A stretch of DNA of 64,000 nt from NCBI RefSeq assembly GCF_902859745.1, contig NZ_CADIJW010000001.1, positions 372,001 through 436,000 of the forward strand, written 5' to 3'. The translations under genes were made by a program, and so were the position numbers. The notes under the pieces are model-generated. The model was not told the origin of the DNA and ran no database searches. It worked only from the letters and a program-made list of their open reading frames with translations. The DNA comes from Achromobacter dolens (GTDB lineage: Bacteria > Pseudomonadota > Gammaproteobacteria > Burkholderiales > Burkholderiaceae_B). This document shows positions 1 through 64,000 of the stretch, piece by piece. Positions within the stretch are counted from its first letter, which is position 1. Each line of letters starts with the position of its first letter.

Positions 1-167
1 TAAACCCCCGTCTGAAATCGACTGAAATAAGGTGGAATGCGGTGAAGCGGGGGCGGCGAGTTACAGGCAGTCACGATCCTGGGGCCTGATTTCCCCTGGC
101 AGCAACACCGGTGCGCCAGCGCCAGTCGGTTGGCGGCCTGGAGCGGACTGGCAGGGCCGGCGGACGC

Positions 168-671
168 CTAGGCCTCTTGCGGCTGCTGGCAGCGGAATTC
201 GACCACCCACACCCAGGGGTTGGCGGCCCAGGCGTGCGCGCCATAGCGTTCGCACCAGGTCAAGGCAAAGGCCGTCTGCAGGGGAACGCCGGGCAACAGC
301 GCCGACGATTGGTAGAGCGCCTGGGTGCCTTCGGCGCGCGCGTCGGCGTCCGACAATTTTTGCAGGCGCTGGATGCGCACGCCCACGATTACGGCGGTGG
401 CGAAGGGCTTGCCGGATTCGTCTTCGAGCGTGATGCTCTCGCCCGACCGGCCATAGGGGCAGGTGACCCACGGCGAGGTTTTGCGCAATTCGGTCGCGCC
501 TTCGCGGGTCGGGCCCATGGCCACCCATTTGCCGGAATCCGCCGCATCGGCATACCAGGCGGTCGTCAGCTTGGTGGGCTGCGGTTTGACGATGCGCCGG
601 GTTTGCACCTTATAACCATCCAGGATGGCTTGCTTGAGCGGCTCGCTGAATTGGAGTGCTTGCCTTTTCAT
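168..671 (-). CDS. ASCH-like phage-type protein
   Basis: This predicted 167-residue protein resembles the small ASCH-like proteins common in phages and prophages. Visible features are an N-terminal segment reading FSEPLKQAILDGYKVQTRRI, which matches the usual 'AI-x-G-x-K-x-QTRR' signature, and a later CPYGRSGES stretch where relatives have a 'YG-x-GD-LWVRE' motif. ASCH folds are thought to bind RNA or modified nucleotides, but no reaction can be assigned here. The ATG at 671 is preceded by a GAGGGG ribosome-binding site, which decides the start over longer in-frame extensions. It is transcribed away from the next small gene, and no integrase or structural phage gene is visible in the window. 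Family assignment is moderately sure; function is unknown. Confidence 0.6.
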   Translation of the reverse strand: MKRQALQFSEPLKQAILDGYKVQTRRIVKPQPTKLTTAWYADAADSGKWVAMGPTREGATELRKTSPWVTCPYGRSGESITLEDESGKPFATAVIVGVRIQRLQKLSDADARAEGTQALYQSSALLPGVPLQTAFALTWCERYGAHAWAANPWVWVVEFRCQQPQEA

Positions 672-860
672 ACCTGTTGTTCCCCTCACGTTCGACGCTT
701 GCATACCAGCAGTGCTGTGGCCGCGTCGACACGTGCCAACATGGCGGGTTATCCGAAACCTCGCATGGAACAGTATGACGCGTGGCAATCGCCGTGTCAG
801 GCAAACGGTTACTAGTGTGTCTTTTTGAATACGTTCCAAGGTTGTTTGTATACTCGACGT

Positions 861-1061
861 ATGAATACTGACCTGCACGATCTCAAGCCCGGTTACTACT
901 GGTACACCATGGCCAACGACCCGCTGGCCGTCATCCACATACACGACGACGGCGGCGCCACGTTGATGGGCACCGACTATCGCCTCGGCGCCGAAGGCGT
1001 GGCGGACATGATTCGCCAGGGCCAGCGCTTCTTCTGGATCGAACCGCCGCAGCAGGCCTGA
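861..1061 (+). CDS. Small conserved-looking protein, phage-like
   Basis: This 66-residue protein begins MNTDLHDLKPGYYW and carries a short beta-rich core (YYWYTM, AVIHIHDDGG, FFWIEPP). Small proteins with an LKPGYYW start are frequent in phage early regions, and the neighbouring divergent gene is also phage-like. The ATG at 861 is preferred to an in-frame TTG at 825, which would add 12 residues. There are no membrane segments, cysteines or recognisable catalytic motifs. The function is unknown, and the phage link is an inference from style and neighbourhood. Confidence 0.5.
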   Translation: MNTDLHDLKPGYYWYTMANDPLAVIHIHDDGGATLMGTDYRLGAEGVADMIRQGQRFFWIEPPQQA

Positions 1062-1108
1062 TCCGGCGCGGCCGCCCGACGCGGGCAGGCGAGGCCGAGG
1101 ACCTATCC

Positions 1109-2308
1109 ATGACCGACATGTTGTTAAACGACGTTCGACTGCCCGATGGCGCGGCGGTCGACGTAGCGATATCCCGCGGCCGTATCGAACGCGTCGGACC
1201 GAATCTGCAGGCGCCGGCCCATGTGGCGCGGGAAGCGGGTGCCGGCCTGCTGCTGCTGCCCGGTCTGGTCGAGGGGCACACGCACCTGGACAAGACCACC
1301 TGGGAATCCCCCTGGTATGTGAATCAGGTGGGGCCGGCGTTGACCGACCGTATCGACAACGAGCGGGCCTGGCGCGCCGCCAGCGGCCATGACGCCGCCA
1401 GCCACTCGCGCGCGTTGGCGCTGGCCTTCCTGCGCGAAGGCACTACGCGCATCCGCAGCCACGTCGACGTCGATACCGATGCCGGACTGCGCCATCTGGA
1501 GGCGGTGCACGCCACCCGCGAGGCACTGGCCGGCCTGATCGAGATCCAGACCGTGGCGTTTCCGCAGTCAGGGTTGCTGGGGCGGCCAGGCACGGCCGCG
1601 CTGTTGGACTTGGCCCTGGCGCAAGGCGCGGATGTGCTGGGCGGGCTGGATCCCTGCGCCATCGACCGCGACCCGGCACAATCGCTCGACGTTCTGTTCG
1701 GCTTGGCCGACAAGCACGGCAAACCCCTCGACATTCACCTGCATGAGCCGGGCGACCTGGGCGCGTTTTCGCTCGACCTGATCCTGGACCGGGTGCAGGC
1801 GCTGGACATGCGCGGCCGCGTCGTCATCAGCCACGCCTTCTGCCTGGGCGGCGTGGACGCCAAGCGGCTGGACGGCCTGCTCAAGCGCCTGGCCGCGCTG
1901 GACGTGGCGCTGCTGACCACCGCGCCGCCGTCGCGGCCGGTGCCTGCGCTGCGCGCCTGTCGCGAGGCCGGCGTGACGCTGTTCGGCGGCAACGACGGCA
2001 TCCGCGACACCTGGACGCCGTACGGCAGCCCCGACATGCTGGCGCGTGCCATGATGATCGGGTTGCGCAACGACCTGCGCCGCGATGACGAGATCGGCTG
2101 GGCGTTCGATTGCGTCAGCGGCGCCGCGGCGCGCGCCTGTGGCTTCGCCGACTACGGACTGACGCCCGGCGCCCGCGCCGACCTGGTGCTGGTGGCGGCC
2201 AGCGGCGTGGCCGAAGCCGTGGCGCAGCGCGTCCCGCGTCGCCTGGTGATTTCGGGCGGTGCGGTGGTGGCGCGTGACGGCCGCTTGCTGGATAGCGTGG
2301 CGGCGTAG
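1109..2308 (+). CDS. Cytosine-deaminase-like amidohydrolase
   Basis: This 399-residue metal-dependent hydrolase belongs to the amidohydrolase superfamily, in the cytosine deaminase / N-isopropylammelide amidohydrolase branch. The metal and catalytic set is complete: H57 and H59 in GHTHLDK, H210 and H212 in HLHE, H242 in ISHAF and D296 in GGNDGIRD. These line up closely with the ligand positions of E. coli cytosine deaminase. It should hydrolyse a cyclic amidine or amide in the cytoplasm, but the substrate cannot be read from sequence. It sits tail to tail with the LysR gene (14-bp gap) and points toward the acid-catabolism genes beyond it, so it may or may not belong to the same pathway. Family is confident; substrate is unknown. 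Confidence 0.85.
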   Translation: MTDMLLNDVRLPDGAAVDVAISRGRIERVGPNLQAPAHVAREAGAGLLLLPGLVEGHTHLDKTTWESPWYVNQVGPALTDRIDNERAWRAASGHDAASHSRALALAFLREGTTRIRSHVDVDTDAGLRHLEAVHATREALAGLIEIQTVAFPQSGLLGRPGTAALLDLALAQGADVLGGLDPCAIDRDPAQSLDVLFGLADKHGKPLDIHLHEPGDLGAFSLDLILDRVQALDMRGRVVISHAFCLGGVDAKRLDGLLKRLAALDVALLTTAPPSRPVPALRACREAGVTLFGGNDGIRDTWTPYGSPDMLARAMMIGLRNDLRRDDEIGWAFDCVSGAAARACGFADYGLTPGARADLVLVAASGVAEAVAQRVPRRLVISGGAVVARDGRLLDSVAA

Positions 2309-2322
2309 GCGTCGCCTCGCCG

Positions 2323-3201
2323 TCAGCGGTCCGCCGCCGCCTGGCTCTGCGCCAGTTCCACGAATACCCGCATCAATTCAGAGCGCACGCCGGAGCGCGG
2401 CCAGAGCGCGCCGACCGTGCGCACGGGGCATGGCGCCGGCAGCGGCCAGCGCCTGACTGGCGCCGACGCGCCAGTGGTGGCCCAGTCGGGCAATAGCGCC
2501 ACCCCCAATCCTTCCGACACCAGCTTGGCGATCGAGTCGATGCCGTCCAGCTCGAAGCGCACGTGTGGCCGCAGGTCACGGGCGCGCAGGTAGTCGTCGG
2601 CCATGCGGCCGCCCACCACGCTGCGGTCGTAGCGGATATAGGGCTCGCGCGCGATCACCGCCAGCGGGTCGCTCACCGCCATGTCGGCCGGCGTCACCAG
2701 CACCAGCGGTTCGCGCCGCAGGTCGCGCCAGACACAGGACTTGGGCAGCGCGAACAGCGGATGCACCAGCAGCGCGCCATCCAGTTCGCCAGCCAGCACC
2801 TTGCTGTAGAGCAGGGTGGTGGGCGCCGGTTCGATGTAGATCTCGATGTGGGGATAACACGCCGCCCAGGTGCGCAGCACCGGCGGCATGATGCCGGTGA
2901 GCGCGGTGGGCGTGGCGCCCAGGCGCAAGGGGCCGGCCGGCAGGTCGGACTCGGTTGCCGCCGAACGCAGGTCGCGCAGGTCGCGCAGCACGTTGCGGGC
3001 GCGCTCCAGGATGCGGGTGCCGGCGGCGGTGGGTTTGACGGTGCGGCCCGAGCGGGCGATCAGCGCGCTGCCCATGTCGGCTTCCAGCGCGCGCAGGCGC
3101 TGCTGCACGGTGGCCGGCGTCAGCCCCTGGTGGCGCGCGGCCTGCGCGATGGAGCCCAGTTCCACCACATGTACATAGGTCTGCAGGAATCTCGAATCCA
3201 T
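2323..3201 (-). CDS. LysR-family transcriptional regulator
   Basis: This 292-residue regulator has an N-terminal winged helix (residues about 1-60, with SIAQAARHQGLTPATVQQRL as the recognition region) followed by a LysR substrate-binding domain. Size and layout are normal for the family. It is divergent from the enolase-superfamily gene, and the 158-bp gap between them is the natural place for its operator. It therefore probably controls the dehydratase, lyase and Bug genes in response to a pathway intermediate. The inducer cannot be inferred. Confidence 0.88.
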   Translation of the reverse strand: MDSRFLQTYVHVVELGSIAQAARHQGLTPATVQQRLRALEADMGSALIARSGRTVKPTAAGTRILERARNVLRDLRDLRSAATESDLPAGPLRLGATPTALTGIMPPVLRTWAACYPHIEIYIEPAPTTLLYSKVLAGELDGALLVHPLFALPKSCVWRDLRREPLVLVTPADMAVSDPLAVIAREPYIRYDRSVVGGRMADDYLRARDLRPHVRFELDGIDSIAKLVSEGLGVALLPDWATTGASAPVRRWPLPAPCPVRTVGALWPRSGVRSELMRVFVELAQSQAAADR

Positions 3202-3359
3202 CGGCGGGCGCTCATAGAAGATGCTTTTTACATATTCTAAAGATGGATGAAGATAATTGTTTGTTTCTTTGATGGCGGCAAGAATGCGCTTGAGCGTTGC
3301 GCCAGCGCAAGGCGCGCCGGCAGCGCGACCCGCACTATTCCCGTTATCAGGAGCCAGCC
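3202..3359. promoter_or_regulatory. Divergent promoter region, LysR / dehydratase operon
   Basis: This 158-bp gap separates two divergent genes and is locally AT-rich (for example TTTTTACATATTCTAAAG near 3226-3243) against very GC-rich neighbours. LysR-type regulators usually bind such gaps to control themselves and the divergent operon. No exact LysR palindrome is claimed. Confidence 0.45.
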
Positions 3360-4487
3360 GTGCCCATCATTGAATCCATCGACGTTTGCGCCGCCGCGGT
3401 GCCCTTGGACAAGGTCACCTCGTTTTCGAACCGCACCGTCTCCACCCGCCACTACGGACTGGTCAAGGTCCGCAGCGCCGATGGCGTCGAAGGTATTGGC
3501 TTCTGCTACGTCGGCAGCGCCGGCGGCGCGATCTTCGAGGCCGCCGTGCAGAGCCTGCTGGCGCCGGTGCTGCTGGGCAAGGACTCGCACGCGGTCGAAG
3601 GGCTGTGGCAGGCGATGTACCAGGAAGCGCTGCTGCAAGGGCGCCAGGGCACGGTGATGCGCGCGCTCAGCGCGCTCGACATCGCGCTGTGGGACCTGAA
3701 CGCCAAGACGGCGGGGCTGCCGCTGCACAAGTTCCTGGGCGCGGTCGAGCTGGAGTCGGTGCCGGCCTATGCCAGCGGCGGCTACTACCTGGATGGCAAG
3801 ACGCCGCAGCACCTGGGCGAGGAAATGGCCAGCTACGTGGCCAAGGGCTTCTCCGCCGTCAAGATGAAGACCGGGCGCCTGTCGCCGCGCGAGGAAGAGG
3901 CGCGGCTGAAGGCGGCGCGCGAGGCCGTCGGGCCGGATGTCGAGCTGATGATGGACTGCAACAACGCCTGGCAGGACGTGACCCAGGCCATGCAGTACAT
4001 CCGCCGCTTCGAGCAGTACGAGCCGTACTTCATCGAGGAGCCGTTCGGCCCCGATGACATCGACAGCCACGCCAAGCTGGCGCGCCTGACGCACCTGCCC
4101 ATCGCCACCGCCGAGATCGGCTATGGCCGCTGGTATCACAAGGAGCTGCTGGACAAGGGCGCGGCCGGCATCCTGCAGACCGACGCGGCGGTGTGCGGCG
4201 GCATCACCGAATGGAAGCGCATCGCGGCGACCGCGGCGAGCTATGGCGTGGTGGTGTGCCCGCACTGGTTCCACGACGTGCACGCGCCGCTGGTGGCCGC
4301 CACGCCCAATGCGCGTTATGTTGAATTTTTCTGGGACGACCAGGTCCTGAATTTCCGCAAGCTGGTGGACCGCCAACTGACCCACAAACAGGGGCGTGTG
4401 GTGCTGCACCAGGAGCCGGGGCTGGGATTCGGTTTCGATGAACGCATGGTCGAGCGCTACGGCAAGTGGACCCGCGTCGGCCGCTGA
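3360..4487 (+). CDS. Mandelate racemase / muconate lactonizing enzyme family dehydratase
   Basis: This 375-residue enolase-superfamily enzyme most likely acts as an acid-sugar dehydratase or racemase. The family residues are visible: the KMK pair (K168, K170) as one base, metal ligands D199 (MMDCNNAW), E226 (IEEPF) and the glutamate in TAEIGYGRW near residue 252, and H302 in CPHWFHDVH as a possible second base. The start is a GTG at 3360 behind CAGGAG; an in-frame TTG at 3297 would add 21 residues with no good ribosome site. It is 13 bp upstream of a DapA-like lyase, a pairing typical of routes in which a dehydratase makes a 2-keto-3-deoxy acid that the lyase cleaves. Substrate unknown. Confidence 0.85.
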   Translation: MPIIESIDVCAAAVPLDKVTSFSNRTVSTRHYGLVKVRSADGVEGIGFCYVGSAGGAIFEAAVQSLLAPVLLGKDSHAVEGLWQAMYQEALLQGRQGTVMRALSALDIALWDLNAKTAGLPLHKFLGAVELESVPAYASGGYYLDGKTPQHLGEEMASYVAKGFSAVKMKTGRLSPREEEARLKAAREAVGPDVELMMDCNNAWQDVTQAMQYIRRFEQYEPYFIEEPFGPDDIDSHAKLARLTHLPIATAEIGYGRWYHKELLDKGAAGILQTDAAVCGGITEWKRIAATAASYGVVVCPHWFHDVHAPLVAATPNARYVEFFWDDQVLNFRKLVDRQLTHKQGRVVLHQEPGLGFGFDERMVERYGKWTRVGR

Positions 4488-4500
4488 CAGGAGAGTTTTC

Positions 4501-5409
4501 ATGAGCACACGCGCCGCAGACCGGCCGCAAGGCGTCTATTCCCCGGTCCTCACGCCCTTCAACGCGGACCTGTCGCCCAGCGTGCCGCGCTTCGTCGGGC
4601 ATTGCCGCGCCCTGCTGGAACAGGGCGCGGGGCTGGCGATCTTCGGCACCAACTCCGAGGCCAATTCGCTCAGCGTGGCGGAAAAGCGCCATCTGCTGGA
4701 TGCGTTGCTGGATGCCGGCCTGCCGGCCGCGCGCATGATGCCCGGCACCGGCGCCTGCGCGTTGCCCGACGCGGTGGAGCTGACCCGTCATGCGGTCGAG
4801 GCCGGCTGCGGCGGGGTGCTCATGCTGCCGCCGTTCTACTACAAGGGCGTCAGCGACGAGGGCCTGTTCCGCGCCTTCGCCCACGTGATCGAGCGGGTCG
4901 CCGACGAGCGCCTGCGCATCTACCTGTATCACATCCCGCCGGTGTCGGGCGTGCCGATCAGCCTGGGCCTGATCGATCGGCTGCTGGGCGAATTTCCCGG
5001 CATCGTCGCTGGCATCAAGGACAGTTCCGGCGACTGGAACAACACCGCGGCCATGCTGCGCGACTTCCAGCCGCGCGGCTTCGACGTGTTCGCCGGCACC
5101 GAAACGGTGTTGCTGGAAACGATGCGGGCCGGCGGCGCGGGTTGCATCACCGCCACCGGCAACGTCAATGCAAGCCCGATCGTCGCGTTGTACCGGTCGT
5201 GGCGCGAGGCCGGCGCCGAGGACCGGCAGCGCGCCTTGAACGAGACCCGCGCCATTTTCCAGTCGTACCCGATGATCCCGGCCATGAAAGCCGCGATCGC
5301 GCAGCGGCGCAACGATCCGGTGTGGGCCACGGTCCGGCCGCCGCTGGTGGAGCTGGACGCCGCGCAGTCGGCGCAACTGGCCCAGCGGCTGGCGGCCCCC
5401 GCCGCCTGA
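4501..5409 (+). CDS. DapA / N-acetylneuraminate lyase family aldolase
   Basis: This 302-residue TIM-barrel class I aldolase is of the dihydrodipicolinate synthase / NAL family. The Schiff-base lysine is K173 in GIKDSSGD, and the conserved tyrosine is Y143 in YLYHIPP. An early FGTNSEANSL segment takes the place of the usual GTTGE loop. Because it follows a dehydratase and precedes a Bug receptor, a catabolic 2-keto-3-deoxy-acid aldolase or dehydratase is more likely than the biosynthetic DapA. A ribosome site (GGAGAG) precedes the ATG at 4501. The family call is firm; the reaction is inferred from context. Confidence 0.85.
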   Translation: MSTRAADRPQGVYSPVLTPFNADLSPSVPRFVGHCRALLEQGAGLAIFGTNSEANSLSVAEKRHLLDALLDAGLPAARMMPGTGACALPDAVELTRHAVEAGCGGVLMLPPFYYKGVSDEGLFRAFAHVIERVADERLRIYLYHIPPVSGVPISLGLIDRLLGEFPGIVAGIKDSSGDWNNTAAMLRDFQPRGFDVFAGTETVLLETMRAGGAGCITATGNVNASPIVALYRSWREAGAEDRQRALNETRAIFQSYPMIPAMKAAIAQRRNDPVWATVRPPLVELDAAQSAQLAQRLAAPAA

Positions 5410-5511
5410 CCGCGCCAGCAGGACCCGCAGGACGCCGCGGCCCAGCCGGCCGCGGCCGGCAAGGCTTACCAACAGTCGCCGGGCATGGACCCGGCGCGCG
5501 AGGAGACAACC

Positions 5512-6492
5512 ATGCAACGCAGGGAATTCATTACCGGCGCCGCGGCGCTGGGGGCGGCGCTCGTCCTGCCGTCGGCCAGGGCGCAGCAACCGCTGCCGCC
5601 GGGCCCGGTCAAGATCGTGGTGGGATTTCCGGCGGGCGGCGGCACCGATGTGCTGGCGCGCCTGCTGGGCCAGAAGCTGGGCGTGATGTGGGGCATCCCG
5701 GTGATCGTCGAGAACCGCGCCGGCGCGGCCGGCATCATCGCCGCCGAGCAGGTGGCGCGCCAGCCTCCCGATGGCAACACGCTGCTGATGGCGCACGTCA
5801 ACAGCCACGGCATCGCGCCCGGCCTGCAGCCCAGGCTGGCCTATTCGGCCGAGCGCGATTTCTCGCCGATCGCGCTGGTGGGCAAGACGCCGACGCTGCT
5901 GATTGGCGGCGCGGCGCAGCCGGCCAAGACCCTGCCCGAGCTGGTGGCGCTGTGTCGCGCGCAGCCCGGCAAGATCATCTTCGGCTCGGCCGGCAGCGGG
6001 TCGGCGCAGCATCTGGCGCTGGAGATCTTCAAGGCCCGCGCCGGCATCGACGTGCTGCACGTGCCTTACAAGGGCTCGGCGCCGCTGATGAACGACCTGC
6101 TGGGCGGCCACGTGCAGTACTGCTTCGAGGGCATGACCACGGCCACGCCGCTGATCCAGTCCGGCAAGGTGCTGGCCTTGGCCCAGACGCTGCGGCAGCG
6201 TTCCAGGAGCCAGCCCGATGTGCCGACGGTGGCCGAGCAGGGCTATCCCGGGTTCGAGGCCAGCATCTGGTTCGGCATGGTGGGCCCGGCCAACATGCCC
6301 GCCGACATGGTCGCGCGCATGAACCAGGACATCGACCGCGTCCTGGCCATGGCCGACGTGCAGGAAAAGCTGGCGCAGGTCGGCGCGGAAGACGGTGGCG
6401 GCAGCGTGCAGCGCTTCGCCGACTTCATGCGCGACGAGCAGCGCAAGTACGCCAAGACCATCCAGGACGCGAAGATCGTGGCCGAGGGGTAG
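5512..6492 (+). CDS. Bug-family tripartite tricarboxylate receptor
   Basis: This 326-residue periplasmic solute receptor is of the Bug (TctC) family, which is greatly expanded in Bordetella and Achromobacter. An N-terminal export signal (MQRREFITGAAALGAAL, ending near ARAQQ) contains an RREF pair that could be a weak Tat or Sec signal. The family signatures PVKIVVGFPAGGGTD and VENRAGAAG follow. The ATG at 5512 is behind AGGAGACA. Such receptors bind carboxylates or related acids, and many have no dedicated TctAB transporter beside them, as here. It is the last gene of the catabolic cluster and probably captures the substrate handled by the enzymes upstream. Confidence 0.88.
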   Translation: MQRREFITGAAALGAALVLPSARAQQPLPPGPVKIVVGFPAGGGTDVLARLLGQKLGVMWGIPVIVENRAGAAGIIAAEQVARQPPDGNTLLMAHVNSHGIAPGLQPRLAYSAERDFSPIALVGKTPTLLIGGAAQPAKTLPELVALCRAQPGKIIFGSAGSGSAQHLALEIFKARAGIDVLHVPYKGSAPLMNDLLGGHVQYCFEGMTTATPLIQSGKVLALAQTLRQRSRSQPDVPTVAEQGYPGFEASIWFGMVGPANMPADMVARMNQDIDRVLAMADVQEKLAQVGAEDGGGSVQRFADFMRDEQRKYAKTIQDAKIVAEG

Positions 6493-6520
6493 GGGCAGGA
6501 CTTGCGGCAAGAAGGCAAAG

Positions 6521-6554
6521 AAAAAGGCCAATCCCGGGGGATTGGCCTTTTTTT
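6521..6554. terminator. Bidirectional intrinsic terminator
   Basis: A perfect stem (AAAAAGGCCAAT paired with ATTGGCCTTTTT) around a CCCGGGGG loop is flanked by an A-run on one side and a T-run on the other. It can end both the Bug-receptor operon and the tRNA-Ser transcript arriving on the minus strand. Confidence 0.85.
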
Positions 6555-6559
6555 GAATA

Positions 6560-6651
<92 letters not shown>

Positions 6652-6906
6652 GTGGCTGGATTCCGCAACGGTGAAATTCCAGTGGCCGGTTCAGGGCAAG
6701 CCCATCAGCGGTTCCTGGTTTCCCACGATCAGATTCCTGGTCGGAAGAATCTGCGTTGTCGGAGCAGCGAAGCCCGCAATTCTACAGCAAAAAAAAGTTT
6801 TGTGTAAAGCCTTTCGATGTTGGGCGCTTCAGACGGTTTCCCCGGCTTCCCGCATGGGTAATCTTTGCTCAGAATCGGACTGTCTCGAATTGCACGCTTC
6901 GCGCCG

Positions 6907-8151
6907 ATGAATCTGATCCTCATCCTGTTGCTGGCCGCCGTCCTGTGCGTGCCGCTGACCCAGCGGCTGGGGCTGGGCGCGATCCCGGGCTACCTGCTGG
7001 CCGGCGTGCTGGTGGGGCCGTCGTGCCTGAAGCTGGTGACCGACGTGGGCGACATGGTCAATGTGTCGCAGTGGGGCGTGGTGATGATGCTCTTCATCAT
7101 CGGCCTGGAACTGGCGCCCCGGCGCCTGTGGGCCATGCGCCACGAGGTGTTCACGCTGGGGGCGTCGCAGATGCTGGCCTGCGGGCTGCTGCTGGGGCTG
7201 GTGTTCGGCGCCGCGCTGCGCCATCTGGCCGGCATGGGCTGGCAGGCGGCGGTGCTGTGCGGGCTGTCGCTGGCCCTGTCGTCCACCGCGGTGGCCATGC
7301 GGCTATTGGAGGAGCGCGGCCTGACGCGCACGCCGATGGGGCGCTCGGCGCTGGGAGTGCTGCTGTTCCAGGACATGGCGGCGATCCCGATGCTGGTGGC
7401 GGCCGGACTGCTGGGCAGCGGTGCCGCGTCGGAGCCGTCCTTCAAGGAGGCCTTGATCGCGGTGGCAGTGGTGGCGGTGGCCTACCGGCTGCGGCTGCTG
7501 GGCTGGGCCGCCAAGGCGCAGTTGAAGGAGTTGTTCACGGCGGCGGCGCTGCTGATGGTGGTCGGCACCGCCCAGTTGTTCAACTACGCCGGCCTGTCGG
7601 CCGGCCTGGGCGGCTTCCTGGTGGGGGTGCTGATGGCCGAGTCGCGCTATCGCGACGAACTGGAAAACGCCATCGAGCCGTTCAAGGGCCTGCTGCTGGG
7701 CCTGTTCTTCGTCGCGATCGGCATGTCCGTGAACCTGCACGTGGTGGCGGATCACTGGGCTTTCATCCTGGCGGGCGTGACGGCGCTGCTGCTGGTCAAG
7801 GCGCTAGTGCTGTATGGCTTTGCGCGGTTCCTGGGCCTGCCGCGCTATCACCGCCTGCTGTTCGCCATGGTGCTGGCGCAGGGCGGCGAATTCAGCTTCG
7901 CCATCTTCAACGAAGCCTGGAGCAACCGTTTGATGGACCTGGACCAGCGCGACGTGCTGGCAGTGGTGGTGGCGGTGTCGATGGGCGTGGTGCCGATCCT
8001 CATCAAGCTGCTCGAGCGAGTGCCGGAGCGCCTCGGGGGCATGGCGGACCTGCCGGCGCCGCCGCCCGCCGAGACGGCGCAGGACCGGTCGGATTCCGCG
8101 CCGCCGCCGGGCCAGGCGGAGCCATCGGATTCCCCGTCGCCGCGTCCTTGA
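6907..8151 (+). CDS. CPA2-type cation:proton antiporter (Kef-like, no RCK domain)
   Basis: This 414-residue inner-membrane protein has about 12 hydrophobic segments typical of the Na+/H+ exchanger / KefBC family. Visible family stretches include LGAIPGYLLAGVLVGP, the FIIGLEL helix, LSSTAVAMRLLEERG, LLFQDMAAIP and ALVLAQGGEFSFAIF-type residues. KefB and KefC carry a C-terminal TrkA-N domain after the membrane part; here the chain ends instead in a short Pro/Ala-rich acidic tail. It is therefore a stand-alone transporter core, possibly for K+ or Na+ against H+. The ATG at 6907 is chosen because the first transmembrane helix starts immediately after it. Confidence 0.85.
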   Translation: MNLILILLLAAVLCVPLTQRLGLGAIPGYLLAGVLVGPSCLKLVTDVGDMVNVSQWGVVMMLFIIGLELAPRRLWAMRHEVFTLGASQMLACGLLLGLVFGAALRHLAGMGWQAAVLCGLSLALSSTAVAMRLLEERGLTRTPMGRSALGVLLFQDMAAIPMLVAAGLLGSGAASEPSFKEALIAVAVVAVAYRLRLLGWAAKAQLKELFTAAALLMVVGTAQLFNYAGLSAGLGGFLVGVLMAESRYRDELENAIEPFKGLLLGLFFVAIGMSVNLHVVADHWAFILAGVTALLLVKALVLYGFARFLGLPRYHRLLFAMVLAQGGEFSFAIFNEAWSNRLMDLDQRDVLAVVVAVSMGVVPILIKLLERVPERLGGMADLPAPPPAETAQDRSDSAPPPGQAEPSDSPSPRP

Positions 8152-8299
8152 CCCCGCGCCGCGTGGGGGCATGGCATGATGGGCGCCTTGCCGGGCAGCT
8201 ACACTTGACGCTGTTTTTCAGCCCGTGTTTCGCCCACGGCGGCGACCGGCATGTTCCGGTCGCCGCCCGCCTTCCGCGCCTCGCCACAGGAGAACATCT

Positions 8300-9082
8300 A
8301 TGCTCAAAGGAAAAGTCGCAGTCGTCACCGGTTCCACCAGCGGGATCGGCCTGGGTATCGCCACCGCGCTGGCCGCGCAGGGCGCCGATATCGTCCTGAA
8401 CGGCTTCGGCGACGCCGCCGAGATCGAAAAGGTGCGCGCCGGCCTGGCGGCCCAGCATGGCGTCAAGGTGCTGTATGACGGCGCCGACCTGTCCAAGGGC
8501 GAGGCCGTGCGCGGCCTGGTCGACAACGCGGTGCGCCAGATGGGCCGCATCGACATCCTGGTCAACAACGCCGGCATCCAGCACACCGCGCTGATCGAGG
8601 ACTTTCCCACCGAAAAATGGGATGCCATCCTGGCGCTGAACCTGTCGGCCGTGTTCCATGGCACCGCCGCCGCGCTGCCGCACATGAAGAAGCAGGGCTT
8701 CGGCCGCATCATCAACATCGCCTCGGCCCACGGCCTGGTGGCCTCGGCCAACAAATCCGCCTACGTCGCCGCCAAGCACGGCGTGGTCGGCTTCACCAAG
8801 GTGACCGCGCTGGAAACCGCCGGCCAGGGCATCACCGCCAACGCCATCTGCCCGGGCTGGGTGCGCACCCCGCTGGTCGAAAAACAGATCTCGGCGCTGG
8901 CCGAAAAGAACGGCGTCGACCAGGAAACCGCCGCGCGCGAATTGCTCAGCGAAAAGCAGCCGTCGCTGCAGTTCGTCACGCCTGAACAACTGGGCGGCAC
9001 GGCCGTCTTCCTGGCCTCCGATGCCGCCGCGCAAATCACCGGCACCACCGTCTCCGTCGATGGCGGCTGGACGGCGCGCTGA
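8300..9082 (+). CDS. bdhA: 3-hydroxybutyrate dehydrogenase
   Basis: This 260-residue short-chain dehydrogenase interconverts D-3-hydroxybutyrate and acetoacetate with NAD in the cytoplasm, normally in poly-hydroxybutyrate turnover. It shows the TGSTSGIGLG nucleotide-binding loop, the NNAG motif, the catalytic Ser (IASAHG) and the YVAAK Tyr/Lys pair. The regions HGLVASANKSAYVAAKHG and CPGWVRTPLVEKQI are hallmarks of PHB-type dehydrogenases rather than generic SDRs. The ATG at 8300 follows ACAGGAG. It is 16 bp upstream of yaaA and may be co-transcribed. Confidence 0.92.
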   Translation: MLKGKVAVVTGSTSGIGLGIATALAAQGADIVLNGFGDAAEIEKVRAGLAAQHGVKVLYDGADLSKGEAVRGLVDNAVRQMGRIDILVNNAGIQHTALIEDFPTEKWDAILALNLSAVFHGTAAALPHMKKQGFGRIINIASAHGLVASANKSAYVAAKHGVVGFTKVTALETAGQGITANAICPGWVRTPLVEKQISALAEKNGVDQETAARELLSEKQPSLQFVTPEQLGGTAVFLASDAAAQITGTTVSVDGGWTAR

Positions 9083-9098
9083 TCAAAGGAACCTCCGA

Positions 9099-9869
9099 AT
9101 GCTGTTTCTGCTTTCCCCCGCCAAGAAGCTGGACTACGACTCGCCGGTGCACGTCGAGACGCACACCCAGCCTTTGTTCGTGGACCAGGCCGCCGGCCTG
9201 ATCAAGGTGCTCAAGACCAAGACCGCGGACGACATTGCCGAACTGATGAGCCTGAGCCCGGCGCTGTCCGAGCTCAATGTGCAGCGCTATGCGCATTGGA
9301 AGCGCACCTTCACGCAGGCCAATTCGCGCCAGGCCGTGCTGGCCTTCAACGGCGACGTCTACGAGGGCCTGGAGGCTTCGACCCTGTCGGCCAAGCAACT
9401 GGACTGGGCCCAGGAACACGTGGCCATCCTCAGCGGCCTGTACGGCGTGCTGCGGCCGCTCGACCTGATGCAGCCCTACCGCCTGGAAATGGGCACGCGC
9501 TTGGAAACGCCCAAGGGCAAGAACCTGTACGAGTATTGGGGCAGCGGCATCGCCGAGTACCTGAACGAGCGCCAGGCCGGGCAGAAGGCGCCGGTCATCG
9601 TCAACCTGGCTTCCGAAGAGTATTTCAAGTCGGTCGACCTGAAGGCGCTCAAGGCGCGTGTGGTGCAGTGTGTGTTCCAGGACTGGAAGAACGGCGCCTG
9701 GAAGATCATCAGCTTTCACGCCAAGCGCGCGCGCGGCCTGATGGCGCGCTACGCCATCCTGCACAAGGTGTCCAAGCCCGAAGGCCTGCACGGCTTCGAC
9801 CTGGAGGGCTACAAGTACGACGCCTCGGCCTCGACCGAGGACAGGCTGGTGTTTCGCCGCAAGCTCTGA
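9099..9869 (+). CDS. yaaA: YaaA-family peroxide stress protein
   Basis: This 256-residue member of the YaaA / DUF328 family begins MLFLLSPAKKLDYDSP, the signature start, and contains LSGLYGVLRPLDLMQPYRLE and FHAKRARGLMARY. In E. coli the protein limits free iron and DNA damage during peroxide stress. Length matches the family. It closely follows bdhA and ends just before a strong terminator. Confidence 0.92.
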   Translation: MLFLLSPAKKLDYDSPVHVETHTQPLFVDQAAGLIKVLKTKTADDIAELMSLSPALSELNVQRYAHWKRTFTQANSRQAVLAFNGDVYEGLEASTLSAKQLDWAQEHVAILSGLYGVLRPLDLMQPYRLEMGTRLETPKGKNLYEYWGSGIAEYLNERQAGQKAPVIVNLASEEYFKSVDLKALKARVVQCVFQDWKNGAWKIISFHAKRARGLMARYAILHKVSKPEGLHGFDLEGYKYDASASTEDRLVFRRKL

Positions 9870-9890
9870 GCGGGACGCGGGTAGCGCGGA

Positions 9891-9919
9891 AAACCGGCCC
9901 CGAAAGGGCCGGTTTTTTT
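9891..9919. terminator. Bidirectional intrinsic terminator
   Basis: A stem AAACCGGCCC / GGGCCGGTTT with a CGAAA loop and a T7 run lies between the converging yaaA and FUSC genes. The flanking A-run would also give a U-tract on the minus strand. Confidence 0.85.
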
Positions 9920-9945
9920 GTTCCCGCGAAGCGCGGCGGCTCGAT

Positions 9946-12168
9946 TCAGGCTGGCGCCGCGACCGGCGGCGCGTGCTGCGGATCGGCCAGCGCCAGCAGT
10001 TCCTGGCGGATCATGTGCGCAGCCTTGATCATCTGCTTGACGGGATAGACCAGCGCCGCCTGCTCGCCTTCGGTGTCGAACTGGGTCGGCAGGTCGGCGG
10101 GGGGCTGCGCGCGGTTCTCGTCGAGCAGGTCGACCATGCCGGCCAGCGCCCGCTGCACCGCCTCGGGCGTAGCCGGCAGCGCGGCCAGGATGGGAATGGC
10201 GGCGGTGATCTGCGAGGCCAGCACGTGGTTCTGGATCAGCAGGTTGTTCAGCTCGGGCACGCTGACCTGGTGCGACTTGGGCTCGCTCATCATGCGGTAG
10301 AAGGCCTCGGCGAAATTGCTGAAGGCGATGTGCACGTTCTTGCGCGCCAGGCGCCAGGCCAGGTCGGCGTCGGTGACCGCCGGGGTGGCGTCTGCGGCCG
10401 CGCTCACCGGGGCGCCATGCGCCTGCATCGCTTCCACGTAGCGCATGCCGGCCACCAGGTATTCCCGGTTGGCGCGGGTGGCCGCCGCGGCCAGCGGCTT
10501 GAGGTAGCGCGCCTCCCACCAGGGCAGGATGTAGCTGCACACCAGCGCCAGCGCGCAGCCGATCAGCGTGTCGATGGCGCGTTCGCCGATCACCGCCATC
10601 GACACCGTGCCGGGCGAGACGAAGTGGAACACCAGCACCACGAACAACGTATTGAAGATGGCGCTGGCCATGTAGTTCAACTGCACCATGCTGTTGCCCA
10701 TGATGCAGGCGCCCAGCAGCACCGCGAACAGGATGGCGGGCTTGTCGGTGACGTTGAACAGCAGCAGCGCGCAGAGGCAGCCGATCAGCGTGCCCATCAG
10801 GCGCCAGCCGTTGCGCTGGCGGGTCAGCGCGAAGCCCGGCTTCATGATGATGACGATGGTCAGCATGATCCAGTAGTTGTGCGCCGAGAACGCCGGCGAC
10901 AGCCAGCGGCTGGCCAGCGTCATGGCGATGGCGGCCGCCGCCGTCACGCGCAGGGCGTAGCGAAAGTGCGGCGAATCCAGGCGCAGGTTGCTGGTCAGCA
11001 GGCCGAATCGGAATTCCTGGCGCGAGATGAAGCGCGTCAGCGATTTGTTGATGCGCAGCACGTCGGTGGGCTTGGCGTGGGGCGAGGCGGCGGTGTGGTC
11101 GGCGAGCCGGTCGACGATGCGGGCCGAGTTGCGCAGCCGGCGCAGCACCTGCACGATCAGCGCCAGCATTTCGGGCTCGCGTTCGCCCAGGCCCTGTTGC
11201 TTGAGCTGTTCGATCTCGTATTCGATGGCGCGCAGTTCGGCCTTGGCGCTGCTGCGGTACTGCACCTTGCGGCCGCGCGACACGTCCAGCGCAATGCGGT
11301 TCAGCTCCAGCGACATCTTCACCAGCGCGTCGCGCATGAACATCAGGCAGTCGTTGCCGGCCAGCGCGCGCCGCAGGGCCGCATAGTCGGTGTGGGTGGC
11401 CACCAGCGTGTCCAGCAACTGCAGCATGTCGACGAACATGTTCCAGAGCATCACGCGGTGGCGGTCGCCCAGGCCCTTGCCGCGGGGCAGTGCGCGCAGC
11501 ACCATGTCGCGCGCGGCCTGGTGCTTTTCGGTCATGACCGACTGGCGCTGGATCAGGGTGCGATAGGCCTCGTCCAGGTCGGCGGTCTCGTCGTAGAAGG
11601 CGGCGCGCGCGGCGACATAGTCGGCCGTGGCGAACAGCGCCACCGACATCGCCTGTTGTTCTTCCCGCAGCCAGAACAGCCGTGAAAATCCCAGACTGAA
11701 CGCTACGTAGAACAGCGCCCCGCCCAGCGTCGCGGCGGCGTGCGCCAGCACCTCGTGCGGTTCCAGCGGCGAATGCATGGTCAACGTCATCAGCAGCAGG
11801 CCGGCAAAGCCGATCAGGCCGCCGCGCTTGCCGAACACCGTGAACATCGAATAGACGAAGCACTGCGCGATGACCACCAGCCAGATCAGCACCGGGTTGG
11901 TCGAGGCCAGGCCGGTGATGATGACGGTCAGCGTGCCCAGCGCGGCGCCGCCCAGCATCTCGTTGGTGCGGTGCCGCTGCGGCCCGCCGGGTTGGTCGAT
12001 GATGGCCAGGCATTGCGCCCCGAAGGTGGCCACCAGGCCGGTGGTGTAGTGACCGAACAAGCCGCCCAGCACCAGGACCGGCAACAGCATGCCGACGCCC
12101 TGCCGCACTCCGCCGAAGAAGTAGTGGCTGTAGAGAAAACGGCGAATGCTGGCAATGCGCAGATCCAT
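9946..12168 (-). CDS. FUSC-family inner-membrane protein (YccS-like)
   Basis: This 740-residue protein has two hydrophobic blocks (residues about 20-180 and 390-540), each of five to six helices, separated by a long soluble helical region. That is the repeated layout of the fusaric acid resistance / YccS-YhfK family. The second block (YWIMLTIVIIMKPGFALTRQ and the following RLMGTLIG) carries the most recognisable family sequence. Relatives are linked to efflux of aromatic acids, but no outer-membrane or adaptor partner is adjacent, so the substrate is unknown. It starts about 495 bp from ilvI, divergently. Confidence 0.85.
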   Translation of the reverse strand: MDLRIASIRRFLYSHYFFGGVRQGVGMLLPVLVLGGLFGHYTTGLVATFGAQCLAIIDQPGGPQRHRTNEMLGGAALGTLTVIITGLASTNPVLIWLVVIAQCFVYSMFTVFGKRGGLIGFAGLLLMTLTMHSPLEPHEVLAHAAATLGGALFYVAFSLGFSRLFWLREEQQAMSVALFATADYVAARAAFYDETADLDEAYRTLIQRQSVMTEKHQAARDMVLRALPRGKGLGDRHRVMLWNMFVDMLQLLDTLVATHTDYAALRRALAGNDCLMFMRDALVKMSLELNRIALDVSRGRKVQYRSSAKAELRAIEYEIEQLKQQGLGEREPEMLALIVQVLRRLRNSARIVDRLADHTAASPHAKPTDVLRINKSLTRFISRQEFRFGLLTSNLRLDSPHFRYALRVTAAAAIAMTLASRWLSPAFSAHNYWIMLTIVIIMKPGFALTRQRNGWRLMGTLIGCLCALLLFNVTDKPAILFAVLLGACIMGNSMVQLNYMASAIFNTLFVVLVFHFVSPGTVSMAVIGERAIDTLIGCALALVCSYILPWWEARYLKPLAAAATRANREYLVAGMRYVEAMQAHGAPVSAAADATPAVTDADLAWRLARKNVHIAFSNFAEAFYRMMSEPKSHQVSVPELNNLLIQNHVLASQITAAIPILAALPATPEAVQRALAGMVDLLDENRAQPPADLPTQFDTEGEQAALVYPVKQMIKAAHMIRQELLALADPQHAPPVAAPA

Positions 12169-12662
12169 GGGCGGCGGGACTCGAATCCGGGTGACGTGTC
12201 AAGTATAGAGAGGCCGGTCGCGTTTTAGGGGCCAGATGGTTACCAGACTTTCCCGCATGGCGCGGCGCGACTTCCGTGCAACGTCCGCGGAACCTCGATT
12301 TGCTACGTTTGACGCAACGCGGTAAATTGCTCCACTTGCGCCGGTCTGCCTATCCGAAACCGGCGCGATGAGGCGGATGGCCAGGGTCACCTCCCAGCCA
12401 TCTTGCAGCAGACCTATTTGCCGTTGGCCGCGCCACAAGCGTGTGTTGCCAAGGCTTCCATTTCGACCTCCAGCGTCCCCCAGGGGCGTTTGCACTGCGT
12501 TCTGTCGAACGTATGTCGGGTCGGCAGGGTGTCCGGGTGGCGTGGCTCCGTGAGCCGCTAAGCGCCGGATCATGTTGCCGTAGCCGGCATGGGTTCCGTT
12601 GCCGCCGTATCCGGGCGCGCAGCAGTCAGGGTTGCAGGGCCGGTTTTGAAAGGAATGACAAC
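12169..12662. promoter_or_regulatory. 494-bp gap upstream of ilvI; probable long leader
   Basis: This gap between the divergent FUSC gene and ilvI has no convincing gene. A 124-codon open frame on the minus strand (12199-12573) has low-complexity, shadow-like composition and no ribosome site. The ilvI ribosome site AAAGGAATGACAAC directly precedes its ATG. The gap must hold the ilv promoter, and the length leaves room for a regulated leader, but I could not find a convincing leader peptide rich in Leu/Val/Ile codons with a terminator. Confidence 0.4.
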
Positions 12663-14378
12663 ATGGAAATGAATGGCGCCGATATCGTCGTGCGCTGCCT
12701 GGCCGATGAAGGCGTGGAACACGTTTTCGGCTACCCTGGCGGCGCGGTGCTCTACATCTACGACGCGATTTTCAAGCAGGACAAATTCCAGCATATCCTG
12801 GTTCGTCACGAGCAAGCCGCCGTGCACGCGGCCGATGCCTATTCGCGCTCGTCGCAGAAGGTCGGCGTCTGCATCGTGACCAGCGGTCCGGGCGTGACCA
12901 ATGCCGTCACCGGCATCGCCACCGCCTACATGGACTCCATCCCCATGGTCATCATCAGCGGGCAGGTGCCCACTGCGGCCATTGGCGAGGACGCCTTCCA
13001 GGAATGCGACACCGTCGGCATCACCCGTCCCTGCGTCAAGCACAACTTCCTGGTGCGCGACGTCAAGGACCTGGCCGAAACCATGCGCCGCGCGTTCTAC
13101 ATCGCGCGCACCGGCCGTCCCGGCCCGGTGCTGGTGGACATCCCCAAGGACATCACCGTCGCGCAGTGCAAGTACACCCCGCCCAAGGGCGAGATCTCGA
13201 TGCGTTCCTACGCGCCCGTCAACAAGGGCCACCAGGGGCAGATCAAGAAAGCCGTGCAGATGCTGCTGGCCGCCGAGCGGCCGATGATCTACACCGGCGG
13301 CGGGGTCATCCTGTCGAACGCCGCGCCCGAGCTGAACAAGCTCGTGTCGCAACTGGGCGCGCCCTGCACCAGCACCCTGATGGGCCTGGGCGGCTTCCCG
13401 GCCAGCAGCGGCCAGTTCGTGGGCATGCCCGGCATGCACGGCACCTACGAGGCCAACATGGCGATGCAGCACTGCGACGTGCTGCTGGCCATCGGCGCCC
13501 GCTTCGACGACCGCGTGATCGGCAATCCCAAGCACTTCGCCCAGAACGCCCGCAAGATCATCCATATCGATATCGACCCGTCGTCGATCTCCAAGCGCGT
13601 GCGCGTGGACGTCCCGATCGTCGGCAACGTCAAGGATGTGCTGGCCGACCTGAGCGCGCAGTACGAGGCCGCCTCGGCTGAGCACAAGCCGGCTTCCATC
13701 GCCAAGTGGTGGGAGCAGGTCGAGACCTGGCGCGGCAAGGAATGCCTGAAGTTCGCGAATTCGGACGAAGTCATCAAGCCGCAGTTCGTGGTGGAAAAGC
13801 TCTGGGAAGTGACCGGCGGCGACGCCTTCGTCACCTCCGACGTGGGCCAGCACCAGATGTGGGCCGCGCAGTACTACAAGTTCGACAAGCCGCGCCGCTG
13901 GATCAACTCCGGCGGCCTGGGCACCATGGGCGTGGGCCTGCCGTACGCCATGGGCGTGCAGATGGCCAATCCGGGTCATGACATCGCCGTGATCACCGGC
14001 GAGGCCTCGATCCAGATGAACATCCAGGAACTGTCGACCTGCGCCCAGTACCGCCTGACGCCCAAGATCGTCTGCCTGAACAACCGCTTCCTGGGCATGG
14101 TCCGGCAGTGGCAGCAGATCGATTACGGCTCGCGCTATTCCGAGTCGTACATGGATTCGCTGCCCGACTTCGTCAAGGTGGCCGAGGCCTACGGCCACGT
14201 GGGCCTGCGCATCGAGCGCCCGGCCGACGTCGAGCCGGCGCTGCGCGAAGCGTTCAAGAAACACAAGGAGCGCCTGGTCTTCCTGGACTTCATCACCGAC
14301 CGCACCGAAAACGTGTGGCCGATGGTCAAGGCCGGCCGCGGGCTGACCGAAATGCTGCTCGGCTCTGAAGACCTGTAA
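12663..14378 (+). CDS. ilvI: Acetolactate synthase large (catalytic) subunit
   Basis: This 571-residue thiamine-diphosphate enzyme condenses pyruvate with pyruvate or 2-ketobutyrate in branched-chain amino acid synthesis. E50 in VRHEQAA is the ThDP-activating glutamate. Other family landmarks are FGYPGGAVL, TSGPGVTN, RFDDRVIGNP (FAD region) and GMVRQWQ. The ThDP/metal motif reads GEASIQMN (E447, A448, N453) where most relatives have GDG or GEG, so the third position is unusual. It is followed at 10 bp by ilvH and then ilvC, so all three are probably one operon, and the small subunit would confer valine control. Confidence 0.95.
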   Translation: MEMNGADIVVRCLADEGVEHVFGYPGGAVLYIYDAIFKQDKFQHILVRHEQAAVHAADAYSRSSQKVGVCIVTSGPGVTNAVTGIATAYMDSIPMVIISGQVPTAAIGEDAFQECDTVGITRPCVKHNFLVRDVKDLAETMRRAFYIARTGRPGPVLVDIPKDITVAQCKYTPPKGEISMRSYAPVNKGHQGQIKKAVQMLLAAERPMIYTGGGVILSNAAPELNKLVSQLGAPCTSTLMGLGGFPASSGQFVGMPGMHGTYEANMAMQHCDVLLAIGARFDDRVIGNPKHFAQNARKIIHIDIDPSSISKRVRVDVPIVGNVKDVLADLSAQYEAASAEHKPASIAKWWEQVETWRGKECLKFANSDEVIKPQFVVEKLWEVTGGDAFVTSDVGQHQMWAAQYYKFDKPRRWINSGGLGTMGVGLPYAMGVQMANPGHDIAVITGEASIQMNIQELSTCAQYRLTPKIVCLNNRFLGMVRQWQQIDYGSRYSESYMDSLPDFVKVAEAYGHVGLRIERPADVEPALREAFKKHKERLVFLDFITDRTENVWPMVKAGRGLTEMLLGSEDL

Positions 14379-14388
14379 GGAGGCCACC

Positions 14389-15965
<1,577 letters not shown>

Positions 15966-16025
15966 TTCCGGGTTTCGATTCCGGTTTCCGCGCGGGGTTT
16001 GCGCCCCGCGCGCGCCGGCCGAAAG

Positions 16026-16056
16026 CGGCATGCCTGGCGAGGGCATGCCGTTTTTA
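16026..16056 (+). terminator. Intrinsic terminator after ilvC
   Basis: A stem CGGCATGCC / GGCATGCCG with a short loop is followed by TTTTTATTT, about 60 bp after the ilvC stop. It separates the ilv operon from pssA. Confidence 0.8.
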
Positions 16057-16214
16057 TTTGCGCAGAAAGTGCGCGAAGGCGGGCGCGCCGCGGGAAGCGC
16101 GGGCGGGCTTTGCGCGCCGGCGGGGCCGGATCGCGGCGGGCACGGCCCTTGCCGCGGCCCGTTGCGAGGCCAGATGAGTTAACCTTTCAATGTCTGTCGT
16201 AAGTAATTGAGACC

Positions 16215-16988
16215 ATGCCCAATTTTTCCATGCGCGATTCCGAGAACCGCCACCGAAGCATCTACCTGCTGCCCAACGCATTCACCACCGCGGCGTTGTT
16301 CGCGGGGTTCTATGCCGTGGTGCAGGCCATGAACAACCGCTTCGAGGTCGCCGCCATCGCCATTTTCGTGGCCATGGTGCTGGACGGCATGGACGGCCGG
16401 GTGGCCCGCCTGACCAACACCCAATCGGCCTTCGGCGAGCAATACGACTCGCTGTCCGACATGACCTCGTTCGGCGTGGCGCCCGCGCTGGTGATGTACG
16501 AATGGATCCTGAACGACCTGGGCCGCTGGGGCTGGCTGGCGGCGTTCGTCTACGTGGCCGGGGCCGCGCTGCGCCTGGCGCGCTTCAATACCAATATCGC
16601 GGTGGTCGACAAGCGCTATTTCCAGGGCCTGCCGAGCCCGGCGGCGGCGGCATTGGTGGCCGGTTTCGTCTGGCTGGCGGTGGACAACAAGCTGCCGATC
16701 CACGACAGCGTGATGGCCTGGGTCGCGTTCACGCTGACCATGTACGCCGGCATCACCATGGTGTCCAACGCGCCGTTCTTCAGCGGCAAGAGTTTCGCCC
16801 TGGGCCGCAGCGTGCCGTTCTGGGGCATCCTGCTGGTGGTGGCGGTGTTCGTGTTCGTGTCCAGCGATCCCCCGGTGGTGCTGTTCGGCCTGTTCGTGCT
16901 GTACGGCTTTTCGGGCTGGGTCATCTGGGCCTGGCGCTGGAACCGTGCCCGCCGGCTGCAGCAGGAGCGCCGCGGCCAGTCGTCCTGA
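16215..16988 (+). CDS. pssA: CDP-diacylglycerol--serine O-phosphatidyltransferase
   Basis: This 257-residue membrane enzyme makes phosphatidylserine, the precursor of phosphatidylethanolamine. The complete CDP-alcohol phosphotransferase motif DG-x2-AR-x8-G-x3-D-x3-D is visible as DGMDGRVARL, then GEQYDSLSD, within residues about 60-85. Six to eight hydrophobic helices cover the rest. It begins IYLLPNAFTTAALFAGF after a short charged N terminus. In related genomes phosphatidylserine decarboxylase (psd) often sits beside pssA near ilvC; here the gap holds only a terminator, so psd must lie elsewhere. Confidence 0.93.
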   Translation: MPNFSMRDSENRHRSIYLLPNAFTTAALFAGFYAVVQAMNNRFEVAAIAIFVAMVLDGMDGRVARLTNTQSAFGEQYDSLSDMTSFGVAPALVMYEWILNDLGRWGWLAAFVYVAGAALRLARFNTNIAVVDKRYFQGLPSPAAAALVAGFVWLAVDNKLPIHDSVMAWVAFTLTMYAGITMVSNAPFFSGKSFALGRSVPFWGILLVVAVFVFVSSDPPVVLFGLFVLYGFSGWVIWAWRWNRARRLQQERRGQSS

Positions 16989-17008
16989 GCGCGTCGCCCG
17001 CCAAACGA

Positions 17009-17039
17009 AAAACCCGCCTGGATGCAGGCGGGTTTTTTC
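17009..17039. terminator. Bidirectional intrinsic terminator
   Basis: A stem AACCCGCCT / AGGCGGGTT with a GGATGC loop, an A-run before and a T6 run after lies between converging pssA and the lipoprotein gene. Confidence 0.85.
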
Positions 17040-17048
17040 ATGGTGGCA

Positions 17049-17567
17049 TCAGCGCCACATGAAGCGGTCATCGTCGTACATCGGGTCCGGGCCGGGATGG
17101 AAGTGCGTCACCCCGTTGCCGTCGCGGCCCATGTAGACGTACATCAGCGAATTCCAGACGCTGTTTTCCTTGTAGCGGTACGACCAGATCACCTCGCGTT
17201 TTTCGCCCAGGCCGGCCTGGTCGATGCGGGCCGGCGGGCCGAACTCGCAGCGCACGCGCTCGGGGCTCCATTGGCCTTGTTCCAGCACCTTGAAGTGGGC
17301 GTCGGTCAGCAGCGGCATGACGTGGTCGACGCGGCCGTCGGCGCCGACGTTGGCGCCCCAGGCATACTGGCCCATGGGTTGCTGCGTCCAGATCACGCGG
17401 CGGCCGCCGTTGGCCTGCGGGCATTCGAAGTTGGGGCGGCCGAACTGGGCCTGGACGTCGGCCAGGGGCGTGCCGGGGGCGACCTGGGCCAGGTTGGCGC
17501 AGGCGCCCAGGCTGGCGAGGGCCGCAGCGGCCAGGGTGGTGCGGGCAAGTTTGTAATAATTCGACAT
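17049..17567 (-). CDS. Putative lipoprotein, unknown function
   Basis: This 172-residue protein has a type II signal peptide with lipobox LASLGAC (C23), so it should be anchored to a membrane. The mature part holds repeated small motifs such as PLADVQAQFGRPN and RVRCEFGPPARID, which recall the 'G-x-P' modules of SmpA/OmlA-type lipoproteins. The rest is Trp/Tyr-rich (VIWTQQPMGQ, VIWSYRYKENSVW). The ATG at 17567 is behind GGAGCAAC. It is divergent from rpsO. No partner suggests a role. Confidence 0.72.
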   Translation of the reverse strand: MSNYYKLARTTLAAAALASLGACANLAQVAPGTPLADVQAQFGRPNFECPQANGGRRVIWTQQPMGQYAWGANVGADGRVDHVMPLLTDAHFKVLEQGQWSPERVRCEFGPPARIDQAGLGEKREVIWSYRYKENSVWNSLMYVYMGRDGNGVTHFHPGPDPMYDDDRFMWR

Positions 17568-17884
17568 ATTGTTGCTCCTGTGGCCTCCCGTCGAGTCGGC
17601 GGCGCGACTCACGGCGGCGGGGCGGTGGCGTCACTGGGGTAATTCTAGCGAATCGGCTATAATCAGCAGGCTTTATCAAGTGTATTGATTTTGCAAGATG
17701 CTTTGCGCCGGCAACGGGGCTGGCTGGAGCGGGAGCAAATAAGGCGCCAAACCTTGTTCTCCGGCATTTCCAGGGTGGTCCCGAAGCAGCAGTGAGAACG
17801 CAACAACGCTTATCGCCGGCCGCGATTTTTTTCCAAACCACGTCAGGGCGCCTCGGCCCTGTCGCATGTCCGAAGAGGTCATCA
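17568..17884 (+). promoter_or_regulatory. Promoter and leader region of rpsO
   Basis: This 317-bp gap holds a perfect TATAAT at 17658-17663 within GGCTATAATCAGC, a plausible -10 element for rpsO, though the -35 is weak. Transcription from there would leave a leader of about 215 nt. The rpsO leader in E. coli binds S15 for autoregulation; whether this one folds the same way was not determined. No credible gene is seen in the gap. Confidence 0.5.
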
Positions 17885-18154
17885 ATGTCTGTAGCTGACA
17901 TCAAGAAATCCGATATCGTTGCGCAGTTCCAACGCGCTCAAGGCGATACCGGCTCCCCCGAAGTCCAGGTGGCTCTGCTCACCGCCCGTATCAACGAACT
18001 GACCGGTCACTTCAAAGAACACATGAAGGACCATCACTCGCGCCGCGGTCTGCTGCGTATGGTCAGCCGTCGCCGCAAGCTGCTCGACTATCTCAAGGGC
18101 CGCAATCCCGATTCGTACCGCGCACTGATCGAAAAACTCGGTCTGCGCAAGTGA
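17885..18154 (+). CDS. rpsO: 30S ribosomal protein S15
   Basis: This 89-residue protein binds 16S rRNA in the central domain of the small subunit. It shows the family sequence [16 protein letters not shown], then [12 protein letters not shown] and [11 protein letters not shown]. Length is exactly typical. It precedes pnp, as in most proteobacteria. Confidence 0.98.
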
Positions 18155-18180
18155 TCGACGGGGCTGGCTCCCCATGACGC

Positions 18181-18224
18181 AACCGTGGTCGGTGCGACGC
18201 ATGTCGCGACGGCCACGGTTTTTC
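18181..18224 (+). terminator. Hairpin between rpsO and pnp
   Basis: A long stem (AACCGTGG / CCACGGTT outside, GCGAC / GTCGC inside) ends in TTTTTC. By analogy with the rpsO-pnp junction of E. coli it may act as a leaky terminator and as a processing site that lets PNPase control its own mRNA. The hairpin is seen; the role is inferred. Confidence 0.7.
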
Positions 18225-18244
18225 ATTTGTAAGGAATAATCGTC

Positions 18245-20401
18245 ATGTTCAATAAAGTGACTAAATCGTTCCAGTACGGCCAGCACACGGTCGTCCTGGA
18301 AACCGGCGAAATTGCTCGCCAGGCCTCCGGCGCCGTGGTGGTGTCGATCGAGGACACCGTCGTCCTGGCCACTGTCGTGGCCTCCAAGAAGGCCAAGCCG
18401 GGCCAGACGTTCTTCCCGCTGACCGTCGACTACATCGAAAAGACCTACGCCGCCGGCCGCATCCCCGGTGGTTTCTTCAAGCGCGAAGGCAAGCCGTCCG
18501 AAAAGGAAACGCTGACCTCGCGCCTGATCGACCGTCCCCTGCGTCCTCTGTTCCCCGAAGACTTCTACAACGAAGTCCAGGTGGTCATCCACACGCTGTC
18601 GGTCAATCCTGAAATCGACCCCGACATCCCCGCGATGATCGGCGCCTCGGCCGCGCTGGCCATCTCCGGCATCCCCTTCAACGGCCCGATCGGCGCCGCC
18701 CGCGTGGGCTACATCGATGGCCAGTACGCCATCAACCCGACCGCGTCGCAACTGAAGTCCTCGAAGCTGGACCTGGTGGTCGCCGGCACCGAAAACGCCG
18801 TGCTGATGGTGGAATCGGAAGCCGACCAGTTGTCCGAGGAAATCATGCTGGGCGGCGTGGTCTACGGCCACGAGCAGATGCAGGCCGTCATCAACGCCAT
18901 CCACGAACTGGTCAAGGACGCTGGCAAGCCCGATTGGGACTGGCAGCCGCCCGCCAAGGACGAGGCCCTGATCGCCGCCGTCACGTCGGCCGCCCAGGAA
19001 GGCCTGAACGCCGCCTACCAGATCCGTGAAAAGCAGGCCCGCACCACCAAGCTGCGTGAAGTCTACGCCGACGTGTCGGCCAAGCTGAACGCCGCCGCCG
19101 CCGAAAAGGGCGAGCCGGCGCCGGACGCCGTCACCGTCGACAACATCCTGTTCTCGCTGGAATCGGCCATCGTCCGTGGCCAGATCCTGAACGGCGAACC
19201 GCGTATCGACGGTCGCGACACCCGCACCGTGCGTCCCATCAGCGTGCGCCTGGGCGTGCTGCCGCGCGCGCACGGCAGCGCCCTGTTCACCCGTGGTGAA
19301 ACCCAGGCGCTGGTCGTGGCCACGCTGGGCACCAAGCAGGACGAGCAGATCATCGACGCGCTCATGGGCGAGTACCGCGATCGCTTCATGCTGCACTACA
19401 ACATGCCTCCGTTCGCCACCGGCGAAACCGGTCGCATCGGCGTGCCCAAGCGCCGCGAAATCGGCCACGGCCGCCTGGCCAAGCGCGCGCTGATCCCGCT
19501 GCTGCCGGCCCCGGAAGACTTCCAGTACACCATCCGCATCGTGTCGGAAATCACCGAGTCCAACGGCTCGTCGTCGATGGCTTCGGTCTGCGGCGGCTCG
19601 CTGGCCATGATGGACGCCGGCGTGCCGGTCAAGGATCACGTGGCCGGCGTGGCCATGGGCCTGATCCTGGACGGCGGCAAGTTCGCCGTGCTGACCGACA
19701 TCCTGGGTGACGAAGATCACCTGGGCGACATGGACTTCAAGGTCGCGGGCACCGAAAACGGCGTCACCGCGCTGCAGATGGACATCAAGATCCAGGGCAT
19801 CACCAAGGAAATCATGCAAGTGGCGCTGGCGCAAGCCCGCGAAGGCCGCCTGCACATCCTGGGCAAGATGAAGGAAGCGCTGGACGGTTCGCGTGGCGAG
19901 CTGTCGGCTTTCGCCCCGCGCATGCTGACCATCAAGATCAACCCCGAGAAGATCCGCGACGTGATCGGCAAGGGCGGCGCCACCATCCGCGCGCTGACCG
20001 AGGAAACCGGCACCCAGATCGACATCTCCGACGACGGCACGATCGTGATCGCCAGCGTCGACGAAGCGCAGGCCAAGGAAGCCCAGCGCCGCATCGTCGA
20101 GCTGACCGCCGACGTCGAAGTGGGCCAGATCTACGACGGCTCGGTGCTGCGCCTGCTGGACTTCGGCGCCATCGTGCAAGTGCTGCCGGGCCGCGACGGC
20201 CTGCTGCACATCTCGGAAATCGCCAACTACCGCATCGCCAACATCAACGATGTGCTGAAGGTCGGCCAGCAAGTCCGCGTCAAGGTCATCGAGGCCGACG
20301 ACAAGGGCCGCCTGCGCCTGTCCATCAAGGCCATCGGTGGCATCGAGCAGCAGCAACCCGCCGCTGAAGCCGCCCCGCAAGCGGAACCGCAAGCCGAATA
20401 A
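18245..20401 (+). CDS. pnp: Polyribonucleotide nucleotidyltransferase (PNPase)
   Basis: This 718-residue 3'-5' phosphorolytic exoribonuclease is a core component of RNA decay. Domains in order: RNase PH 1 (about 10-145), helical linker, RNase PH 2 (about 320-460; [17 protein letters not shown]), KH (about 555-610; [12 protein letters not shown]) and S1 (about 620-690; [18 protein letters not shown]). The tail is short and Gln/Ala/Glu-rich ([17 protein letters not shown]). It starts 90 bp after rpsO behind AAGGAATAATC. Confidence 0.97.
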
Positions 20402-20424
20402 GGCCTGCCTTTCCTGCTGGAGCA

Positions 20425-20453
20425 AACGGCGCCGCGAGGCGCCGTTTTTTTTG
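20425..20453 (+). terminator. Intrinsic terminator after pnp
   Basis: A stem AACGGCGCC / GGCGCCGTT with a GCGA tetraloop is followed by a T8 run, just after the pnp stop. Confidence 0.88.
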
Positions 20454-20605
20454 CCCAGGCGCGGCGCTGATTCATCTCCTTTCGTCTTTGAATCCCCGGT
20501 ATCTCCCATCTTCGCACGGCTTACGGTAAAGTCTTGCGCGTGACACGAGCGCCGGCGCGGCGCAAGCCGGCAAGGCGCCAACAGGGGGATTCGGATGGAT
20601 CGAGC

Positions 20606-21334
20606 ATGACGCGAGGGCGAGGATTCGCCGCGGCGGCGGCCGTGCTGGCGGGGATGCTGCTGGCGGGATGCATGTCCGCTCCGGGACCGGGCCAGGGCTC
20701 GCCCAAGGGCGAGGGCATGTCGGCCGACCAACTGGTGCAGACCGATTTCAACCGTACCGTCACCCTGGAAGTGCGCGACAACCTCGCCAGCCTCTACAGC
20801 CTGCTGGACAAGCTCTACCGGCGCAATCCGCGTGAATGGCGCAAGACCGGCGCGCCGGATCACGCCACCGCGGTCTCGCGGGTCAAGCATGCGATCGAGG
20901 TGCGCATCCCGCCCGCCGACCTGGCCGGCCTGCACGACATCCAGATCCTGGCGGTGTCGCTCGATCCCAACTACAGCGGCGACCGGGTCGGGGCCTTCAT
21001 CTACGGCCTGGCCGACACCATCATCGCCGCCCACAATGGCAAGACCCGCCTGTACGCCACCGACGCGCTGGACGGGCAGCGGGTCTACAATGCCGCACGG
21101 AACGTCGAGGCGGCGGCCTGGCTGCTGGCGTCGCGCCGCAACAACCAGGGCGAACCGCTGCTGCTGGCCAACGAGATGTCGCCGCAGGCCACCAACCTCA
21201 GTTTCGAGCGCGAGTTCGGCGCCATCATCGGCCGGCTCGACCTGATCGCCAACCTGCTTGGCGAGAACTCGCGGCGCATCGGCATCAACTATGCGCAAGG
21301 GCTATTGCTGTTCAATTTCCTGCCGGTGCGCTAA
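20606..21334 (+). CDS. Putative lipoprotein, unknown function
   Basis: This 242-residue protein has a strong type II signal peptide (AAAAAVLAGMLLAGC, C22). The mature part is helical and includes LVQTDFNRTVTLEVRDNLAS, a LDKLYRRNPREWRK segment and a C-terminal LLGENSRRIGINY stretch. Similar lipoproteins are common in Bordetella relatives, but I know of no function. The ATG at 20606 is chosen over an upstream in-frame start because it opens the signal peptide. It is 15 bp upstream of the threonine ammonia-lyase gene. Confidence 0.72.
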   Translation: MTRGRGFAAAAAVLAGMLLAGCMSAPGPGQGSPKGEGMSADQLVQTDFNRTVTLEVRDNLASLYSLLDKLYRRNPREWRKTGAPDHATAVSRVKHAIEVRIPPADLAGLHDIQILAVSLDPNYSGDRVGAFIYGLADTIIAAHNGKTRLYATDALDGQRVYNAARNVEAAAWLLASRRNNQGEPLLLANEMSPQATNLSFEREFGAIIGRLDLIANLLGENSRRIGINYAQGLLLFNFLPVR

Positions 21335-21349
21335 CAGGATTTTTCCACC

Positions 21350-22567
21350 GTGATCGATATCGCTTCCATCCAGACCGCCCGCGAGAACCTGCGCGGCCAG
21401 GTGCTCAAGACCCCGTTCACCCTGTCGCGCACGCTGTCCGACATCTTCGGCGCCGAGATCTGGCTGAAATTCGAGAACCTGCAGTTCACCGCCAGCTTCA
21501 AGGAGCGCGGCGCGCTCAACCGCATGCTGACGTTGTCGGACGAGGAACGCCGCGCGGGCGTGATCGCCGTGTCGGCCGGCAACCACGCGCAGGGCGTGGC
21601 CTACCATGCGCAGCGCATGGGCGTGCCCGCCGTGATCGTGATGCCGCGCTTCACGCCCACGGTGAAGGTCGCCAACACGCGCCGCTTCGGCGCCGAGGTG
21701 GTGCTGGCCGGCGATACCTTCGACGACGCCAAGGCGCATGGCTACGAGCTGGCCAAGCAGCGCGGGCTGATCATGATCCATCCCTACGACGACGAGGCCG
21801 TGATCTCGGGCCAGGGCACCGTGGCGCTGGAGATGCTGGAAGACCAGCCGCAACTGGACACGCTGGTGATCGCCATCGGCGGCGGCGGGCTGATTTCAGG
21901 CATTGCCACCGCGGCCAAGGCGCTCAAGCCGGGCATCGAGATCATCGGGGTGCAGACCGAACGGTTTCCCGCCATGTACGCCGCGGTCAAGGGGGTGTCG
22001 ATGCCGGATGGCCAATACACCATCGCCGAAGGCATCGCGGTGAAATCGCCGGGCGGGCTGACGCAGCCCATCGTCAGCCGGCTGGTCGATCATATCGAAC
22101 TGGTCAGCGAGGCCGACATCGAGCACGCCATTGTGGTGCTGCTGGAAATCGAGAAGACCGTGGTCGAGGGCGCGGGCGCGGCCGGCCTGGCGGCGCTGCT
22201 GCGCGCGCAGGAGGCGGGCAGCGAGCGCTTCAAGGGCAAGCGCATCGGCCTGGTGCTGACCGGCGGCAACATCGACCCCCTGATGCTGGGCGAGCTGATC
22301 GAGCGCGGCATGGTGCGCGCCGGCCGCCTGGCCCGCATCCGCGTCGACCTGCGCGACCTGCCGGGCGCGCTGGCGCACGCCACCAAGCTGATCGCCGACG
22401 CCCAGGCCAATATCACCGAGGTGCATCACCAGCGCGCGTTCACCTCATTGCCGGTGCGCAACGTGGAAGTGGATTTCGTGCTGCAGACGCGCGGCCCGGA
22501 GCATATCCAGGAAGTGATCGACATCCTGAACGCGGCCGGTTTCGCGGCCAGCAACCACGATCATTGA
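21350..22567 (+). CDS. ilvA: Threonine ammonia-lyase with C-terminal ACT domain
   Basis: This 405-residue PLP enzyme deaminates threonine to 2-ketobutyrate. K51 in SFKERGA forms the Schiff base, and SAGNHAQGVAYHA and GGGGLISG are the phosphate- and cofactor-binding segments. The C terminus (from about residue 325) is a single ACT domain, making this the roughly 400-residue form rather than the 500-residue two-ACT IlvA. Translation starts at a GTG. If biosynthetic, it would feed 2-ketobutyrate to the acetolactate synthase encoded 7 kb upstream; a catabolic role is equally possible. Confidence 0.88.
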   Translation: MIDIASIQTARENLRGQVLKTPFTLSRTLSDIFGAEIWLKFENLQFTASFKERGALNRMLTLSDEERRAGVIAVSAGNHAQGVAYHAQRMGVPAVIVMPRFTPTVKVANTRRFGAEVVLAGDTFDDAKAHGYELAKQRGLIMIHPYDDEAVISGQGTVALEMLEDQPQLDTLVIAIGGGGLISGIATAAKALKPGIEIIGVQTERFPAMYAAVKGVSMPDGQYTIAEGIAVKSPGGLTQPIVSRLVDHIELVSEADIEHAIVVLLEIEKTVVEGAGAAGLAALLRAQEAGSERFKGKRIGLVLTGGNIDPLMLGELIERGMVRAGRLARIRVDLRDLPGALAHATKLIADAQANITEVHHQRAFTSLPVRNVEVDFVLQTRGPEHIQEVIDILNAAGFAASNHDH

Positions 22568-22568
22568 G

Positions 22569-23183
22569 TCAGGCGCGGCCCAGTTCCGGGTCGCGGCCCA
22601 CCTGGTTCTTCAGCCGGTACAGCCGCTCGCGATGCAAGGTCGCGGCCAGCGGTTCGGGCTCGTGCCCCAGCGCCACGTAGTCCGCCGGAATCTGCGCGAT
22701 GGCCTCGCGCATGCGGTCGGCGCCGTCCTGCCACCATTGCGCCAGCATGCGGTCCGGGTTGTACACGTCCAGGCCCTGCCGGCGCAGCTCCGAGCGGTTG
22801 AAGTCCTTCAGGTTCCAGGTCAGCACCTGCACCACCGGCGTCTGCGCCAGGCCGCAGCGGGCGCGGCGCGCCAGGCCGGCGGCGATGACGTGAAAGTCCT
22901 TGGGGTCGCTGTAGCGCAGCGCGGCTTCGTAGACCTCGGTGTCGTGCTCGATGGCCTGCGGGAAGCGGGCGTTCATCTCGATCCAGAACTCGGCCATCAC
23001 CTCGGGCGGGATGTCCCAGATGCGGCAGGCGTTGCGGCGCCATTCCTCGCCGATGCGCTCGGTCCAGACGGGCTGGAACACGCCGGCCTCGGCCAGGCGC
23101 AGCAGCAGGCGGCGCAGGATGCCGGACATGAGGACGCAGGCGTCCAGGACGATGAAGGGCGGGGTGGCGGTCGGAGTGGTCAA
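22569..23183 (-). CDS. PIN-domain protein
   Basis: This protein of about 204 residues has a PIN nuclease-like domain at its N terminus: IVLDACVLMSGILRRLLLRL with the first acidic residue, then EVYEAALRYSDPKDFHVIAAG and a late VQVLTWNLKDFN containing further acidic residues. It is most like the PIN_3 type found in VapC-like putative toxins. The start is uncertain; the TTG at 23183 is used because homology begins right after it, and no good ribosome site is seen. It converges with the threonine ammonia-lyase gene with a 1-bp gap. No antitoxin gene is adjacent, so calling it a toxin would go too far. Confidence 0.65.
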   Translation of the reverse strand: MTTPTATPPFIVLDACVLMSGILRRLLLRLAEAGVFQPVWTERIGEEWRRNACRIWDIPPEVMAEFWIEMNARFPQAIEHDTEVYEAALRYSDPKDFHVIAAGLARRARCGLAQTPVVQVLTWNLKDFNRSELRRQGLDVYNPDRMLAQWWQDGADRMREAIAQIPADYVALGHEPEPLAATLHRERLYRLKNQVGRDPELGRA

Positions 23184-23260
23184 GGCTGGCAGTGTGTTCG
23201 CAGCGGCCGGGACGCGGCCGCGACCGTGCAGTGTAAGCGCATCCGCCGGAACCCCAGGCT

Positions 23261-24214
23261 TCAAGGCTGCATCGCGACCTCCAGCGCGCGTTCCAGCGAT
23301 GCCCGGATCATCTCGCCATGGCCGAACTGCGGGAAGGCTTCGTAGCTGGCGTCGGCGCCCGCGGACCTCAGGCCCTGGGCCATTTCGCGCACGGCGGCGC
23401 GCGGATCCTCGCCCGCGGCGGGCACCGCACCGCCGGGCAGGGGACGGTTGGGATCGCGCGGCTTGGTGCCGACCAGGATGGCCACCCGCTTGCCAGCAGC
23501 CCTGCGGGCGTCGAACCGCCGCCATTCCCCGACCAACGCGCCGTCGTGCCACCAGGCCGAGGGGTCGCCGACGATGTAGCGGGCGAAGGCCTGCGGTTGC
23601 GTAAACAGCACGTGCAGCGTGAAGAGCCCGCCGTACGAATGGCCCCACAGGTATTCGCGTTGCGGGTCGATGGCGGCGCGTTCGCGCACCAGCGGTTTCA
23701 CTTTGGCGCGGATGAACTCCAGGAAAATGTCGGCGCCGCCGCCGACGCGGCCGCGCACCACGGGGTCGGGCACGGGCTTGCCATTCACGAATACCGGCGG
23801 CGTGTAGTCATAGGCTCGCGACACGACGTCGTTGCGGGTATCGACGTCGTAGCCCAGCGCCACCAGCACCGGCGTGCGGCCCCGTCCCAGCGTGTCCAGG
23901 TCGGCTGGTGTCAGCGTGGCCAGGGCGGCGTTGCCGTCCAGCATGTAGAGCACCGGGCTGCCCCCGCTGTCGGGCGCCTTTCTGGGGATGGCGATCTGGA
24001 TGCGGTAGTGGCGCTTGCCGTCGTCCGAATCCAGATTGTGCGTTTCGTACCGGTACACCGCCGAGGGATGGTCGGCCACGGTTTCTCCCAGCAACTGCAT
24101 GCCGGGGCGCGGCGGGGCGTCGGGCGTCGCCGCAGGCGCTTGCGCTTGCGCCGCCGTGACCAGGATGCACGCCAGCACGGCGGCGGAAATCGGACGCGGG
24201 ATCTTGTTTTTCAT
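23261..24214 (-). CDS. Periplasmic alpha/beta hydrolase, siderophore-esterase type
   Basis: This 317-residue exported esterase has an N-terminal signal peptide ending near AAQAQ. The nucleophile elbow is GHSYGG (S193), and a C-terminal histidine lies in FGHGE (H299). Its pattern, including the YMLDGNAAL segment, fits the IroE / BesA family that hydrolyses ester siderophores. It lies 7 bp after the TonB-receptor stop in the same direction. That supports a role in freeing iron from, or trimming, the siderophore taken up by that receptor; this part is inference. Confidence 0.82.
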   Translation of the reverse strand: MKNKIPRPISAAVLACILVTAAQAQAPAATPDAPPRPGMQLLGETVADHPSAVYRYETHNLDSDDGKRHYRIQIAIPRKAPDSGGSPVLYMLDGNAALATLTPADLDTLGRGRTPVLVALGYDVDTRNDVVSRAYDYTPPVFVNGKPVPDPVVRGRVGGGADIFLEFIRAKVKPLVRERAAIDPQREYLWGHSYGGLFTLHVLFTQPQAFARYIVGDPSAWWHDGALVGEWRRFDARRAAGKRVAILVGTKPRDPNRPLPGGAVPAAGEDPRAAVREMAQGLRSAGADASYEAFPQFGHGEMIRASLERALEVAMQP

Positions 24215-24221
24215 GGAAGGC

Positions 24222-26678
24222 CTACCAGGTGTAGTTCAGGTTCGCCGAGATATTGCGCCGCGCACCGTAGTAGCAACTGGCGCTGCCCGAGCAGCTTGCC
24301 AGATATTCCTTGTCGGTCAGGTTGCTGGCGTTGAGGGAGAATTTCAGGCCTTTCAGGCTGGGAGAGAGCGCGCCCAGATCGTAGCGGATGGCGGCGTCGA
24401 TCAGATTCACCGACGGGCTGCGGTACGCGTTGGCGGTGTCGCCGTAGCTGCTGCCGATATGGCGCAGGCCCGCGCCCAGGCTCAGGCCCGGGGCGATCTC
24501 CTGCGGCAGGCGATAGTCCGCCCACAGGTTGTAGCTGTGGCGCGGCACGCGCGGCAGTTCGTTGCCCTGCTCCGTGCCATTGCTCTTGGCGACTTCGCTG
24601 CGCATCAGCGTCGCCGAGGCGATGACCGTGATGTGGTCGGTCAGCGCGAAGTTTCCTTCCAGCTCCAGGCCGCGGACGCGGCCTTCGCCGGTCTGGACCT
24701 GGCACTGGCTGCCGTTGCACAAATGCGTGGGATCCGGGTCTGGCGTGGTGATGTTCTGCTGCTTGATCTCATACGCGGAGAAAGTGATCATGCTGCGCGA
24801 ACCTGGCGGTTGGTACTTGATGCCGATCTCGGCCTGTTTGCCCTCGGTCGGTTTGAAGGGCCGATCCTCGTAGCCGACCCCGTTTACCGGTTCGAACGAG
24901 GTGGCATAGCTGGCGTAGGGCGCCAGGCCGTTATCGAACAGGTAGACCGCGCCGGCGCGCCATGTGGTGGCTTCGTCTTCGTAATGCGTCTTGGCGCCGG
25001 TGGCGCGCACCAGCGAGTTGTCCCGCGACCAGTCGTGGCGCACGCCCAGCGTGGCGGCCCACTGGCCCCAGCGGATCTGGTCCTGCGCGTAGATGCCGGT
25101 CTGCTCGCTGTCGCTGCGCCGGGTGGGCGTCATGGCGCCCATGACGACGGGGCTGCCGTAGACCGGGTCGAAGACGTCGAGCGATGAAGCCTTGCCTGAC
25201 GCCTGCGCCACGCGGATGGTCTGGGTGCGATAGTCCAGGCCCGTGAGCAGGGTGTGTTCGGTGCGGCCCAGGCCAAAATCGAATTGGGCGTTGTTGTCGA
25301 CCGTGAAGCCTTCCGAGCGAATCCGGTTGCTGGACGCCGTGCGCCGCAGTGTGCGGCCGTCGGCCTGCAGGTCGCCCTGGCGCGAGACGCCTGCGTTGTC
25401 GGTATCGACTCGCATGTAGCGAAGTTTCTGGCCAAGCTTCACCTGGTCGGTCAGGGCATGGCTGAATTCATAGCCGATGGCGTATTGGGTGCGATCGTAG
25501 CGGTTGAAGCCGGGTTCGCCCAGGAAGCGGCCAGAACCGAAGCGGCCATGGTCCGTCGCATAATAGGTGCCGTGGGAAGGCAGGAACTGGTAGGTGCTGC
25601 CGCCGCGGTCCTGCTGATAGTTGGCCAGCAGGGTCACCGAGGTGCGGGCTGACGGCCGCCAAGTCAGGCTGGGCGCCAGCATCACGCGGTTCAGCTTGAC
25701 GTAGTCGACCTGGGTGTCGGAGTGGTAGGCGGTGCCCACCACGCGGTACAGCCATTCGCCGGATTCGTCCATCGGCCCGCTGACGTCGGCGTTCAGGCGC
25801 GCCAGACCGTAGTTGTCGGTGCCGACCCCGATCTCGCCGCGCGCGTAATCGGTGGGCCGCTTGCTCACCGCGTTGACGAGCCCCCCGGGCGCGATCTGGC
25901 CGTACAGCACCGACGAGGGGCCGCGCAGTATTTCGACCCGCTCCAGGCCGAAGCCGTCGAACTGGGTGGCCGAGGCGGTGGCGCCGCTGCTGCTGCCCGG
26001 CGGACGCAGGCCGTCCAGGTAGAGGTTGTTGGCGAAGCTGCCCGTGCGGAAGCCGCGCACGGAAATCTCGTCGACGCGGCTGTCCACGCCATACGAGCCG
26101 ACCGAGACGCCGGCGCTGTAGCGCAGGGCGTCGGCGGTGTTCTTCGCTCCTATCATGTCCATCAGCTCGCGGTTGACCACGGACACGGATTGCGCGGTCT
26201 CGATGAGCGGCGTGCCAGTCTTGGTACCCACGCTGCTGTCGAGAGCCAGCGGGCCGATGTCGCCCATGCCCTGGCCGGTCACCGTCACGCTGGGCAACAG
26301 GGCCGGGCCTGCGCCCATGGGTTCGGGCGCGCGTTCGATGCGGTATCCCTCGCCATTGGCGTTGGGCACCGCGCGCAGATTGCTGCCTCGCAGCAACTGC
26401 CGCAGCGCGTCCGCCACCGATCCCTGCAGGTGCATGGCAGGCGCCTGTTTGCCTGCCGTGAGCGGCGGGGCGCTGATGATGGTGATGCGAGCGGCTTGGC
26501 CCAGCCGCAGGAGCGCGTCCTGCAAGGACAACGCCGGCAGCGTGATGTCCACGGTGGCGTTTTCCGCTGCCCGCGCGGGCAGCGTCGTGGCGAGCGCGAC
26601 GGCGCACAGAAGCAGGCAAAGCGTGGCTGGCTTGAAGCGGCGGATTCGGCCGCCCTCGGGAGGGAATCGTTGGGACAT
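24222..26678 (-). CDS. TonB-dependent siderophore receptor with STN signalling domain
   Basis: This 818-residue outer-membrane receptor has a signal peptide ending near LPARAAE and an STN domain (about residues 35-110; LPALSLQDALLRLGQAARI, LRQLLRGSNLRAV) that contacts FecR-like proteins. A plug domain follows (IETAQSVSVVNRELM, VEILRGPSSVLYGQ) and a 22-strand barrel ending in ISANLNYTW with a C-terminal aromatic residue. The plug style matches ferri-siderophore receptors such as FpvA or FoxA; the ligand is unknown. A CxxxxxC-like pair (SCSGSASCYYG) sits near the C terminus. The start at 26678 is chosen because the upstream in-frame ATG would only lengthen the signal peptide. Confidence 0.9.
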   Translation of the reverse strand: MSQRFPPEGGRIRRFKPATLCLLLCAVALATTLPARAAENATVDITLPALSLQDALLRLGQAARITIISAPPLTAGKQAPAMHLQGSVADALRQLLRGSNLRAVPNANGEGYRIERAPEPMGAGPALLPSVTVTGQGMGDIGPLALDSSVGTKTGTPLIETAQSVSVVNRELMDMIGAKNTADALRYSAGVSVGSYGVDSRVDEISVRGFRTGSFANNLYLDGLRPPGSSSGATASATQFDGFGLERVEILRGPSSVLYGQIAPGGLVNAVSKRPTDYARGEIGVGTDNYGLARLNADVSGPMDESGEWLYRVVGTAYHSDTQVDYVKLNRVMLAPSLTWRPSARTSVTLLANYQQDRGGSTYQFLPSHGTYYATDHGRFGSGRFLGEPGFNRYDRTQYAIGYEFSHALTDQVKLGQKLRYMRVDTDNAGVSRQGDLQADGRTLRRTASSNRIRSEGFTVDNNAQFDFGLGRTEHTLLTGLDYRTQTIRVAQASGKASSLDVFDPVYGSPVVMGAMTPTRRSDSEQTGIYAQDQIRWGQWAATLGVRHDWSRDNSLVRATGAKTHYEDEATTWRAGAVYLFDNGLAPYASYATSFEPVNGVGYEDRPFKPTEGKQAEIGIKYQPPGSRSMITFSAYEIKQQNITTPDPDPTHLCNGSQCQVQTGEGRVRGLELEGNFALTDHITVIASATLMRSEVAKSNGTEQGNELPRVPRHSYNLWADYRLPQEIAPGLSLGAGLRHIGSSYGDTANAYRSPSVNLIDAAIRYDLGALSPSLKGLKFSLNASNLTDKEYLASCSGSASCYYGARRNISANLNYTW

Positions 26679-26775
26679 CGGTATGGGTTCTTCGGTTGGG
26701 ACCCGCGCAGCGGGTTTCAACTTGTCCTAACGAGCGGGTGCCGGGAATCTGCCGAAACTTACATTTTGTTTCTCA

Positions 26776-27708
26776 TCATGCCGGTTCCACGCGAACCCAG
26801 TAGCGCGTGCGGTATCGCACCCGCAGGCCTAGAGTGATGGCCAGCGCCTCCAGGACCTGGTCCGTGTCCTTGAGGCGAAAACTGCCGTTCACGCGCAGGG
26901 CAGCCACGCGCTCGTCGCACTGGATCAGGCCCGGCCGATAGCGCGCCAGTTCTTCGGCAAACGCCTCCAGCGGCATATCGTCAGCGATCAACATGCCGTG
27001 CACCCAGGCGAACTCGCGCCCGGCCCAGCCTGTTTCGTCCTCGATGCGGTGCGCCGAGAAGCGGCGCACGTCGCCGGCGCGCAGGGTCAGGCCGAGATCG
27101 CCTCGGGTGGTGAGAACGGCCTGCCCCGCATCGAGCGCCACGCGGGTCAACGGGCCTTGCGTGCGCACCACCAGGTGAGCGCGGGTCGGGACGATACAGC
27201 CACCGCGCGTCAACACGCGCGGCGCCGAGTCCGCGGCGCGGGTGTCCAGCATGATCTCGCCGTCGTGCAGTTCGATGTCCAGGCGGCCTCCGTCCTGCCT
27301 CAGGTCCAGCGCAGTGCCGGTGTTCATCATCAGCGCCACAGCGTCGTTCAGCGTCAGGCTGCGCTGTTCGCCGGTGGCGCTGCGGTAGGCCGCGAGCCAC
27401 CCCGCCTCCCGGGCCTGGCGGTAGAGCAGCGGGCCGCCCACTGCAATGCCCGCGCCGGCCGCCAGCAACTTGAGCGTGCGCCGGCGCGTGTGGCGAAAGT
27501 CGATGGCCCCGAGCGCGGCGGCAGCGGCATCGCCGCTTGCGGGCACGGCGTCCTGCAATAGCTCGAAGCGCCGCCAGACTTTGGCGTGCCCGGGCGAAGC
27601 TTCGTACCAGCGCTGCCAGGCCTGCCGCGTGGCGGCGCTGCCGTCCTGTTCCAGGCGCACCAGCCAGCCGGCCGCCTGCGCGACTACGTCGGGTTGGCGT
27701 CTAGACAT
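26776..27708 (-). CDS. FecR-like iron-sensing sigma regulator
   Basis: This 310-residue protein has a cytoplasmic N-terminal domain with the family WLVRLEQDG and RQAWQRWYEASPGHAKVWRRF pattern. A single membrane segment follows (about residues 80-100; LKLLAAGAGIAVGGPLLY), then a periplasmic FecR domain (SLTLNDAVALMMNTGTALDL). It passes the signal from the receptor STN domain to the ECF sigma factor. Its ATG overlaps the last codons of the sigma gene by 8 bp, indicating translational coupling. Confidence 0.88.
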   Translation of the reverse strand: MSRRQPDVVAQAAGWLVRLEQDGSAATRQAWQRWYEASPGHAKVWRRFELLQDAVPASGDAAAAALGAIDFRHTRRRTLKLLAAGAGIAVGGPLLYRQAREAGWLAAYRSATGEQRSLTLNDAVALMMNTGTALDLRQDGGRLDIELHDGEIMLDTRAADSAPRVLTRGGCIVPTRAHLVVRTQGPLTRVALDAGQAVLTTRGDLGLTLRAGDVRRFSAHRIEDETGWAGREFAWVHGMLIADDMPLEAFAEELARYRPGLIQCDERVAALRVNGSFRLKDTDQVLEALAITLGLRVRYRTRYWVRVEPA

Positions 27709-28219
27709 CGAGCGCGTGATAAAGGCGTTGCCAACCCTGGACCATGTCTTTCTGCACCATGTTGACCGTGATTTGCAGGCGGTCCGCGATCGCTTCGTAG
27801 GGCAGGCCCTGTAGGCGCGCCAGCAGGAACACCTCGCGCATGCGCCGCGGCATGCGGTCCAGCGCCGCGCACACGGCCAGCAATTGCTGCGACACCTGGG
27901 CCAGCATTTCGGGCGACGGCGAGAGTGGTTCGGGCTGTTGCGCCAACGCGGCCAGGTAAGCGGCCTCCAGCTCACGGCGCCGGTGGCGGTCGATCAGCAG
28001 GCGGCGGGCGATGGCGGCCAGGTAGCCGCGGTTCCAGCCGCGTGATTCCAGGTAGGTCTGGCGCAGCAGGCGTTCAAAGGTGTCCTGCACCAGGTCCCAG
28101 GCGTCGGCCGGGTGTCCCGTCTGGCGCCGCATGAAGGCGAACAGCCAGGCGCGGTGCTCGCGGTACATCGACGCGACCGCGTTGCGGTCGGCCGCCTCGG
28201 GAGTTGAGGGCGCTTCCAC
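27701..28219 (-). CDS. ECF sigma factor, FecI type
   Basis: This sigma-70-family ECF factor (about 172 residues with this start) has region 2 around MYREHRAWLFAFMRR and DAWDLVQDTFERLL, and region 4 around MREVFLLARLQGLPYEAIAD. It should direct RNA polymerase to the receptor promoter when activated through FecR. The start is uncertain: a longer form from an ATG at 28276 (191 residues) is open. I prefer the GTG at 28219 because the two sister sigma genes have only about 15 residues before the same motif and because a Fur-box-like site lies just upstream of it. Confidence 0.85.
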   Translation of the reverse strand: MEAPSTPEAADRNAVASMYREHRAWLFAFMRRQTGHPADAWDLVQDTFERLLRQTYLESRGWNRGYLAAIARRLLIDRHRRRELEAAYLAALAQQPEPLSPSPEMLAQVSQQLLAVCAALDRMPRRMREVFLLARLQGLPYEAIADRLQITVNMVQKDMVQGWQRLYHALDV

Positions 28220-28236
28220 GTTGAAGAAGAACTTAT

Positions 28237-28259
28237 GCAAATAAGAATCAGACGCAATT
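28237..28259 (-). promoter_or_regulatory. Fur-box-like site before ECF sigma gene
   Basis: On the minus strand the site reads AATTGCGTCTGATTCTTATT followed by TGC. Its right half closely matches the TGATTCTCATTTGC half often seen in Burkholderiales Fur operators. Its position just ahead of the preferred sigma start supports Fur control. Confidence 0.5.
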
Positions 28260-28370
28260 CTAACTGTTGCATGCATGCCTGGGAAGCGGGCCGGGGGCGG
28301 ACGTTCGCGGGGAAGAGGAATGCGGTTGCGGCAAAGGGCGCGCAAAGGCGGGCCGGTGGTGGTTCAGGGG

Positions 28371-28683
28371 TGGTGCCCGAGACCGGAATCGAACCGGTAC
28401 GGCCTCGCGGCCGAGGGATTTTCGTACCACTTCGGCTTTCGCCGCCGGCGCGCGGAGCGCCGTTCGTGGTCTGGAGCACGCCTTCACCATAGCCTTGCGG
28501 CCTTAGGTGCCCGCCGTCTGCTCTCTACACCTTCCCGGTTCTTTCGATCCGGGCTTGGCTCGGCGTTGGCTCGGAACAAGTCCAGGGCATTCGCCGAGTT
28601 TGACGGGCTACACCTCTGGAGTTTCCTCCGGAGGGCTCAAATGGATTCAAGTCCCTTGTGTCTACCAATTTCACCACTCGGGC
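28371..28683 (-). tRNA. tRNA-Leu(UAA), interrupted by a group I intron
   Basis: The minus strand begins GCCCGAGTGGTGAAATTGG (acceptor, D arm) and ends CCGGTCTCGGGCACCA (T arm, acceptor, CCA). Acceptor strands GCCCGAG and CTCGGGC pair perfectly with discriminator A. The 5' exon is 28649-28683 (35 nt, ending AGGGACTT) and the 3' exon is 28371-28422 (52 nt, starting AAAATCCCT). Joined, they give an 87-nt class II tRNA with anticodon stem AGGGA/TCCCT, loop CTTAAAA and anticodon UAA. Without splicing, the locus misreads as a broken tRNA. The exon boundaries follow from the tRNA fold and the rule that group I introns start after U and end with G. Confidence 0.9.
28423..28648 (-). ncRNA. Group I self-splicing intron (Azoarcus-like, subgroup IC3 type)
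   Basis: This 226-nt insert sits after U34 of the anticodon. Conserved core segments match, from memory, the Azoarcus tRNA-Ile intron: CAACGCCGAGCCAAGC (28553-28568), GAAGGTGTAGAGA (28522-28534), then CACCTAAGG and GCTATGGTGAAGGC. The exon end CUU can pair with an internal GAG (intron positions 11-13), giving the expected U-G wobble at the 5' splice site, and the last base is G. A P2 hairpin GGAG-GAAA-CTCC is also visible. There is no room for a homing endonuclease, so mobility would need a partner in trans. The insertion site equals that of the cyanobacterial tRNA-Leu(UAA) intron. Confidence 0.88.
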
Positions 28684-28815
28684 ATTGAGGTTCCGACAGG
28701 AAACCGCAATGGGATACCTGGGTGTGCGGCGCGAGCGCGCAGCGGTATCCGGCGGGCGTGACTATACCACTCGCGGGCAGGCGGCCCGTCATGCAAGGCC
28801 GCCCCTGTGGAAAAC

Positions 28816-29739
28816 TCAGCCGATGAAGCGCACCGTCTGGCGGGCGCGTTCGTCCACCTCCAGGGTGAAAACGTCGGGCCGAGCGTAGTGGCCAACCACG
28901 TCGAAGTCATAGCGCGCGCGCACCAGTTCGTCGACATCGATGGTTGCCGTCAGCAGGCCGGTCTGGCCGTGCAGCGGGCCGGCCAGTACGTCGCCCAGCG
29001 GTCCGACGATGAGCGAGCCGCCGTTGATGAGGGGACGCTGAGGATCCCAGCCGGGCACGTCCAGGCCCAGCTCGGCGGGCGAGGGTTGCACCTGGCAGGC
29101 GCTGATGACGAAGCAGCGGCCCTCGTGGGCGATGTGGCGCATCGAGCATTGCCAGATGTCGCGTTCGTCGACGGTGGGCGCGCACCAGATCTGTACGCCC
29201 TTGGCGTACATGGCGGTGCGCAGCAGCGGCATGTGGTTTTCCCAGCAGATGGCGCCGCCGACGCGGCCCGCGGCCGTCTCCAGCACGGGCAAGGTCGAGC
29301 CGTCGCCCTGGCCCCAGATCAGGCGTTCGGTGCCGGTGGGCATCAGCTTGCGGTGCTTGGCGGCCAGGCCGGTGGCCGGATCGAAGTACAGCGCGGTGCA
29401 GTACAGCGTGCTGCCGGCGCGTTCGATCACGCCGATCACCAGGCTGGCCCCGGTGCGTTGCGACAGCGCGGCCAGCGCGTCGGTCTCGGGACCGGGCACG
29501 TCGATGGCGTTCTGGTAGTAGCGGGCGTAGGCGTCGCGCCCTTCGGGCAGGCGGTAGCCCAGGCGGGTGCCGAAGATCTCGCCCTTGGGGTAGCCGCCCA
29601 GCAGGGCTTCGGGCATGACCACCAGCGCGGCGCCAGAGGCGCTGATCTCGGCCTCGAAGGCCAGGATCCGTTCCAGGGTGGCGTCCTTGCCTTCAGGCGA
29701 GGCGCCGATCTGCAGCGCGGCGACGGTGGTGGCGGTCAT
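28816..29739 (-). CDS. Nitrilase
   Basis: This 307-residue member of the carbon-nitrogen hydrolase superfamily has the triad E44 ([13 protein letters not shown]), K131 ([14 protein letters not shown]) and C165 ([11 protein letters not shown]). The CWENHMPL and [10 protein letters not shown] stretches are typical of true nitrilases (nitrile to acid and ammonia) rather than amidases. It acts in the cytoplasm; aliphatic against aromatic preference cannot be read. A LysR gene is divergent at 86 bp and probably regulates it. Confidence 0.88.
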
Positions 29740-29825
29740 GGGGGTTCCTTTTTCACAGAGGAGTCGATGCGTCCTAGTGTCGGGGGCGGCCTAAAATCAA
29801 TCAATCCTGCCTGGCGATAAATGAT

Positions 29826-30767
29826 ATGAACCAGATCGATATCGAGTCGACCGACCTGAACCTGCTCAAGGTGTTCGAGGCGATCTACGACGAGGGCGGC
29901 GCGGGCCGCGCCGCGCTGCGCCTGGGGGTGACCCAGTCGGCGGTCAGCGCGGCGCTGGCGCGGCTGCGCGCGCTGTACGCCGACCCGCTGTTCGTGCGCA
30001 CCGGGCGTGGCCTGTCGCCCAGCCTGCGGGCGCGCGAGCTGCGGCCGATCATCGGCGAGGCGTTGGACAAGTGCCGGCAGAGCCTGTCGCTGGCGCGGCC
30101 TGGACCGGCCGGGTTCGCCGGGCGTTCGGTCACGCTGGGGCTGTCGGACGACTTCGAGATCGCGCTGGGGCGCGAGGCCATCGCGGCGCTGGCCGAGGCT
30201 GCGCCGGGACTGCGTCTGATCTTTCGCCAGACCCACAGCCGCCTGGCCGCCGACATGCTGATGGCGCGCGACGTCGACCTGGTGATCGCGTCCGGCGGAC
30301 TGATCGCGCCCGCATTGCAGCGCGTGACCGTTGGGCAGGGCGACTATGCCTGCCTGGTCGATCCGGCCAGCCTGGCGCCGGGCCAGGATGCGTTGTCCGT
30401 GGACGATTTCACCCGGCGTGCGCACGTGCTGGTGTCGTCGGGCGGATTCATCGGCGTGGTTGACGAGGTGCTGCACGCGCAGGGATTGAGGCGGCGGGTG
30501 CTGGCGGCGACCACGCACTTTGCGGCGCTGGCGTTTCTGCTGCGTGGCGGCGACGCGCTGGCGACCCTGCCGACCCACGCGGCGCGCGGCCTGGCGGCGG
30601 TCACGGGGCTGCGGCTGCTGCCGTGCCCGGTCGCCATGCCGGGCTACGCCATCGAGATGGGCTGGCGCGCCGATGCCTTGCGCGATGAGGCCGTGGCGGT
30701 GGCTCGCCTATCCCTGCTGGGCCTGCTGCAGGGCTACGGTTGGGCCGCGGCGCCTGGCGCCCGGTGA
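29826..30767 (+). CDS. LysR-family transcriptional regulator
   Basis: This 313-residue regulator shows an N-terminal winged helix (LNLLKVFEAIYDEGGAGRAA, then LGVTQSAVSAALARLRALY and FVRTGRGLSPS) and a substrate-binding domain. The DPLFVRTGRG segment places it near the NodD/NahR-like LysR group, which often senses aromatic inducers. It is divergent from the nitrilase gene and likely controls it. Its 3' end overlaps the convergent AraC gene by 60 bp. Confidence 0.88.
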   Translation: MNQIDIESTDLNLLKVFEAIYDEGGAGRAALRLGVTQSAVSAALARLRALYADPLFVRTGRGLSPSLRARELRPIIGEALDKCRQSLSLARPGPAGFAGRSVTLGLSDDFEIALGREAIAALAEAAPGLRLIFRQTHSRLAADMLMARDVDLVIASGGLIAPALQRVTVGQGDYACLVDPASLAPGQDALSVDDFTRRAHVLVSSGGFIGVVDEVLHAQGLRRRVLAATTHFAALAFLLRGGDALATLPTHAARGLAAVTGLRLLPCPVAMPGYAIEMGWRADALRDEAVAVARLSLLGLLQGYGWAAAPGAR

Positions 30768-31694
30768 TTGACCGGTGACGCGTTTATAGGCGCGGCTGAA
30801 GGCGGCTTGGGAGGTATAGCCGAGGCGCTCGGCCACGGTGTCGATCGGCAAGCGCTCGTGGGATAGCCATTGGCTGGCCAGGCGCATGCGCAATTCGGTG
30901 GCGTAGCGCAGCGGCGGCGTGCCGATGGTGGCCTGGAAGCGTTGCGCGAAGACCGATCGCGAGACATTGCATTGCGCCGCCAGTTCTTCCACGGTCCAGT
31001 CGCGGCCGGGCTGGCGATGCAGGGCCAGGATGGCGCGCGCCAGCCGCGGGTCGCGCAGGGCGGCCACCAGGCCGGCGGCATCATCGCAACCGCTTTCGAT
31101 CCAGCCGCGCACGGTCATGGCGGCCACCACTTCCGCCAGGCGCGCCAGGATGCCGGCAAAGCCGATGCGTCCGGCGCAGATTTCGCGCTTCATGGCGTCC
31201 AGCAGCGCCAGCGCGCCCGGGTAGCGTTCGCTGGCGGCGTCCACCAGCATCAGGCCAGGCATCAAGGGGCCGAGGCCCCGCATGCCGCCCAGGTCGAACG
31301 CCATGCAGCCATAGAAGAGCACGGCGCTGGGCGTGTCGTGCGTGCTGGGGCAGGTGTCGACGCCGCTGACCTGCTCGCCCAGCGGCGCCGCGGCCACCTC
31401 GTCGATATCGCGCACCGGGGCGCGCGGGTCGGATAGCAAGTGATGGGCGTCTCCCTGGGGAATGAGCACGGCGTTGCCCGCGGACAGCGGATGCAGCGCG
31501 CCGTCGGCGCTGCGCAGCACGGCGTTGCCAACCGCCAGATAGTGGAAGTAGGCGTGGCCGGGGCGGGCGCGGAAGCCCAGGCCGACCGGCGCCCCGACCT
31601 GGATGCGGCGGTATTGCACGCCGCGCAGGCGCATGCCGGTCAGCAGTTCGCTGATCAGGTCGGACGAAAGCGCAAAGGCATCCGTGGCATTCAT
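30708..31694 (-). CDS. AraC-family transcriptional regulator
   Basis: This 328-residue regulator has an N-terminal cupin-type sensing domain (about residues 20-200) and a C-terminal pair of helix-turn-helix motifs (WTVEELAAQCNVSRSVFAQRF and IDTVAERLGYTSQAAFSRAY). The layout matches the cupin_6/AraC group, commonly next to exporter or oxidoreductase genes. It is divergent from the MFS exporter gene at 100 bp and probably regulates it. It overlaps the LysR gene tail to tail. Confidence 0.87.
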   Translation of the reverse strand: MNATDAFALSSDLISELLTGMRLRGVQYRRIQVGAPVGLGFRARPGHAYFHYLAVGNAVLRSADGALHPLSAGNAVLIPQGDAHHLLSDPRAPVRDIDEVAAAPLGEQVSGVDTCPSTHDTPSAVLFYGCMAFDLGGMRGLGPLMPGLMLVDAASERYPGALALLDAMKREICAGRIGFAGILARLAEVVAAMTVRGWIESGCDDAAGLVAALRDPRLARAILALHRQPGRDWTVEELAAQCNVSRSVFAQRFQATIGTPPLRYATELRMRLASQWLSHERLPIDTVAERLGYTSQAAFSRAYKRVTGQSPGARRRGPTVALQQAQQG

Positions 31695-31794
31695 TCAGGT
31701 GTTTAGGTCAAAAATCAAAGATTATTCATCATAGATCATCCTGGATGCCATCCCTAGACTGGCCGCTGTGATGTTTTCCTGAGGATGTTCTGCG

Positions 31795-33030
31795 ATGAGT
31801 CATGGTGTCTGTGAAGCGGTCTGCGATGGCCGCATGTCGCGCGTGGCGGATGCGCCGCCCGCCTGGATGGCGGTGTTTTCGCTGGCGATGGGGGTGTTCG
31901 GCTTGCTGACCGCGGAGTACCTGCCGGCCAGCCTGCTGACGCCGATGGCGCTCGACCTGGGCGTTTCCGAGGCGCTGGCCGGGCAGGCGGTGACGGTGAC
32001 GGCGGTGGTGGCGTTGTTTGCCGGACTGCTGGTGCCGGGTCTGACGCGCGCGCTCGACCGGCGCGTGGTGCTGCTGGCCTTCAGCACCCTGATGGTGGCC
32101 TCCAATCTGTTGGTGGCAATGTCTTCCAGCCTGGCGGTGCTGCTGGCGATGCGTATTTTGCTCGGCGTTGCGCTGGGCGGTTTCTGGAGCATGGCGGCGG
32201 CGGTGGCCATGCGCCTGGTGTCGCCCGCCTTGCTGCCGCGCGCGTTGTCGATCATCTTCAGTGGCATTGCCGTGGGGACCGTGGTGGCGGTGCCGCTCGG
32301 CAGCTATCTGGGCGGCAGGTATGGCTGGCGCAGCGCCTTCGTCGCCGCGGCCGCGGTTGGCGTGGCGACGCTGGCGTTCCAGTGGCTCACGCTGCCGCGG
32401 CTGGCGCCGGGTCGGACCGCGCGGCTGCGCACGGTGCTGGAGGTATTGCTGCGTCCCGGCATCGCCGTGGGCATGTTGGGATGCGTGCTGGTGCACACCG
32501 GCCACTTCGCGCTGTTCACCTACATCCGGCCGTTCCTTGAAACCACGACAGGCGTCGGCGCCGACGGACTGGCCTTGATGCTGCTGGGTTTTGGCGTGGC
32601 GAATTTCGCCGGCACCCTGCTGGCGGGATGGTTGCTGGGCCACAGCGCCCGCGCCACGCTGGTGCTGATGCCCGCGCTGGTGGGGGCGGCGGCCCTGGCG
32701 CTGGCCTTGCTGCCGACGACCGTAACGGGACAGGCGCTGCTGGTGGCGCTATGGGGAATGGCGTTCGGCGGGGTGCCGGTGGCGTGGTCGAACTGGGTGG
32801 CCAGCGCGGTGCCCGACCAGGCCGAAAGCGCGGGCGGCATGGTGGTGGCGTCGGTGCAGTCGTCGATCGCGGCCGGCGCGGCGGCCGGTGGCGCGATGTT
32901 CAGCGCCAACGGCATCGTCGGCGTGTTCGTGGCCGCCGGCATCCTGATGCTGCTGGCGGCGCTGTTGATCGCATTGCGGGTGCGCATCCACGCGCCTGGA
33001 CGCGGCCCCGGTCCGGCAGTGCATCTTTGA
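31795..33030 (+). CDS. nepI: MFS exporter, NepI-like
   Basis: This 411-residue, 12-helix transporter is of the DHA1 drug:H+ antiporter group. The stretches EYLPASLLTPMALDLGVSEA, AGQAVTVTAVVALFAGL and GVALGGFWSMAAAVAMRLV align residue for residue with E. coli NepI, a purine ribonucleoside exporter. NepI-like identity is good for the family, but the substrate may differ. An AraC regulator is divergent. The ATG at 31795 is behind GAGGATG. Confidence 0.82.
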   Translation: MSHGVCEAVCDGRMSRVADAPPAWMAVFSLAMGVFGLLTAEYLPASLLTPMALDLGVSEALAGQAVTVTAVVALFAGLLVPGLTRALDRRVVLLAFSTLMVASNLLVAMSSSLAVLLAMRILLGVALGGFWSMAAAVAMRLVSPALLPRALSIIFSGIAVGTVVAVPLGSYLGGRYGWRSAFVAAAAVGVATLAFQWLTLPRLAPGRTARLRTVLEVLLRPGIAVGMLGCVLVHTGHFALFTYIRPFLETTTGVGADGLALMLLGFGVANFAGTLLAGWLLGHSARATLVLMPALVGAAALALALLPTTVTGQALLVALWGMAFGGVPVAWSNWVASAVPDQAESAGGMVVASVQSSIAAGAAAGGAMFSANGIVGVFVAAGILMLLAALLIALRVRIHAPGRGPGPAVHL

Positions 33031-33138
33031 GACCTACGCCGCCTGAGGCCGGCGCGGGACGAGGCCGCGCCAGCCGTGCGCGCGACTGCGCCGACGGTAT
33101 CATGTGCCATCCTCGTTTTGGCAACCCGCCGTACGGTC

Positions 33139-34419
33139 ATGGTCCCTGCATCGACTCCGCTTCTCGACCGCCTGCTTGCCGACGGCGTCATTCGCCCGGA
33201 TCACCACGCCGCCGCGCGCCAGCGTCTGGGCGAGGGCGGCGCCGAACCGTGGACGTCGCTCGGCGAGGCGTTGTTCTGGCTGGTGGACGAACACATCGTT
33301 TCCGACGAGGATCTGGCGGCCATCGGCGAGCTCTCCGTGACCGAAGCCGCCTTCGCCGGCAACGCCACCCGTCGCCAGGCACTGGCCGAGATGGACGCGC
33401 TGATGCAGCGCAAGCTTGAAGAATATGAACGGCAGGTGCGCCGGGTCGCGCTCAAGCGTGCTTTTCCCGGTCCGCGCCGGGCATGGCTGGGCGGCGGCGT
33501 GATCGCGGTGGCCGCGGCGGGATGGTATCTGTTCGCGCCGGCCACGCCGCCGCAGTGCGATGATGCCGATGTGCAGAAAACCCTGCGCGCCAGCCTGTTT
33601 ACCTCGCGCCTCCAGCAGATGTCCCGCAATCCGCTGGCCGGGGGAGCGGCGCCGGCCGACCTGTACCTGGCGACGTTTTCGGATGTGAACGAAATCGGCT
33701 ACATCAAGCCGGAACGGTCGCGCGGCTGCGCCGCGACGCTGAAGGTCGGCGAGGCCACGTCGGTCCTGGCCTACACCATCGGTCCGAACGACAAGGGCGA
33801 GATGATGATCGCCGGCGCGGATCCGCGCGTGGTGCGGGCCCGTTACGGCCAGCTCGATGCCGATGGCAAGCCGCGCGATGTGGGCCAGCCGGCGGGCGCG
33901 GCAAGGCTCGCCGCCGCCTTCGAACAGGGCGTGGCGGCGTTCGACCAGTTGGCCCGGGGCGCGGCGCGCAAGGCAGCCCAGGACCGGCAGCGCGAACGCA
34001 TGGGCCTGCCGGCGGAAACCGACACGCGCGCCGTGCGCAATATCCAGCCGCTGGGCGACTGCAAGGATCTCGGCGGCGGCAGGTGGTCATGCCGCCTGCA
34101 GGTCGAGTACCGCGACCGCCTGATGTCCACCATCGGCCGCGCCGACTGGCAGGTGTTCGAAGGCGACTTCGAATTCCTGCAGGAAGGGGACGCGTGGCGC
34201 GTGGGCGAGCCGTTCACGCGCCAGTACATGGATGCGATCGTGCGCGGCCGGATGGCGGAGCTGAAGGGCGACGAGGCGGCGGCGCGGCTGGAGCAGATCC
34301 AGCGCCAGCGGCCGCAGGCCGCGCCGACGGCCGAGTCGGCGCCATCCGTGGGAGCCTTGGCGCCCGCCAGGACGGGCGGCCGCGAGCATCGCGGCGACGG
34401 CGCCGTCATCAACAAATAG
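33139..34419 (+). CDS. Membrane-anchored protein, unknown function
   Basis: This 426-residue protein begins with an about 110-residue soluble region (LLADGVIRPDHHAAARQRLG, ALFWLVDEHIVSDEDLAAIG) recalling the MshEN/GSPII-type N-terminal helical domain that starts type II secretion and pilus ATPases. One transmembrane helix follows (AWLGGGVIAVAAAGWYLF), then a long outer region containing two paired cysteines. The tail is Ala/Pro-rich. I do not recognise the family. The ATG at 33139 is chosen over an upstream in-frame start for lack of a signal or ribosome site there. Confidence 0.6.
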   Translation: MVPASTPLLDRLLADGVIRPDHHAAARQRLGEGGAEPWTSLGEALFWLVDEHIVSDEDLAAIGELSVTEAAFAGNATRRQALAEMDALMQRKLEEYERQVRRVALKRAFPGPRRAWLGGGVIAVAAAGWYLFAPATPPQCDDADVQKTLRASLFTSRLQQMSRNPLAGGAAPADLYLATFSDVNEIGYIKPERSRGCAATLKVGEATSVLAYTIGPNDKGEMMIAGADPRVVRARYGQLDADGKPRDVGQPAGAARLAAAFEQGVAAFDQLARGAARKAAQDRQRERMGLPAETDTRAVRNIQPLGDCKDLGGGRWSCRLQVEYRDRLMSTIGRADWQVFEGDFEFLQEGDAWRVGEPFTRQYMDAIVRGRMAELKGDEAAARLEQIQRQRPQAAPTAESAPSVGALAPARTGGREHRGDGAVINK

Positions 34420-34447
34420 GACGGGTTGTGGTTAGTCCCGCGCGCGC

Positions 34448-35080
34448 TCAGGCCGTGATGGCGTCCGGTTCCCGACGGCGGGCGAAGACGAACACGTGGT
34501 GGTATTTGTCGCGCATCGGATGGCGCGGCTGTTCGACGCCGGCGATCGGCGGCACGAAAGGCGTGAACAGGCCAAGCGCGTCGATATGTACCGGGAAGGG
34601 CGCGCGTTCGGGCGTGTCGTTGTAGCCCAGGACGAGCAGGCCGCCCGGCTTGAGCACCGCATGGCATTGCGCAAGCATGCGCTCGTAGTCGGCCTGTTCG
34701 TTCAGGCCGTAGCCGATCAGGCCGTTGGCGATCACCACGTCGAAATAGCCCGGCTCGTAGAGCGCCGCCATCTCGGTGGCGCTGCCTGTCAGGTGGCGGC
34801 CAGGCACGCCGTAGCGGGCCTGTTCCGGATCCATGTCGAGCGAATGGAATTCCGGCTTCAGCAGCCGCGGATAGTGCCAGGTGTATTCGCCCATGCCCAG
34901 GAAGAGGCAGCGCCCCGGGCCTTGCGGGCCGTCCGCCTGGCGGTTGAGATAGCCGAAGATCTGTTGTTCCAGGAAGGCCCGGTTCGGCGCCCGCAGCGGA
35001 AACTGCACGCCGCAGCGCGCGGCCAGGGCGGGAGACAACCGGAACAGGCCTGATTTGAATGCGTCTTTGAGTTTGGGCAT
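34448..35080 (-). CDS. Class I SAM-dependent methyltransferase
   Basis: This 210-residue enzyme has a Rossmann methyltransferase core: CLFLGMGEYTW as motif I, SLDMDPEQARYG with the acidic residue that binds the SAM ribose, YFDVVIANGLIGYG as motif IV and VLKPGGLLVLGYND as post-motif II. The substrate is not inferable. A longer N terminus is open, but the ATG at 35080 opens the conserved-looking MPKLKDAFKSGLFRL start. It lies between the membrane protein gene and tRNA-Ser. Confidence 0.75.
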   Translation of the reverse strand: MPKLKDAFKSGLFRLSPALAARCGVQFPLRAPNRAFLEQQIFGYLNRQADGPQGPGRCLFLGMGEYTWHYPRLLKPEFHSLDMDPEQARYGVPGRHLTGSATEMAALYEPGYFDVVIANGLIGYGLNEQADYERMLAQCHAVLKPGGLLVLGYNDTPERAPFPVHIDALGLFTPFVPPIAGVEQPRHPMRDKYHHVFVFARRREPDAITA

Positions 35081-35298
35081 ACGGATCGCGCCTGGCTGTG
35101 TCGCCGGTTCTTTGACCGGGTTCGCCACCGCGAGCCGCCCGGAATGCGCCAGATAGTAGACGAAATCGTTTCTATTCAGGAGTTGTTCAGTTGTTAATGA
35201 TATTTGCGCAACAGGGGCGCGAGCGGACACGTCCTGGACCGTGGTGACGGCGGGCGGCTCGGGCAAATCGAGGGGGATGGGGACGGTGGGCGGTCTTC

Positions 35299-35388
35299 TG
35301 GCGGAAGCGGTGGGATTCGAACCCACGAAGGGTTTAACCCCTTGCCGGTTTTCAAGACCGGTGCAATCGACCACTCTGCCACGCTTCC
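35299..35388 (-). tRNA. tRNA-Ser(UGA)
   Basis: The minus strand folds as a 90-nt class II tRNA with encoded CCA. The acceptor is GGAAGCG / CGCTTCC with discriminator G, the anticodon stem-loop is CCGGT-CTTGAAA-ACCGG giving UGA, and the variable arm is AAGGGG/CCCTT-like. It decodes UCA/UCG serine codons. Confidence 0.95.
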
Positions 35389-35509
35389 TGCTGCCGCAAT
35401 GTCCTGCGGAGACGGCAATCCGGCCGCCAGGCAAACACTCTACCCGACGACAACGCGACTTGCCGTAAAGGGCGCAATAATAATCCATTTGCTGCGAAGG
35501 AGGCACGCG

Positions 35510-36487
35510 ATGCACTGTGTAGAAATCTCCCGCCCGGGCGGCCCCGAGGTGCTGGTTCCCGCCGAACGTCCCACGCCCGAGCCCGGCAAGGGCGAAGTGC
35601 TGATCAAGGTCAGCGCCGCGGGCGTCAACCGTCCCGACGTGTTCCAGCGCAAGGGCAACTACGCGCCGCCGCCTGGAGCGTCCGACCTGCCGGGCCTGGA
35701 AGTGGCCGGCGAGATCGTCGGCGGCGACCTGGCCGGCAGCGGCTTCGCGCTGGGCGACAAGGTGTGCGCCCTGGTCGCTGGTGGCGGCTATGCCGAATAC
35801 TGCGTCGCGCCCGCGGCCCAGTGCCTGCCGATTCCCAAGGGCCTGTCCGATATCGAAGCGGCCGGCCTGCCGGAAACCTATTTCACGGTCTGGAGCAACG
35901 TGTTCGACCGCGGCGGCCTGGCCGACGGCGAGATCCTGCTGGTGCACGGCGGCGCCAGCGGCATCGGCACCACGGCCATCCAGTTGGCCCGCGCCCTGGG
36001 CAACACGGTCTACGCCACTGTCGGCAGCGACGATCGCGCCCGCGCGGTCGAGGCCCTGGGCGCCGCGCGCGGCATCAATTACAAGACGCAGGACTTCGTC
36101 AAGGAAGTGAAGGACGCCACCGGCGGCCGCGGCGTCGACGTGATCCTGGACATGGTGGCCGGCGATTACATCGCCCGCGACATGCAGTGCCTGGCCGACG
36201 ACGGCCGCATCGTCATCATCGCCCAACTGGGCGGCGCGCAGGCCAATGTCGATACCAGCCAGGTCATGCGCCGCCGCCTGACCATCACCGGCTCCACCCT
36301 GCGGCCGCGCCCGGTGGCCTTCAAGGGCGCCATCGCCCGGGCGCTGCGCGAGCGCGCCTGGCCCCTGCTGGAGCAGGGCGCGATCAAGCCGATCGTGCAC
36401 GCCACCTTCCCGCTGGCCCAGGCCGCCCAGGCCCACGCCATGATGGAAGGCGGCGAGAACATCGGCAAAATCATCCTGACCGTGTAA
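35510..36487 (+). CDS. qor: NAD(P)H quinone oxidoreductase, PIG3/Qor type
   Basis: This 325-residue member of the zinc-free medium-chain dehydrogenase superfamily begins with the GroES-like part (VLIKVSAAGVNRPDVFQRKG, GLEVAGEIV). The Rossmann NADPH site reads VHGGASGIGTTAIQLA. The 'PDVFQR-G-Y-PPPGASD' pattern is typical of the PIG3 branch, which reduces quinones by one electron. It starts behind AAGGAGG and leads into tpiA 128 bp later in the same direction. Confidence 0.88.
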   Translation: MHCVEISRPGGPEVLVPAERPTPEPGKGEVLIKVSAAGVNRPDVFQRKGNYAPPPGASDLPGLEVAGEIVGGDLAGSGFALGDKVCALVAGGGYAEYCVAPAAQCLPIPKGLSDIEAAGLPETYFTVWSNVFDRGGLADGEILLVHGGASGIGTTAIQLARALGNTVYATVGSDDRARAVEALGAARGINYKTQDFVKEVKDATGGRGVDVILDMVAGDYIARDMQCLADDGRIVIIAQLGGAQANVDTSQVMRRRLTITGSTLRPRPVAFKGAIARALRERAWPLLEQGAIKPIVHATFPLAQAAQAHAMMEGGENIGKIILTV

Positions 36488-36615
36488 GAAACGCGCGGCG
36501 TTCGGCGCGGCGCCGCGCAACAGGATACAATCACGGGTTTCGCCTGGAATTATTTCCAGGCCAGCCCGTGGGCGGGTGCTTTTCCCCCGGGTTCACCCAC
36601 TCTGACATTTGCGCC

Positions 36616-37362
36616 ATGACTTCAGTCGAACACCGCGCCCGCCTCGTGCTGGGCAACTGGAAGATGCACGGCAACCTGGCCGAGAATGCCGCGTTGCTGA
36701 CCGAACTGCGCGCCGCGGATGCCGCCAGCCATTGCGAAATCGGCGTCTGCGTTCCGTTTCCGTACCTGGCGCAGGCCGCGTCGGCCCTGACCGGTAGCGC
36801 CGTGTCGTGGGGCGCGCAGGACGTCAGCGCCCACGACAAAGGCGCCTACACGGGCGAAGTCTCGGGCGCCATGCTCAAGGAATTCGGCTGCCGTTATGCG
36901 CTGGCCGGCCACTCCGAGCGCCGCGTGCTGCATGGTGAAACCGACCAGATGGTCGCCGACAAGGCGCGCGCGGCCCTGGCCGCCGGCCTGACCCCGGTGG
37001 TGTGCGTGGGCGAGTCCCTGGCCGACCGCGAGGCCGGCAACACGCTGGCTGTGATCGAGCGCCAGCTCAAGCCGGTGCTGGCGCTGGGCGCCGAGGCCGT
37101 CTCGCGCATGGTGCTGGCCTACGAGCCCGTCTGGGCCATCGGCACCGGCCGTACCGCCAGCCCCGAGCAGGCGCAGGAAGTCCATGGCGCCATCCGCGCC
37201 GCCCTGGCAGCGCTGGGCGCGGCCCAGGTGCAAGTTTTGTACGGCGGCAGCGTCAAAGCTGCCAATGCCGCCAGTTTGTTCGCCATGACTGATATCGACG
37301 GAGCCCTGGTCGGCGGCGCGTCGCTCGTGGCCGAAGAATTTTTGCGAATCGCCGCCATCTAA
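36616..37362 (+). CDS. tpiA: Triosephosphate isomerase
   Basis: This 248-residue TIM-barrel enzyme interconverts dihydroxyacetone phosphate and glyceraldehyde 3-phosphate. Catalytic residues are visible: NWKMHG (Lys16), AGHSERR (His) and YEPVWAIGTG (Glu, with loop 6). The phosphate site VLYGGSV is also present. It starts 128 bp after qor and is followed at 21 bp by secG. Confidence 0.97.
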   Translation: MTSVEHRARLVLGNWKMHGNLAENAALLTELRAADAASHCEIGVCVPFPYLAQAASALTGSAVSWGAQDVSAHDKGAYTGEVSGAMLKEFGCRYALAGHSERRVLHGETDQMVADKARAALAAGLTPVVCVGESLADREAGNTLAVIERQLKPVLALGAEAVSRMVLAYEPVWAIGTGRTASPEQAQEVHGAIRAALAALGAAQVQVLYGGSVKAANAASLFAMTDIDGALVGGASLVAEEFLRIAAI

Positions 37363-37383
37363 GTTTCCGTTCCGGAGTCTGTA

Positions 37384-37905
37384 ATGCCCTTGATGCTCAA
37401 ACTTCTGCTGGCCGTCCAAGTGATCTCGGCGCTGGCTATCATCGTGCTGGTCCTGCTGCAGCAGGGCAAAGGCGCCGACATGGGGTCCGCGTTCGGCAGC
37501 GGCTCGTCGGGCAGCCTGTTCGGCGCCACCGGCGCGGCCAACTTCCTGTCGCGCGCCACCAAGTGGGCCGCGGTGGTCTTCTTCGCCTCCACGGCCGGCC
37601 TGGCCTATGTCAGCCACAAGGGCACCAGCGGCCCCGCCGTCGACTCCGGCGTGATGCAGAACTTCCCGGCCGACCGTTCCGTGCCGCAGGTGCCGGGCGC
37701 CGCGCCGGCCCAACCGGGCGCGGGTGCCTCGTCGGTGCCCGGCGCTTCGTCCGTCCCCGGCGCTTCGTCCGTCCCCGGCGCCGCTTCGTCGGTGCCTGGC
37801 GCCGGTTCGGCTCCTGCCCCGGCCCCGGCTGCCAAGCCGGACGCTTCGGTGCCGTCGGCGCCGGCCGCCGCGGGCGACAAGCCGGCCGAGACGCCTGCCA
37901 AGTAA
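37384..37905 (+). CDS. secG: Preprotein translocase subunit SecG, long-tailed
   Basis: This 173-residue protein has two transmembrane helices (about 4-24 and 55-73) with the conserved linker LLQQGKGADMGSAFGSGSSG between them, the SecG signature. SecG assists the SecYE channel. Most SecG proteins are 75-110 residues; here a C-terminal tail of about 95 residues follows, rich in Ala, Pro and Ser, with repeated SVPGAS units encoded by near-perfect tandem repeats. It is probably co-transcribed with tpiA. Confidence 0.93.
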   Translation: MPLMLKLLLAVQVISALAIIVLVLLQQGKGADMGSAFGSGSSGSLFGATGAANFLSRATKWAAVVFFASTAGLAYVSHKGTSGPAVDSGVMQNFPADRSVPQVPGAAPAQPGAGASSVPGASSVPGASSVPGAASSVPGAGSAPAPAPAAKPDASVPSAPAAAGDKPAETPAK

Positions 37906-37923
37906 GCGTCCCGCCCCAATGAG

Positions 37924-37951
37924 AAAGGCCGGCTATCGCCGGCCTTTTTTC
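37924..37951 (+). terminator. Intrinsic terminator after secG
   Basis: A stem AAAGGCCGGC / GCCGGCCTTT with a TAT-rich loop and a T6 run lies 20 bp after the secG stop. Confidence 0.88.
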
Positions 37952-37993
37952 ATGGCGTTCCGTCCTGGAACGCTGGTCTTGCGCGGAAGGCGT

Positions 37994-38173
37994 TCAGGCG
38001 CCCGGCAGCATGTGGCGCGCCGAGACGGCGAGGATGCGCTCGGCGGACTCGCGTAGCTGGCGCGCTTCGCGGTAGGCACGCAGGGACACGACGGCATCGT
38101 AGCGGCGCGCGCTGCGCGGGCCGGCGAGCAGCGTGGGACGGCGGGTCAGGATCGGGGATATCAGACGTTGCAT
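37994..38173 (-). CDS. Possible small basic protein (59 aa)
   Basis: This short frame starts MQRLISPILTRRPTLLAGPR and is rich in Arg and Ala, with a helical C-terminal half (SLRAYREARQLRESAERIL). A weak AAGG lies 9 bp before the ATG. It fills an otherwise empty interval and lacks the repetitive look of shadow frames, but nothing identifies it. It may not be a gene. Confidence 0.35.
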   Translation of the reverse strand: MQRLISPILTRRPTLLAGPRSARRYDAVVSLRAYREARQLRESAERILAVSARHMLPGA

Positions 38174-38493
38174 GGTGGAGCCTTGTACGGGCCTGAGGCC
38201 CTGTTGTGTATGACTGGCATCGTAAGCCGGCCGGACATGCGCGCCAACGAATTCCCTTTCATATGAATATCCGGGGGGAACTCCCCGGGAACGGCCCGGG
38301 TGTGCGCATGGCCACGCCAGTATTGCCTGTCCACATGACAGATTGATGCCAGGTGGGGCGCGACGCGTCAGGGCGGGTTGCCCGGTGGCGGCGAAGGCTT
38401 GAGCGATATGGCGGGACGGATTCACGCGAATCGCCAATTGCGTGATAGAATGTTCGACTTTCCAGGAAAGCACGACTTTTCTGGCAAAAGTTA
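38174..38493. other. 320-bp gap upstream of tRNA-Leu(GAG)
   Basis: No credible gene is seen. The right end holds GTGATAGAATG near 38440-38450, a plausible -10 element (TAGAAT) for the tRNA that starts about 45 bp later; a clear -35 is not visible. Confidence 0.4.
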
Positions 38494-38578
38494 GCCGACG
38501 TGGTGAAATTGGTAGACACGCTATCTTGAGGGGGTAGTGGCGAAAGCTGTGCGAGTTCGAGTCTCGCCGTCGGCACCA
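38494..38578 (+). tRNA. tRNA-Leu(GAG)
   Basis: An 85-nt class II tRNA with encoded CCA. The acceptor is GCCGACG / CGTCGGC with discriminator A, and the anticodon stem-loop CTATC-TTGAGGG-GGTAG gives GAG. It decodes CUC/CUU leucine codons. Its place downstream of tpiA-secG is common in betaproteobacteria, where nuo genes usually follow; here they do not. Confidence 0.95.
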
Positions 38579-38588
38579 GGAATCAAGA

Positions 38589-38624
38589 AAAGCCCGCTGA
38601 AACGCAAGTTCCAGCGGGCTTTTT
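38589..38624 (+). terminator. Intrinsic terminator after tRNA-Leu
   Basis: A stem AAAGCCCGCTG / CAGCGGGCTTT with an AAACGCAAGTTC loop flows into T-rich repeat sequence. It lies 10 nt after the tRNA CCA. Confidence 0.82.
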
Positions 38625-38673
38625 GCTTTTTGCTTTTTGCTTTTTGCTTTTTGCTTTTTGCTTTTTGCTTTTG
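38618..38673 (+). repeat. Heptanucleotide tandem repeat (GCTTTTT)7
   Basis: Seven perfect copies of GCTTTTT run from 38618 to 38666, with a shorter final GCTTTT copy. The first copy is the terminator stem end plus its U-tract, so the array looks like serial expansion of a terminator tail by slippage. The unit is not a multiple of three, but no gene spans it. Confidence 0.95.
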
Positions 38674-38743
38674 CAGCGCTTGTCGCCGTGCGCGCGGCTT
38701 TGGACGGGACGGTTTCCGTGCCCCTGTCAAACCTTTCATTTAG

Positions 38744-38761
38744 CTGTTATTAACCCGTCAT
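38744..38761 (+). promoter_or_regulatory. Pho-box-like site upstream of phoX
   Basis: The site CTGTTAT-TAAC-CCGTCAT fits the PhoB consensus of two CTGTCAT repeats separated by 4 bp, with one mismatch per repeat. A further CTGTCAA lies 20 bp upstream. It is 76 bp before the phoX start, a suitable distance for PhoB activation. Confidence 0.55.
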
Positions 38762-38836
38762 CTTGGACAGCGATCATGCCGGCAGGCTGGGTCGCGGGTG
38801 AGCCAGTCGATAACAGCGACATTGACAGGAAAACTG

Positions 38837-40936
38837 ATGAGTTCTTCGGACCAGGACGACATCCCGTCCAACCCCTCCAAGGCACCGCATTTCAACGAAG
38901 TGGTACGACGCGCCGTTTCGCGCCGCGGCTTTCTCAAGGCCGGCCTGGGCGCCAGCGCGGTCGGCTTCATGGGCGCGGGCCTGACGGCCTGTGGCGGCGA
39001 TGACGACGATGATTCGTCCAGTGGCAATCCTGGCTCCAACCCGGGCGGCGAGACGCCCGCCAAGCCGGTCGAGCTCAATTTCAAGGCGGTGCCCATCAGC
39101 ACCGCCGATACCGTGGTGGTGCCCGAGGGCTACCAGTTCGCCGTGATCAGCCGCTGGGGCGATCCGCTCTTTGCGGGCGCGCCGGCGTTCAAGGCCGACG
39201 CCAGCAATGGCGGCGACGACCAGGCCCGCCAACTAGGCTACAACCACGACGGCCTGCACTTCTTCCCGATCGACGGCAGCGACAGCGTCAACGGCAGCAG
39301 CGTGGAAGGCCTGATGGTCACCAACCACGAATACACCACGCCGGAATACTTCTATCCCGTCGGCGTGCAGCCCGGCAACGCGCAGTGGAACCTGGACTGG
39401 GTGCGCAAGTCGCAGCACGCGCATGGCGTGTCGGTGCGTCACTTGCGGCTGGCCAATGGCAAGTGGGAAGCGGTGCTGGATTCGCCGTTCAACCGCAGCG
39501 TCAATGCCAACGTCGCCATGCAACTGGTGGGCCCGGCCGCGGGCAACCGCCTGGTGCGCACTAATGCCGATCCGACGGGCACGCGCTGCTTCGGCACCTT
39601 CGGCAATTGTGGCAACGGCTACACGCTGTGGAACACCTACCTGACGTGCGAAGAGAACTTCACCGACTACTTCGGTGTCGGCACGGCGGATCCGGCCACG
39701 GTGAACTACCCCGACGCCGAATACCGGGCGCACATGGAGCGCTACAAGGGTTCGGGCAAGACCTCCAGCAGCTCTTACCGCTGGGACCACTACGACAACC
39801 GCTTCAACTGGGCGATGGAGCCCAACGAATACAACCGTTGCGGCTGGGTGGTGGAGATCGATCCGTTCGATCCGAATTCCACGCCCAAGAAGCTGACCGC
39901 GCTGGGCCGCTTCAAGCACGAGAATGCGGCGATGACGCTGGCCGACGACAAGCGCGTGGTCGTCTACATGGGCGACGACCAGGTCAGCGAGTACATCTAC
40001 AAGTTCGTGTCCGACGGCAAGTACGACCCGGCCCGCCCGGCGTTGAACCGTCTGTTGCTGGACAAGGGCACGCTGTACGTCGCGCGCTTCCTGGACGGCG
40101 CGGCGCAGGGCGACGCCATGGGCGTGGGCGAATGGATTCCTCTGAAGCTCGACACCCCGGCGCAGGCCGGCGGCACGCTGGGCGCGCTGTTCAACCAGGA
40201 CATGGGCGAACTGCTGGTCAAGACGCGCCAGGCCGCCGACGCCGTGGGCGCGACGCCGATGGACCGGCCCGAGTGGATCACCACCCATCCGACCACCCGC
40301 GAAGCCTACGTCACGCTGACCAACAACAGCTCGCGCGGCAGCGGCAGCGCGCGCTATCCGGGCGGCCCCAACCACCCGGGCGCCAATGACGCCAACCCCC
40401 GCACCGGCAACCAGTACGGCCAGATCGTGCGCTGGCGCGAGAAGAACGGCGACCCGGCGTCGCTGACCTTCGAGTGGGACATCTTCGTGCTGGCCGGCAA
40501 CCCGACGCTGTATCCGCGCACCGATCTGCGCAGCGGCTCGGCCAACGTCACGGCCGACAACACCTTCAACAGCCCCGATGGCCTGGCTTTCGACAAGCGC
40601 GGCCTGCTGTGGATCGAGACGGACGGCAACTACTCCAACACCGGCGCCTACGCCGGCCAGGGCAACAACCAGATGCTGGTGGCCAACCCGGCCACCAAGG
40701 AGATCCGCCGCTTCATGACGGGCCCGGTCGGTTGTGAAGTGACCGGCCTGACCTGGACGCCCGACCAGAAGTACCTGTTCATCAACATCCAGCACCCGGG
40801 CGAAGGCCCGAGTGTGACGGATGCGCAGAACAATCCGCTGATGGCGTCCAAGTGGCCCGATGACGCCAGCGCCAGCCGGCCGCGCCCGGCCACGGTGGTG
40901 ATCTGGAAGCAGGACGGCACCGCTGTCGGCACCTGA
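38837..40936 (+). CDS. phoX: PhoX-type alkaline phosphatase (DUF839), Tat-exported
   Basis: This 699-residue protein has a twin-arginine signal (SRRGFLKAG, Arg29-Arg30) ending near GLTACGGDDDDD, where a possible lipobox and an acidic/Ser/Gly linker occur. The body is a DUF839/PhoX beta-propeller; DGLHFFPIDG, TNHEYTT, LTCEENFTDYFG and MEPNEYNRCGWVVEIDP are typical. PhoX enzymes are calcium/iron-dependent periplasmic phosphatases used under phosphate limitation, which fits the Pho-box-like site upstream. The ATG at 38837 follows ACAGGAAAAC; an upstream in-frame GTG would add 13 residues without a ribosome site. Confidence 0.88.
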   Translation: MSSSDQDDIPSNPSKAPHFNEVVRRAVSRRGFLKAGLGASAVGFMGAGLTACGGDDDDDSSSGNPGSNPGGETPAKPVELNFKAVPISTADTVVVPEGYQFAVISRWGDPLFAGAPAFKADASNGGDDQARQLGYNHDGLHFFPIDGSDSVNGSSVEGLMVTNHEYTTPEYFYPVGVQPGNAQWNLDWVRKSQHAHGVSVRHLRLANGKWEAVLDSPFNRSVNANVAMQLVGPAAGNRLVRTNADPTGTRCFGTFGNCGNGYTLWNTYLTCEENFTDYFGVGTADPATVNYPDAEYRAHMERYKGSGKTSSSSYRWDHYDNRFNWAMEPNEYNRCGWVVEIDPFDPNSTPKKLTALGRFKHENAAMTLADDKRVVVYMGDDQVSEYIYKFVSDGKYDPARPALNRLLLDKGTLYVARFLDGAAQGDAMGVGEWIPLKLDTPAQAGGTLGALFNQDMGELLVKTRQAADAVGATPMDRPEWITTHPTTREAYVTLTNNSSRGSGSARYPGGPNHPGANDANPRTGNQYGQIVRWREKNGDPASLTFEWDIFVLAGNPTLYPRTDLRSGSANVTADNTFNSPDGLAFDKRGLLWIETDGNYSNTGAYAGQGNNQMLVANPATKEIRRFMTGPVGCEVTGLTWTPDQKYLFINIQHPGEGPSVTDAQNNPLMASKWPDDASASRPRPATVVIWKQDGTAVGT

Positions 40937-40995
40937 GGCCGCGAGCGCGTCCGCGGGGCTGTCCCGTGGCCGTCGGCATGCCTGATGACGTATCG

Positions 40996-41022
40996 GCCGG
41001 CGCCTTGTGCGCCGGCTTTTTC
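40996..41022 (+). terminator. Intrinsic terminator after phoX
   Basis: A stem GCCGGCGC / GCGCCGGC with a CTTGT loop and T5 run lies 60 bp after the phoX stop. Confidence 0.85.
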
Positions 41023-41080
41023 TTGCGCGGGCGTCGTGCGCGCCTATGGGGCGCGGACGGTGCGCGGGCGCGGAACGCCG

Positions 41081-41386
41081 CTATCGCAGGTGGTGGCCGA
41101 AGACGATGGCCGCCACCACGAAGGTGATGGCGCCCGCCGCCGCCAGCCAGTTGGCTCGCCTGGCCGCCAGGGCGTCGCGCCGCGCCATGCCGATCAGCGC
41201 CGCGACCAGGGACCACAGCGCCGTGAACCCCAGCAGGGTCAGCGTGTAGACGAAGTTCGACAGATCGTACCCGCCGCCTCCGATGGAGGGATGGCCGGCG
41301 CTTCTCGGCCAGAGCAGGGCGACATGCCAGCCCACGATCACGACGAACACGGCAAGCCAGATCTGGAATCGTCGGTCTTTCAGCAT
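41081..41386 (-). CDS. Small membrane protein, three predicted helices
   Basis: This 101-residue protein has hydrophobic segments at about residues 10-27, 45-65 and 80-97 (IWLAVFVVIVGWHVALLW, VYTLTLLGFTALWSLVAALI, WLAAAGAITFVVAAIVFG) with a basic N terminus (MLKDRRFQ) and loop. Composition and length support a real inner-membrane protein. No family is recognised. It converges with phoX and is separated from the chemoreceptor gene by an AT-rich region. Confidence 0.6.
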   Translation of the reverse strand: MLKDRRFQIWLAVFVVIVGWHVALLWPRSAGHPSIGGGGYDLSNFVYTLTLLGFTALWSLVAALIGMARRDALAARRANWLAAAGAITFVVAAIVFGHHLR

Positions 41387-41534
41387 CGATGGGATCTCCG
41401 GGTTGGCAGGCGCCTAGTCTGACACCGATGCGCCAGCGCCGAAACCCGCCGGCGTGCGGGCACCGGGCGCCACCGCCACCACCTTGCATGCGAGCCGCAG
41501 GTCCCTGCGGGCGGCGTTCACGCCATGGACAAGG

Positions 41535-41605
41535 GTGTTTATTTGCAATAATAGTTATATATAATTAATTATTAATGACTAATAGTTTTTATAAATCAAT
41601 CAAAT
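41535..41605 (+). promoter_or_regulatory. AT-rich promoter region of chemoreceptor gene
   Basis: This roughly 70-bp stretch is almost entirely A/T (AGTTATATATAATTAATTAT and neighbours), far from the base composition around it. It contains several possible -10 elements ahead of the chemoreceptor start. Such islands often bind H-NS-like proteins; no specific regulator site is assigned. Confidence 0.5.
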
Positions 41606-41643
41606 AGGCATTTCCGGTCCCGCCGGCTGCCGCAGGAGCTTTC

Positions 41644-43287
41644 ATGCAGGACTCCCATTCCCCCTCACGCACCCTGCGCAGCACGGGCGGCCTGATCATG
41701 CTCGGATTCACCGTGGTTCTCTGCCTGATGGTGTTGCTGACCGTGGTCGGCATCACCCAGGTGAACCGGATGAATGGCGCGCTGACCGCCATCAACGACG
41801 TCCATGGCGTCAAGCAGCGCTACGCCATTACCTTCCGCGGCAGCGTCCATGACCGTTCGATCGCGCTGCGCGATGCGGTGTTGGCCAATCCCGCCGAGCT
41901 GCATGCATTGGTGGCCGACATCGAGCGCCTGAAGCGCCAATATGACGAGGCGGCCGTGCCGATGGATGCCCTGTTCGTGCAGGGCGCCGATGTGTCAGAC
42001 CAGGAACGCGAGACCCTGGCCGGCATCAAGGACGTCGAGACGCGCACGCTGCCCGTGGTGCAGCGCCTGCTGACGGCGCTGGAGCGGGGCGATACCGCCC
42101 AGGCGCGGCCCTTGCTGGACCAGGCGCGGCCGCTGTTCGTGCAGTGGCTTGCGGCCATCAACCGCATGATCGACCTGGAAGAGCGCCTGATGAAGGATCA
42201 GAGCGACATGGCGCGCCGCGTGGGGATCGACTTCCAGCAACTGATGCTGGCCCTGACCGGCGCCGCCATCCTGCTGGGCGCGGGCCTGGCCTGGCTGATC
42301 GCCCGCCGCATCACCCGCGCTTTGGGCGCGGAACCGGCCGCGCTCAAGCGCATCGCGCAGTCCGTCAGCGCCGGCGACCTGGCCAGCCCGATCGCGGTCA
42401 AACCGGGTGACGAGAGCAGCATCCTGGCGACGCTGGCGGGCATGCAGCGCAACCTGGCCTCGGTGGTCGGCGGCGTGCGCCAGCATGCCGACGCGGTGTC
42501 GGTGGTGAGCGTACAACTTGCCGAGGGCAATGCCGACCTGTCGACCCGCACCAGCGACGAGGCCCGCGCCCTGCGCCAGACCGCAGACTCGATGGAAGAG
42601 CTGACCGGCGCGGTCAAGCGCAATGCGCACGACGCGCAGGAAGCCGGCGTCATGGCGGGGCAGGCCATGGATGCCGCGCGGCAAGGCAGCCAGACCATGC
42701 ATGCCGTCGTCGACACGATGGAGCATCTTTCCAGGGCATCGGCGCAGATTTCCGAGATCACGTCGGTGATCGAGGGCATCGCGTTCCAGACCAACATCCT
42801 GGCGTTGAACGCCGCGGTCGAGGCCGCGCGCGCGGGCGAGCAGGGCAAGGGCTTTGCCGTGGTCGCCAGCGAAGTGCGCTCGCTGGCGCAGCGCTCGGCC
42901 ACCGCGGCCAAGGAAATCAACACGCTGATCAGCCAGTCGGCCGAAACCGTGCGCCAGGGCGTCGAGCGAGTCGGCGCCGCCGGGGAAACCATGGATCTGA
43001 TCCTGGACTCGATCACCCAGACCACTGCGACCATGCACGGCATCGTGCAGGCCTCGGTCGAGCAGACCGGCCGCATCGAGCACGTGGCGCGGGTGATCGC
43101 GCAGTTGGATGAGGACACGCAAAAGAATGCGCAGCGCGTCGAGGAAGCCTCCGCCGGCGCCGAAGCGTTGCGCGAGCAGGCCGCCGACCTGCGGCAGGCG
43201 GTCTCGGCGTTCCGCGTGGGGGGAGCGAGCGCCACGGCCGGTGCCCGTATCGCGTCAGCGGGCAACGGACGGCTATTGCCGGTGTGA
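41644..43287 (+). CDS. Methyl-accepting chemotaxis protein
   Basis: This 547-residue chemoreceptor has a first membrane helix (about 15-40), a periplasmic four-helix-bundle sensor (about 40-195), a second helix ([20 protein letters not shown]), a HAMP region and a long cytoplasmic signalling coiled coil. The hairpin tip reads [20 protein letters not shown], the near-invariant CheA/CheW contact. The C terminus lacks the NWETF-type pentapeptide that tethers CheR/CheB. No che genes are adjacent, so it is an orphan receptor. The ligand is unknown. Confidence 0.93.
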
Positions 43288-43491
43288 TCGCATCGCCGCC
43301 GCCGGCGGGCGGCCCAGGCGGTCGACGCCAGCGCCATCCTCCCCCTCGAGGGCCATTCGCCACAAAACTGGAACAGTTTGTTCCGGGGAAAAGCGCCTTT
43401 TTGTGGCCCGGAAAGGTGGCCGCTCGCGGCCTCGGCCGTTAGAATTTGCTCACTCCTCACCCTCTATCTACCAGTCGAAAGGCATATCCTC

Positions 43492-44091
43492 ATGAGCAAC
43501 GCATATATCGACGCACTGAAGAAGCGCCGCACGCAGTATTCGCTGGGCCGTAACCTGTCCGCCTCGAAAGAGGAACTGGCGACCCTGATCCAGGAAGCGA
43601 TCAAGCACAGCCCCTCGTCGTTCAATTCGCAGAGCTCGCGCGCCGTGATCCTGTTTGGCGCCGAAAGCGACAAGCTGTGGAACCTGGCCATCGAGGAAGT
43701 GCGCAAGGTCGCTCCGGCCGAAGGCTTCGACAAGACCGAAGCCAAGCTCAAGAGCTTTGCCGCTGGCGTGGGCACCGTGCTGTTCTTCGAAGACCAGGAC
43801 GTGGTGCGTAGCCTGCAAGAGAAATTCGCGCTGTACGCCGACAACTTCCCGGTGTGGTCGGAACAGGCGGGCGGCATGGCCCAGTTGTCGGTCTGGACCG
43901 CGCTGGCCAACGCTGGCGTGGGCGCCAGCCTGCAACACTACAATCCCCTGATCGACGCTGCCGTGGCGCGCGAGTGGAACGTCCCGGCAAGCTGGAAACT
44001 GCGCGCGCAGATGCCGTTCGGCTCGAACGAAAACGGCTTCGGCGAAAAGGGCTTCATGGACGACGCCGAGCGTTTCCGCGTGATCGGCTGA
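43492..44091 (+). CDS. Nitroreductase-family oxidoreductase
   Basis: This 199-residue FMN-dependent reductase is of the HBN1-like nitroreductase branch. It shows the KKRRTQYSLGRNL start, SPSSFNSQSSRAVILFG (flavin-binding) and the C-terminal MPFGSNENGFGEKGFMDD. Relatives are cytoplasmic and respond to oxidative or lipid signals. It is monocistronic, with a terminator following. Confidence 0.88.
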   Translation: MSNAYIDALKKRRTQYSLGRNLSASKEELATLIQEAIKHSPSSFNSQSSRAVILFGAESDKLWNLAIEEVRKVAPAEGFDKTEAKLKSFAAGVGTVLFFEDQDVVRSLQEKFALYADNFPVWSEQAGGMAQLSVWTALANAGVGASLQHYNPLIDAAVAREWNVPASWKLRAQMPFGSNENGFGEKGFMDDAERFRVIG

Positions 44092-44130
44092 TCCGGCGGG
44101 CGCCTGGCGCGCCCGGCTTCGGACCGCAAG

Positions 44131-44167
44131 ACCCGCACATCCCGTTCACGGGGTCTGCGGGTTTTTT
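44131..44167 (+). terminator. Intrinsic terminator after nitroreductase gene
   Basis: A stem ACCCGCA / TGCGGGT with an inner CCCGT/ACGGG hairpin is followed by T6. Confidence 0.75.
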
Positions 44168-44298
44168 CATGCAATGCGTGCGCCCGGCATGGGTCGGGAA
44201 AACCCGCGGGCCCTGCGGACGCGCCAGCGGCCTGGGGCCTGCCGGGGCTGCGGACAGGCATAATCCGAGGTTTTGTCCGTATCCAGAAAGGCCCTGCC

Positions 44299-44913
44299 GT
44301 GACCGACGCCGTACCCATCAGCCAAGCCGACTACGACCTGCCGCTCGAGACGCTGGAGGCCCATCTGCTGGCGCAGCGCCAGCGCGCCGCCGACGTGGTC
44401 AACGCGGCCACGCGCACGTGGACCTGGATCCGCCATGGGTCGTTTCTCGCGTCCATCGTCATCGTCGGCATCGAGAAGCTGACCACCGGCAAGGTGGGCG
44501 CCCATACCGCCGTGTTTGCCAGCGTGATGCTGTTGATGGCGCTGAGCTTCATCGCCGCCGCCAAGACCCGCCGCATCATCAAGGGCCTGGGCAACGGCCA
44601 GCCCACGCCCAAGTGGGTGCTCAAGCGCATGATCCGCAAGACCATCTTCAAGGGCGCCGCCAGCCTGAAGGGATCGGCGCGTTTTTATGCGGACCGCTTC
44701 GTGCTGGATCAGAATGGCAGCCATTTCGAGTCCGCCTACGAGAACGACAAGATCGAATTGATCGCGCTGACGCCGGATTATCTGCAGATCATTCCGGTGC
44801 AGCGCCAGGACGTGCCGGACGAGGTGTATTTCATTCCGCTGGCGCAGGTCAGCCAGCCCGAGGAATTGCTGAAGTTCCTGGGCGGCAAACCGAATTACGT
44901 GGATGCGGCCTGA
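44299..44913 (+). CDS. YcxB-like membrane protein, unknown function
   Basis: This 204-residue protein starts at a GTG behind AGAAAGG. Two hydrophobic helices (about 50-62 and 72-90) follow a soluble N terminus, and the C-terminal half (ADRFVLDQNGSHFESAYEND, then YLQIIPVQRQDVPDEVYFIP) resembles the YcxB C-terminal domain in layout. No function is known for that family. It converges with the secreted protein gene with a 14-bp gap. Confidence 0.6.
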   Translation: MTDAVPISQADYDLPLETLEAHLLAQRQRAADVVNAATRTWTWIRHGSFLASIVIVGIEKLTTGKVGAHTAVFASVMLLMALSFIAAAKTRRIIKGLGNGQPTPKWVLKRMIRKTIFKGAASLKGSARFYADRFVLDQNGSHFESAYENDKIELIALTPDYLQIIPVQRQDVPDEVYFIPLAQVSQPEELLKFLGGKPNYVDAA

Positions 44914-44927
44914 GGGCCGGCGCGGGT

Positions 44928-45860
44928 CTACTCGTAGGCCCGCTTCTGCGTTGACCACTTGAACGTGCGCTTCCACTTGCCGCCCTGCTGGCGCAACTGG
45001 ATGTCGAAGTAGCCACCCGTCTTGCCCGGCAGCAGCACCAGCGCGTTGCTGGCGTCGGATTCGTCGTGTTCGCGCGTGCCGTCCGGGTTCCAGTCGCCGG
45101 CGATGCTCTTGACGAACGACATGGGCTGGGCGAACACCACTTCCAGGGCCGCGCCCTCGATGCGGAACAGGTACAGCGCCTCGAAGTCGGCGCCGCCGCC
45201 AGCGTAGCCTTCGCTCCAGCCGGCGCGCAGGCCGAAGGCGGTGGCGTCGGGGGAGATCCGGTAGGGCGCCAGGTCGAAGCGCTTCCAGCTTTCAGGCGTG
45301 GACAGCATCGGCGCGCCGGCATCCTGCATCGCCAGGTCCATGGGCGGGTCGATGTCGGTGTCGCTCCAGTCCGTCGGCGTCGTCACCGGCGCCTCGGTGC
45401 GGGCCACCAGCCGGGGCGCCGCGCCGGGCGCCGATTCGAATACCCCGACCCACACTTCATTCTTGTCCTGGTCGCGCGACAGGTTGGCGCAATCGCCGCC
45501 GCCGAACTGCTTGAGCCGTTCCGCGCGTTCGGCGCTGGCCGCCAGGCACACCAGCGCGACATAGGATCCGGGGCGCTGCGGCCAGGCCTTGGCGCCGGCC
45601 ACGAGCAGGCGCTTGGGATTCTGGCCAGGCGCGAGCTCCTGCAGCAGGAAGGCGTCGCTGAAGCCCGGCGGCAGTTGCGCGCCCAGGCCGTCGGGCCGGG
45701 GCGCGCCGCTCATCTGGCTGTCGTACATCTTGCGGGCGTCCTGCGTCTTGATGGCGCCTGGCACCTGGTCCAGGGATTGCACCCGGGTGTCGGCGCGCGC
45801 CATCGGGGCGTGCAGGGCAAGGGCCAGCGGGCAGAGCAGCAAAGCGGCGCGGATACGCAT
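44928..45860 (-). CDS. Exported protein, unknown function
   Basis: This 310-residue protein has a clear Sec signal peptide (MRIRAALLLCPLALALHAPM, cleaved near ARADT), so it is probably periplasmic. The mature part contains GDCANLSRDQDKNEVWVGVF and a C-terminal beta-rich part ending TGGYFDIQLRQQGGKWKRTF. No catalytic motif or family is recognised. The ATG at 45860 opens the signal peptide; an open extension upstream carries unrelated sequence. Confidence 0.68.
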   Translation of the reverse strand: MRIRAALLLCPLALALHAPMARADTRVQSLDQVPGAIKTQDARKMYDSQMSGAPRPDGLGAQLPPGFSDAFLLQELAPGQNPKRLLVAGAKAWPQRPGSYVALVCLAASAERAERLKQFGGGDCANLSRDQDKNEVWVGVFESAPGAAPRLVARTEAPVTTPTDWSDTDIDPPMDLAMQDAGAPMLSTPESWKRFDLAPYRISPDATAFGLRAGWSEGYAGGGADFEALYLFRIEGAALEVVFAQPMSFVKSIAGDWNPDGTREHDESDASNALVLLPGKTGGYFDIQLRQQGGKWKRTFKWSTQKRAYE

Positions 45861-45944
45861 CGGCGTGGCCCGGCGGCGAGCCGGGCGGTAGTGGGGTTGC
45901 GCGATTATCGCTGAACGCCGCTGACACGCCGCCGTCGGCGTCAG

Positions 45945-46075
45945 TCTGTTTTCCAGCTCCCCCTTCTTGAAGATCGCGCGGCCCTCGGCGCAGGCGAGGT
46001 AATCCACGAAGGCCTGCGCCCGCGGGTTGGCAGGGAGGGCGTGGCGCGCGAGCAGCGCGGCTTCCTCCTGTTGTG
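45945..46075 (-). pseudogene. Possible remnant of a substrate-binding domain
   Basis: In the minus strand upstream of the exported-protein gene, the frame reads LARHALPANPRAQAFVDYL, then AEGRAIFKKGELEN. That resembles the C-terminal helix of periplasmic binding proteins (ModA-like) or of LysR sensing domains. No start, no body and no ribosome site accompany it. It may be the last piece of a deleted gene, or chance. Confidence 0.28.
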
Positions 46076-46158
46076 AACGTTGGGGGCGGCCGCGAATGTT
46101 CCCTCGATTCGGTCTATAGTCCCTGCCCAATGGCGATGAACCGAGCAGAGAGCGATCG

Positions 46159-49100
46159 ATGGACAAGCGACTAGAGCTGGAACCCGCGGCGATTCAGGAG
46201 GGCGCGGCGCATGCCACCGGGCCGGCCGGCCCGGCCCCGGGCACGCCAGACGCGGTCGCGATCGAGATCGAGGCCGATCCGACGCTGGGCTACGCGTCGA
46301 TCCAGAACGCGGTGCCGGTCCTGCGCTCGCTGCGGCTGAGCAACCGCTCGCAGGAGACGTTCGAGGACGTCGAGGTCCACATCCGTTGCAATCCGGCCTT
46401 CGCGCAGCCCGTGCGGCTGCGCTTCGACGCGCTGGTGCCGGGCGAAATCCGCCGCATCGCGCCGCTGGACCTGACGCCCGACCATGCCTACCTGGCCGAG
46501 CTGCAGGAGGCCCAGCGCGCCGCCATCGAGGTGACGGCGCAGGCCGATGGGCGCGAAGTGGGCCGGGCCTCGCAGGCTGTGGCCGTGCTGGCCTACGACC
46601 AGTGGGCCGGCACGCGCGCCCTGCCGGAACTGCTGGCCGCGTTTTCCATGCCCAACAACCCGGCCGTGGATGTCTTGATCGGCAAGGCCGCGCGGCTGCT
46701 GCGCGAGCAGCACAACGACCTGACCATGAACGGCTACCAGTCCAAGAGCCGAGACGTGGTCTGGAAGCAGGTGTCGGCCATCTACAGCACGCTAGCGGCC
46801 GAAACGCTGCATTACGCCGAGCCGCCCGCGTCGTTCGGCGTCGACGGCCAGAAGATCCGCACGCCCGACCGCATCCTGGAGGCCCGCGTGGCCACCTGCC
46901 TGGATCTGGCGATGTTGTTCTCGTCCTGCCTGGAGCAGGCCGGGCTGCGTCCCGTGATCCTGATGAAGGAAGGCCACGCCTGGGTGGGCGTGTGGCTGCA
47001 TCCGGCCTGCTTCGCCGATCCGCTGACCGACGACGTGCAGGCCGTGCGCAAACGCGTGGACAGCGGCGAATTCCTGGCGTTCGAAACCACGGGCATCGCC
47101 CAGCATCCGAATTTCCGGCCGTCGCTGCGGCTGGCGTTGGAACAGGGCGCGGCCCACCTGCGTGAAGACGAGGCCTTCCGCTATGCCATCGACGTGCATC
47201 GCGCACGCGAATTGCAGATCAAGCCGCTGCCGTCGCGCGCCGGCGCCACGGCGCCGGAGGGGGGCGACGCCACCGAGGCGCCCGCAGCGATCGAGCCGAC
47301 GCCCGACCTGCCGCCGCTGGACCCGGAATTCGTCATCAGCCTGGAGCCGGCCGACGACAGCCCCGAAGGCCGCCTGGCCAAATGGAAGTCGCGCCTGCTG
47401 GACCTGACGCTGCGCAACCGGCTGCTGAATTTCAAGAACACCAAGTCGACGTTGCCGCTGGTGGCGCCCGACCTGGCCCGCCTGGAAGACGCCATTGCCG
47501 ATGGCAGCGAGTTCCGCATCCGTCCGTTGCCGGCGGCCTTGATGGAGGGCGGCGATCCGCGCGTGGCGCAGGTGCATGTCGACCGTGGCGGCCGCGCACC
47601 GCTGGACGACATGGCGCTGGAGGCCCTGGGCAACCAGGAGCTGATCGCGCGCGTGCCGCAGGAGGCGCTGGATGCCAACCTGCTGACCCTCTTCGGCGCC
47701 GCGCGCACCGGGCTGGAGGAGGGGGGCGCCAATACGCTGTACCTGGCGATGGGCATGTTGCGCTGGACCGAGCATCCCGCCGCCGAGAGCGCCCACCTGG
47801 CGCCGCTGATCCTGATGCCGGTGTCGCTGCAGCGCCAGTCGGTGCGCAGCGGTTTCCGGCTGCTGCGCCACGATGACGAGACCATCATCAACCCCACGTT
47901 GTTGCAGATGCTGCGCAACAACTACGAGCTGCGCATCCCCGGCCTGGACGTGCTGCCGACCGACGACAAGGGCGTGGATGTGGCGCGAGTGCTGCAGGCG
48001 TTCCGACTGGCGGTGCGCGAGATCGCCGGTTGGGAAGTGCTGGAGCAGGTGCACCTGGGGATCTTCTCGTTCACCAAGTACCTGATGTGGAAGGACTTGC
48101 AGGATCGCAGCGGCCAGCTCAAGGCCAACCGCGTGGTGCGGCACCTGATCGACCATCCCGGCCAGGCCTTTGCGCAGGAGCCCTGGGATCCGCGTTTCGA
48201 GCGCCTGGACGACAGCTACCGGCCGCAGGACCTGTTGACGCCGCTGCTGTCGGATTCCTCGCAATTGAAGGCGATCTGCGCGGTGGACGCCGGCCGCGAC
48301 CTGGTGCTGGAAGGCCCGCCCGGCACCGGCAAGAGCCAGACCATCACCAACCTGATCGCGCACCTGCTGGCGCGCGGCAAGACGGTGCTGTTCGTGTCGG
48401 AAAAAATGGCGGCGCTGGAGGTGGTGCACCGGCGCCTGGCCAACATCGGGCTGGCGCCGTTCTGCCTGGAGCTGCATTCGTCCAAGGCGCGCAAATCCGA
48501 AGTGCTGCAGCAGCTTGGCCGCGCGCTGGAACTGGGCGGCCAGCGCACCAGCGAGGAGTGGAACCGCGAGGCCGAACGCCTGGGCGTGCTGCGCCAGGAG
48601 CTGAACGGACTGGTCGAAGCGCTGCACCAGCGTCACGCCAATGGCCTGACGGTCTATGACGCCATCGGCACCTGCATCCAGCACGCTGGCCGTGAGGCGT
48701 CGCCGATGTACTGGCCCGATGCCCAGGCGCACGACGAGAAGGACCTGGAGCGGCTGCGCGAGGCGGCGCGGCGCATGTCGACGTTGTCCGGCGAGCTGGG
48801 AGCGCTGCACGGCCACGCGCTGGCGCACATCGGCATGACCGAGTGGAGCCCGAGCTGGCAGGACGCGCTGCTGGCGGCGGCTCAGGCGCTGGACGAGGCG
48901 GTGGACGCGTTCAAGACCTGCGTGGAGGCCGCCGGCGAGGAACTGGGCGTGCCGGCCGCGGGCTTGAGCCTGGACGCCTACGCGCGCCTGGACACGTTGA
49001 TCGACGTCCTGCTGGCCGCGCCGCAGGTGCCCGCCGGCCTGGCCGCGCAGGCGCATGACCCGGCCGCGCGCCTGCGGGTGCAGGCCCTGGCCCGCCATGG

Positions 49101-52100
49101 CCTGGCGCGCAATGCGCATTGGGCCGAGGTCGGCGCGCAATGGCAGGCGCGCCTGGCGGACCTGGACGCGGCGGCGCTGCGGGCGCAATGGCAGGCCGCC
49201 TGCGCCGCCTGGTGGCCCAAGTCGGTCTTCGCCAGGCGTGGGGTGCGCAAACGCCTGGCGGCGCTGCGCGTCGATGCGCGCCGTCCGGACGACGCCGCCA
49301 TTGCCGCGATGCTGGAACCGCTGGCGCGGGTCAACGCCGAGGACCGCGAACTGGCGGCGCTCAAGGCCGATGCCGAGCGCCTGTTGCAGAATGACTATGC
49401 CGGCCTGGACACGGATTGGGAGCAGGTCGGGCGCCACGAGCAGTGGGCCGAACGTTTCGCCGAGGCGGTCACGCTGATGGCCGGCGATCCGGCCATGGCG
49501 TCCGCGCTGCGCACGCGCCTGCAGCCGCTGGTGGGCGAGAACCGCGCCTTGCTGCAGCCGGGCGCCGCGCTCGGCCAGCGCCTGCTCGACGCCCGCAACG
49601 CGTGGCGCGGGCTGCGCGATCAACTCGCCGTGGTGGAGGCGCTGGCGCATCCCGCCGCGCCGTTGGCAGGCCTGCCGCAGGACAGCGGCGCGCTCGAACG
49701 CCTCCAGGGCGTGCTGGCCGGATGGCGGCTCAACAGACAGAGCCTGATGCCGTGGTGCGTCTGGCGCCAGGCGCGCGAACAGGCGGTCGGCATGCAGTTG
49801 CAGGGGCTTGTGGCCACGCTGGAGGCGGGGCGCGTGCCGCTGGCCGGGGTCGAGGCGCATTTCGAATTCAGTTATCGCAACTGGTGGGTCAAGAAGGTCA
49901 TTGACCGGTCGCCGTTGCTGCGTTCGTTCTCCAGCGCCGACCACGATCGCAAGATCCGCGAGTTCCGCCTGGCCGACGACCGCTTCCAGCAGCTCACCTC
50001 GGCCTATATCGCGGCATTGCTGGCCGGCAAGGTGCCTGCCAACAATGCCCTCCTGGTCAGTCCCGACAGTGAGCTGGGCCTGTTGCGCCGCGAACTGCAG
50101 AAGAAGACGCGCCACGTGCCGGTGCGCCAGCTCATGCAGCGCCTGCCTTCGCTGCTGCCGCGCCTCAAGCCCTGCCTGTTGATGTCGCCGCTGTCCGTCG
50201 CGCAATACCTGGATGCCGGTCACTCGCAGTTCGACGTGGTGGTGTTCGACGAGGCCTCGCAGATTCCGGTGTGGGATTCGATCGGCGCCATCGCGCGCGG
50301 CCAGCAACTGGTGGTGGTGGGCGATACCAAGCAGTTGCCGCCCACCAGTTTCTTCAGCAAGTCCGCCAACGATGACGACGGCGCCGGCGACGATGGCCAG
50401 GTGGAAGACCTGGAGAGCATCCTGGACGAATGCCTGGGCGCCGACATGAACCGCCTGCGGCTGCAGTGGCATTACCGCAGTCGCCACGAAAGCCTGATCA
50501 CGTTCAGCAACGTGACCTACTACGATTCGCAGTTGATCACCTTCCCGTCGCCGGTCACCGACGACGTGGCGGTGCGGCTGGAACGCGTGGCCGGCGTCTA
50601 CGACCGCGGCGGCAGCCGCAGCAACCGCGCCGAGGCCGAGGCCATTGTCCAGGGCATCGAGCAGCATTACCTGGATCCGGCGCGCCGCCGCCAGAGCCTG
50701 GGCGTGGTGACGTTCAACCAGCCGCAGCAGTCGCTCATCGAAACCCTGCTGGACGCGCGCCGGCGCGCCAATGCCGCCCTGGACAAGGCGATTTCGGCGC
50801 AGGCGCGCGAGCCGCTGTTTATCAAGAACCTTGAGAACGTGCAGGGCGACGAACGCGACGTGATCTATTTCTCGATCACTTATGGTCCGGACGCGGCCGG
50901 CAAGATGACGATGAACTTCGGCCCGCTCAATGGCGAAGGCGGCCATCGCCGCCTGAACGTGGCGATCTCGCGGGCCCGCGAAGGCGTGGTGATCTACAGC
51001 ACGCTGCTGCCGCAGCAGATCGACCTGTCGCGCGTGCGCGCCGCCGGCGTGCGCGACCTGAAGCATTACCTGGAGTTTGCGTTGAAGGGGCCGCGCGCGC
51101 TGGTGGAACAGTCGCTGCCCACCGGCAGCGAACCCGACAGCCCCTTCGAGACCCAGGTCATCAAGGTGCTGCGCGAGCGCGGCTGGGTGGTGCATCCGCA
51201 GGTCGGCTGCTCGAGCTACCGCATCGACATGGGCGTGGTCGATCCGCGCGCGCCGGGCCGCTACCTGCTGGGCATCGAGTGCGATGGCCGCGCCTACCAC
51301 GCCGGCGCCACCGCGCGCGACCGCGACCGGCTGCGGCAAGTGGTGCTGGAAGGCCTGGGGTGGCGCCTGCACCGGATCTGGTCGACCGACTGGTGGATCA
51401 ATCCCGAACGCGAAGTGGAAAAGCTGCTGGCGCGCCTGGAGGCGGAACTGGCGCGCGAGGAGGAGGAGGCCGCGCCGGAACCGGAAGTCGCGCCCGAGGC
51501 GCCGGACGCCGCGGACGACGACGTGGCATTCAGCATCACCACCGAGGGCGAGGCGCAGCCGCGCCAGGCCGATCCGGCAGGCGCGCCGGCGAGTGGCATC
51601 GAGACCTACGCGGTGGCCGCGCTGCCAGCGGGCGATGCGCAGGCGTTCTACGTCCAGGCCAGCAACGCGCGGCTGAGCGCCGAATTGCGCCAGGTGATCG
51701 AGACCGAAGGCCCCTTGCCGGAAAGCGTGCTGCATCGCCGGGTGGCGCGGGCCTGGGGCCTGGAGCGCACCGGCACGCGCATCGTCGAGCGCCTGCGGCA
51801 ACTGACGCCGGCAGACAGCGGCCGCACGCAAGAAGGCGAGGTCACGTTCCTCTGGCCCGCGGGCACGCGGGCGGCGGACTGGGCGGGCTTTCGCGGCGCC
51901 GGCGACGATGAGGCCTCGCGCCGCCGCGTCGACGACGTCTGCCTGCAGGAACTGGCCAACGGCGTGCTGCGGGTGCTGGCCATGACCGGCAACGCCCCGC
52001 GCGCGGATGTGATCAAGTCGGTCTGCCGCCTGCTGGGCCAGTCGCGCACCCCGGCGGACGCCGAGGCGCGGTTGGGCCAGGCGCTGGCGGCGCTGCTGGC

Positions 52101-52146
52101 GCAAGGCCGGGTGCGCGAGGACGCGGGCATGCTGCGGGTGGATTGA
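46159..52146 (+). CDS. Giant DUF4011-helicase-nuclease protein, probable anti-phage
   Basis: This 1995-residue multidomain protein has five parts. (1) A transglutaminase-like core with C247 (RVATCLDLAMLF) and H273 (EGHAWVGVW). (2) The DUF4011 signature at 404-428 (WKSRLLDLTLRNRLLNFKNT). (3) An SF1 helicase: Walker A GPPGTGKS (K725), Walker B VVVFDEASQ (D1364, E1365), GDTKQLPP (1388-1395), WHYRSRHE (1437-1444), VQGDERDV (1561-1568) and NVAISRAR (1600-1607). (4) A Vsr/MTES-type PD-(D/E)XK nuclease with E1664, D1690 (YRIDMGV) and E1707-C-D1709 (IECDGRAYH), then ARDRDRLRQ. (5) DUF3320 near 1830-1885. The DUF4011-helicase-Vsr combination has been reported as a single-gene anti-phage system (Hhe); the defence role here is inferred. 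Neighbours are not defence genes, and all catalytic motifs look intact. Confidence 0.88.
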   Translation: MDKRLELEPAAIQEGAAHATGPAGPAPGTPDAVAIEIEADPTLGYASIQNAVPVLRSLRLSNRSQETFEDVEVHIRCNPAFAQPVRLRFDALVPGEIRRIAPLDLTPDHAYLAELQEAQRAAIEVTAQADGREVGRASQAVAVLAYDQWAGTRALPELLAAFSMPNNPAVDVLIGKAARLLREQHNDLTMNGYQSKSRDVVWKQVSAIYSTLAAETLHYAEPPASFGVDGQKIRTPDRILEARVATCLDLAMLFSSCLEQAGLRPVILMKEGHAWVGVWLHPACFADPLTDDVQAVRKRVDSGEFLAFETTGIAQHPNFRPSLRLALEQGAAHLREDEAFRYAIDVHRARELQIKPLPSRAGATAPEGGDATEAPAAIEPTPDLPPLDPEFVISLEPADDSPEGRLAKWKSRLLDLTLRNRLLNFKNTKSTLPLVAPDLARLEDAIADGSEFRIRPLPAALMEGGDPRVAQVHVDRGGRAPLDDMALEALGNQELIARVPQEALDANLLTLFGAARTGLEEGGANTLYLAMGMLRWTEHPAAESAHLAPLILMPVSLQRQSVRSGFRLLRHDDETIINPTLLQMLRNNYELRIPGLDVLPTDDKGVDVARVLQAFRLAVREIAGWEVLEQVHLGIFSFTKYLMWKDLQDRSGQLKANRVVRHLIDHPGQAFAQEPWDPRFERLDDSYRPQDLLTPLLSDSSQLKAICAVDAGRDLVLEGPPGTGKSQTITNLIAHLLARGKTVLFVSEKMAALEVVHRRLANIGLAPFCLELHSSKARKSEVLQQLGRALELGGQRTSEEWNREAERLGVLRQELNGLVEALHQRHANGLTVYDAIGTCIQHAGREASPMYWPDAQAHDEKDLERLREAARRMSTLSGELGALHGHALAHIGMTEWSPSWQDALLAAAQALDEAVDAFKTCVEAAGEELGVPAAGLSLDAYARLDTLIDVLLAAPQVPAGLAAQAHDPAARLRVQALARHGLARNAHWAEVGAQWQARLADLDAAALRAQWQAACAAWWPKSVFARRGVRKRLAALRVDARRPDDAAIAAMLEPLARVNAEDRELAALKADAERLLQNDYAGLDTDWEQVGRHEQWAERFAEAVTLMAGDPAMASALRTRLQPLVGENRALLQPGAALGQRLLDARNAWRGLRDQLAVVEALAHPAAPLAGLPQDSGALERLQGVLAGWRLNRQSLMPWCVWRQAREQAVGMQLQGLVATLEAGRVPLAGVEAHFEFSYRNWWVKKVIDRSPLLRSFSSADHDRKIREFRLADDRFQQLTSAYIAALLAGKVPANNALLVSPDSELGLLRRELQKKTRHVPVRQLMQRLPSLLPRLKPCLLMSPLSVAQYLDAGHSQFDVVVFDEASQIPVWDSIGAIARGQQLVVVGDTKQLPPTSFFSKSANDDDGAGDDGQVEDLESILDECLGADMNRLRLQWHYRSRHESLITFSNVTYYDSQLITFPSPVTDDVAVRLERVAGVYDRGGSRSNRAEAEAIVQGIEQHYLDPARRRQSLGVVTFNQPQQSLIETLLDARRRANAALDKAISAQAREPLFIKNLENVQGDERDVIYFSITYGPDAAGKMTMNFGPLNGEGGHRRLNVAISRAREGVVIYSTLLPQQIDLSRVRAAGVRDLKHYLEFALKGPRALVEQSLPTGSEPDSPFETQVIKVLRERGWVVHPQVGCSSYRIDMGVVDPRAPGRYLLGIECDGRAYHAGATARDRDRLRQVVLEGLGWRLHRIWSTDWWINPEREVEKLLARLEAELAREEEEAAPEPEVAPEAPDAADDDVAFSITTEGEAQPRQADPAGAPASGIETYAVAALPAGDAQAFYVQASNARLSAELRQVIETEGPLPESVLHRRVARAWGLERTGTRIVERLRQLTPADSGRTQEGEVTFLWPAGTRAADWAGFRGAGDDEASRRRVDDVCLQELANGVLRVLAMTGNAPRADVIKSVCRLLGQSRTPADAEARLGQALAALLAQGRVREDAGMLRVD

Positions 52147-52457
52147 GGCACCGCGGCGCGCCTCGGGCAAGAACGCCGCAAAACGCTGCATCACTGTGTG
52201 CAATGTTGCGGTTGGCGCGACGCGTAAGTGTCAGTCTGTAATCACACGGCGGGACGCGAGCGGCCCGCGCCGCGCCCCGCCATTCGTGGCGCCGCCGCAG
52301 GAGCGGCGCGGGGCGGACGCAGCCTTTGGTGTCAGCTTGTGTTCAGTCGGGCGGCAAGATTTTGATACGTCCGAGGGCAGGACTCGCCTATTTCGTCCAT
52401 GGCGCGGACGTAGAATCGCGGTTTTCATCAGTGCCACACGGCTGATAGGAACAAACC
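52147..52457. other. 311-bp gap, promoter of META lipoprotein gene
   Basis: No convincing gene is seen. The gap contains a GC-rich imperfect palindromic area (about 52262-52320) with no T-run and, near the right end, CGTAGAATCGCGG as a possible -10. The stretch is moderately less GC-rich toward the start of the lipoprotein gene. Confidence 0.35.
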
Positions 52458-53276
52458 ATGAAAAAGACAATTCTCCTGGCGTCGGTCTGCGCCGCCTTGC
52501 TGCAGGCTTGCGCACCGGTTTCCCACACTGGCGAAGGATCTTCCACCATGTCCACCTCTTCCTCGACGCCCGCCGCCAACGCATTGAGCCTGCCGGCCTA
52601 CCACTGGCGCCTGGCGTCCGCCACCGATGCCTCGGGTAAGACCATCCCCGCCTTGCAGAAGGGCATCGAACAACCGCTGCGCCTGTCGTTCTCGGCCGAT
52701 GGCATGAACATCCGCGGCGGCTGCAACACGCAGTTCGGCGGCTACACGTATAAGGACGGCGTGCTGCATGTCGCCAACCTCGCTTCGACGATGAAGGCGT
52801 GCGAACCCGGCCTGATGAAACTGGATGCCGAGATCGGCCAGCGCCTGAAGGGCGACCTGCGCGCCACGCTCAGCGGCGAGTCCACCGAACCGGCCCTGGA
52901 ACTGGTGGCGCAGGACGGCAGCGTGCTGAAGTTCGTCGGCGAGCCGACACCGGAAACCCTGTACGGCAGCGCCGGCGAGATCATGTTCCTGGAAGTGGCG
53001 CCCAAACGCGCCGATTGCAGCCATCCCATGATCCCGCGCTACCAGTGCCTGATGGTGCGCGAGCGCCGCTACAACGAGGCCGGTGTGCAACTGCCGCCGC
53101 AGGAAGACTGGCATCCGCTGTACCAGTCGATCGAAGGCTACGACCACCGCGATGGCGTGCGCACCGTGCTGCGCGTCAAGCGCTACGACTGGAAGAACCC
53201 GCCGGCGGACGCGCCCTCGAAGGTGTACGTGCTGGACATGGTGGTCGAGCAGGACGCCTCGGGCAAGAAGAAGTAA
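52458..53276 (+). CDS. META and DUF4377 domain lipoprotein
   Basis: This 272-residue protein has lipobox LLQAC (C18). A META/HslJ-like domain covers about residues 45-160 (YHWRLASATDASGK, SFSADGMNIRGGCNTQFGG, TMKACEP), followed by a DUF4377 domain (EVAPKRADCSHP, YQCLMVRERRYN, DWHPLYQSIEGYDHRDGVRT). This pairing occurs in outer-membrane-anchored envelope stress proteins; no specific activity is known. The ATG at 52458 lies close behind AGGAACAAACC. Confidence 0.8.
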   Translation: MKKTILLASVCAALLQACAPVSHTGEGSSTMSTSSSTPAANALSLPAYHWRLASATDASGKTIPALQKGIEQPLRLSFSADGMNIRGGCNTQFGGYTYKDGVLHVANLASTMKACEPGLMKLDAEIGQRLKGDLRATLSGESTEPALELVAQDGSVLKFVGEPTPETLYGSAGEIMFLEVAPKRADCSHPMIPRYQCLMVRERRYNEAGVQLPPQEDWHPLYQSIEGYDHRDGVRTVLRVKRYDWKNPPADAPSKVYVLDMVVEQDASGKKK

Positions 53277-53376
53277 ACGCCGGCCGCGCCCATTCGGGCG
53301 CGGCGTCTCAAGCGGCTCCCCCGCGCGCCCCGATCGCGGAAAGGGAAGGGAAGGAGGCGGATTGAACGCCTTCATC

Positions 53377-53395
53377 AATAATGATTACAATTCCC
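53377..53395 (+). promoter_or_regulatory. Fur box before second ECF sigma gene
   Basis: AATAATGATTACAATTCCC closely follows the GATAATGATAATCATTATC Fur consensus in its left half. It lies 36 bp upstream of the sigma start, where a bound Fur would block transcription. Confidence 0.65.
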
Positions 53396-53430
53396 ATTCC
53401 CGAAATACTCAAGGCGCTGACGCGACGGCC

Positions 53431-53958
53431 ATGTCGTCCACGGAATCCCTGGAACACCGCGAGCTGGGCAGGCTGTACCGCGACCATCACGGCTGGCTGC
53501 GTGGCTGGTTGCTGCGGCGGCTGAACGTGCCGGCCGAGGCCGCCGACCTGGCCCAGGACACCTTCCTGCGGCTGCTGGCCTCGCCGGCATCGATGGCGCA
53601 ATTGCAGGGCGTGCGGCAGCCGCGCAGCTTCCTGGCCACGGTGGCGCAACGCACGCTGGTCGACCACATCCGCCGCCAGGTGCTGGAACGCGCCTGGCTG
53701 GAAACCCTGGCGCAGCAGCCCGAGGCCAGCGCCATTTCACCCGAGACTCGGGCCATCCTGCTCGAGACCATCCGCGAGATCGACGCCATGCTGCACGGCC
53801 TGGGCGACAAGGTGCGGCGCGCCTTCCTGATGTCCCAGTTGGAAGGGGCCAGCTACGCCGAGATCGCCGCCCGCCTGGGCGTGACGGTCAGTTCCATCAA
53901 GAAGTACATGGCGCGCGCCACCGAGCATTGCCTGGTGTACGCGCTGGCCCGGCAGTAG
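53431..53958 (+). CDS. ECF sigma factor, FecI type
   Basis: This 175-residue factor shows region 2 (LGRLYRDHHGWLRGWLLRR, AADLAQDTFLRLLA) and region 4 (VRRAFLMSQLEGASYAEIAA, VTVSSIKKYMARA). It belongs to the iron-starvation sigma group, and its start sits just after a Fur box. FecR follows at 6 bp. It should drive the adjacent receptor gene. Confidence 0.92.
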   Translation: MSSTESLEHRELGRLYRDHHGWLRGWLLRRLNVPAEAADLAQDTFLRLLASPASMAQLQGVRQPRSFLATVAQRTLVDHIRRQVLERAWLETLAQQPEASAISPETRAILLETIREIDAMLHGLGDKVRRAFLMSQLEGASYAEIAARLGVTVSSIKKYMARATEHCLVYALARQ

Positions 53959-53964
53959 GCGGCC

Positions 53965-54915
53965 ATGGCGGACAAGACCATCGCCGCGGCGGCGCAATGG
54001 TACGCGCGGCTCTGCGCAGACGACGTCAGCGCGGCCGACGTGGCGGCGCATGGGCGCTGGCTGGCGGCCGATCCCGAACATGCGCGCATCTGGGGCCAGG
54101 TGGAACGGCTGCGCGGCACGCTGGGAGCCGCGCCGGCGCGCCTGGCTGCGGACACGCTCAATCGTGCCGACCAGCACTTCTCGCGCCGCCGCGCCGCGCT
54201 GCGCAACGGGCTGGGCGCGGTGGCGCTGCTGGGCGCCGGCGGCCTGGCGGCCTGGCGCACCCTGCCGACGGAGCGGATGCTGGCCGACTACCGCACCGGG
54301 GCGGGCGAGCGCCGCGAACTGCGGCTGGCGGACGGCACCTTGCTCTGGCTGGACAGCGCCAGCGCGGTCGACGTGACCGTCGACGCCGGCCAGCGGCGCA
54401 TCTTCGTGCATGCCGGCGAGATCCTGGTCGATACCGACAACGTCCGTCCCGGCCTGCCGCCCTTGCGCGTGCGCACCGCGCACGGCGCGGTGCGACCCTT
54501 GGGCACGCGTTTCATCGTCACGCGGCAGGATGACCTGACGCGGGTCGCGGTGCTGCGCCATGCGGTGGCGCTGGAACCCGCGACGGGCGGCGCGCCCGTG
54601 ATCCTGAAGGCGGGCGAGCAGGGCACGCTTGCGCTCGCGGGGGCGCAGGCGGCCGGCGCCATCACCGGCGAACCCGACGCCTGGACGCGCGGTCTGCTGG
54701 TTGTCGACAACTGGCGCCTGGACGATTTCGTTGCCCGGCTCGACCGTTATCGGCCCGGGCTGTTGCGATGCGACGATGCCGTGGCGGCGCTGCGCCTGTC
54801 GGGGGCCTTTCCCGTCGACGACACCGACCAGGCGCTGGCCGCCGTGACGCGCGCGCTGCCCGTGAACATCGCGCGCTTTACCCGTTATTACGTCCGCATC
54901 GTCGCCCGCCACTGA
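53965..54915 (+). CDS. FecR-like sigma regulator
   Basis: This 316-residue protein has a cytoplasmic N-terminal domain (AAQWYARLCADDVSAADVAA, WLAADPEHARIWGQVERLRG), a membrane helix (about 75-92; VALLGAGGLAAWRTL) and a periplasmic FecR domain (GAGERRELRLADGTLLWLDS). A C-terminal domain (FVARLDRYRPGLLRCDDAVA, LSGAFPVDDTDQALAAV) contacts the receptor signalling domain. It lies 6 bp after the sigma gene and upstream of its receptor. Confidence 0.92.
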   Translation: MADKTIAAAAQWYARLCADDVSAADVAAHGRWLAADPEHARIWGQVERLRGTLGAAPARLAADTLNRADQHFSRRRAALRNGLGAVALLGAGGLAAWRTLPTERMLADYRTGAGERRELRLADGTLLWLDSASAVDVTVDAGQRRIFVHAGEILVDTDNVRPGLPPLRVRTAHGAVRPLGTRFIVTRQDDLTRVAVLRHAVALEPATGGAPVILKAGEQGTLALAGAQAAGAITGEPDAWTRGLLVVDNWRLDDFVARLDRYRPGLLRCDDAVAALRLSGAFPVDDTDQALAAVTRALPVNIARFTRYYVRIVARH

Positions 54916-55001
54916 TTTTTTTCGCTCGGCATTGTCCTTTTTCCGCGCTCGTCCGACTTAGCAGGGATTACGTCGGATCTGCCACACGGAAACCTGAGTC
55001 C

Positions 55002-57446
55002 ATGCCTTCTGTACCCTCGCTTCGTCACTCCGCCACACTCGCGCCCCTGGCGCGCGCCGTTGTCATCGCGTTGACCGTCCTGGGCGCTGCGCCGTCCGCG
55101 CAGGCGCAGGCCGTTCCCGGCGCGCAGGCGTCGCGTCACTATGATGTGCCGTCCGGTCCGCTGGGCCTGGCGCTGAGCCGGTTCGCCGCCCAGGCCGGGG
55201 TGGTGCTGTCGTTCGACGCCACGCTCACCCAGGGCCGCCAGAGCGCCGGCCTGCGGGGTGACTATGGCGTGGCCGCGGGCCTGGCGGCGATGCTGTCGGG
55301 CACCGGACTGGAGGCCGTCAACCACGGCGGCAACCGCTATGGTTTGCGCGCCGCCAATGCGCAGACCCTGGCGCCGGTCGAAGTGCTGGGCGCGCGCGAA
55401 CCCGCGCCCAGCGAAGGCACCGATTCGTACACGGTCGGCGTGTCGAACACCGCCACCCGGCTGCCGATGACGCTGCGCGAGACGCCGCAGTCAGTCTCGG
55501 TGATGACGCGCCAGCGGCTCACCGACCAGGGCCTGAACACGCTGGAAGACGCCATCGTCAACACCCCGGGCCTGACCTTCAAGAAGAAGGGCTCGGCCGA
55601 CGACAACGAGAAGGGCCTGTATGCGCGCGGCATGGAGATCACCAACATGCAGGTCGACGGCGTGCCGACCCACAAGGACTTCAATGCCCTGGGGCTGGAC
55701 ACGGCGCTGTATGACCGCATCGAAGTGGTGCGCGGTTCCACCGGGCTGCTGAGCGGGGCGGGCAACCCGGCCGCGTCCATCAACCTGGTGCGCAAGCGGC
55801 CGACCCGCGAGTTCGAGGCCGGCGTGGGCGCCAGCATCGGGTCGTGGGACTACAAGCGCACCGAGTTCGACCTGGGCAGCCCGCTGGATGCGTCGGGCAA
55901 GCTGCGCGGGCGGCTGGTGGGCGCCTGGCAGGAAGGCGGCTCGTTCATCGACCGCGTCAAGCAGGATTCGCAACTGCTGTATGGGGTGGTCGAGGCGGAC
56001 CTGACCGAGCGCACCCTGCTGACCCTGGGCGCGGAATACCAGCGCAAGAAGTGCACGGCGTGCTCGTACTTCGGCTTTCCCGCGTACTACGCCGATGGCT
56101 CCAAGACCGACTTCCGGCAACGGTTCAATTCCGCCACCAACTGGAGCCGCCAGGAACGCACGCGCTACAACGTCTTCGCCACGCTCGACCACGAGTTCTC
56201 GTCATCGTGGAAGGGGTCGCTGACGCTGTCGCGCACCGGCGACGACAACGACCGCACCTATGGCTGGTTCAGCAGCAACGGCTGGGCCAATCCGCAGACC
56301 GGGCAGGGCGCCTCGGTCTGGGTCGCCAAATGGCCGATCCCCAAGACCCAGAACGCGCTGGACGCCAGCCTCAGCGGCGCCTTCGACGCGCTGGGCCGCC
56401 GCCACGACCTGGTGCTGGGCGTGAGCCTGTCGCGCACCCGGGGCGACTACGACACCTATCCGCTGTGGACCGCGCCCGGCTATGACCCGGTCATCCCGGA
56501 CGTGCGCGCCTGGGATGGCGACATGCCGCAACCCCAATGGCAGGCGACGGGCAAGCGCTACTACACCGAGAAGCAGAACGCGGTCTATGGCGCACTGCGA
56601 CTGCGCCCGACCGAGGCGCTGTCGGTGATCCTGGGCTCGCGCGTCACCTGGTGGGACCAGCAGGCCTCATACACCTACAACGACGGCTCGGCCTATCCGG
56701 ACAACATGCGCGAGCAGGGCGTGTACACGCCGTATGCCGGCGTGATCTACGACCTGACGCCGACGCTGTCCGCCTATGCCAGCTACACCAGCATCTTCCT
56801 GCCGCAGCAGGCCCAGACCGTGTCGGGCAGCGGCGTCGCGCCGATCAAGGGCAATACCTACGAGATCGGCCTCAAAAGCGCCTGGCTGGACGGCCGCCTG
56901 AATGGCGCGCTGGCGCTGTTCCGCACCCGCCAGGACAACTACGCCATGCTGGACGGCGACAAGCTGGCCCCCAATGGCGATAACGCCTATGTCGCCGCCA
57001 ACGGCGCCGTGCTGCGCGGCGTCGAAGCCGAGCTCAGCGGCGAGCTCGCGCACGGTTGGCAAATGCAGTTGTCGTACGCCTACGTCAACCGCCGCCTGCC
57101 GACGGGCTTCTCGACCCAGGTCGGGCTGCCGCGCCACATCGCCAAGCTGTACACCACCTACCGCCTGCCGGGCGACTGGAGCGCCCTGACCGTGGGTGGC
57201 GGGGTGCGCTGGGAAAGCCAGAGCGGCTTCACCAGCCGCGGCCCCGGCGGGCAGCAATTCGATTCCTCGCAAAGCAGCTATGCGCTGGTGGACCTGATGG
57301 CGCGCTACCAGTTCAACCGCCAATGGTCGGCCACGCTGAACCTGAACAACGTGCTGGACAAGAAGTACTACGCCAGCACCAACGTCTACAGCAATTACTA
57401 CGGGGCGCCGTTCAGCGCGATGCTGGGGGTGAATTACCGGTATTGA
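55002..57446 (+). CDS. TonB-dependent siderophore receptor with STN domain
   Basis: This 814-residue receptor has a signal peptide ending near PSAQAQA and an STN domain (about 45-115; YDVPSGPLGLALSRFAAQAG). The plug carries LRETPQSVSVMTRQRL and IEVVRGSTGLLSGAGNPAAS, the hallmark of FhuE/FpvA-type hydroxamate and mixed siderophore receptors. The barrel ends MLGVNYRY with a terminal aromatic residue. Tyr- and Trp-rich loops fit ligand binding. The start at 55002 opens the signal peptide; the intergenic run after fecR is 86 bp and may hold the sigma-dependent promoter. Confidence 0.93.
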   Translation: MPSVPSLRHSATLAPLARAVVIALTVLGAAPSAQAQAVPGAQASRHYDVPSGPLGLALSRFAAQAGVVLSFDATLTQGRQSAGLRGDYGVAAGLAAMLSGTGLEAVNHGGNRYGLRAANAQTLAPVEVLGAREPAPSEGTDSYTVGVSNTATRLPMTLRETPQSVSVMTRQRLTDQGLNTLEDAIVNTPGLTFKKKGSADDNEKGLYARGMEITNMQVDGVPTHKDFNALGLDTALYDRIEVVRGSTGLLSGAGNPAASINLVRKRPTREFEAGVGASIGSWDYKRTEFDLGSPLDASGKLRGRLVGAWQEGGSFIDRVKQDSQLLYGVVEADLTERTLLTLGAEYQRKKCTACSYFGFPAYYADGSKTDFRQRFNSATNWSRQERTRYNVFATLDHEFSSSWKGSLTLSRTGDDNDRTYGWFSSNGWANPQTGQGASVWVAKWPIPKTQNALDASLSGAFDALGRRHDLVLGVSLSRTRGDYDTYPLWTAPGYDPVIPDVRAWDGDMPQPQWQATGKRYYTEKQNAVYGALRLRPTEALSVILGSRVTWWDQQASYTYNDGSAYPDNMREQGVYTPYAGVIYDLTPTLSAYASYTSIFLPQQAQTVSGSGVAPIKGNTYEIGLKSAWLDGRLNGALALFRTRQDNYAMLDGDKLAPNGDNAYVAANGAVLRGVEAELSGELAHGWQMQLSYAYVNRRLPTGFSTQVGLPRHIAKLYTTYRLPGDWSALTVGGGVRWESQSGFTSRGPGGQQFDSSQSSYALVDLMARYQFNRQWSATLNLNNVLDKKYYASTNVYSNYYGAPFSAMLGVNYRY

Positions 57447-57470
57447 TCGGATTGTCTTGCAATACGCGAG

Positions 57471-58556
57471 TTATCGGCCTTCCAGCATCAGGCGCGTGCG
57501 TTCTTCGGTCGATGGATGGCTGGAAAGCCAGTTCGGGGTGGTGCCGGCCACTCTGGACTGCGCCGCCAGGTCTTGCAGCAGCTTTGCCAGCAACGCAGGG
57601 TCCTTGCCGGTCTTGCGCATGAGCGCGACGGCGGTCGCGTCGGCATCCCGCTCGAAATCGCGGGAATAGGACAGGTCCAGCAGCCCCGTGCCCAGCACGC
57701 TGGCTTGGTGCAGCAGGCTGGAGGCATCACCGGTGAAGAACAGCGCCACGGTCGACAGGCCCGCCAGGCGGCCAAGACGGCGTATGCCGTGGCGGTGCTG
57801 GATGTGGCCGAGTTCATGGGCCAACACGCCCGCAAGGGCCTGGGCTGTTCCGGCCAGGCGCGCCAGTTCGTCCGTGACGATGACGGGGCCGCCCGGCAGC
57901 GCCATCGCGTTGGCGCCCACCAACGGGCCGCCTTGGCGGAACAACAACTGCGGTGGCGTCGCGCCCAGGTCGGCGTGCGCCACGAGTTCATCGAATACGG
58001 CCTGGATGGCCCGCCGGGTGTCGGGGGCGAGTTGGCTGGGGCGCAGCACGAGGCGATCGAGTGTATGCAGGACGTTGGCGCCGATGCGCGCTTCGGTAGC
58101 GGGGGGAACGGTGCGTGCAAGGCTGTCGCCCAGCCAGGGAATGGTCCAGCGCAGGCTGACGACGAACGCCAGGGTAGCCAAGGCCGCCAGTCCGAGCGCG
58201 GCCAGATTGAGGCGCTCCAGGCGATGCAGCAGATGGCTGCGGCGGCCGAGCAGGCGTTCCAGGCGGTCGACCTGATCGTTGTCATCGGTTTCGAAGACGC
58301 TGTCGTCGGGCAGCGTGGCACGCCGGGCTGTCGTGCCGATACGGCTGGACCATCGCAGCACGCCGGCCGGCAGCGTGCGGCGCGCCTGGCCATGCAGCAA
58401 CGACACGGAGCCATCCGCCTGCCATCGCAGGCTCGCCGGATGGCTGGCCGCGCTGCCGGCGGCGTAGAGCCGGCCGTGGATGATGACCGATACGGCGTCG
58501 CCTGGCGACGCCGGGGAGCCCGCCGGCTCATCCGTGTGGTCAGAGGGCCGAGACAC
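57471..58556 (-). CDS. M48-family metallopeptidase
   Basis: This protein of about 361 residues has the zinc site HELGH (247-251) with the third ligand in SRDFERDADATAV. An N-terminal cytoplasmic region (with a beta-type segment IIHGRLYAAGSAAS) precedes one or two membrane helices near residues 117-140. The GTG at 58556 is preferred because AAGG sits 8 bp before it and because the gene then overlaps the upstream gene by 17 bp, suggesting coupling. The longer ATG start at 58634 is possible. It resembles BepA/LoiP-like envelope proteases. Confidence 0.85.
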   Translation of the reverse strand: MSRPSDHTDEPAGSPASPGDAVSVIIHGRLYAAGSAASHPASLRWQADGSVSLLHGQARRTLPAGVLRWSSRIGTTARRATLPDDSVFETDDNDQVDRLERLLGRRSHLLHRLERLNLAALGLAALATLAFVVSLRWTIPWLGDSLARTVPPATEARIGANVLHTLDRLVLRPSQLAPDTRRAIQAVFDELVAHADLGATPPQLLFRQGGPLVGANAMALPGGPVIVTDELARLAGTAQALAGVLAHELGHIQHRHGIRRLGRLAGLSTVALFFTGDASSLLHQASVLGTGLLDLSYSRDFERDADATAVALMRKTGKDPALLAKLLQDLAAQSRVAGTTPNWLSSHPSTEERTRLMLEGR

Positions 58557-59715
58557 CGGCAAAACCTTCGAGCTGGCTGAACTCGGCACCGAAGGCGCCG
58601 GGGACATGGGCCAGTTGCCGTGACACGAATTCATCCAGGCCAGGCGCCGCCAGCACGGTGATGCGCTGCGTCACGTAGCGATACCGGCGCACGCGCGCCC
58701 AGGGGTAGGCCAGCCCCAGCGTCAATATGCTGGCCGCGATGCCGGACAGGGTGATCCAGGTGTAGCGCCAGGGCGCCACGGCGCTGTGCAGCCGGTGCCT
58801 GCCTTGTAGCGTGCATCGGTTGAGAATTTCATTGTGGGCGCAGGCGCCGTAGTACAACGCGGCTACGATCAGCGCGGCGTAGAGTGTCGCGAGCAGAACG
58901 GGGAAAACGGAGAGGAACATGTGCGGTCCGGCCGAAGGATGGCGATGCGACGGGTCGGTAAGCCCCCGCAGCATTTCGCTAAACGAGAACTCGGGATTTG
59001 CGGCCTGACCGACCCATTGCGCGGCCAACATTCCGACCAGGCAGACGACTATGAATATGCCCATGCCGCGCAGCAACCCGGCATACAGGATCGCCAGGCG
59101 AGGGGCGCTGAAGAAGGCGGCGTAGCCGTAACGGTGGCCTCCCGCCACATAGCTGGCACGTTGTTGCGTGGCCAGCGGGGTCAGCAGCCCGAGCGTGAAG
59201 ATAGAGAGCAGCGGCAGAAATACGAAGACGAGCAGCGCGCGTCCGTAGCTGCCCTGGAAGCCGAACCGCACGTTGCTCCAGGAGGTCATGTACGCGCGGA
59301 AACCCAGGCTGGCATTGACCAGCCATGGTACGGCCAGCAGGATGAAAAGCGATAGCAGCCGTTCGGCAAGCGGCCATACCGCGCCGATGAGCGAGACAGC
59401 GGCGATGATTGCAATGGCGAGCAGGCGCCCTTTGAATATCTGCCCGCCCGTGGCGTGATAGTCGAACCCGGCGCCTGCCAGGTAGGTGTGGCCGCGGAAC
59501 CAGCGCATCGTCCTGACCTTGGCCCAGGCCGACCAGATGCCCAAGGTGCATAGCGTCAACAGGACATTCACCGCCCACACGCCAAAGTAATCACGGGCGC
59601 GGCCGCGGAACTGCAGCGGCAGCGCTTGTGACGCTTCGTCGGGCGCCGATGGGAGGGGGGGCGTGCCGCTGGCAGCGTGGGTGCCCGCACCGGCGGGGGA
59701 GGGAAATTGCGACAT
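58540..59715 (-). CDS. yjgN: YjgN / DUF898 membrane protein
   Basis: This 391-residue protein has a soluble Pro-rich N terminus and 6-8 hydrophobic helices. The DUF898 hallmarks FRGRARDYFGVWAVNVLLTL and TLGIWSAWAKVRTMRWFRGH occur near the first helix and are echoed at the end (ILTLGLAYPWARVRRYRYVT). Proteins of this family often lie beside an M48 peptidase, as here. The function is unknown. Overlap with the peptidase gene implies joint expression. Confidence 0.85.
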   Translation of the reverse strand: MSQFPSPAGAGTHAASGTPPLPSAPDEASQALPLQFRGRARDYFGVWAVNVLLTLCTLGIWSAWAKVRTMRWFRGHTYLAGAGFDYHATGGQIFKGRLLAIAIIAAVSLIGAVWPLAERLLSLFILLAVPWLVNASLGFRAYMTSWSNVRFGFQGSYGRALLVFVFLPLLSIFTLGLLTPLATQQRASYVAGGHRYGYAAFFSAPRLAILYAGLLRGMGIFIVVCLVGMLAAQWVGQAANPEFSFSEMLRGLTDPSHRHPSAGPHMFLSVFPVLLATLYAALIVAALYYGACAHNEILNRCTLQGRHRLHSAVAPWRYTWITLSGIAASILTLGLAYPWARVRRYRYVTQRITVLAAPGLDEFVSRQLAHVPGAFGAEFSQLEGFAGVSAL

Positions 59716-59977
59716 CGGACTATCTCGGGAACGGCTAACGAAGGGCTTCGCGGATCGTAGCGATGCAGGCATCGGCGATGCCATCGGATAGGTCTGCTAT
59801 TGAGACGCGGTCCTCGCGGTTTAGGATAGGTCCGCCAGGTTGCCCGGGACGGGACGCGCCATTCAGTACACTTGCCGGTGCGATGATCTCCGGGCGGTTG
59901 CCTCCCGCGAGGCGCGCCGCAGCCACGCGGGCGGGGCGTCCGCCCTTGCGCCAACGATATTCCACGGATTCCCTGCC

Positions 59978-61033
59978 ATGCCCGCTGCCCACGCCACGCT
60001 TGCCACCGCGCTGCGCACCCCGGTCGTCTCCGCCGACGACGCGGAAACACTAGACGGTTTTTTCAAGCGGCCTGAGGTGCGCGCGTTCTACGAAGATGCC
60101 TTGGCGTCCGCGCACACCGCCGCCAGCCTGCGGTTCTGCGCCGAACTGCTGCCGTCCCTGCACCCCAGCCGGGCAGCGGCGCTGGCGCTGATGTGCGGCT
60201 CGCTGGTGGAGGACGGCGCCGATCCCGTGCTGCTATTCCCCGCGTTGCAGGCGTTGCTGGGCCCGTGGTTGCGGACCCTGCGACCGTATTGCGCGCTGGA
60301 GGTCGAGGACGACGACGCCGAAGTCGAGGAAGCCGACCGCCTGGCCTGGAAAGAGGCGGTGGCGCGGCTTGAAGCCATTCCCGAGGACCGGCGCTGGGAA
60401 CTCGATGCGCAGGTCGCCGCCATCGACACCCTGGTGCTGCCGATGATGGCCATGCTGATGCGCGACCAGCGCAATCACCAGGCCTTCGTCGCCGACGCCG
60501 ATCTGATGGACCTGCTGTATGCCATGACCACGCTCAACGACAACCTGCCGTTCGAGCAACTGCACTACCTGTGGCTGGCCTCGCGCATCAGCTACGAGGA
60601 AGAGCTCGTGGTGGTGTTGCCCACCTCCGGCACGGGCTTCGTGGCGCGGGCGCACGGCATCAATAACAATTTCCACGCCTTCACGCTGTTGCAGAACCTG
60701 ATGCGCGACCACGTCCAGGCCCTGGGCGTGCGCCGCGAGATCGCCGCGCGCGAGCCCGACGCCGAGCGCGACAGCGCCGATTTCCAGTGGCTGCAGGCCG
60801 ATGCCTATGCGCAGGGAAGGCTGGTCAACGACATGCGCTTTGCCTGGGGCGAGGCGGCGCTGCGCGACAACCTGGCCAGGCACGGCAAGCGGGTGCTGAT
60901 CGCGCTGGAGACCGAGGACGGCATGCAGCGCAACTGGTCTGGCTTCAACGGTGCGATCCATGATGCGCAGCAGCCGTCGATGACGTTCGTGCGCTATCTG
61001 ACGGCGGATGAGGTAGTGGCGTATCTGACCTGA
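59978..61033 (+). CDS. Protein of unknown function (351 aa)
   Basis: This acidic protein has an alpha-helical N-terminal half with FKRPEVRAFYEDALASAHTA and an acidic patch (CALEVEDDDAEVEEADRLAW), then SYEEELVVVLPTSGTGFVAR and GINNNFHAFTLLQNLMRDHV. No signal peptide or membrane helix is visible. I do not recognise the family. The ATG at 59978 is used because the upstream open extension is low-complexity and reads like intergenic sequence. Confidence 0.65.
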   Translation: MPAAHATLATALRTPVVSADDAETLDGFFKRPEVRAFYEDALASAHTAASLRFCAELLPSLHPSRAAALALMCGSLVEDGADPVLLFPALQALLGPWLRTLRPYCALEVEDDDAEVEEADRLAWKEAVARLEAIPEDRRWELDAQVAAIDTLVLPMMAMLMRDQRNHQAFVADADLMDLLYAMTTLNDNLPFEQLHYLWLASRISYEEELVVVLPTSGTGFVARAHGINNNFHAFTLLQNLMRDHVQALGVRREIAAREPDAERDSADFQWLQADAYAQGRLVNDMRFAWGEAALRDNLARHGKRVLIALETEDGMQRNWSGFNGAIHDAQQPSMTFVRYLTADEVVAYLT

Positions 61034-61147
61034 GCGGCAGGCGGCGGCGCCGCGCCAACGAAGGCGGCGGGCGGCCGGCACGACGCGGTGCAACAGATGA
61101 GCGACGGATGTTTCTCTTGTCTTGCGCAGCGCTTTTCATCCACATAG

Positions 61148-61170
61148 TATTGAAACTCATTTTTATTTGA
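61148..61170 (+). promoter_or_regulatory. Fur-box-like site before third ECF sigma gene
   Basis: TATTGAAACTCATTTTTATT, followed by TGA, is an AT-rich imperfect palindrome similar to the sites before the other two sigma genes. It ends 36 bp before the sigma start. Confidence 0.5.
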
Positions 61171-61205
61171 GTTCCTCAAGACGCTCGCCGGTCGCTCGCG
61201 TCGGA

Positions 61206-61733
61206 ATGAAGTGGATCGTGACTGCAGCCTATCCCCTGGTCTCGGCCGTCAAGGCGCTCTATGTCGACCATCACGGTTGGCTCACTGCCTGGCTGCGCCG
61301 CCGGTTGGGATGTCCGGAGCAGGCGGCGGATCTGGCCCATGACACTTTCCTGCGGCTGCTGACGGCCAGGGTTCCTCCCGCCGAACTGGTCGAGCCGCGG
61401 GCCTGGCTGACCACGGCCGCGCGCCGGCTGATGCTCGACCGCCTGCGGCGCCAGCGCGTCGAACAGGCCTATCTCGAAGCCATGACGCTGGCGGCGGATG
61501 CCTTGCCGCGAGGGGCGCCATCACCCGAGGCGCTGATGAGCGCGATACAGGTGGTGGAGCAACTGGCAGCCGCGCTGGCTGCGCTGGCGCCGAAAGGGCG
61601 CGAGGCGTTCCTGTTGCATTACCTGGAAGACCACAGCCAGTTGGTGGTGGCCGAGCGTCTCGGAATCTCCGTGCGGATGGTGCAGAAGTATCTGGCGCAG
61701 GGGCTGCTGCGTTGTCACCGGGTGCTGGCCTGA
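61206..61733 (+). CDS. ECF sigma factor, FecI type
   Basis: This 175-residue factor shows region 2 (VKALYVDHHGWLTAWLRRRL, AADLAHDTFLRLL) and region 4 (GREAFLLHYLEDHSQLVVAE, SVRMVQKYLAQGLL). It is clearly a sister of the two other sigma factors in the window. The ATG at 61206 is one of several possible starts, chosen because it matches the sister proteins in length. Confidence 0.9.
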   Translation: MKWIVTAAYPLVSAVKALYVDHHGWLTAWLRRRLGCPEQAADLAHDTFLRLLTARVPPAELVEPRAWLTTAARRLMLDRLRRQRVEQAYLEAMTLAADALPRGAPSPEALMSAIQVVEQLAAALAALAPKGREAFLLHYLEDHSQLVVAERLGISVRMVQKYLAQGLLRCHRVLA

Positions 61734-61773
61734 TGATGGCCGGGCGATCCGGTCGCCAACCGGAAGCCGCCGC

Positions 61774-62805
61774 ATGAGGCGCGTGCCGATCCCCGATGCC
61801 ATCGCCGAACAGGCCGCCCGGTGGGTCGTGCGCCTGAGTTCTGACGACGCGGCCGAGCGCGACGCCGCGCAGCGCGAACTGGAGGCGTGGGTGCGGCAAA
61901 GTCCCGTGCACGAGGCGGCGGCGCGGGGCATGCGACTGGTGGTGGACCGGATGCAGGATCTGCGCGGCTCGGCGGCGCAATCGGGGGCGAAATCGGGGGC
62001 GCCGGCGCGGGCGGGATTCGAAGCGGCGTTTGCCCATTCGGGCAAGCGCCGCGCGAGCCGGATGCTGTTCGCGATCGGTGCGGCGTTGCTCGTGGCCGCG
62101 GCGGGCGGGATGACACTGCGGGTGTATCCCGCGTCCTATCTGATGGCGGATGTGCGCAGCGTGACCGGCGAGTGGCGCGTCGAGCTGCTGGAGGACGGTT
62201 CGCGCGTCACCCTGGCCGGTGACAGCGCGGTAAACCTGCGATTCGACCGCCAGCGCCGGGAGCTGGAATTGGTGCAGGGACAGGCGCTGATCGAGGTGGC
62301 GAAGGATGCGCTGCGTCCCTTCGTGGTGCGCACGCGCGAGGCGCGGCTGGTCGCGCTGGGTACGCGCTTCGCAGTGGATCGGCATGACGGCGTGACGAAG
62401 CTGGCAATGATCGAATCGCGCGTGCGGGTGGAGGCGGCCGGCACGCCACCGACGCAAGCGCTGGTGGTGCGGGCCGGGCAGCGCGTGGCGGTTACGGCGC
62501 AGGGCGTCGGGCCGATTGCGGCGGTCGATCCCGGCCAGGTGGAGGACGCCTGGAGATTCCATCAGTTGGCGGCGCGGGACCAGCCGCTGGCGGACGTGCT
62601 GGAGGAGCTGAATCGGCACCGGTCCGGCCGCATTTTCTATGACGAGGCCGCCTTGGCGGGGATCCGCATGACGGTGGTGTTGCCACTGGACGATACCGGC
62701 CGGGCGTTGCGATTGCTGGCCGAGAGCGTACCCGGCCTGACGCTGCGGTTCGCCTCGTCCTATTTCGTGTGGGTGGGGAGGACCGGTGGCGAAGCCGCCC
62801 GCTAG
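61774..62805 (+). CDS. FecR-like sigma regulator
   Basis: This 343-residue protein has an N-terminal cytoplasmic domain (QAARWVVRLSSDDAAERDAA, WVRQSPVHEAAARGM), a membrane helix (about 92-110; MLFAIGAALLVAAAGGMTL) and the FecR domain (VTGEWRVELLEDGSRVTLAG). A C-terminal signalling segment (LNRHRSGRIFYDEAALAGIR) follows. It starts 40 bp after the sigma gene and precedes the receptor. Confidence 0.9.
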   Translation: MRRVPIPDAIAEQAARWVVRLSSDDAAERDAAQRELEAWVRQSPVHEAAARGMRLVVDRMQDLRGSAAQSGAKSGAPARAGFEAAFAHSGKRRASRMLFAIGAALLVAAAGGMTLRVYPASYLMADVRSVTGEWRVELLEDGSRVTLAGDSAVNLRFDRQRRELELVQGQALIEVAKDALRPFVVRTREARLVALGTRFAVDRHDGVTKLAMIESRVRVEAAGTPPTQALVVRAGQRVAVTAQGVGPIAAVDPGQVEDAWRFHQLAARDQPLADVLEELNRHRSGRIFYDEAALAGIRMTVVLPLDDTGRALRLLAESVPGLTLRFASSYFVWVGRTGGEAAR

Positions 62806-62926
62806 TCCGGGAAGATTCCCTGCGATGGGTGGTTCGTGTTTTGGAGTCCGGCGCGTCATGTCTTCTGAATGGCGATGATCCGGGACGTATCGATAGGTCC
62901 CGGCGCCCGAGCTGAGGACCACGATC

Positions 62927-64000
62927 ATGCACAAGCTCCACCCGGCAGGCCCGCGCCGCCGTTTCCGATTTTCACCGCCGCCCCAACCCCGCGGCCTGCC
63001 CCCCGCTGCCCGCCTGGTGCTGGCCGGGTTGGGCGCGTCGATCGCGCTGATTGCCCAGGCGCAGCGCGTCGACAGGCAATACGACATTCCCGCCGGCTCG
63101 CTGGCGGACGTCTTGAGCCGTTATGCGCAACAGTCCGACATCGCGTTGTCGCTGATTGCCGAACAGGTGGCCGGTCGCGAGAGTCCGGGGCTGCATGGCC
63201 GCTACGCGCTGGAAGAAGGCTTCGCGGCGCTGTTGCGCGGTAGCGGCCTGCAGGCCCGGCGCAGCGCATCCGGCTATGTGCTGGTGGTGTCGCCGGGAGC
63301 CGTGACCCTGGCGCCGGTCGAGATCGAGGGCGATGCGGTGGCCGGGAAAGAGGTCTATGCCGCGCCACGTTCATCCGTGTATCTGTCCAGCCGGGACCTC
63401 GACCGTTTCGGCCGGGTGTCGGTCGGTGATCTGCTGGCCGGCATACCGGGGGTGCAGGTTGGCGACAGCCGCAACGGCGGCGCGCTGGACGTCAACATCC
63501 GCGGCATCCAGGGGCAGAGCCGGGTGGCGGTGCGGGTCGATGGCTCCGAGCAGGCGCTGGACGTGTACCGCGGATACGGAGGCACGGCCCAGCGCAGCTA
63601 TATCGACCCGGACCTGATCAGCGACGTGACCGTCAACAAAGGTCCCTCCGTGACGTCCGGCGCCATCGGCGGTTCGGTGGAAATGCGCACGCTGGGCGTG
63701 CGGGACATCCTCACGGAAGGCAGCCGGGTCGGCCTGCGCCTGAAGGGCGAGTTATGGAACAACGGCGTGGCGCCGCCACATCGTGGCGTCAATCCGCCAT
63801 CGTCCTCCACAGGGGAGCCCTCGGCGAATGATCTGAGTGCCGTTCCGCACGATAGCCATGGCAGCCTGTTCGGGTCGCGCGCGGAATCGGGCAGCCTGGC
63901 GTTTGCCTATGCCAACGACCGCCTCGACTTCGTGGCGGCCTACGCGCACCGCAACCAGGGCAACTACTTCTCGGGCAAGAAGGGGCGGGAGCGTTATCGC
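62927..64000 (+). CDS. TonB-dependent receptor with STN domain, HasR/heme-receptor-like (partial)
   Basis: The first 358 codons of this receptor lie in the window; the gene continues beyond 64000. It has an exported N terminus, an STN domain (about 50-120; YDIPAGSLADVLSRYAQQSD), and a plug starting near residue 125. The stretches ALDVNIRGIQGQSRVAVRVD, QALDVYRGYGG and RSYIDPDLISDVTVNKGPS are characteristic of hemoglobin/hemophore-type receptors such as HasR rather than the siderophore receptors in the other two cassettes. The heme ligand is therefore a reasonable but unproven guess. Confidence 0.85.
   Translation, partial: MHKLHPAGPRRRFRFSPPPQPRGLPPAARLVLAGLGASIALIAQAQRVDRQYDIPAGSLADVLSRYAQQSDIALSLIAEQVAGRESPGLHGRYALEEGFAALLRGSGLQARRSASGYVLVVSPGAVTLAPVEIEGDAVAGKEVYAAPRSSVYLSSRDLDRFGRVSVGDLLAGIPGVQVGDSRNGGALDVNIRGIQGQSRVAVRVDGSEQALDVYRGYGGTAQRSYIDPDLISDVTVNKGPSVTSGAIGGSVEMRTLGVRDILTEGSRVGLRLKGELWNNGVAPPHRGVNPPSSSTGEPSANDLSAVPHDSHGSLFGSRAESGSLAFAYANDRLDFVAAYAHRNQGNYFSGKKGRERYR

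Follow-up and report, generated by a model that had tools for sequence, protein, structure and literature searches.

A predicted self-splicing group IC3 intron in the tRNA-Leu(UAA) gene of Achromobacter and its relatives in replacement genes of integrative elements

The window, that is the whole stretch of DNA analysed here, covers 64,000 nucleotides of Achromobacter dolens (contig NZ_CADIJW010000001.1, positions 372,001 to 436,000). On its minus strand, positions 28371-28683 give a complete 87-nt tRNA-Leu(UAA) once 226 nt are removed, with exons of 35 and 52 nt. The insert lies between U34 and A35, the insertion site of bacterial tRNA-Leu(UAA) introns, and is devoid of an endonuclease gene. 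The features of the locus are as follows, the helices being those of the structure discussed below:

28649..28683, minus strand: 5' exon of tRNA-Leu(UAA), 35 nt, ending in C32-U33-U34
28423..28648, minus strand: group IC3 intron, 226 nt, with G as terminal base
28636..28638, minus strand: guide GAG of P1, pairing with exon CUU, with a U-G pair at the splice site (P1 is CUUGAA/UUUGAG)
28613..28634, minus strand: P2 hairpin with a GAAA loop at 28622-28625; six of eight pairs changed on both sides
28602..28608, minus strand: 5' strand of P3, whose 3' strand lies in 28509-28518
28560..28597, minus strand: P4 and P5, from RNAalifold and the pairing test
28529..28559, minus strand: P6 and P6a; four of five P6a pairs changed on both sides, P6 invariant
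28519..28523, minus strand: 5' strand of P7, GAGCA, with the 3' strand UGCUC at 28474-28478
28486..28508, minus strand: P8 with the motif CCUAAG..UAUGG, from comparison and the pairing test
28427..28469, minus strand: P9 region, made of a closing helix, a variable hairpin (five of six pairs changed on both sides) and a GAAA-capped hairpin
28371..28422, minus strand: 3' exon of tRNA-Leu(UAA), 52 nt, including the encoded CCA

Run plainly, ARAGORN reports no tRNA at the interrupted locus, while its intron mode calls a tRNA-Leu(taa) with a 226-nt intron and the joint after U34. Both splice sites are fixed by comparison rather than assumed, since CTT is directly joined to AAAATC in seven uninterrupted order-level loci (L041, L042, L043, L046, L048, L049, and L050), all called tRNA-Leu(taa). 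The intron mode and these seven relatives agree with the sequence-only reading of the locus, made before any database search, which had placed a 226-nt insert after U34 of an 87-nt tRNA-Leu(UAA) with correct coordinates and lengths. In intron mode the joint is often a few bases off, and the tRNA is then called Phe, Ser, Pro, Gln, or Thr; joints of related loci were re-placed by the terminal G and the P1 pairing, and the following were then set by hand: L105, L150, L153, L161, L163, L229, and L243 to Leu(UAA), L180 to Ile(CAU), L129 to Leu(UAA) with a joint at 33/34, and L135 to Lys(UUU), while L116 and L190 stayed untyped.

From 37 distinct sequences (34 of Achromobacter and three others), RNAalifold proposes P1-P6 and P8-P9 unaided, in a model where 27 of 74 pairs show changes on both sides and from which two extra short helices were not adopted. 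In the adopted pseudoknot structure, 97.9% of the cells are standard pairs, against 94.9 in shuffles. Changes on both sides affect 24 of 66 pairs; shuffles give 5.7, and none of 500 is as high. Standard pairing falls to 29-43% in slid versions of the same structure. P7, the guanosine-binding helix of this intron family, which pairs into a pseudoknot with P3, is invariant in the 37 closest sequences; over 100 introns, aligned with a model that lacked P7, 482 of 495 cells are standard and exchanges occur at three of the five positions. Over the same 100 introns 610 of 694 cells of P3 pair, the two poor pairs being the outermost one and another in which C faces C in 26 of the 100 rows. P1 fails in three rows, which are shifted by the alignment, and P10 can be read by eye as AUUU with exon AAAU.

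The Achromobacter intron shows a P3-P9 core with a P3/P7 pseudoknot, a terminal G, and a P1 guide that forms a U-G pair at the 5' splice site, features used to recognise group I introns of subgroup IC3; its P8 motif corresponds to the 11-nt receptor. The group I core, the CUU/GAG guide, the U-G splice pair, and the final G proposed from the letters of the window are all borne out by the covariation of the fold and the reading of P1. Its description as Azoarcus-like stands for the fold, given the GAAA loop on P2 and the CCUAAG..UAUGG motif in P8, but not for the closest kin in the tree presented below.

We could not obtain a match of the Achromobacter intron to Rfam RF00028, either at the gathering cut-off or at E<=10, which is literally the outcome that had been named in advance as speaking against a group I intron. 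It counts little, because RF00028 scores the Azoarcus-type intron below its own cut-off too: against a cut-off of 50, related controls reached 49.1 bits (Azoarcus-type Ile(CAU)), 45.1 bits (Stutzerimonas Leu(UAA)), and 33.8 bits (Arg(CCU)), and a Lysobacter copy had no listed match, while two cyanobacterial introns scored 78.8 and 88.7 bits. A match to RF00028 is best regarded as a practical test and not as a defining feature, and the comparative evidence supports assignment of the intron to group I, subgroup IC3.

Concerning the decoding of UUA, the A. dolens genome (an assembly of 114 contigs) has 52 tRNA matches, with the leucine anticodons CAG (twice), TAG, CAA, and GAG, and none with TAA. 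The patterns searched for an uninterrupted Leu(UAA) arm gave no hit in this genome nor in A. ruhlandii, and no split Leu gene beside tRNA-Gly/tRNA-Cys was seen in the former. The tRNA census and the absence of an uninterrupted arm support the earlier, conditional suggestion that this is the only UUA-decoding tRNA of the genome; no second UAA gene was found, although a missed copy is conceivable in 114 contigs. Splicing of the only UAA gene found should then be needed for decoding UUA, a codon that accounts for four of 1713 leucine codons in 36 long ORFs of the window, a low estimate because the selection favoured length and high third-position GC. The same genome also contains a 3' half of tRNA-Leu(CAA), starting from the anticodon loop, on a contig different from that of the intact gene (C26:3957-4006, read as L044:458-507); it has the appearance of the distal end of an island sitting in Leu(CAA).

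We searched a 316-nt query in 61 genomes (that of the window, 36 others of the genus, and 24 at the order level). A full-length match is present in the A. dolens genome and in all 36 other Achromobacter, at 88-100% identity; together with the paired changes in the fold, this conservation speaks against a chance resemblance. Among the 24 order-level genomes, three from three other families match at full length (73-80%; G043, G044, and G057), 20 have partial matches fitting the exons, and one has none. The 5' exon is identical in all 37 Achromobacter loci read, and the intron starts as in the window in A. pulmonis (L261) and A. ruhlandii (L316). Moreover, the identities of the intron and of the upstream DNA to the window rise together (Spearman 0.74, p 0.0003, calculated on those other Achromobacter loci, 19 of 29, that retain an upstream match), and within Achromobacter the intron looks inherited. 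Monophyly of the Achromobacter introns is absent from the core tree, yet not rejected (p 0.38), so that more than one gain in the genus is possible. In one genome (G021) the interrupted gene occurs twice, near both ends of a single contig (C1:3706 and 6411582), probably an assembly overlap. The stretch between tRNA-Ser(UGA) and tRNA-Leu(UAA), at 28684-35298 in the window, varies from ~5 to 11 kb across the Achromobacter genomes read, and is perhaps an insertion hot spot.

To place the intron among its relatives, we used a covariance model of the intron core (R1), built from the clade of the window. It matches 58 of 399 order-level genomes and none of the remaining 341, as well as 21 of 274 at the class level and 26 of 299 at the phylum level, the A. 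dolens genome being included in all three counts and some genomes in more than one. From the model-positive loci, 100 cores were chosen for completeness and spread, leaving out partial matches, near-duplicates, and Ile(CAU) introns at 33/34. The resulting tree is based on 144 columns, and 41 of its 94 inner branches are open with the bootstrap unsettled. Host genes of the 100 cores are Leu(UAA) (71, plus one at 33/34), Ile(CAU) (11), Arg(CCU) (six), Leu(CAA) (four), Ser(UGA) (three), Thr(UGU) and Lys(UUU) (one each), and two untyped. Several introns can coexist in a genome, for example in Leu(UAA) and Leu(CAA) of G385, in Leu(CAA), Ser(UGA), and Leu(UAA) of G200, and in Leu(CAA) and Ser(UGA) of G243.

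The window falls in a clade of 40 rows (support 100/99) comprising 35 Leu(UAA), four Leu(CAA), and one untyped intron, from Achromobacter, Azonexus, Stutzerimonas, Lysobacter, Rhodanobacter, Variovorax, Hydrogenophaga, Pararobbsia, and others. Those of Leu(CAA) are nested inside it and have C-G in place of U-G at the splice site, which fits a movement from Leu(UAA) to Leu(CAA). A separate clade (99/98) groups nine of the 11 Ile(CAU) introns, including the Azoarcus-type L122, plus one Leu row, and the other two Ile(CAU) introns sit beside cyanobacterial rows. The data reject a grouping of the 71 Leu(UAA) rows in a single clade (p 0.0002), although a class defined by its insertion site does not require common descent. 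Contrary to the earlier view that the closest-looking intron sits in a different tRNA, the nearest kin of the Achromobacter intron are thus Leu(UAA) and Leu(CAA) introns of other beta- and gammaproteobacteria. Between the two histories considered from the sequence, the clade tests favour movement between genes and lineages, with inheritance applying inside the genus, and they support a clade of introns that would move between tRNA genes and between lineages.

A few loci extend this range of hosts and positions. In two Alcaligenaceae genomes (L338 in G134 and L344 in G243), it is a neighbouring tRNA-Ser(UGA), not Leu(UAA), that bears an intron. ARAGORN places introns at a second insertion point, 33/34, in tRNA-Ile(CAU) of L169, L188, L189, L193, L197, L198, L200, and L202, and in Leu(UAA) of L256. 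A Leu(UAA) intron from a metagenome-assembled Legionellaceae genome (Tatlockia, L260) groups with the cyanobacterial ones, by either transfer or contamination.

It is very probable, judging from sequence comparison, that the tRNA-Leu(UAA) of Achromobacter is interrupted by a small group IC3 intron of a mobile clade and self-spliced to an 87-nt tRNA. In the transcript, the intron would fold around P4-P6 and P3-P9, guanosine would be bound in P7, the chain would be cut after U34 while CUU is paired with GAG, and U34 would then be joined to A35 at the terminal G, producing an ordinary tRNA. The fold and the exon joint are established by comparison, and the splicing chemistry would be that of the intron family. 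A dead tRNA with an inert insertion, with another tRNA reading UUA, would agree with the failure of plain ARAGORN and Rfam to detect the gene, but we regard it as extremely improbable: the exons make a complete tRNA and the first is invariant in the 37 Achromobacter loci read, the fold is preserved by paired changes, and no other UAA gene was found in the genome. It is nearly as improbable that the intron of Azoarcus tRNA-Ile(CAU) was recently transferred to tRNA-Leu, as the common fold class and similar core strings might suggest; such a transfer is disfavoured by the tree, where the two introns belong to two separate and well-supported clades (99/98 and 100/99). Vertical or direct descent from the cyanobacterial tRNA-Leu(UAA) intron would account for the same tRNA and the same position, but is also very unlikely, as a clade uniting cyanobacteria and Achromobacter is rejected (p 0.005, for a grouping named after seeing the tree) and 341 of the 399 order-level genomes lack any match to the model. 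Moreover, four cyanobacterial introns score 35-49 bits against 99-185 in the clade of the window (Ile(CAU) introns: 47 for L137, 39 for L139, and 68-88 for the others), scores that are only suggestive because the model was built from that clade.

The self-splicing intron of a mobile clade being thus the preferred reading, a possible vehicle is indicated by loci outside Achromobacter. L098, from the family of the window, and L255, from Lysobacter concretionis, belong to different orders, but have both exons in common, with 99.6% identity in the intron, 93-94.5% in the 200-nt flanks, and 92% over 1.9 kb. In L255, an uninterrupted tRNA-Leu(UAA) starts after tRNA-Gly and tRNA-Cys but breaks off at the core CTTAAAATC, leaving only its 5' half; new DNA follows, and then a complete intron-bearing tRNA-Leu(UAA). 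A second CTTAAAATC with the matching 3' half lies 41 kb further, delimiting both ends, and is adjoined by a gene for a 399-aa tyrosine integrase, while TrbI, TrbF, TrbL, TrbE, TrbB, and TraG are encoded within 13 kb of the first end. The halves, the cores, the integrase, and the Trb genes indicate a conjugative element that lies inside the host tRNA-Leu(UAA), has broken it, and carries a complete gene.

We found the same arrangement in 11 distinct loci (L098, L100, L105, L212, L220, L241, L250, L255, L287, L302, and L304): a 5' half in nine versions, CTTAAAATC, a conserved element end, and an almost invariant intron-bearing replacement gene, which starts 167-203 nt from the start of the core, inside the element. 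In none of the 11 genomes did the pattern search find an uninterrupted Leu(UAA) arm besides the broken half. Among the intron-bearing Leu(UAA) loci with flanking sequence, 166 in all with many from Achromobacter and some repeats, these 11 stand against 155 that lack a split half in the upstream DNA read (up to 1.5 kb). A twelfth, in Stutzerimonas stutzeri KOS6, has a half gene that deviates at two points from the usual sequence, plus a trb gene, as would a decaying relic. TrbI is present in the stretch read for nine of the 12 element loci. The set of 11 is biased because most loci were found through the intron; when the element end alone was used as query, it was found in three of 399 order-level genomes, all three carrying the intron-bearing gene, although these are the source of three of the 11 loci and the pattern was made from such loci.

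The far end of the element was less accessible. A first pattern, with one fixed base wrong at least for Lysobacter, did not retrieve it in any of the 11 genomes, and a second one found it in one of six. No second core is present in the 40 kb read of G385, so that both ends were found in one of the two elements read, and tblastn with the Lysobacter integrase gave no match in the other loci longer than 1.2 kb, most of which stop short of the far end. Three viral contigs matching the element-end pattern were discarded as chance, being the same stretch three times with neither a tRNA half nor a tRNA, and phage records gave five partial matches only (12-38% coverage). Among 72,556 plasmid records, 1255 match 80% or more of the length of the window's query, with identities that nearly always lie at 60-80%; they come mostly from Enterobacterales and Acinetobacter, and no feature is annotated under the match among the 40 matches listed. 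On two plasmids, an intron-bearing tRNA-Leu(UAA) of another type, apparently intact, lies near aac(3)-IId (L387:2495-2793 and L391:2495-2794), and a Bradyrhizobium conjugative plasmid has one ~750 nt from trbI (L392:1995-2284). In Cupriavidus necator pBB1, DNA resembling the element end is accompanied by a 5' exon and the core of an intron (L388:2100-2360), with no tRNA called and no 3' exon seen, probably a decayed copy.

Introns of this kind in tRNA-Leu(UAA) are already known. One described in Pseudomonas in 2002 reportedly shares the tRNA and the position, a similar length, and an 11-nt motif in P8; it concerns another lineage and one isolate, as opposed to a whole genus as sampled here, and a Stutzerimonas relative found here falls in the clade of the window. 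The cyanobacterial and plastid tRNA-Leu(UAA) (trnL) intron has in common the tRNA, the insertion point, and the U-G of P1 at the splice site, but is distant in sequence and separated by the rejected clade test. The Azoarcus tRNA-Ile(CAU) intron shares the IC3 fold, the GAAA loop on P2, and the terminal G, but differs in its tRNA, its site after U36 (L122), and its clade; its crystal structures are named in PMC3984707. PMC4033280 lists such tRNAs in cyanobacteria and in alpha- and betaproteobacteria. As for the elements, the genomic islands of Islander, as presented in PMC4383910, restore the split tRNA gene with sequences that they carry; those in anticodon loops likewise combine a tyrosine integrase, a core in the anticodon loop, and a split host gene, but there a fragment restores the host gene, whereas here it stays broken beside a complete intron-bearing gene. 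It has been proposed (Sugahara et al., 2012, cited by PMC8371274) that archaeal tRNA introns spread with elements whose attP bears an intron; this also makes a mobile element the vector of a tRNA intron, but with archaeal introns and recombination at attP instead of a whole replacement gene. The literature searched, with most subscription journals outside it, yielded no study of a tRNA intron in Achromobacter nor of an element with an intron-bearing tRNA, and within it the element-borne replacement gene looks new.

These elements raise the question of whether the Achromobacter gene itself is a fixed replacement from an ancient conjugative element and not a native gene that gained its intron in place. 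Its 5' exon is identical to that of the replacement gene in L241 and one base from most others, and five of the eight native Alcaligenaceae genes read have another T-stem. However, its T-stem is common to the other three and unlike that of the replacement in L255, and the upstream DNA, in the window as in the other loci of the genus that were read (1.5 kb for 30 loci and ~205 nt for seven), has neither a split native half nor an element end (the latter is absent also in L001, L009, and L027); no trb gene was found either. Synteny argues in the same direction: tRNA-Ser(UGA) lies upstream on the same strand, 5-11 kb away, in the window and in nine of 10 further Achromobacter genomes, and less than 300 nt from Leu(UAA) in seven of eight uninterrupted Alcaligenaceae loci, with the same order and strand in three. 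A fixed replacement is therefore unlikely, and gain in place somewhat likelier.

Whichever its origin, the position of the intron relative to the core allows a tentative proposal. CTTAAAATC corresponds to the anticodon loop and the first stem bases of tRNA-Leu(UAA), and the intron divides it as CTT|AAAATC. It is a serious possibility, though one we hold with reserve, that the intron acts as an att-site shield, protecting the replacement genes and the Achromobacter gene against element integrases. Integrases of trb-type conjugative elements would recognise CTTAAAATC in the anticodon loop of tRNA-Leu(UAA); the element would break the host gene and supply a complete replacement in which the target is split by the intron. 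Such a replacement would be neither attacked nor recombined out, and the host would then depend on the element. An intron-less replacement would place the element's own target ~200 nt from its end, whereas the intron would take the target out of the DNA and yet be spliced out of the RNA. The positions, the halves, and the absence of other arms are observed; we presume the real site of the integrase, the lack of recombination at a split gene, and selection for it. Alternatively, the donor gene may merely have happened to bear an intron.

As plain ARAGORN and Rfam both miss the interrupted gene, annotated Achromobacter genomes may be lacking their only UUA tRNA. If the shielding proposal is true, lineages whose only tRNA-Leu(UAA) gene has the intron, such as Achromobacter, would be immune to this class of elements, and the persistence and spread of catalytic introns devoid of an endonuclease in tRNA-Leu(UAA) would be explained. 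The element loci provide an actual vehicle for group I introns in tRNA genes, and may also provide a selective reason for them.
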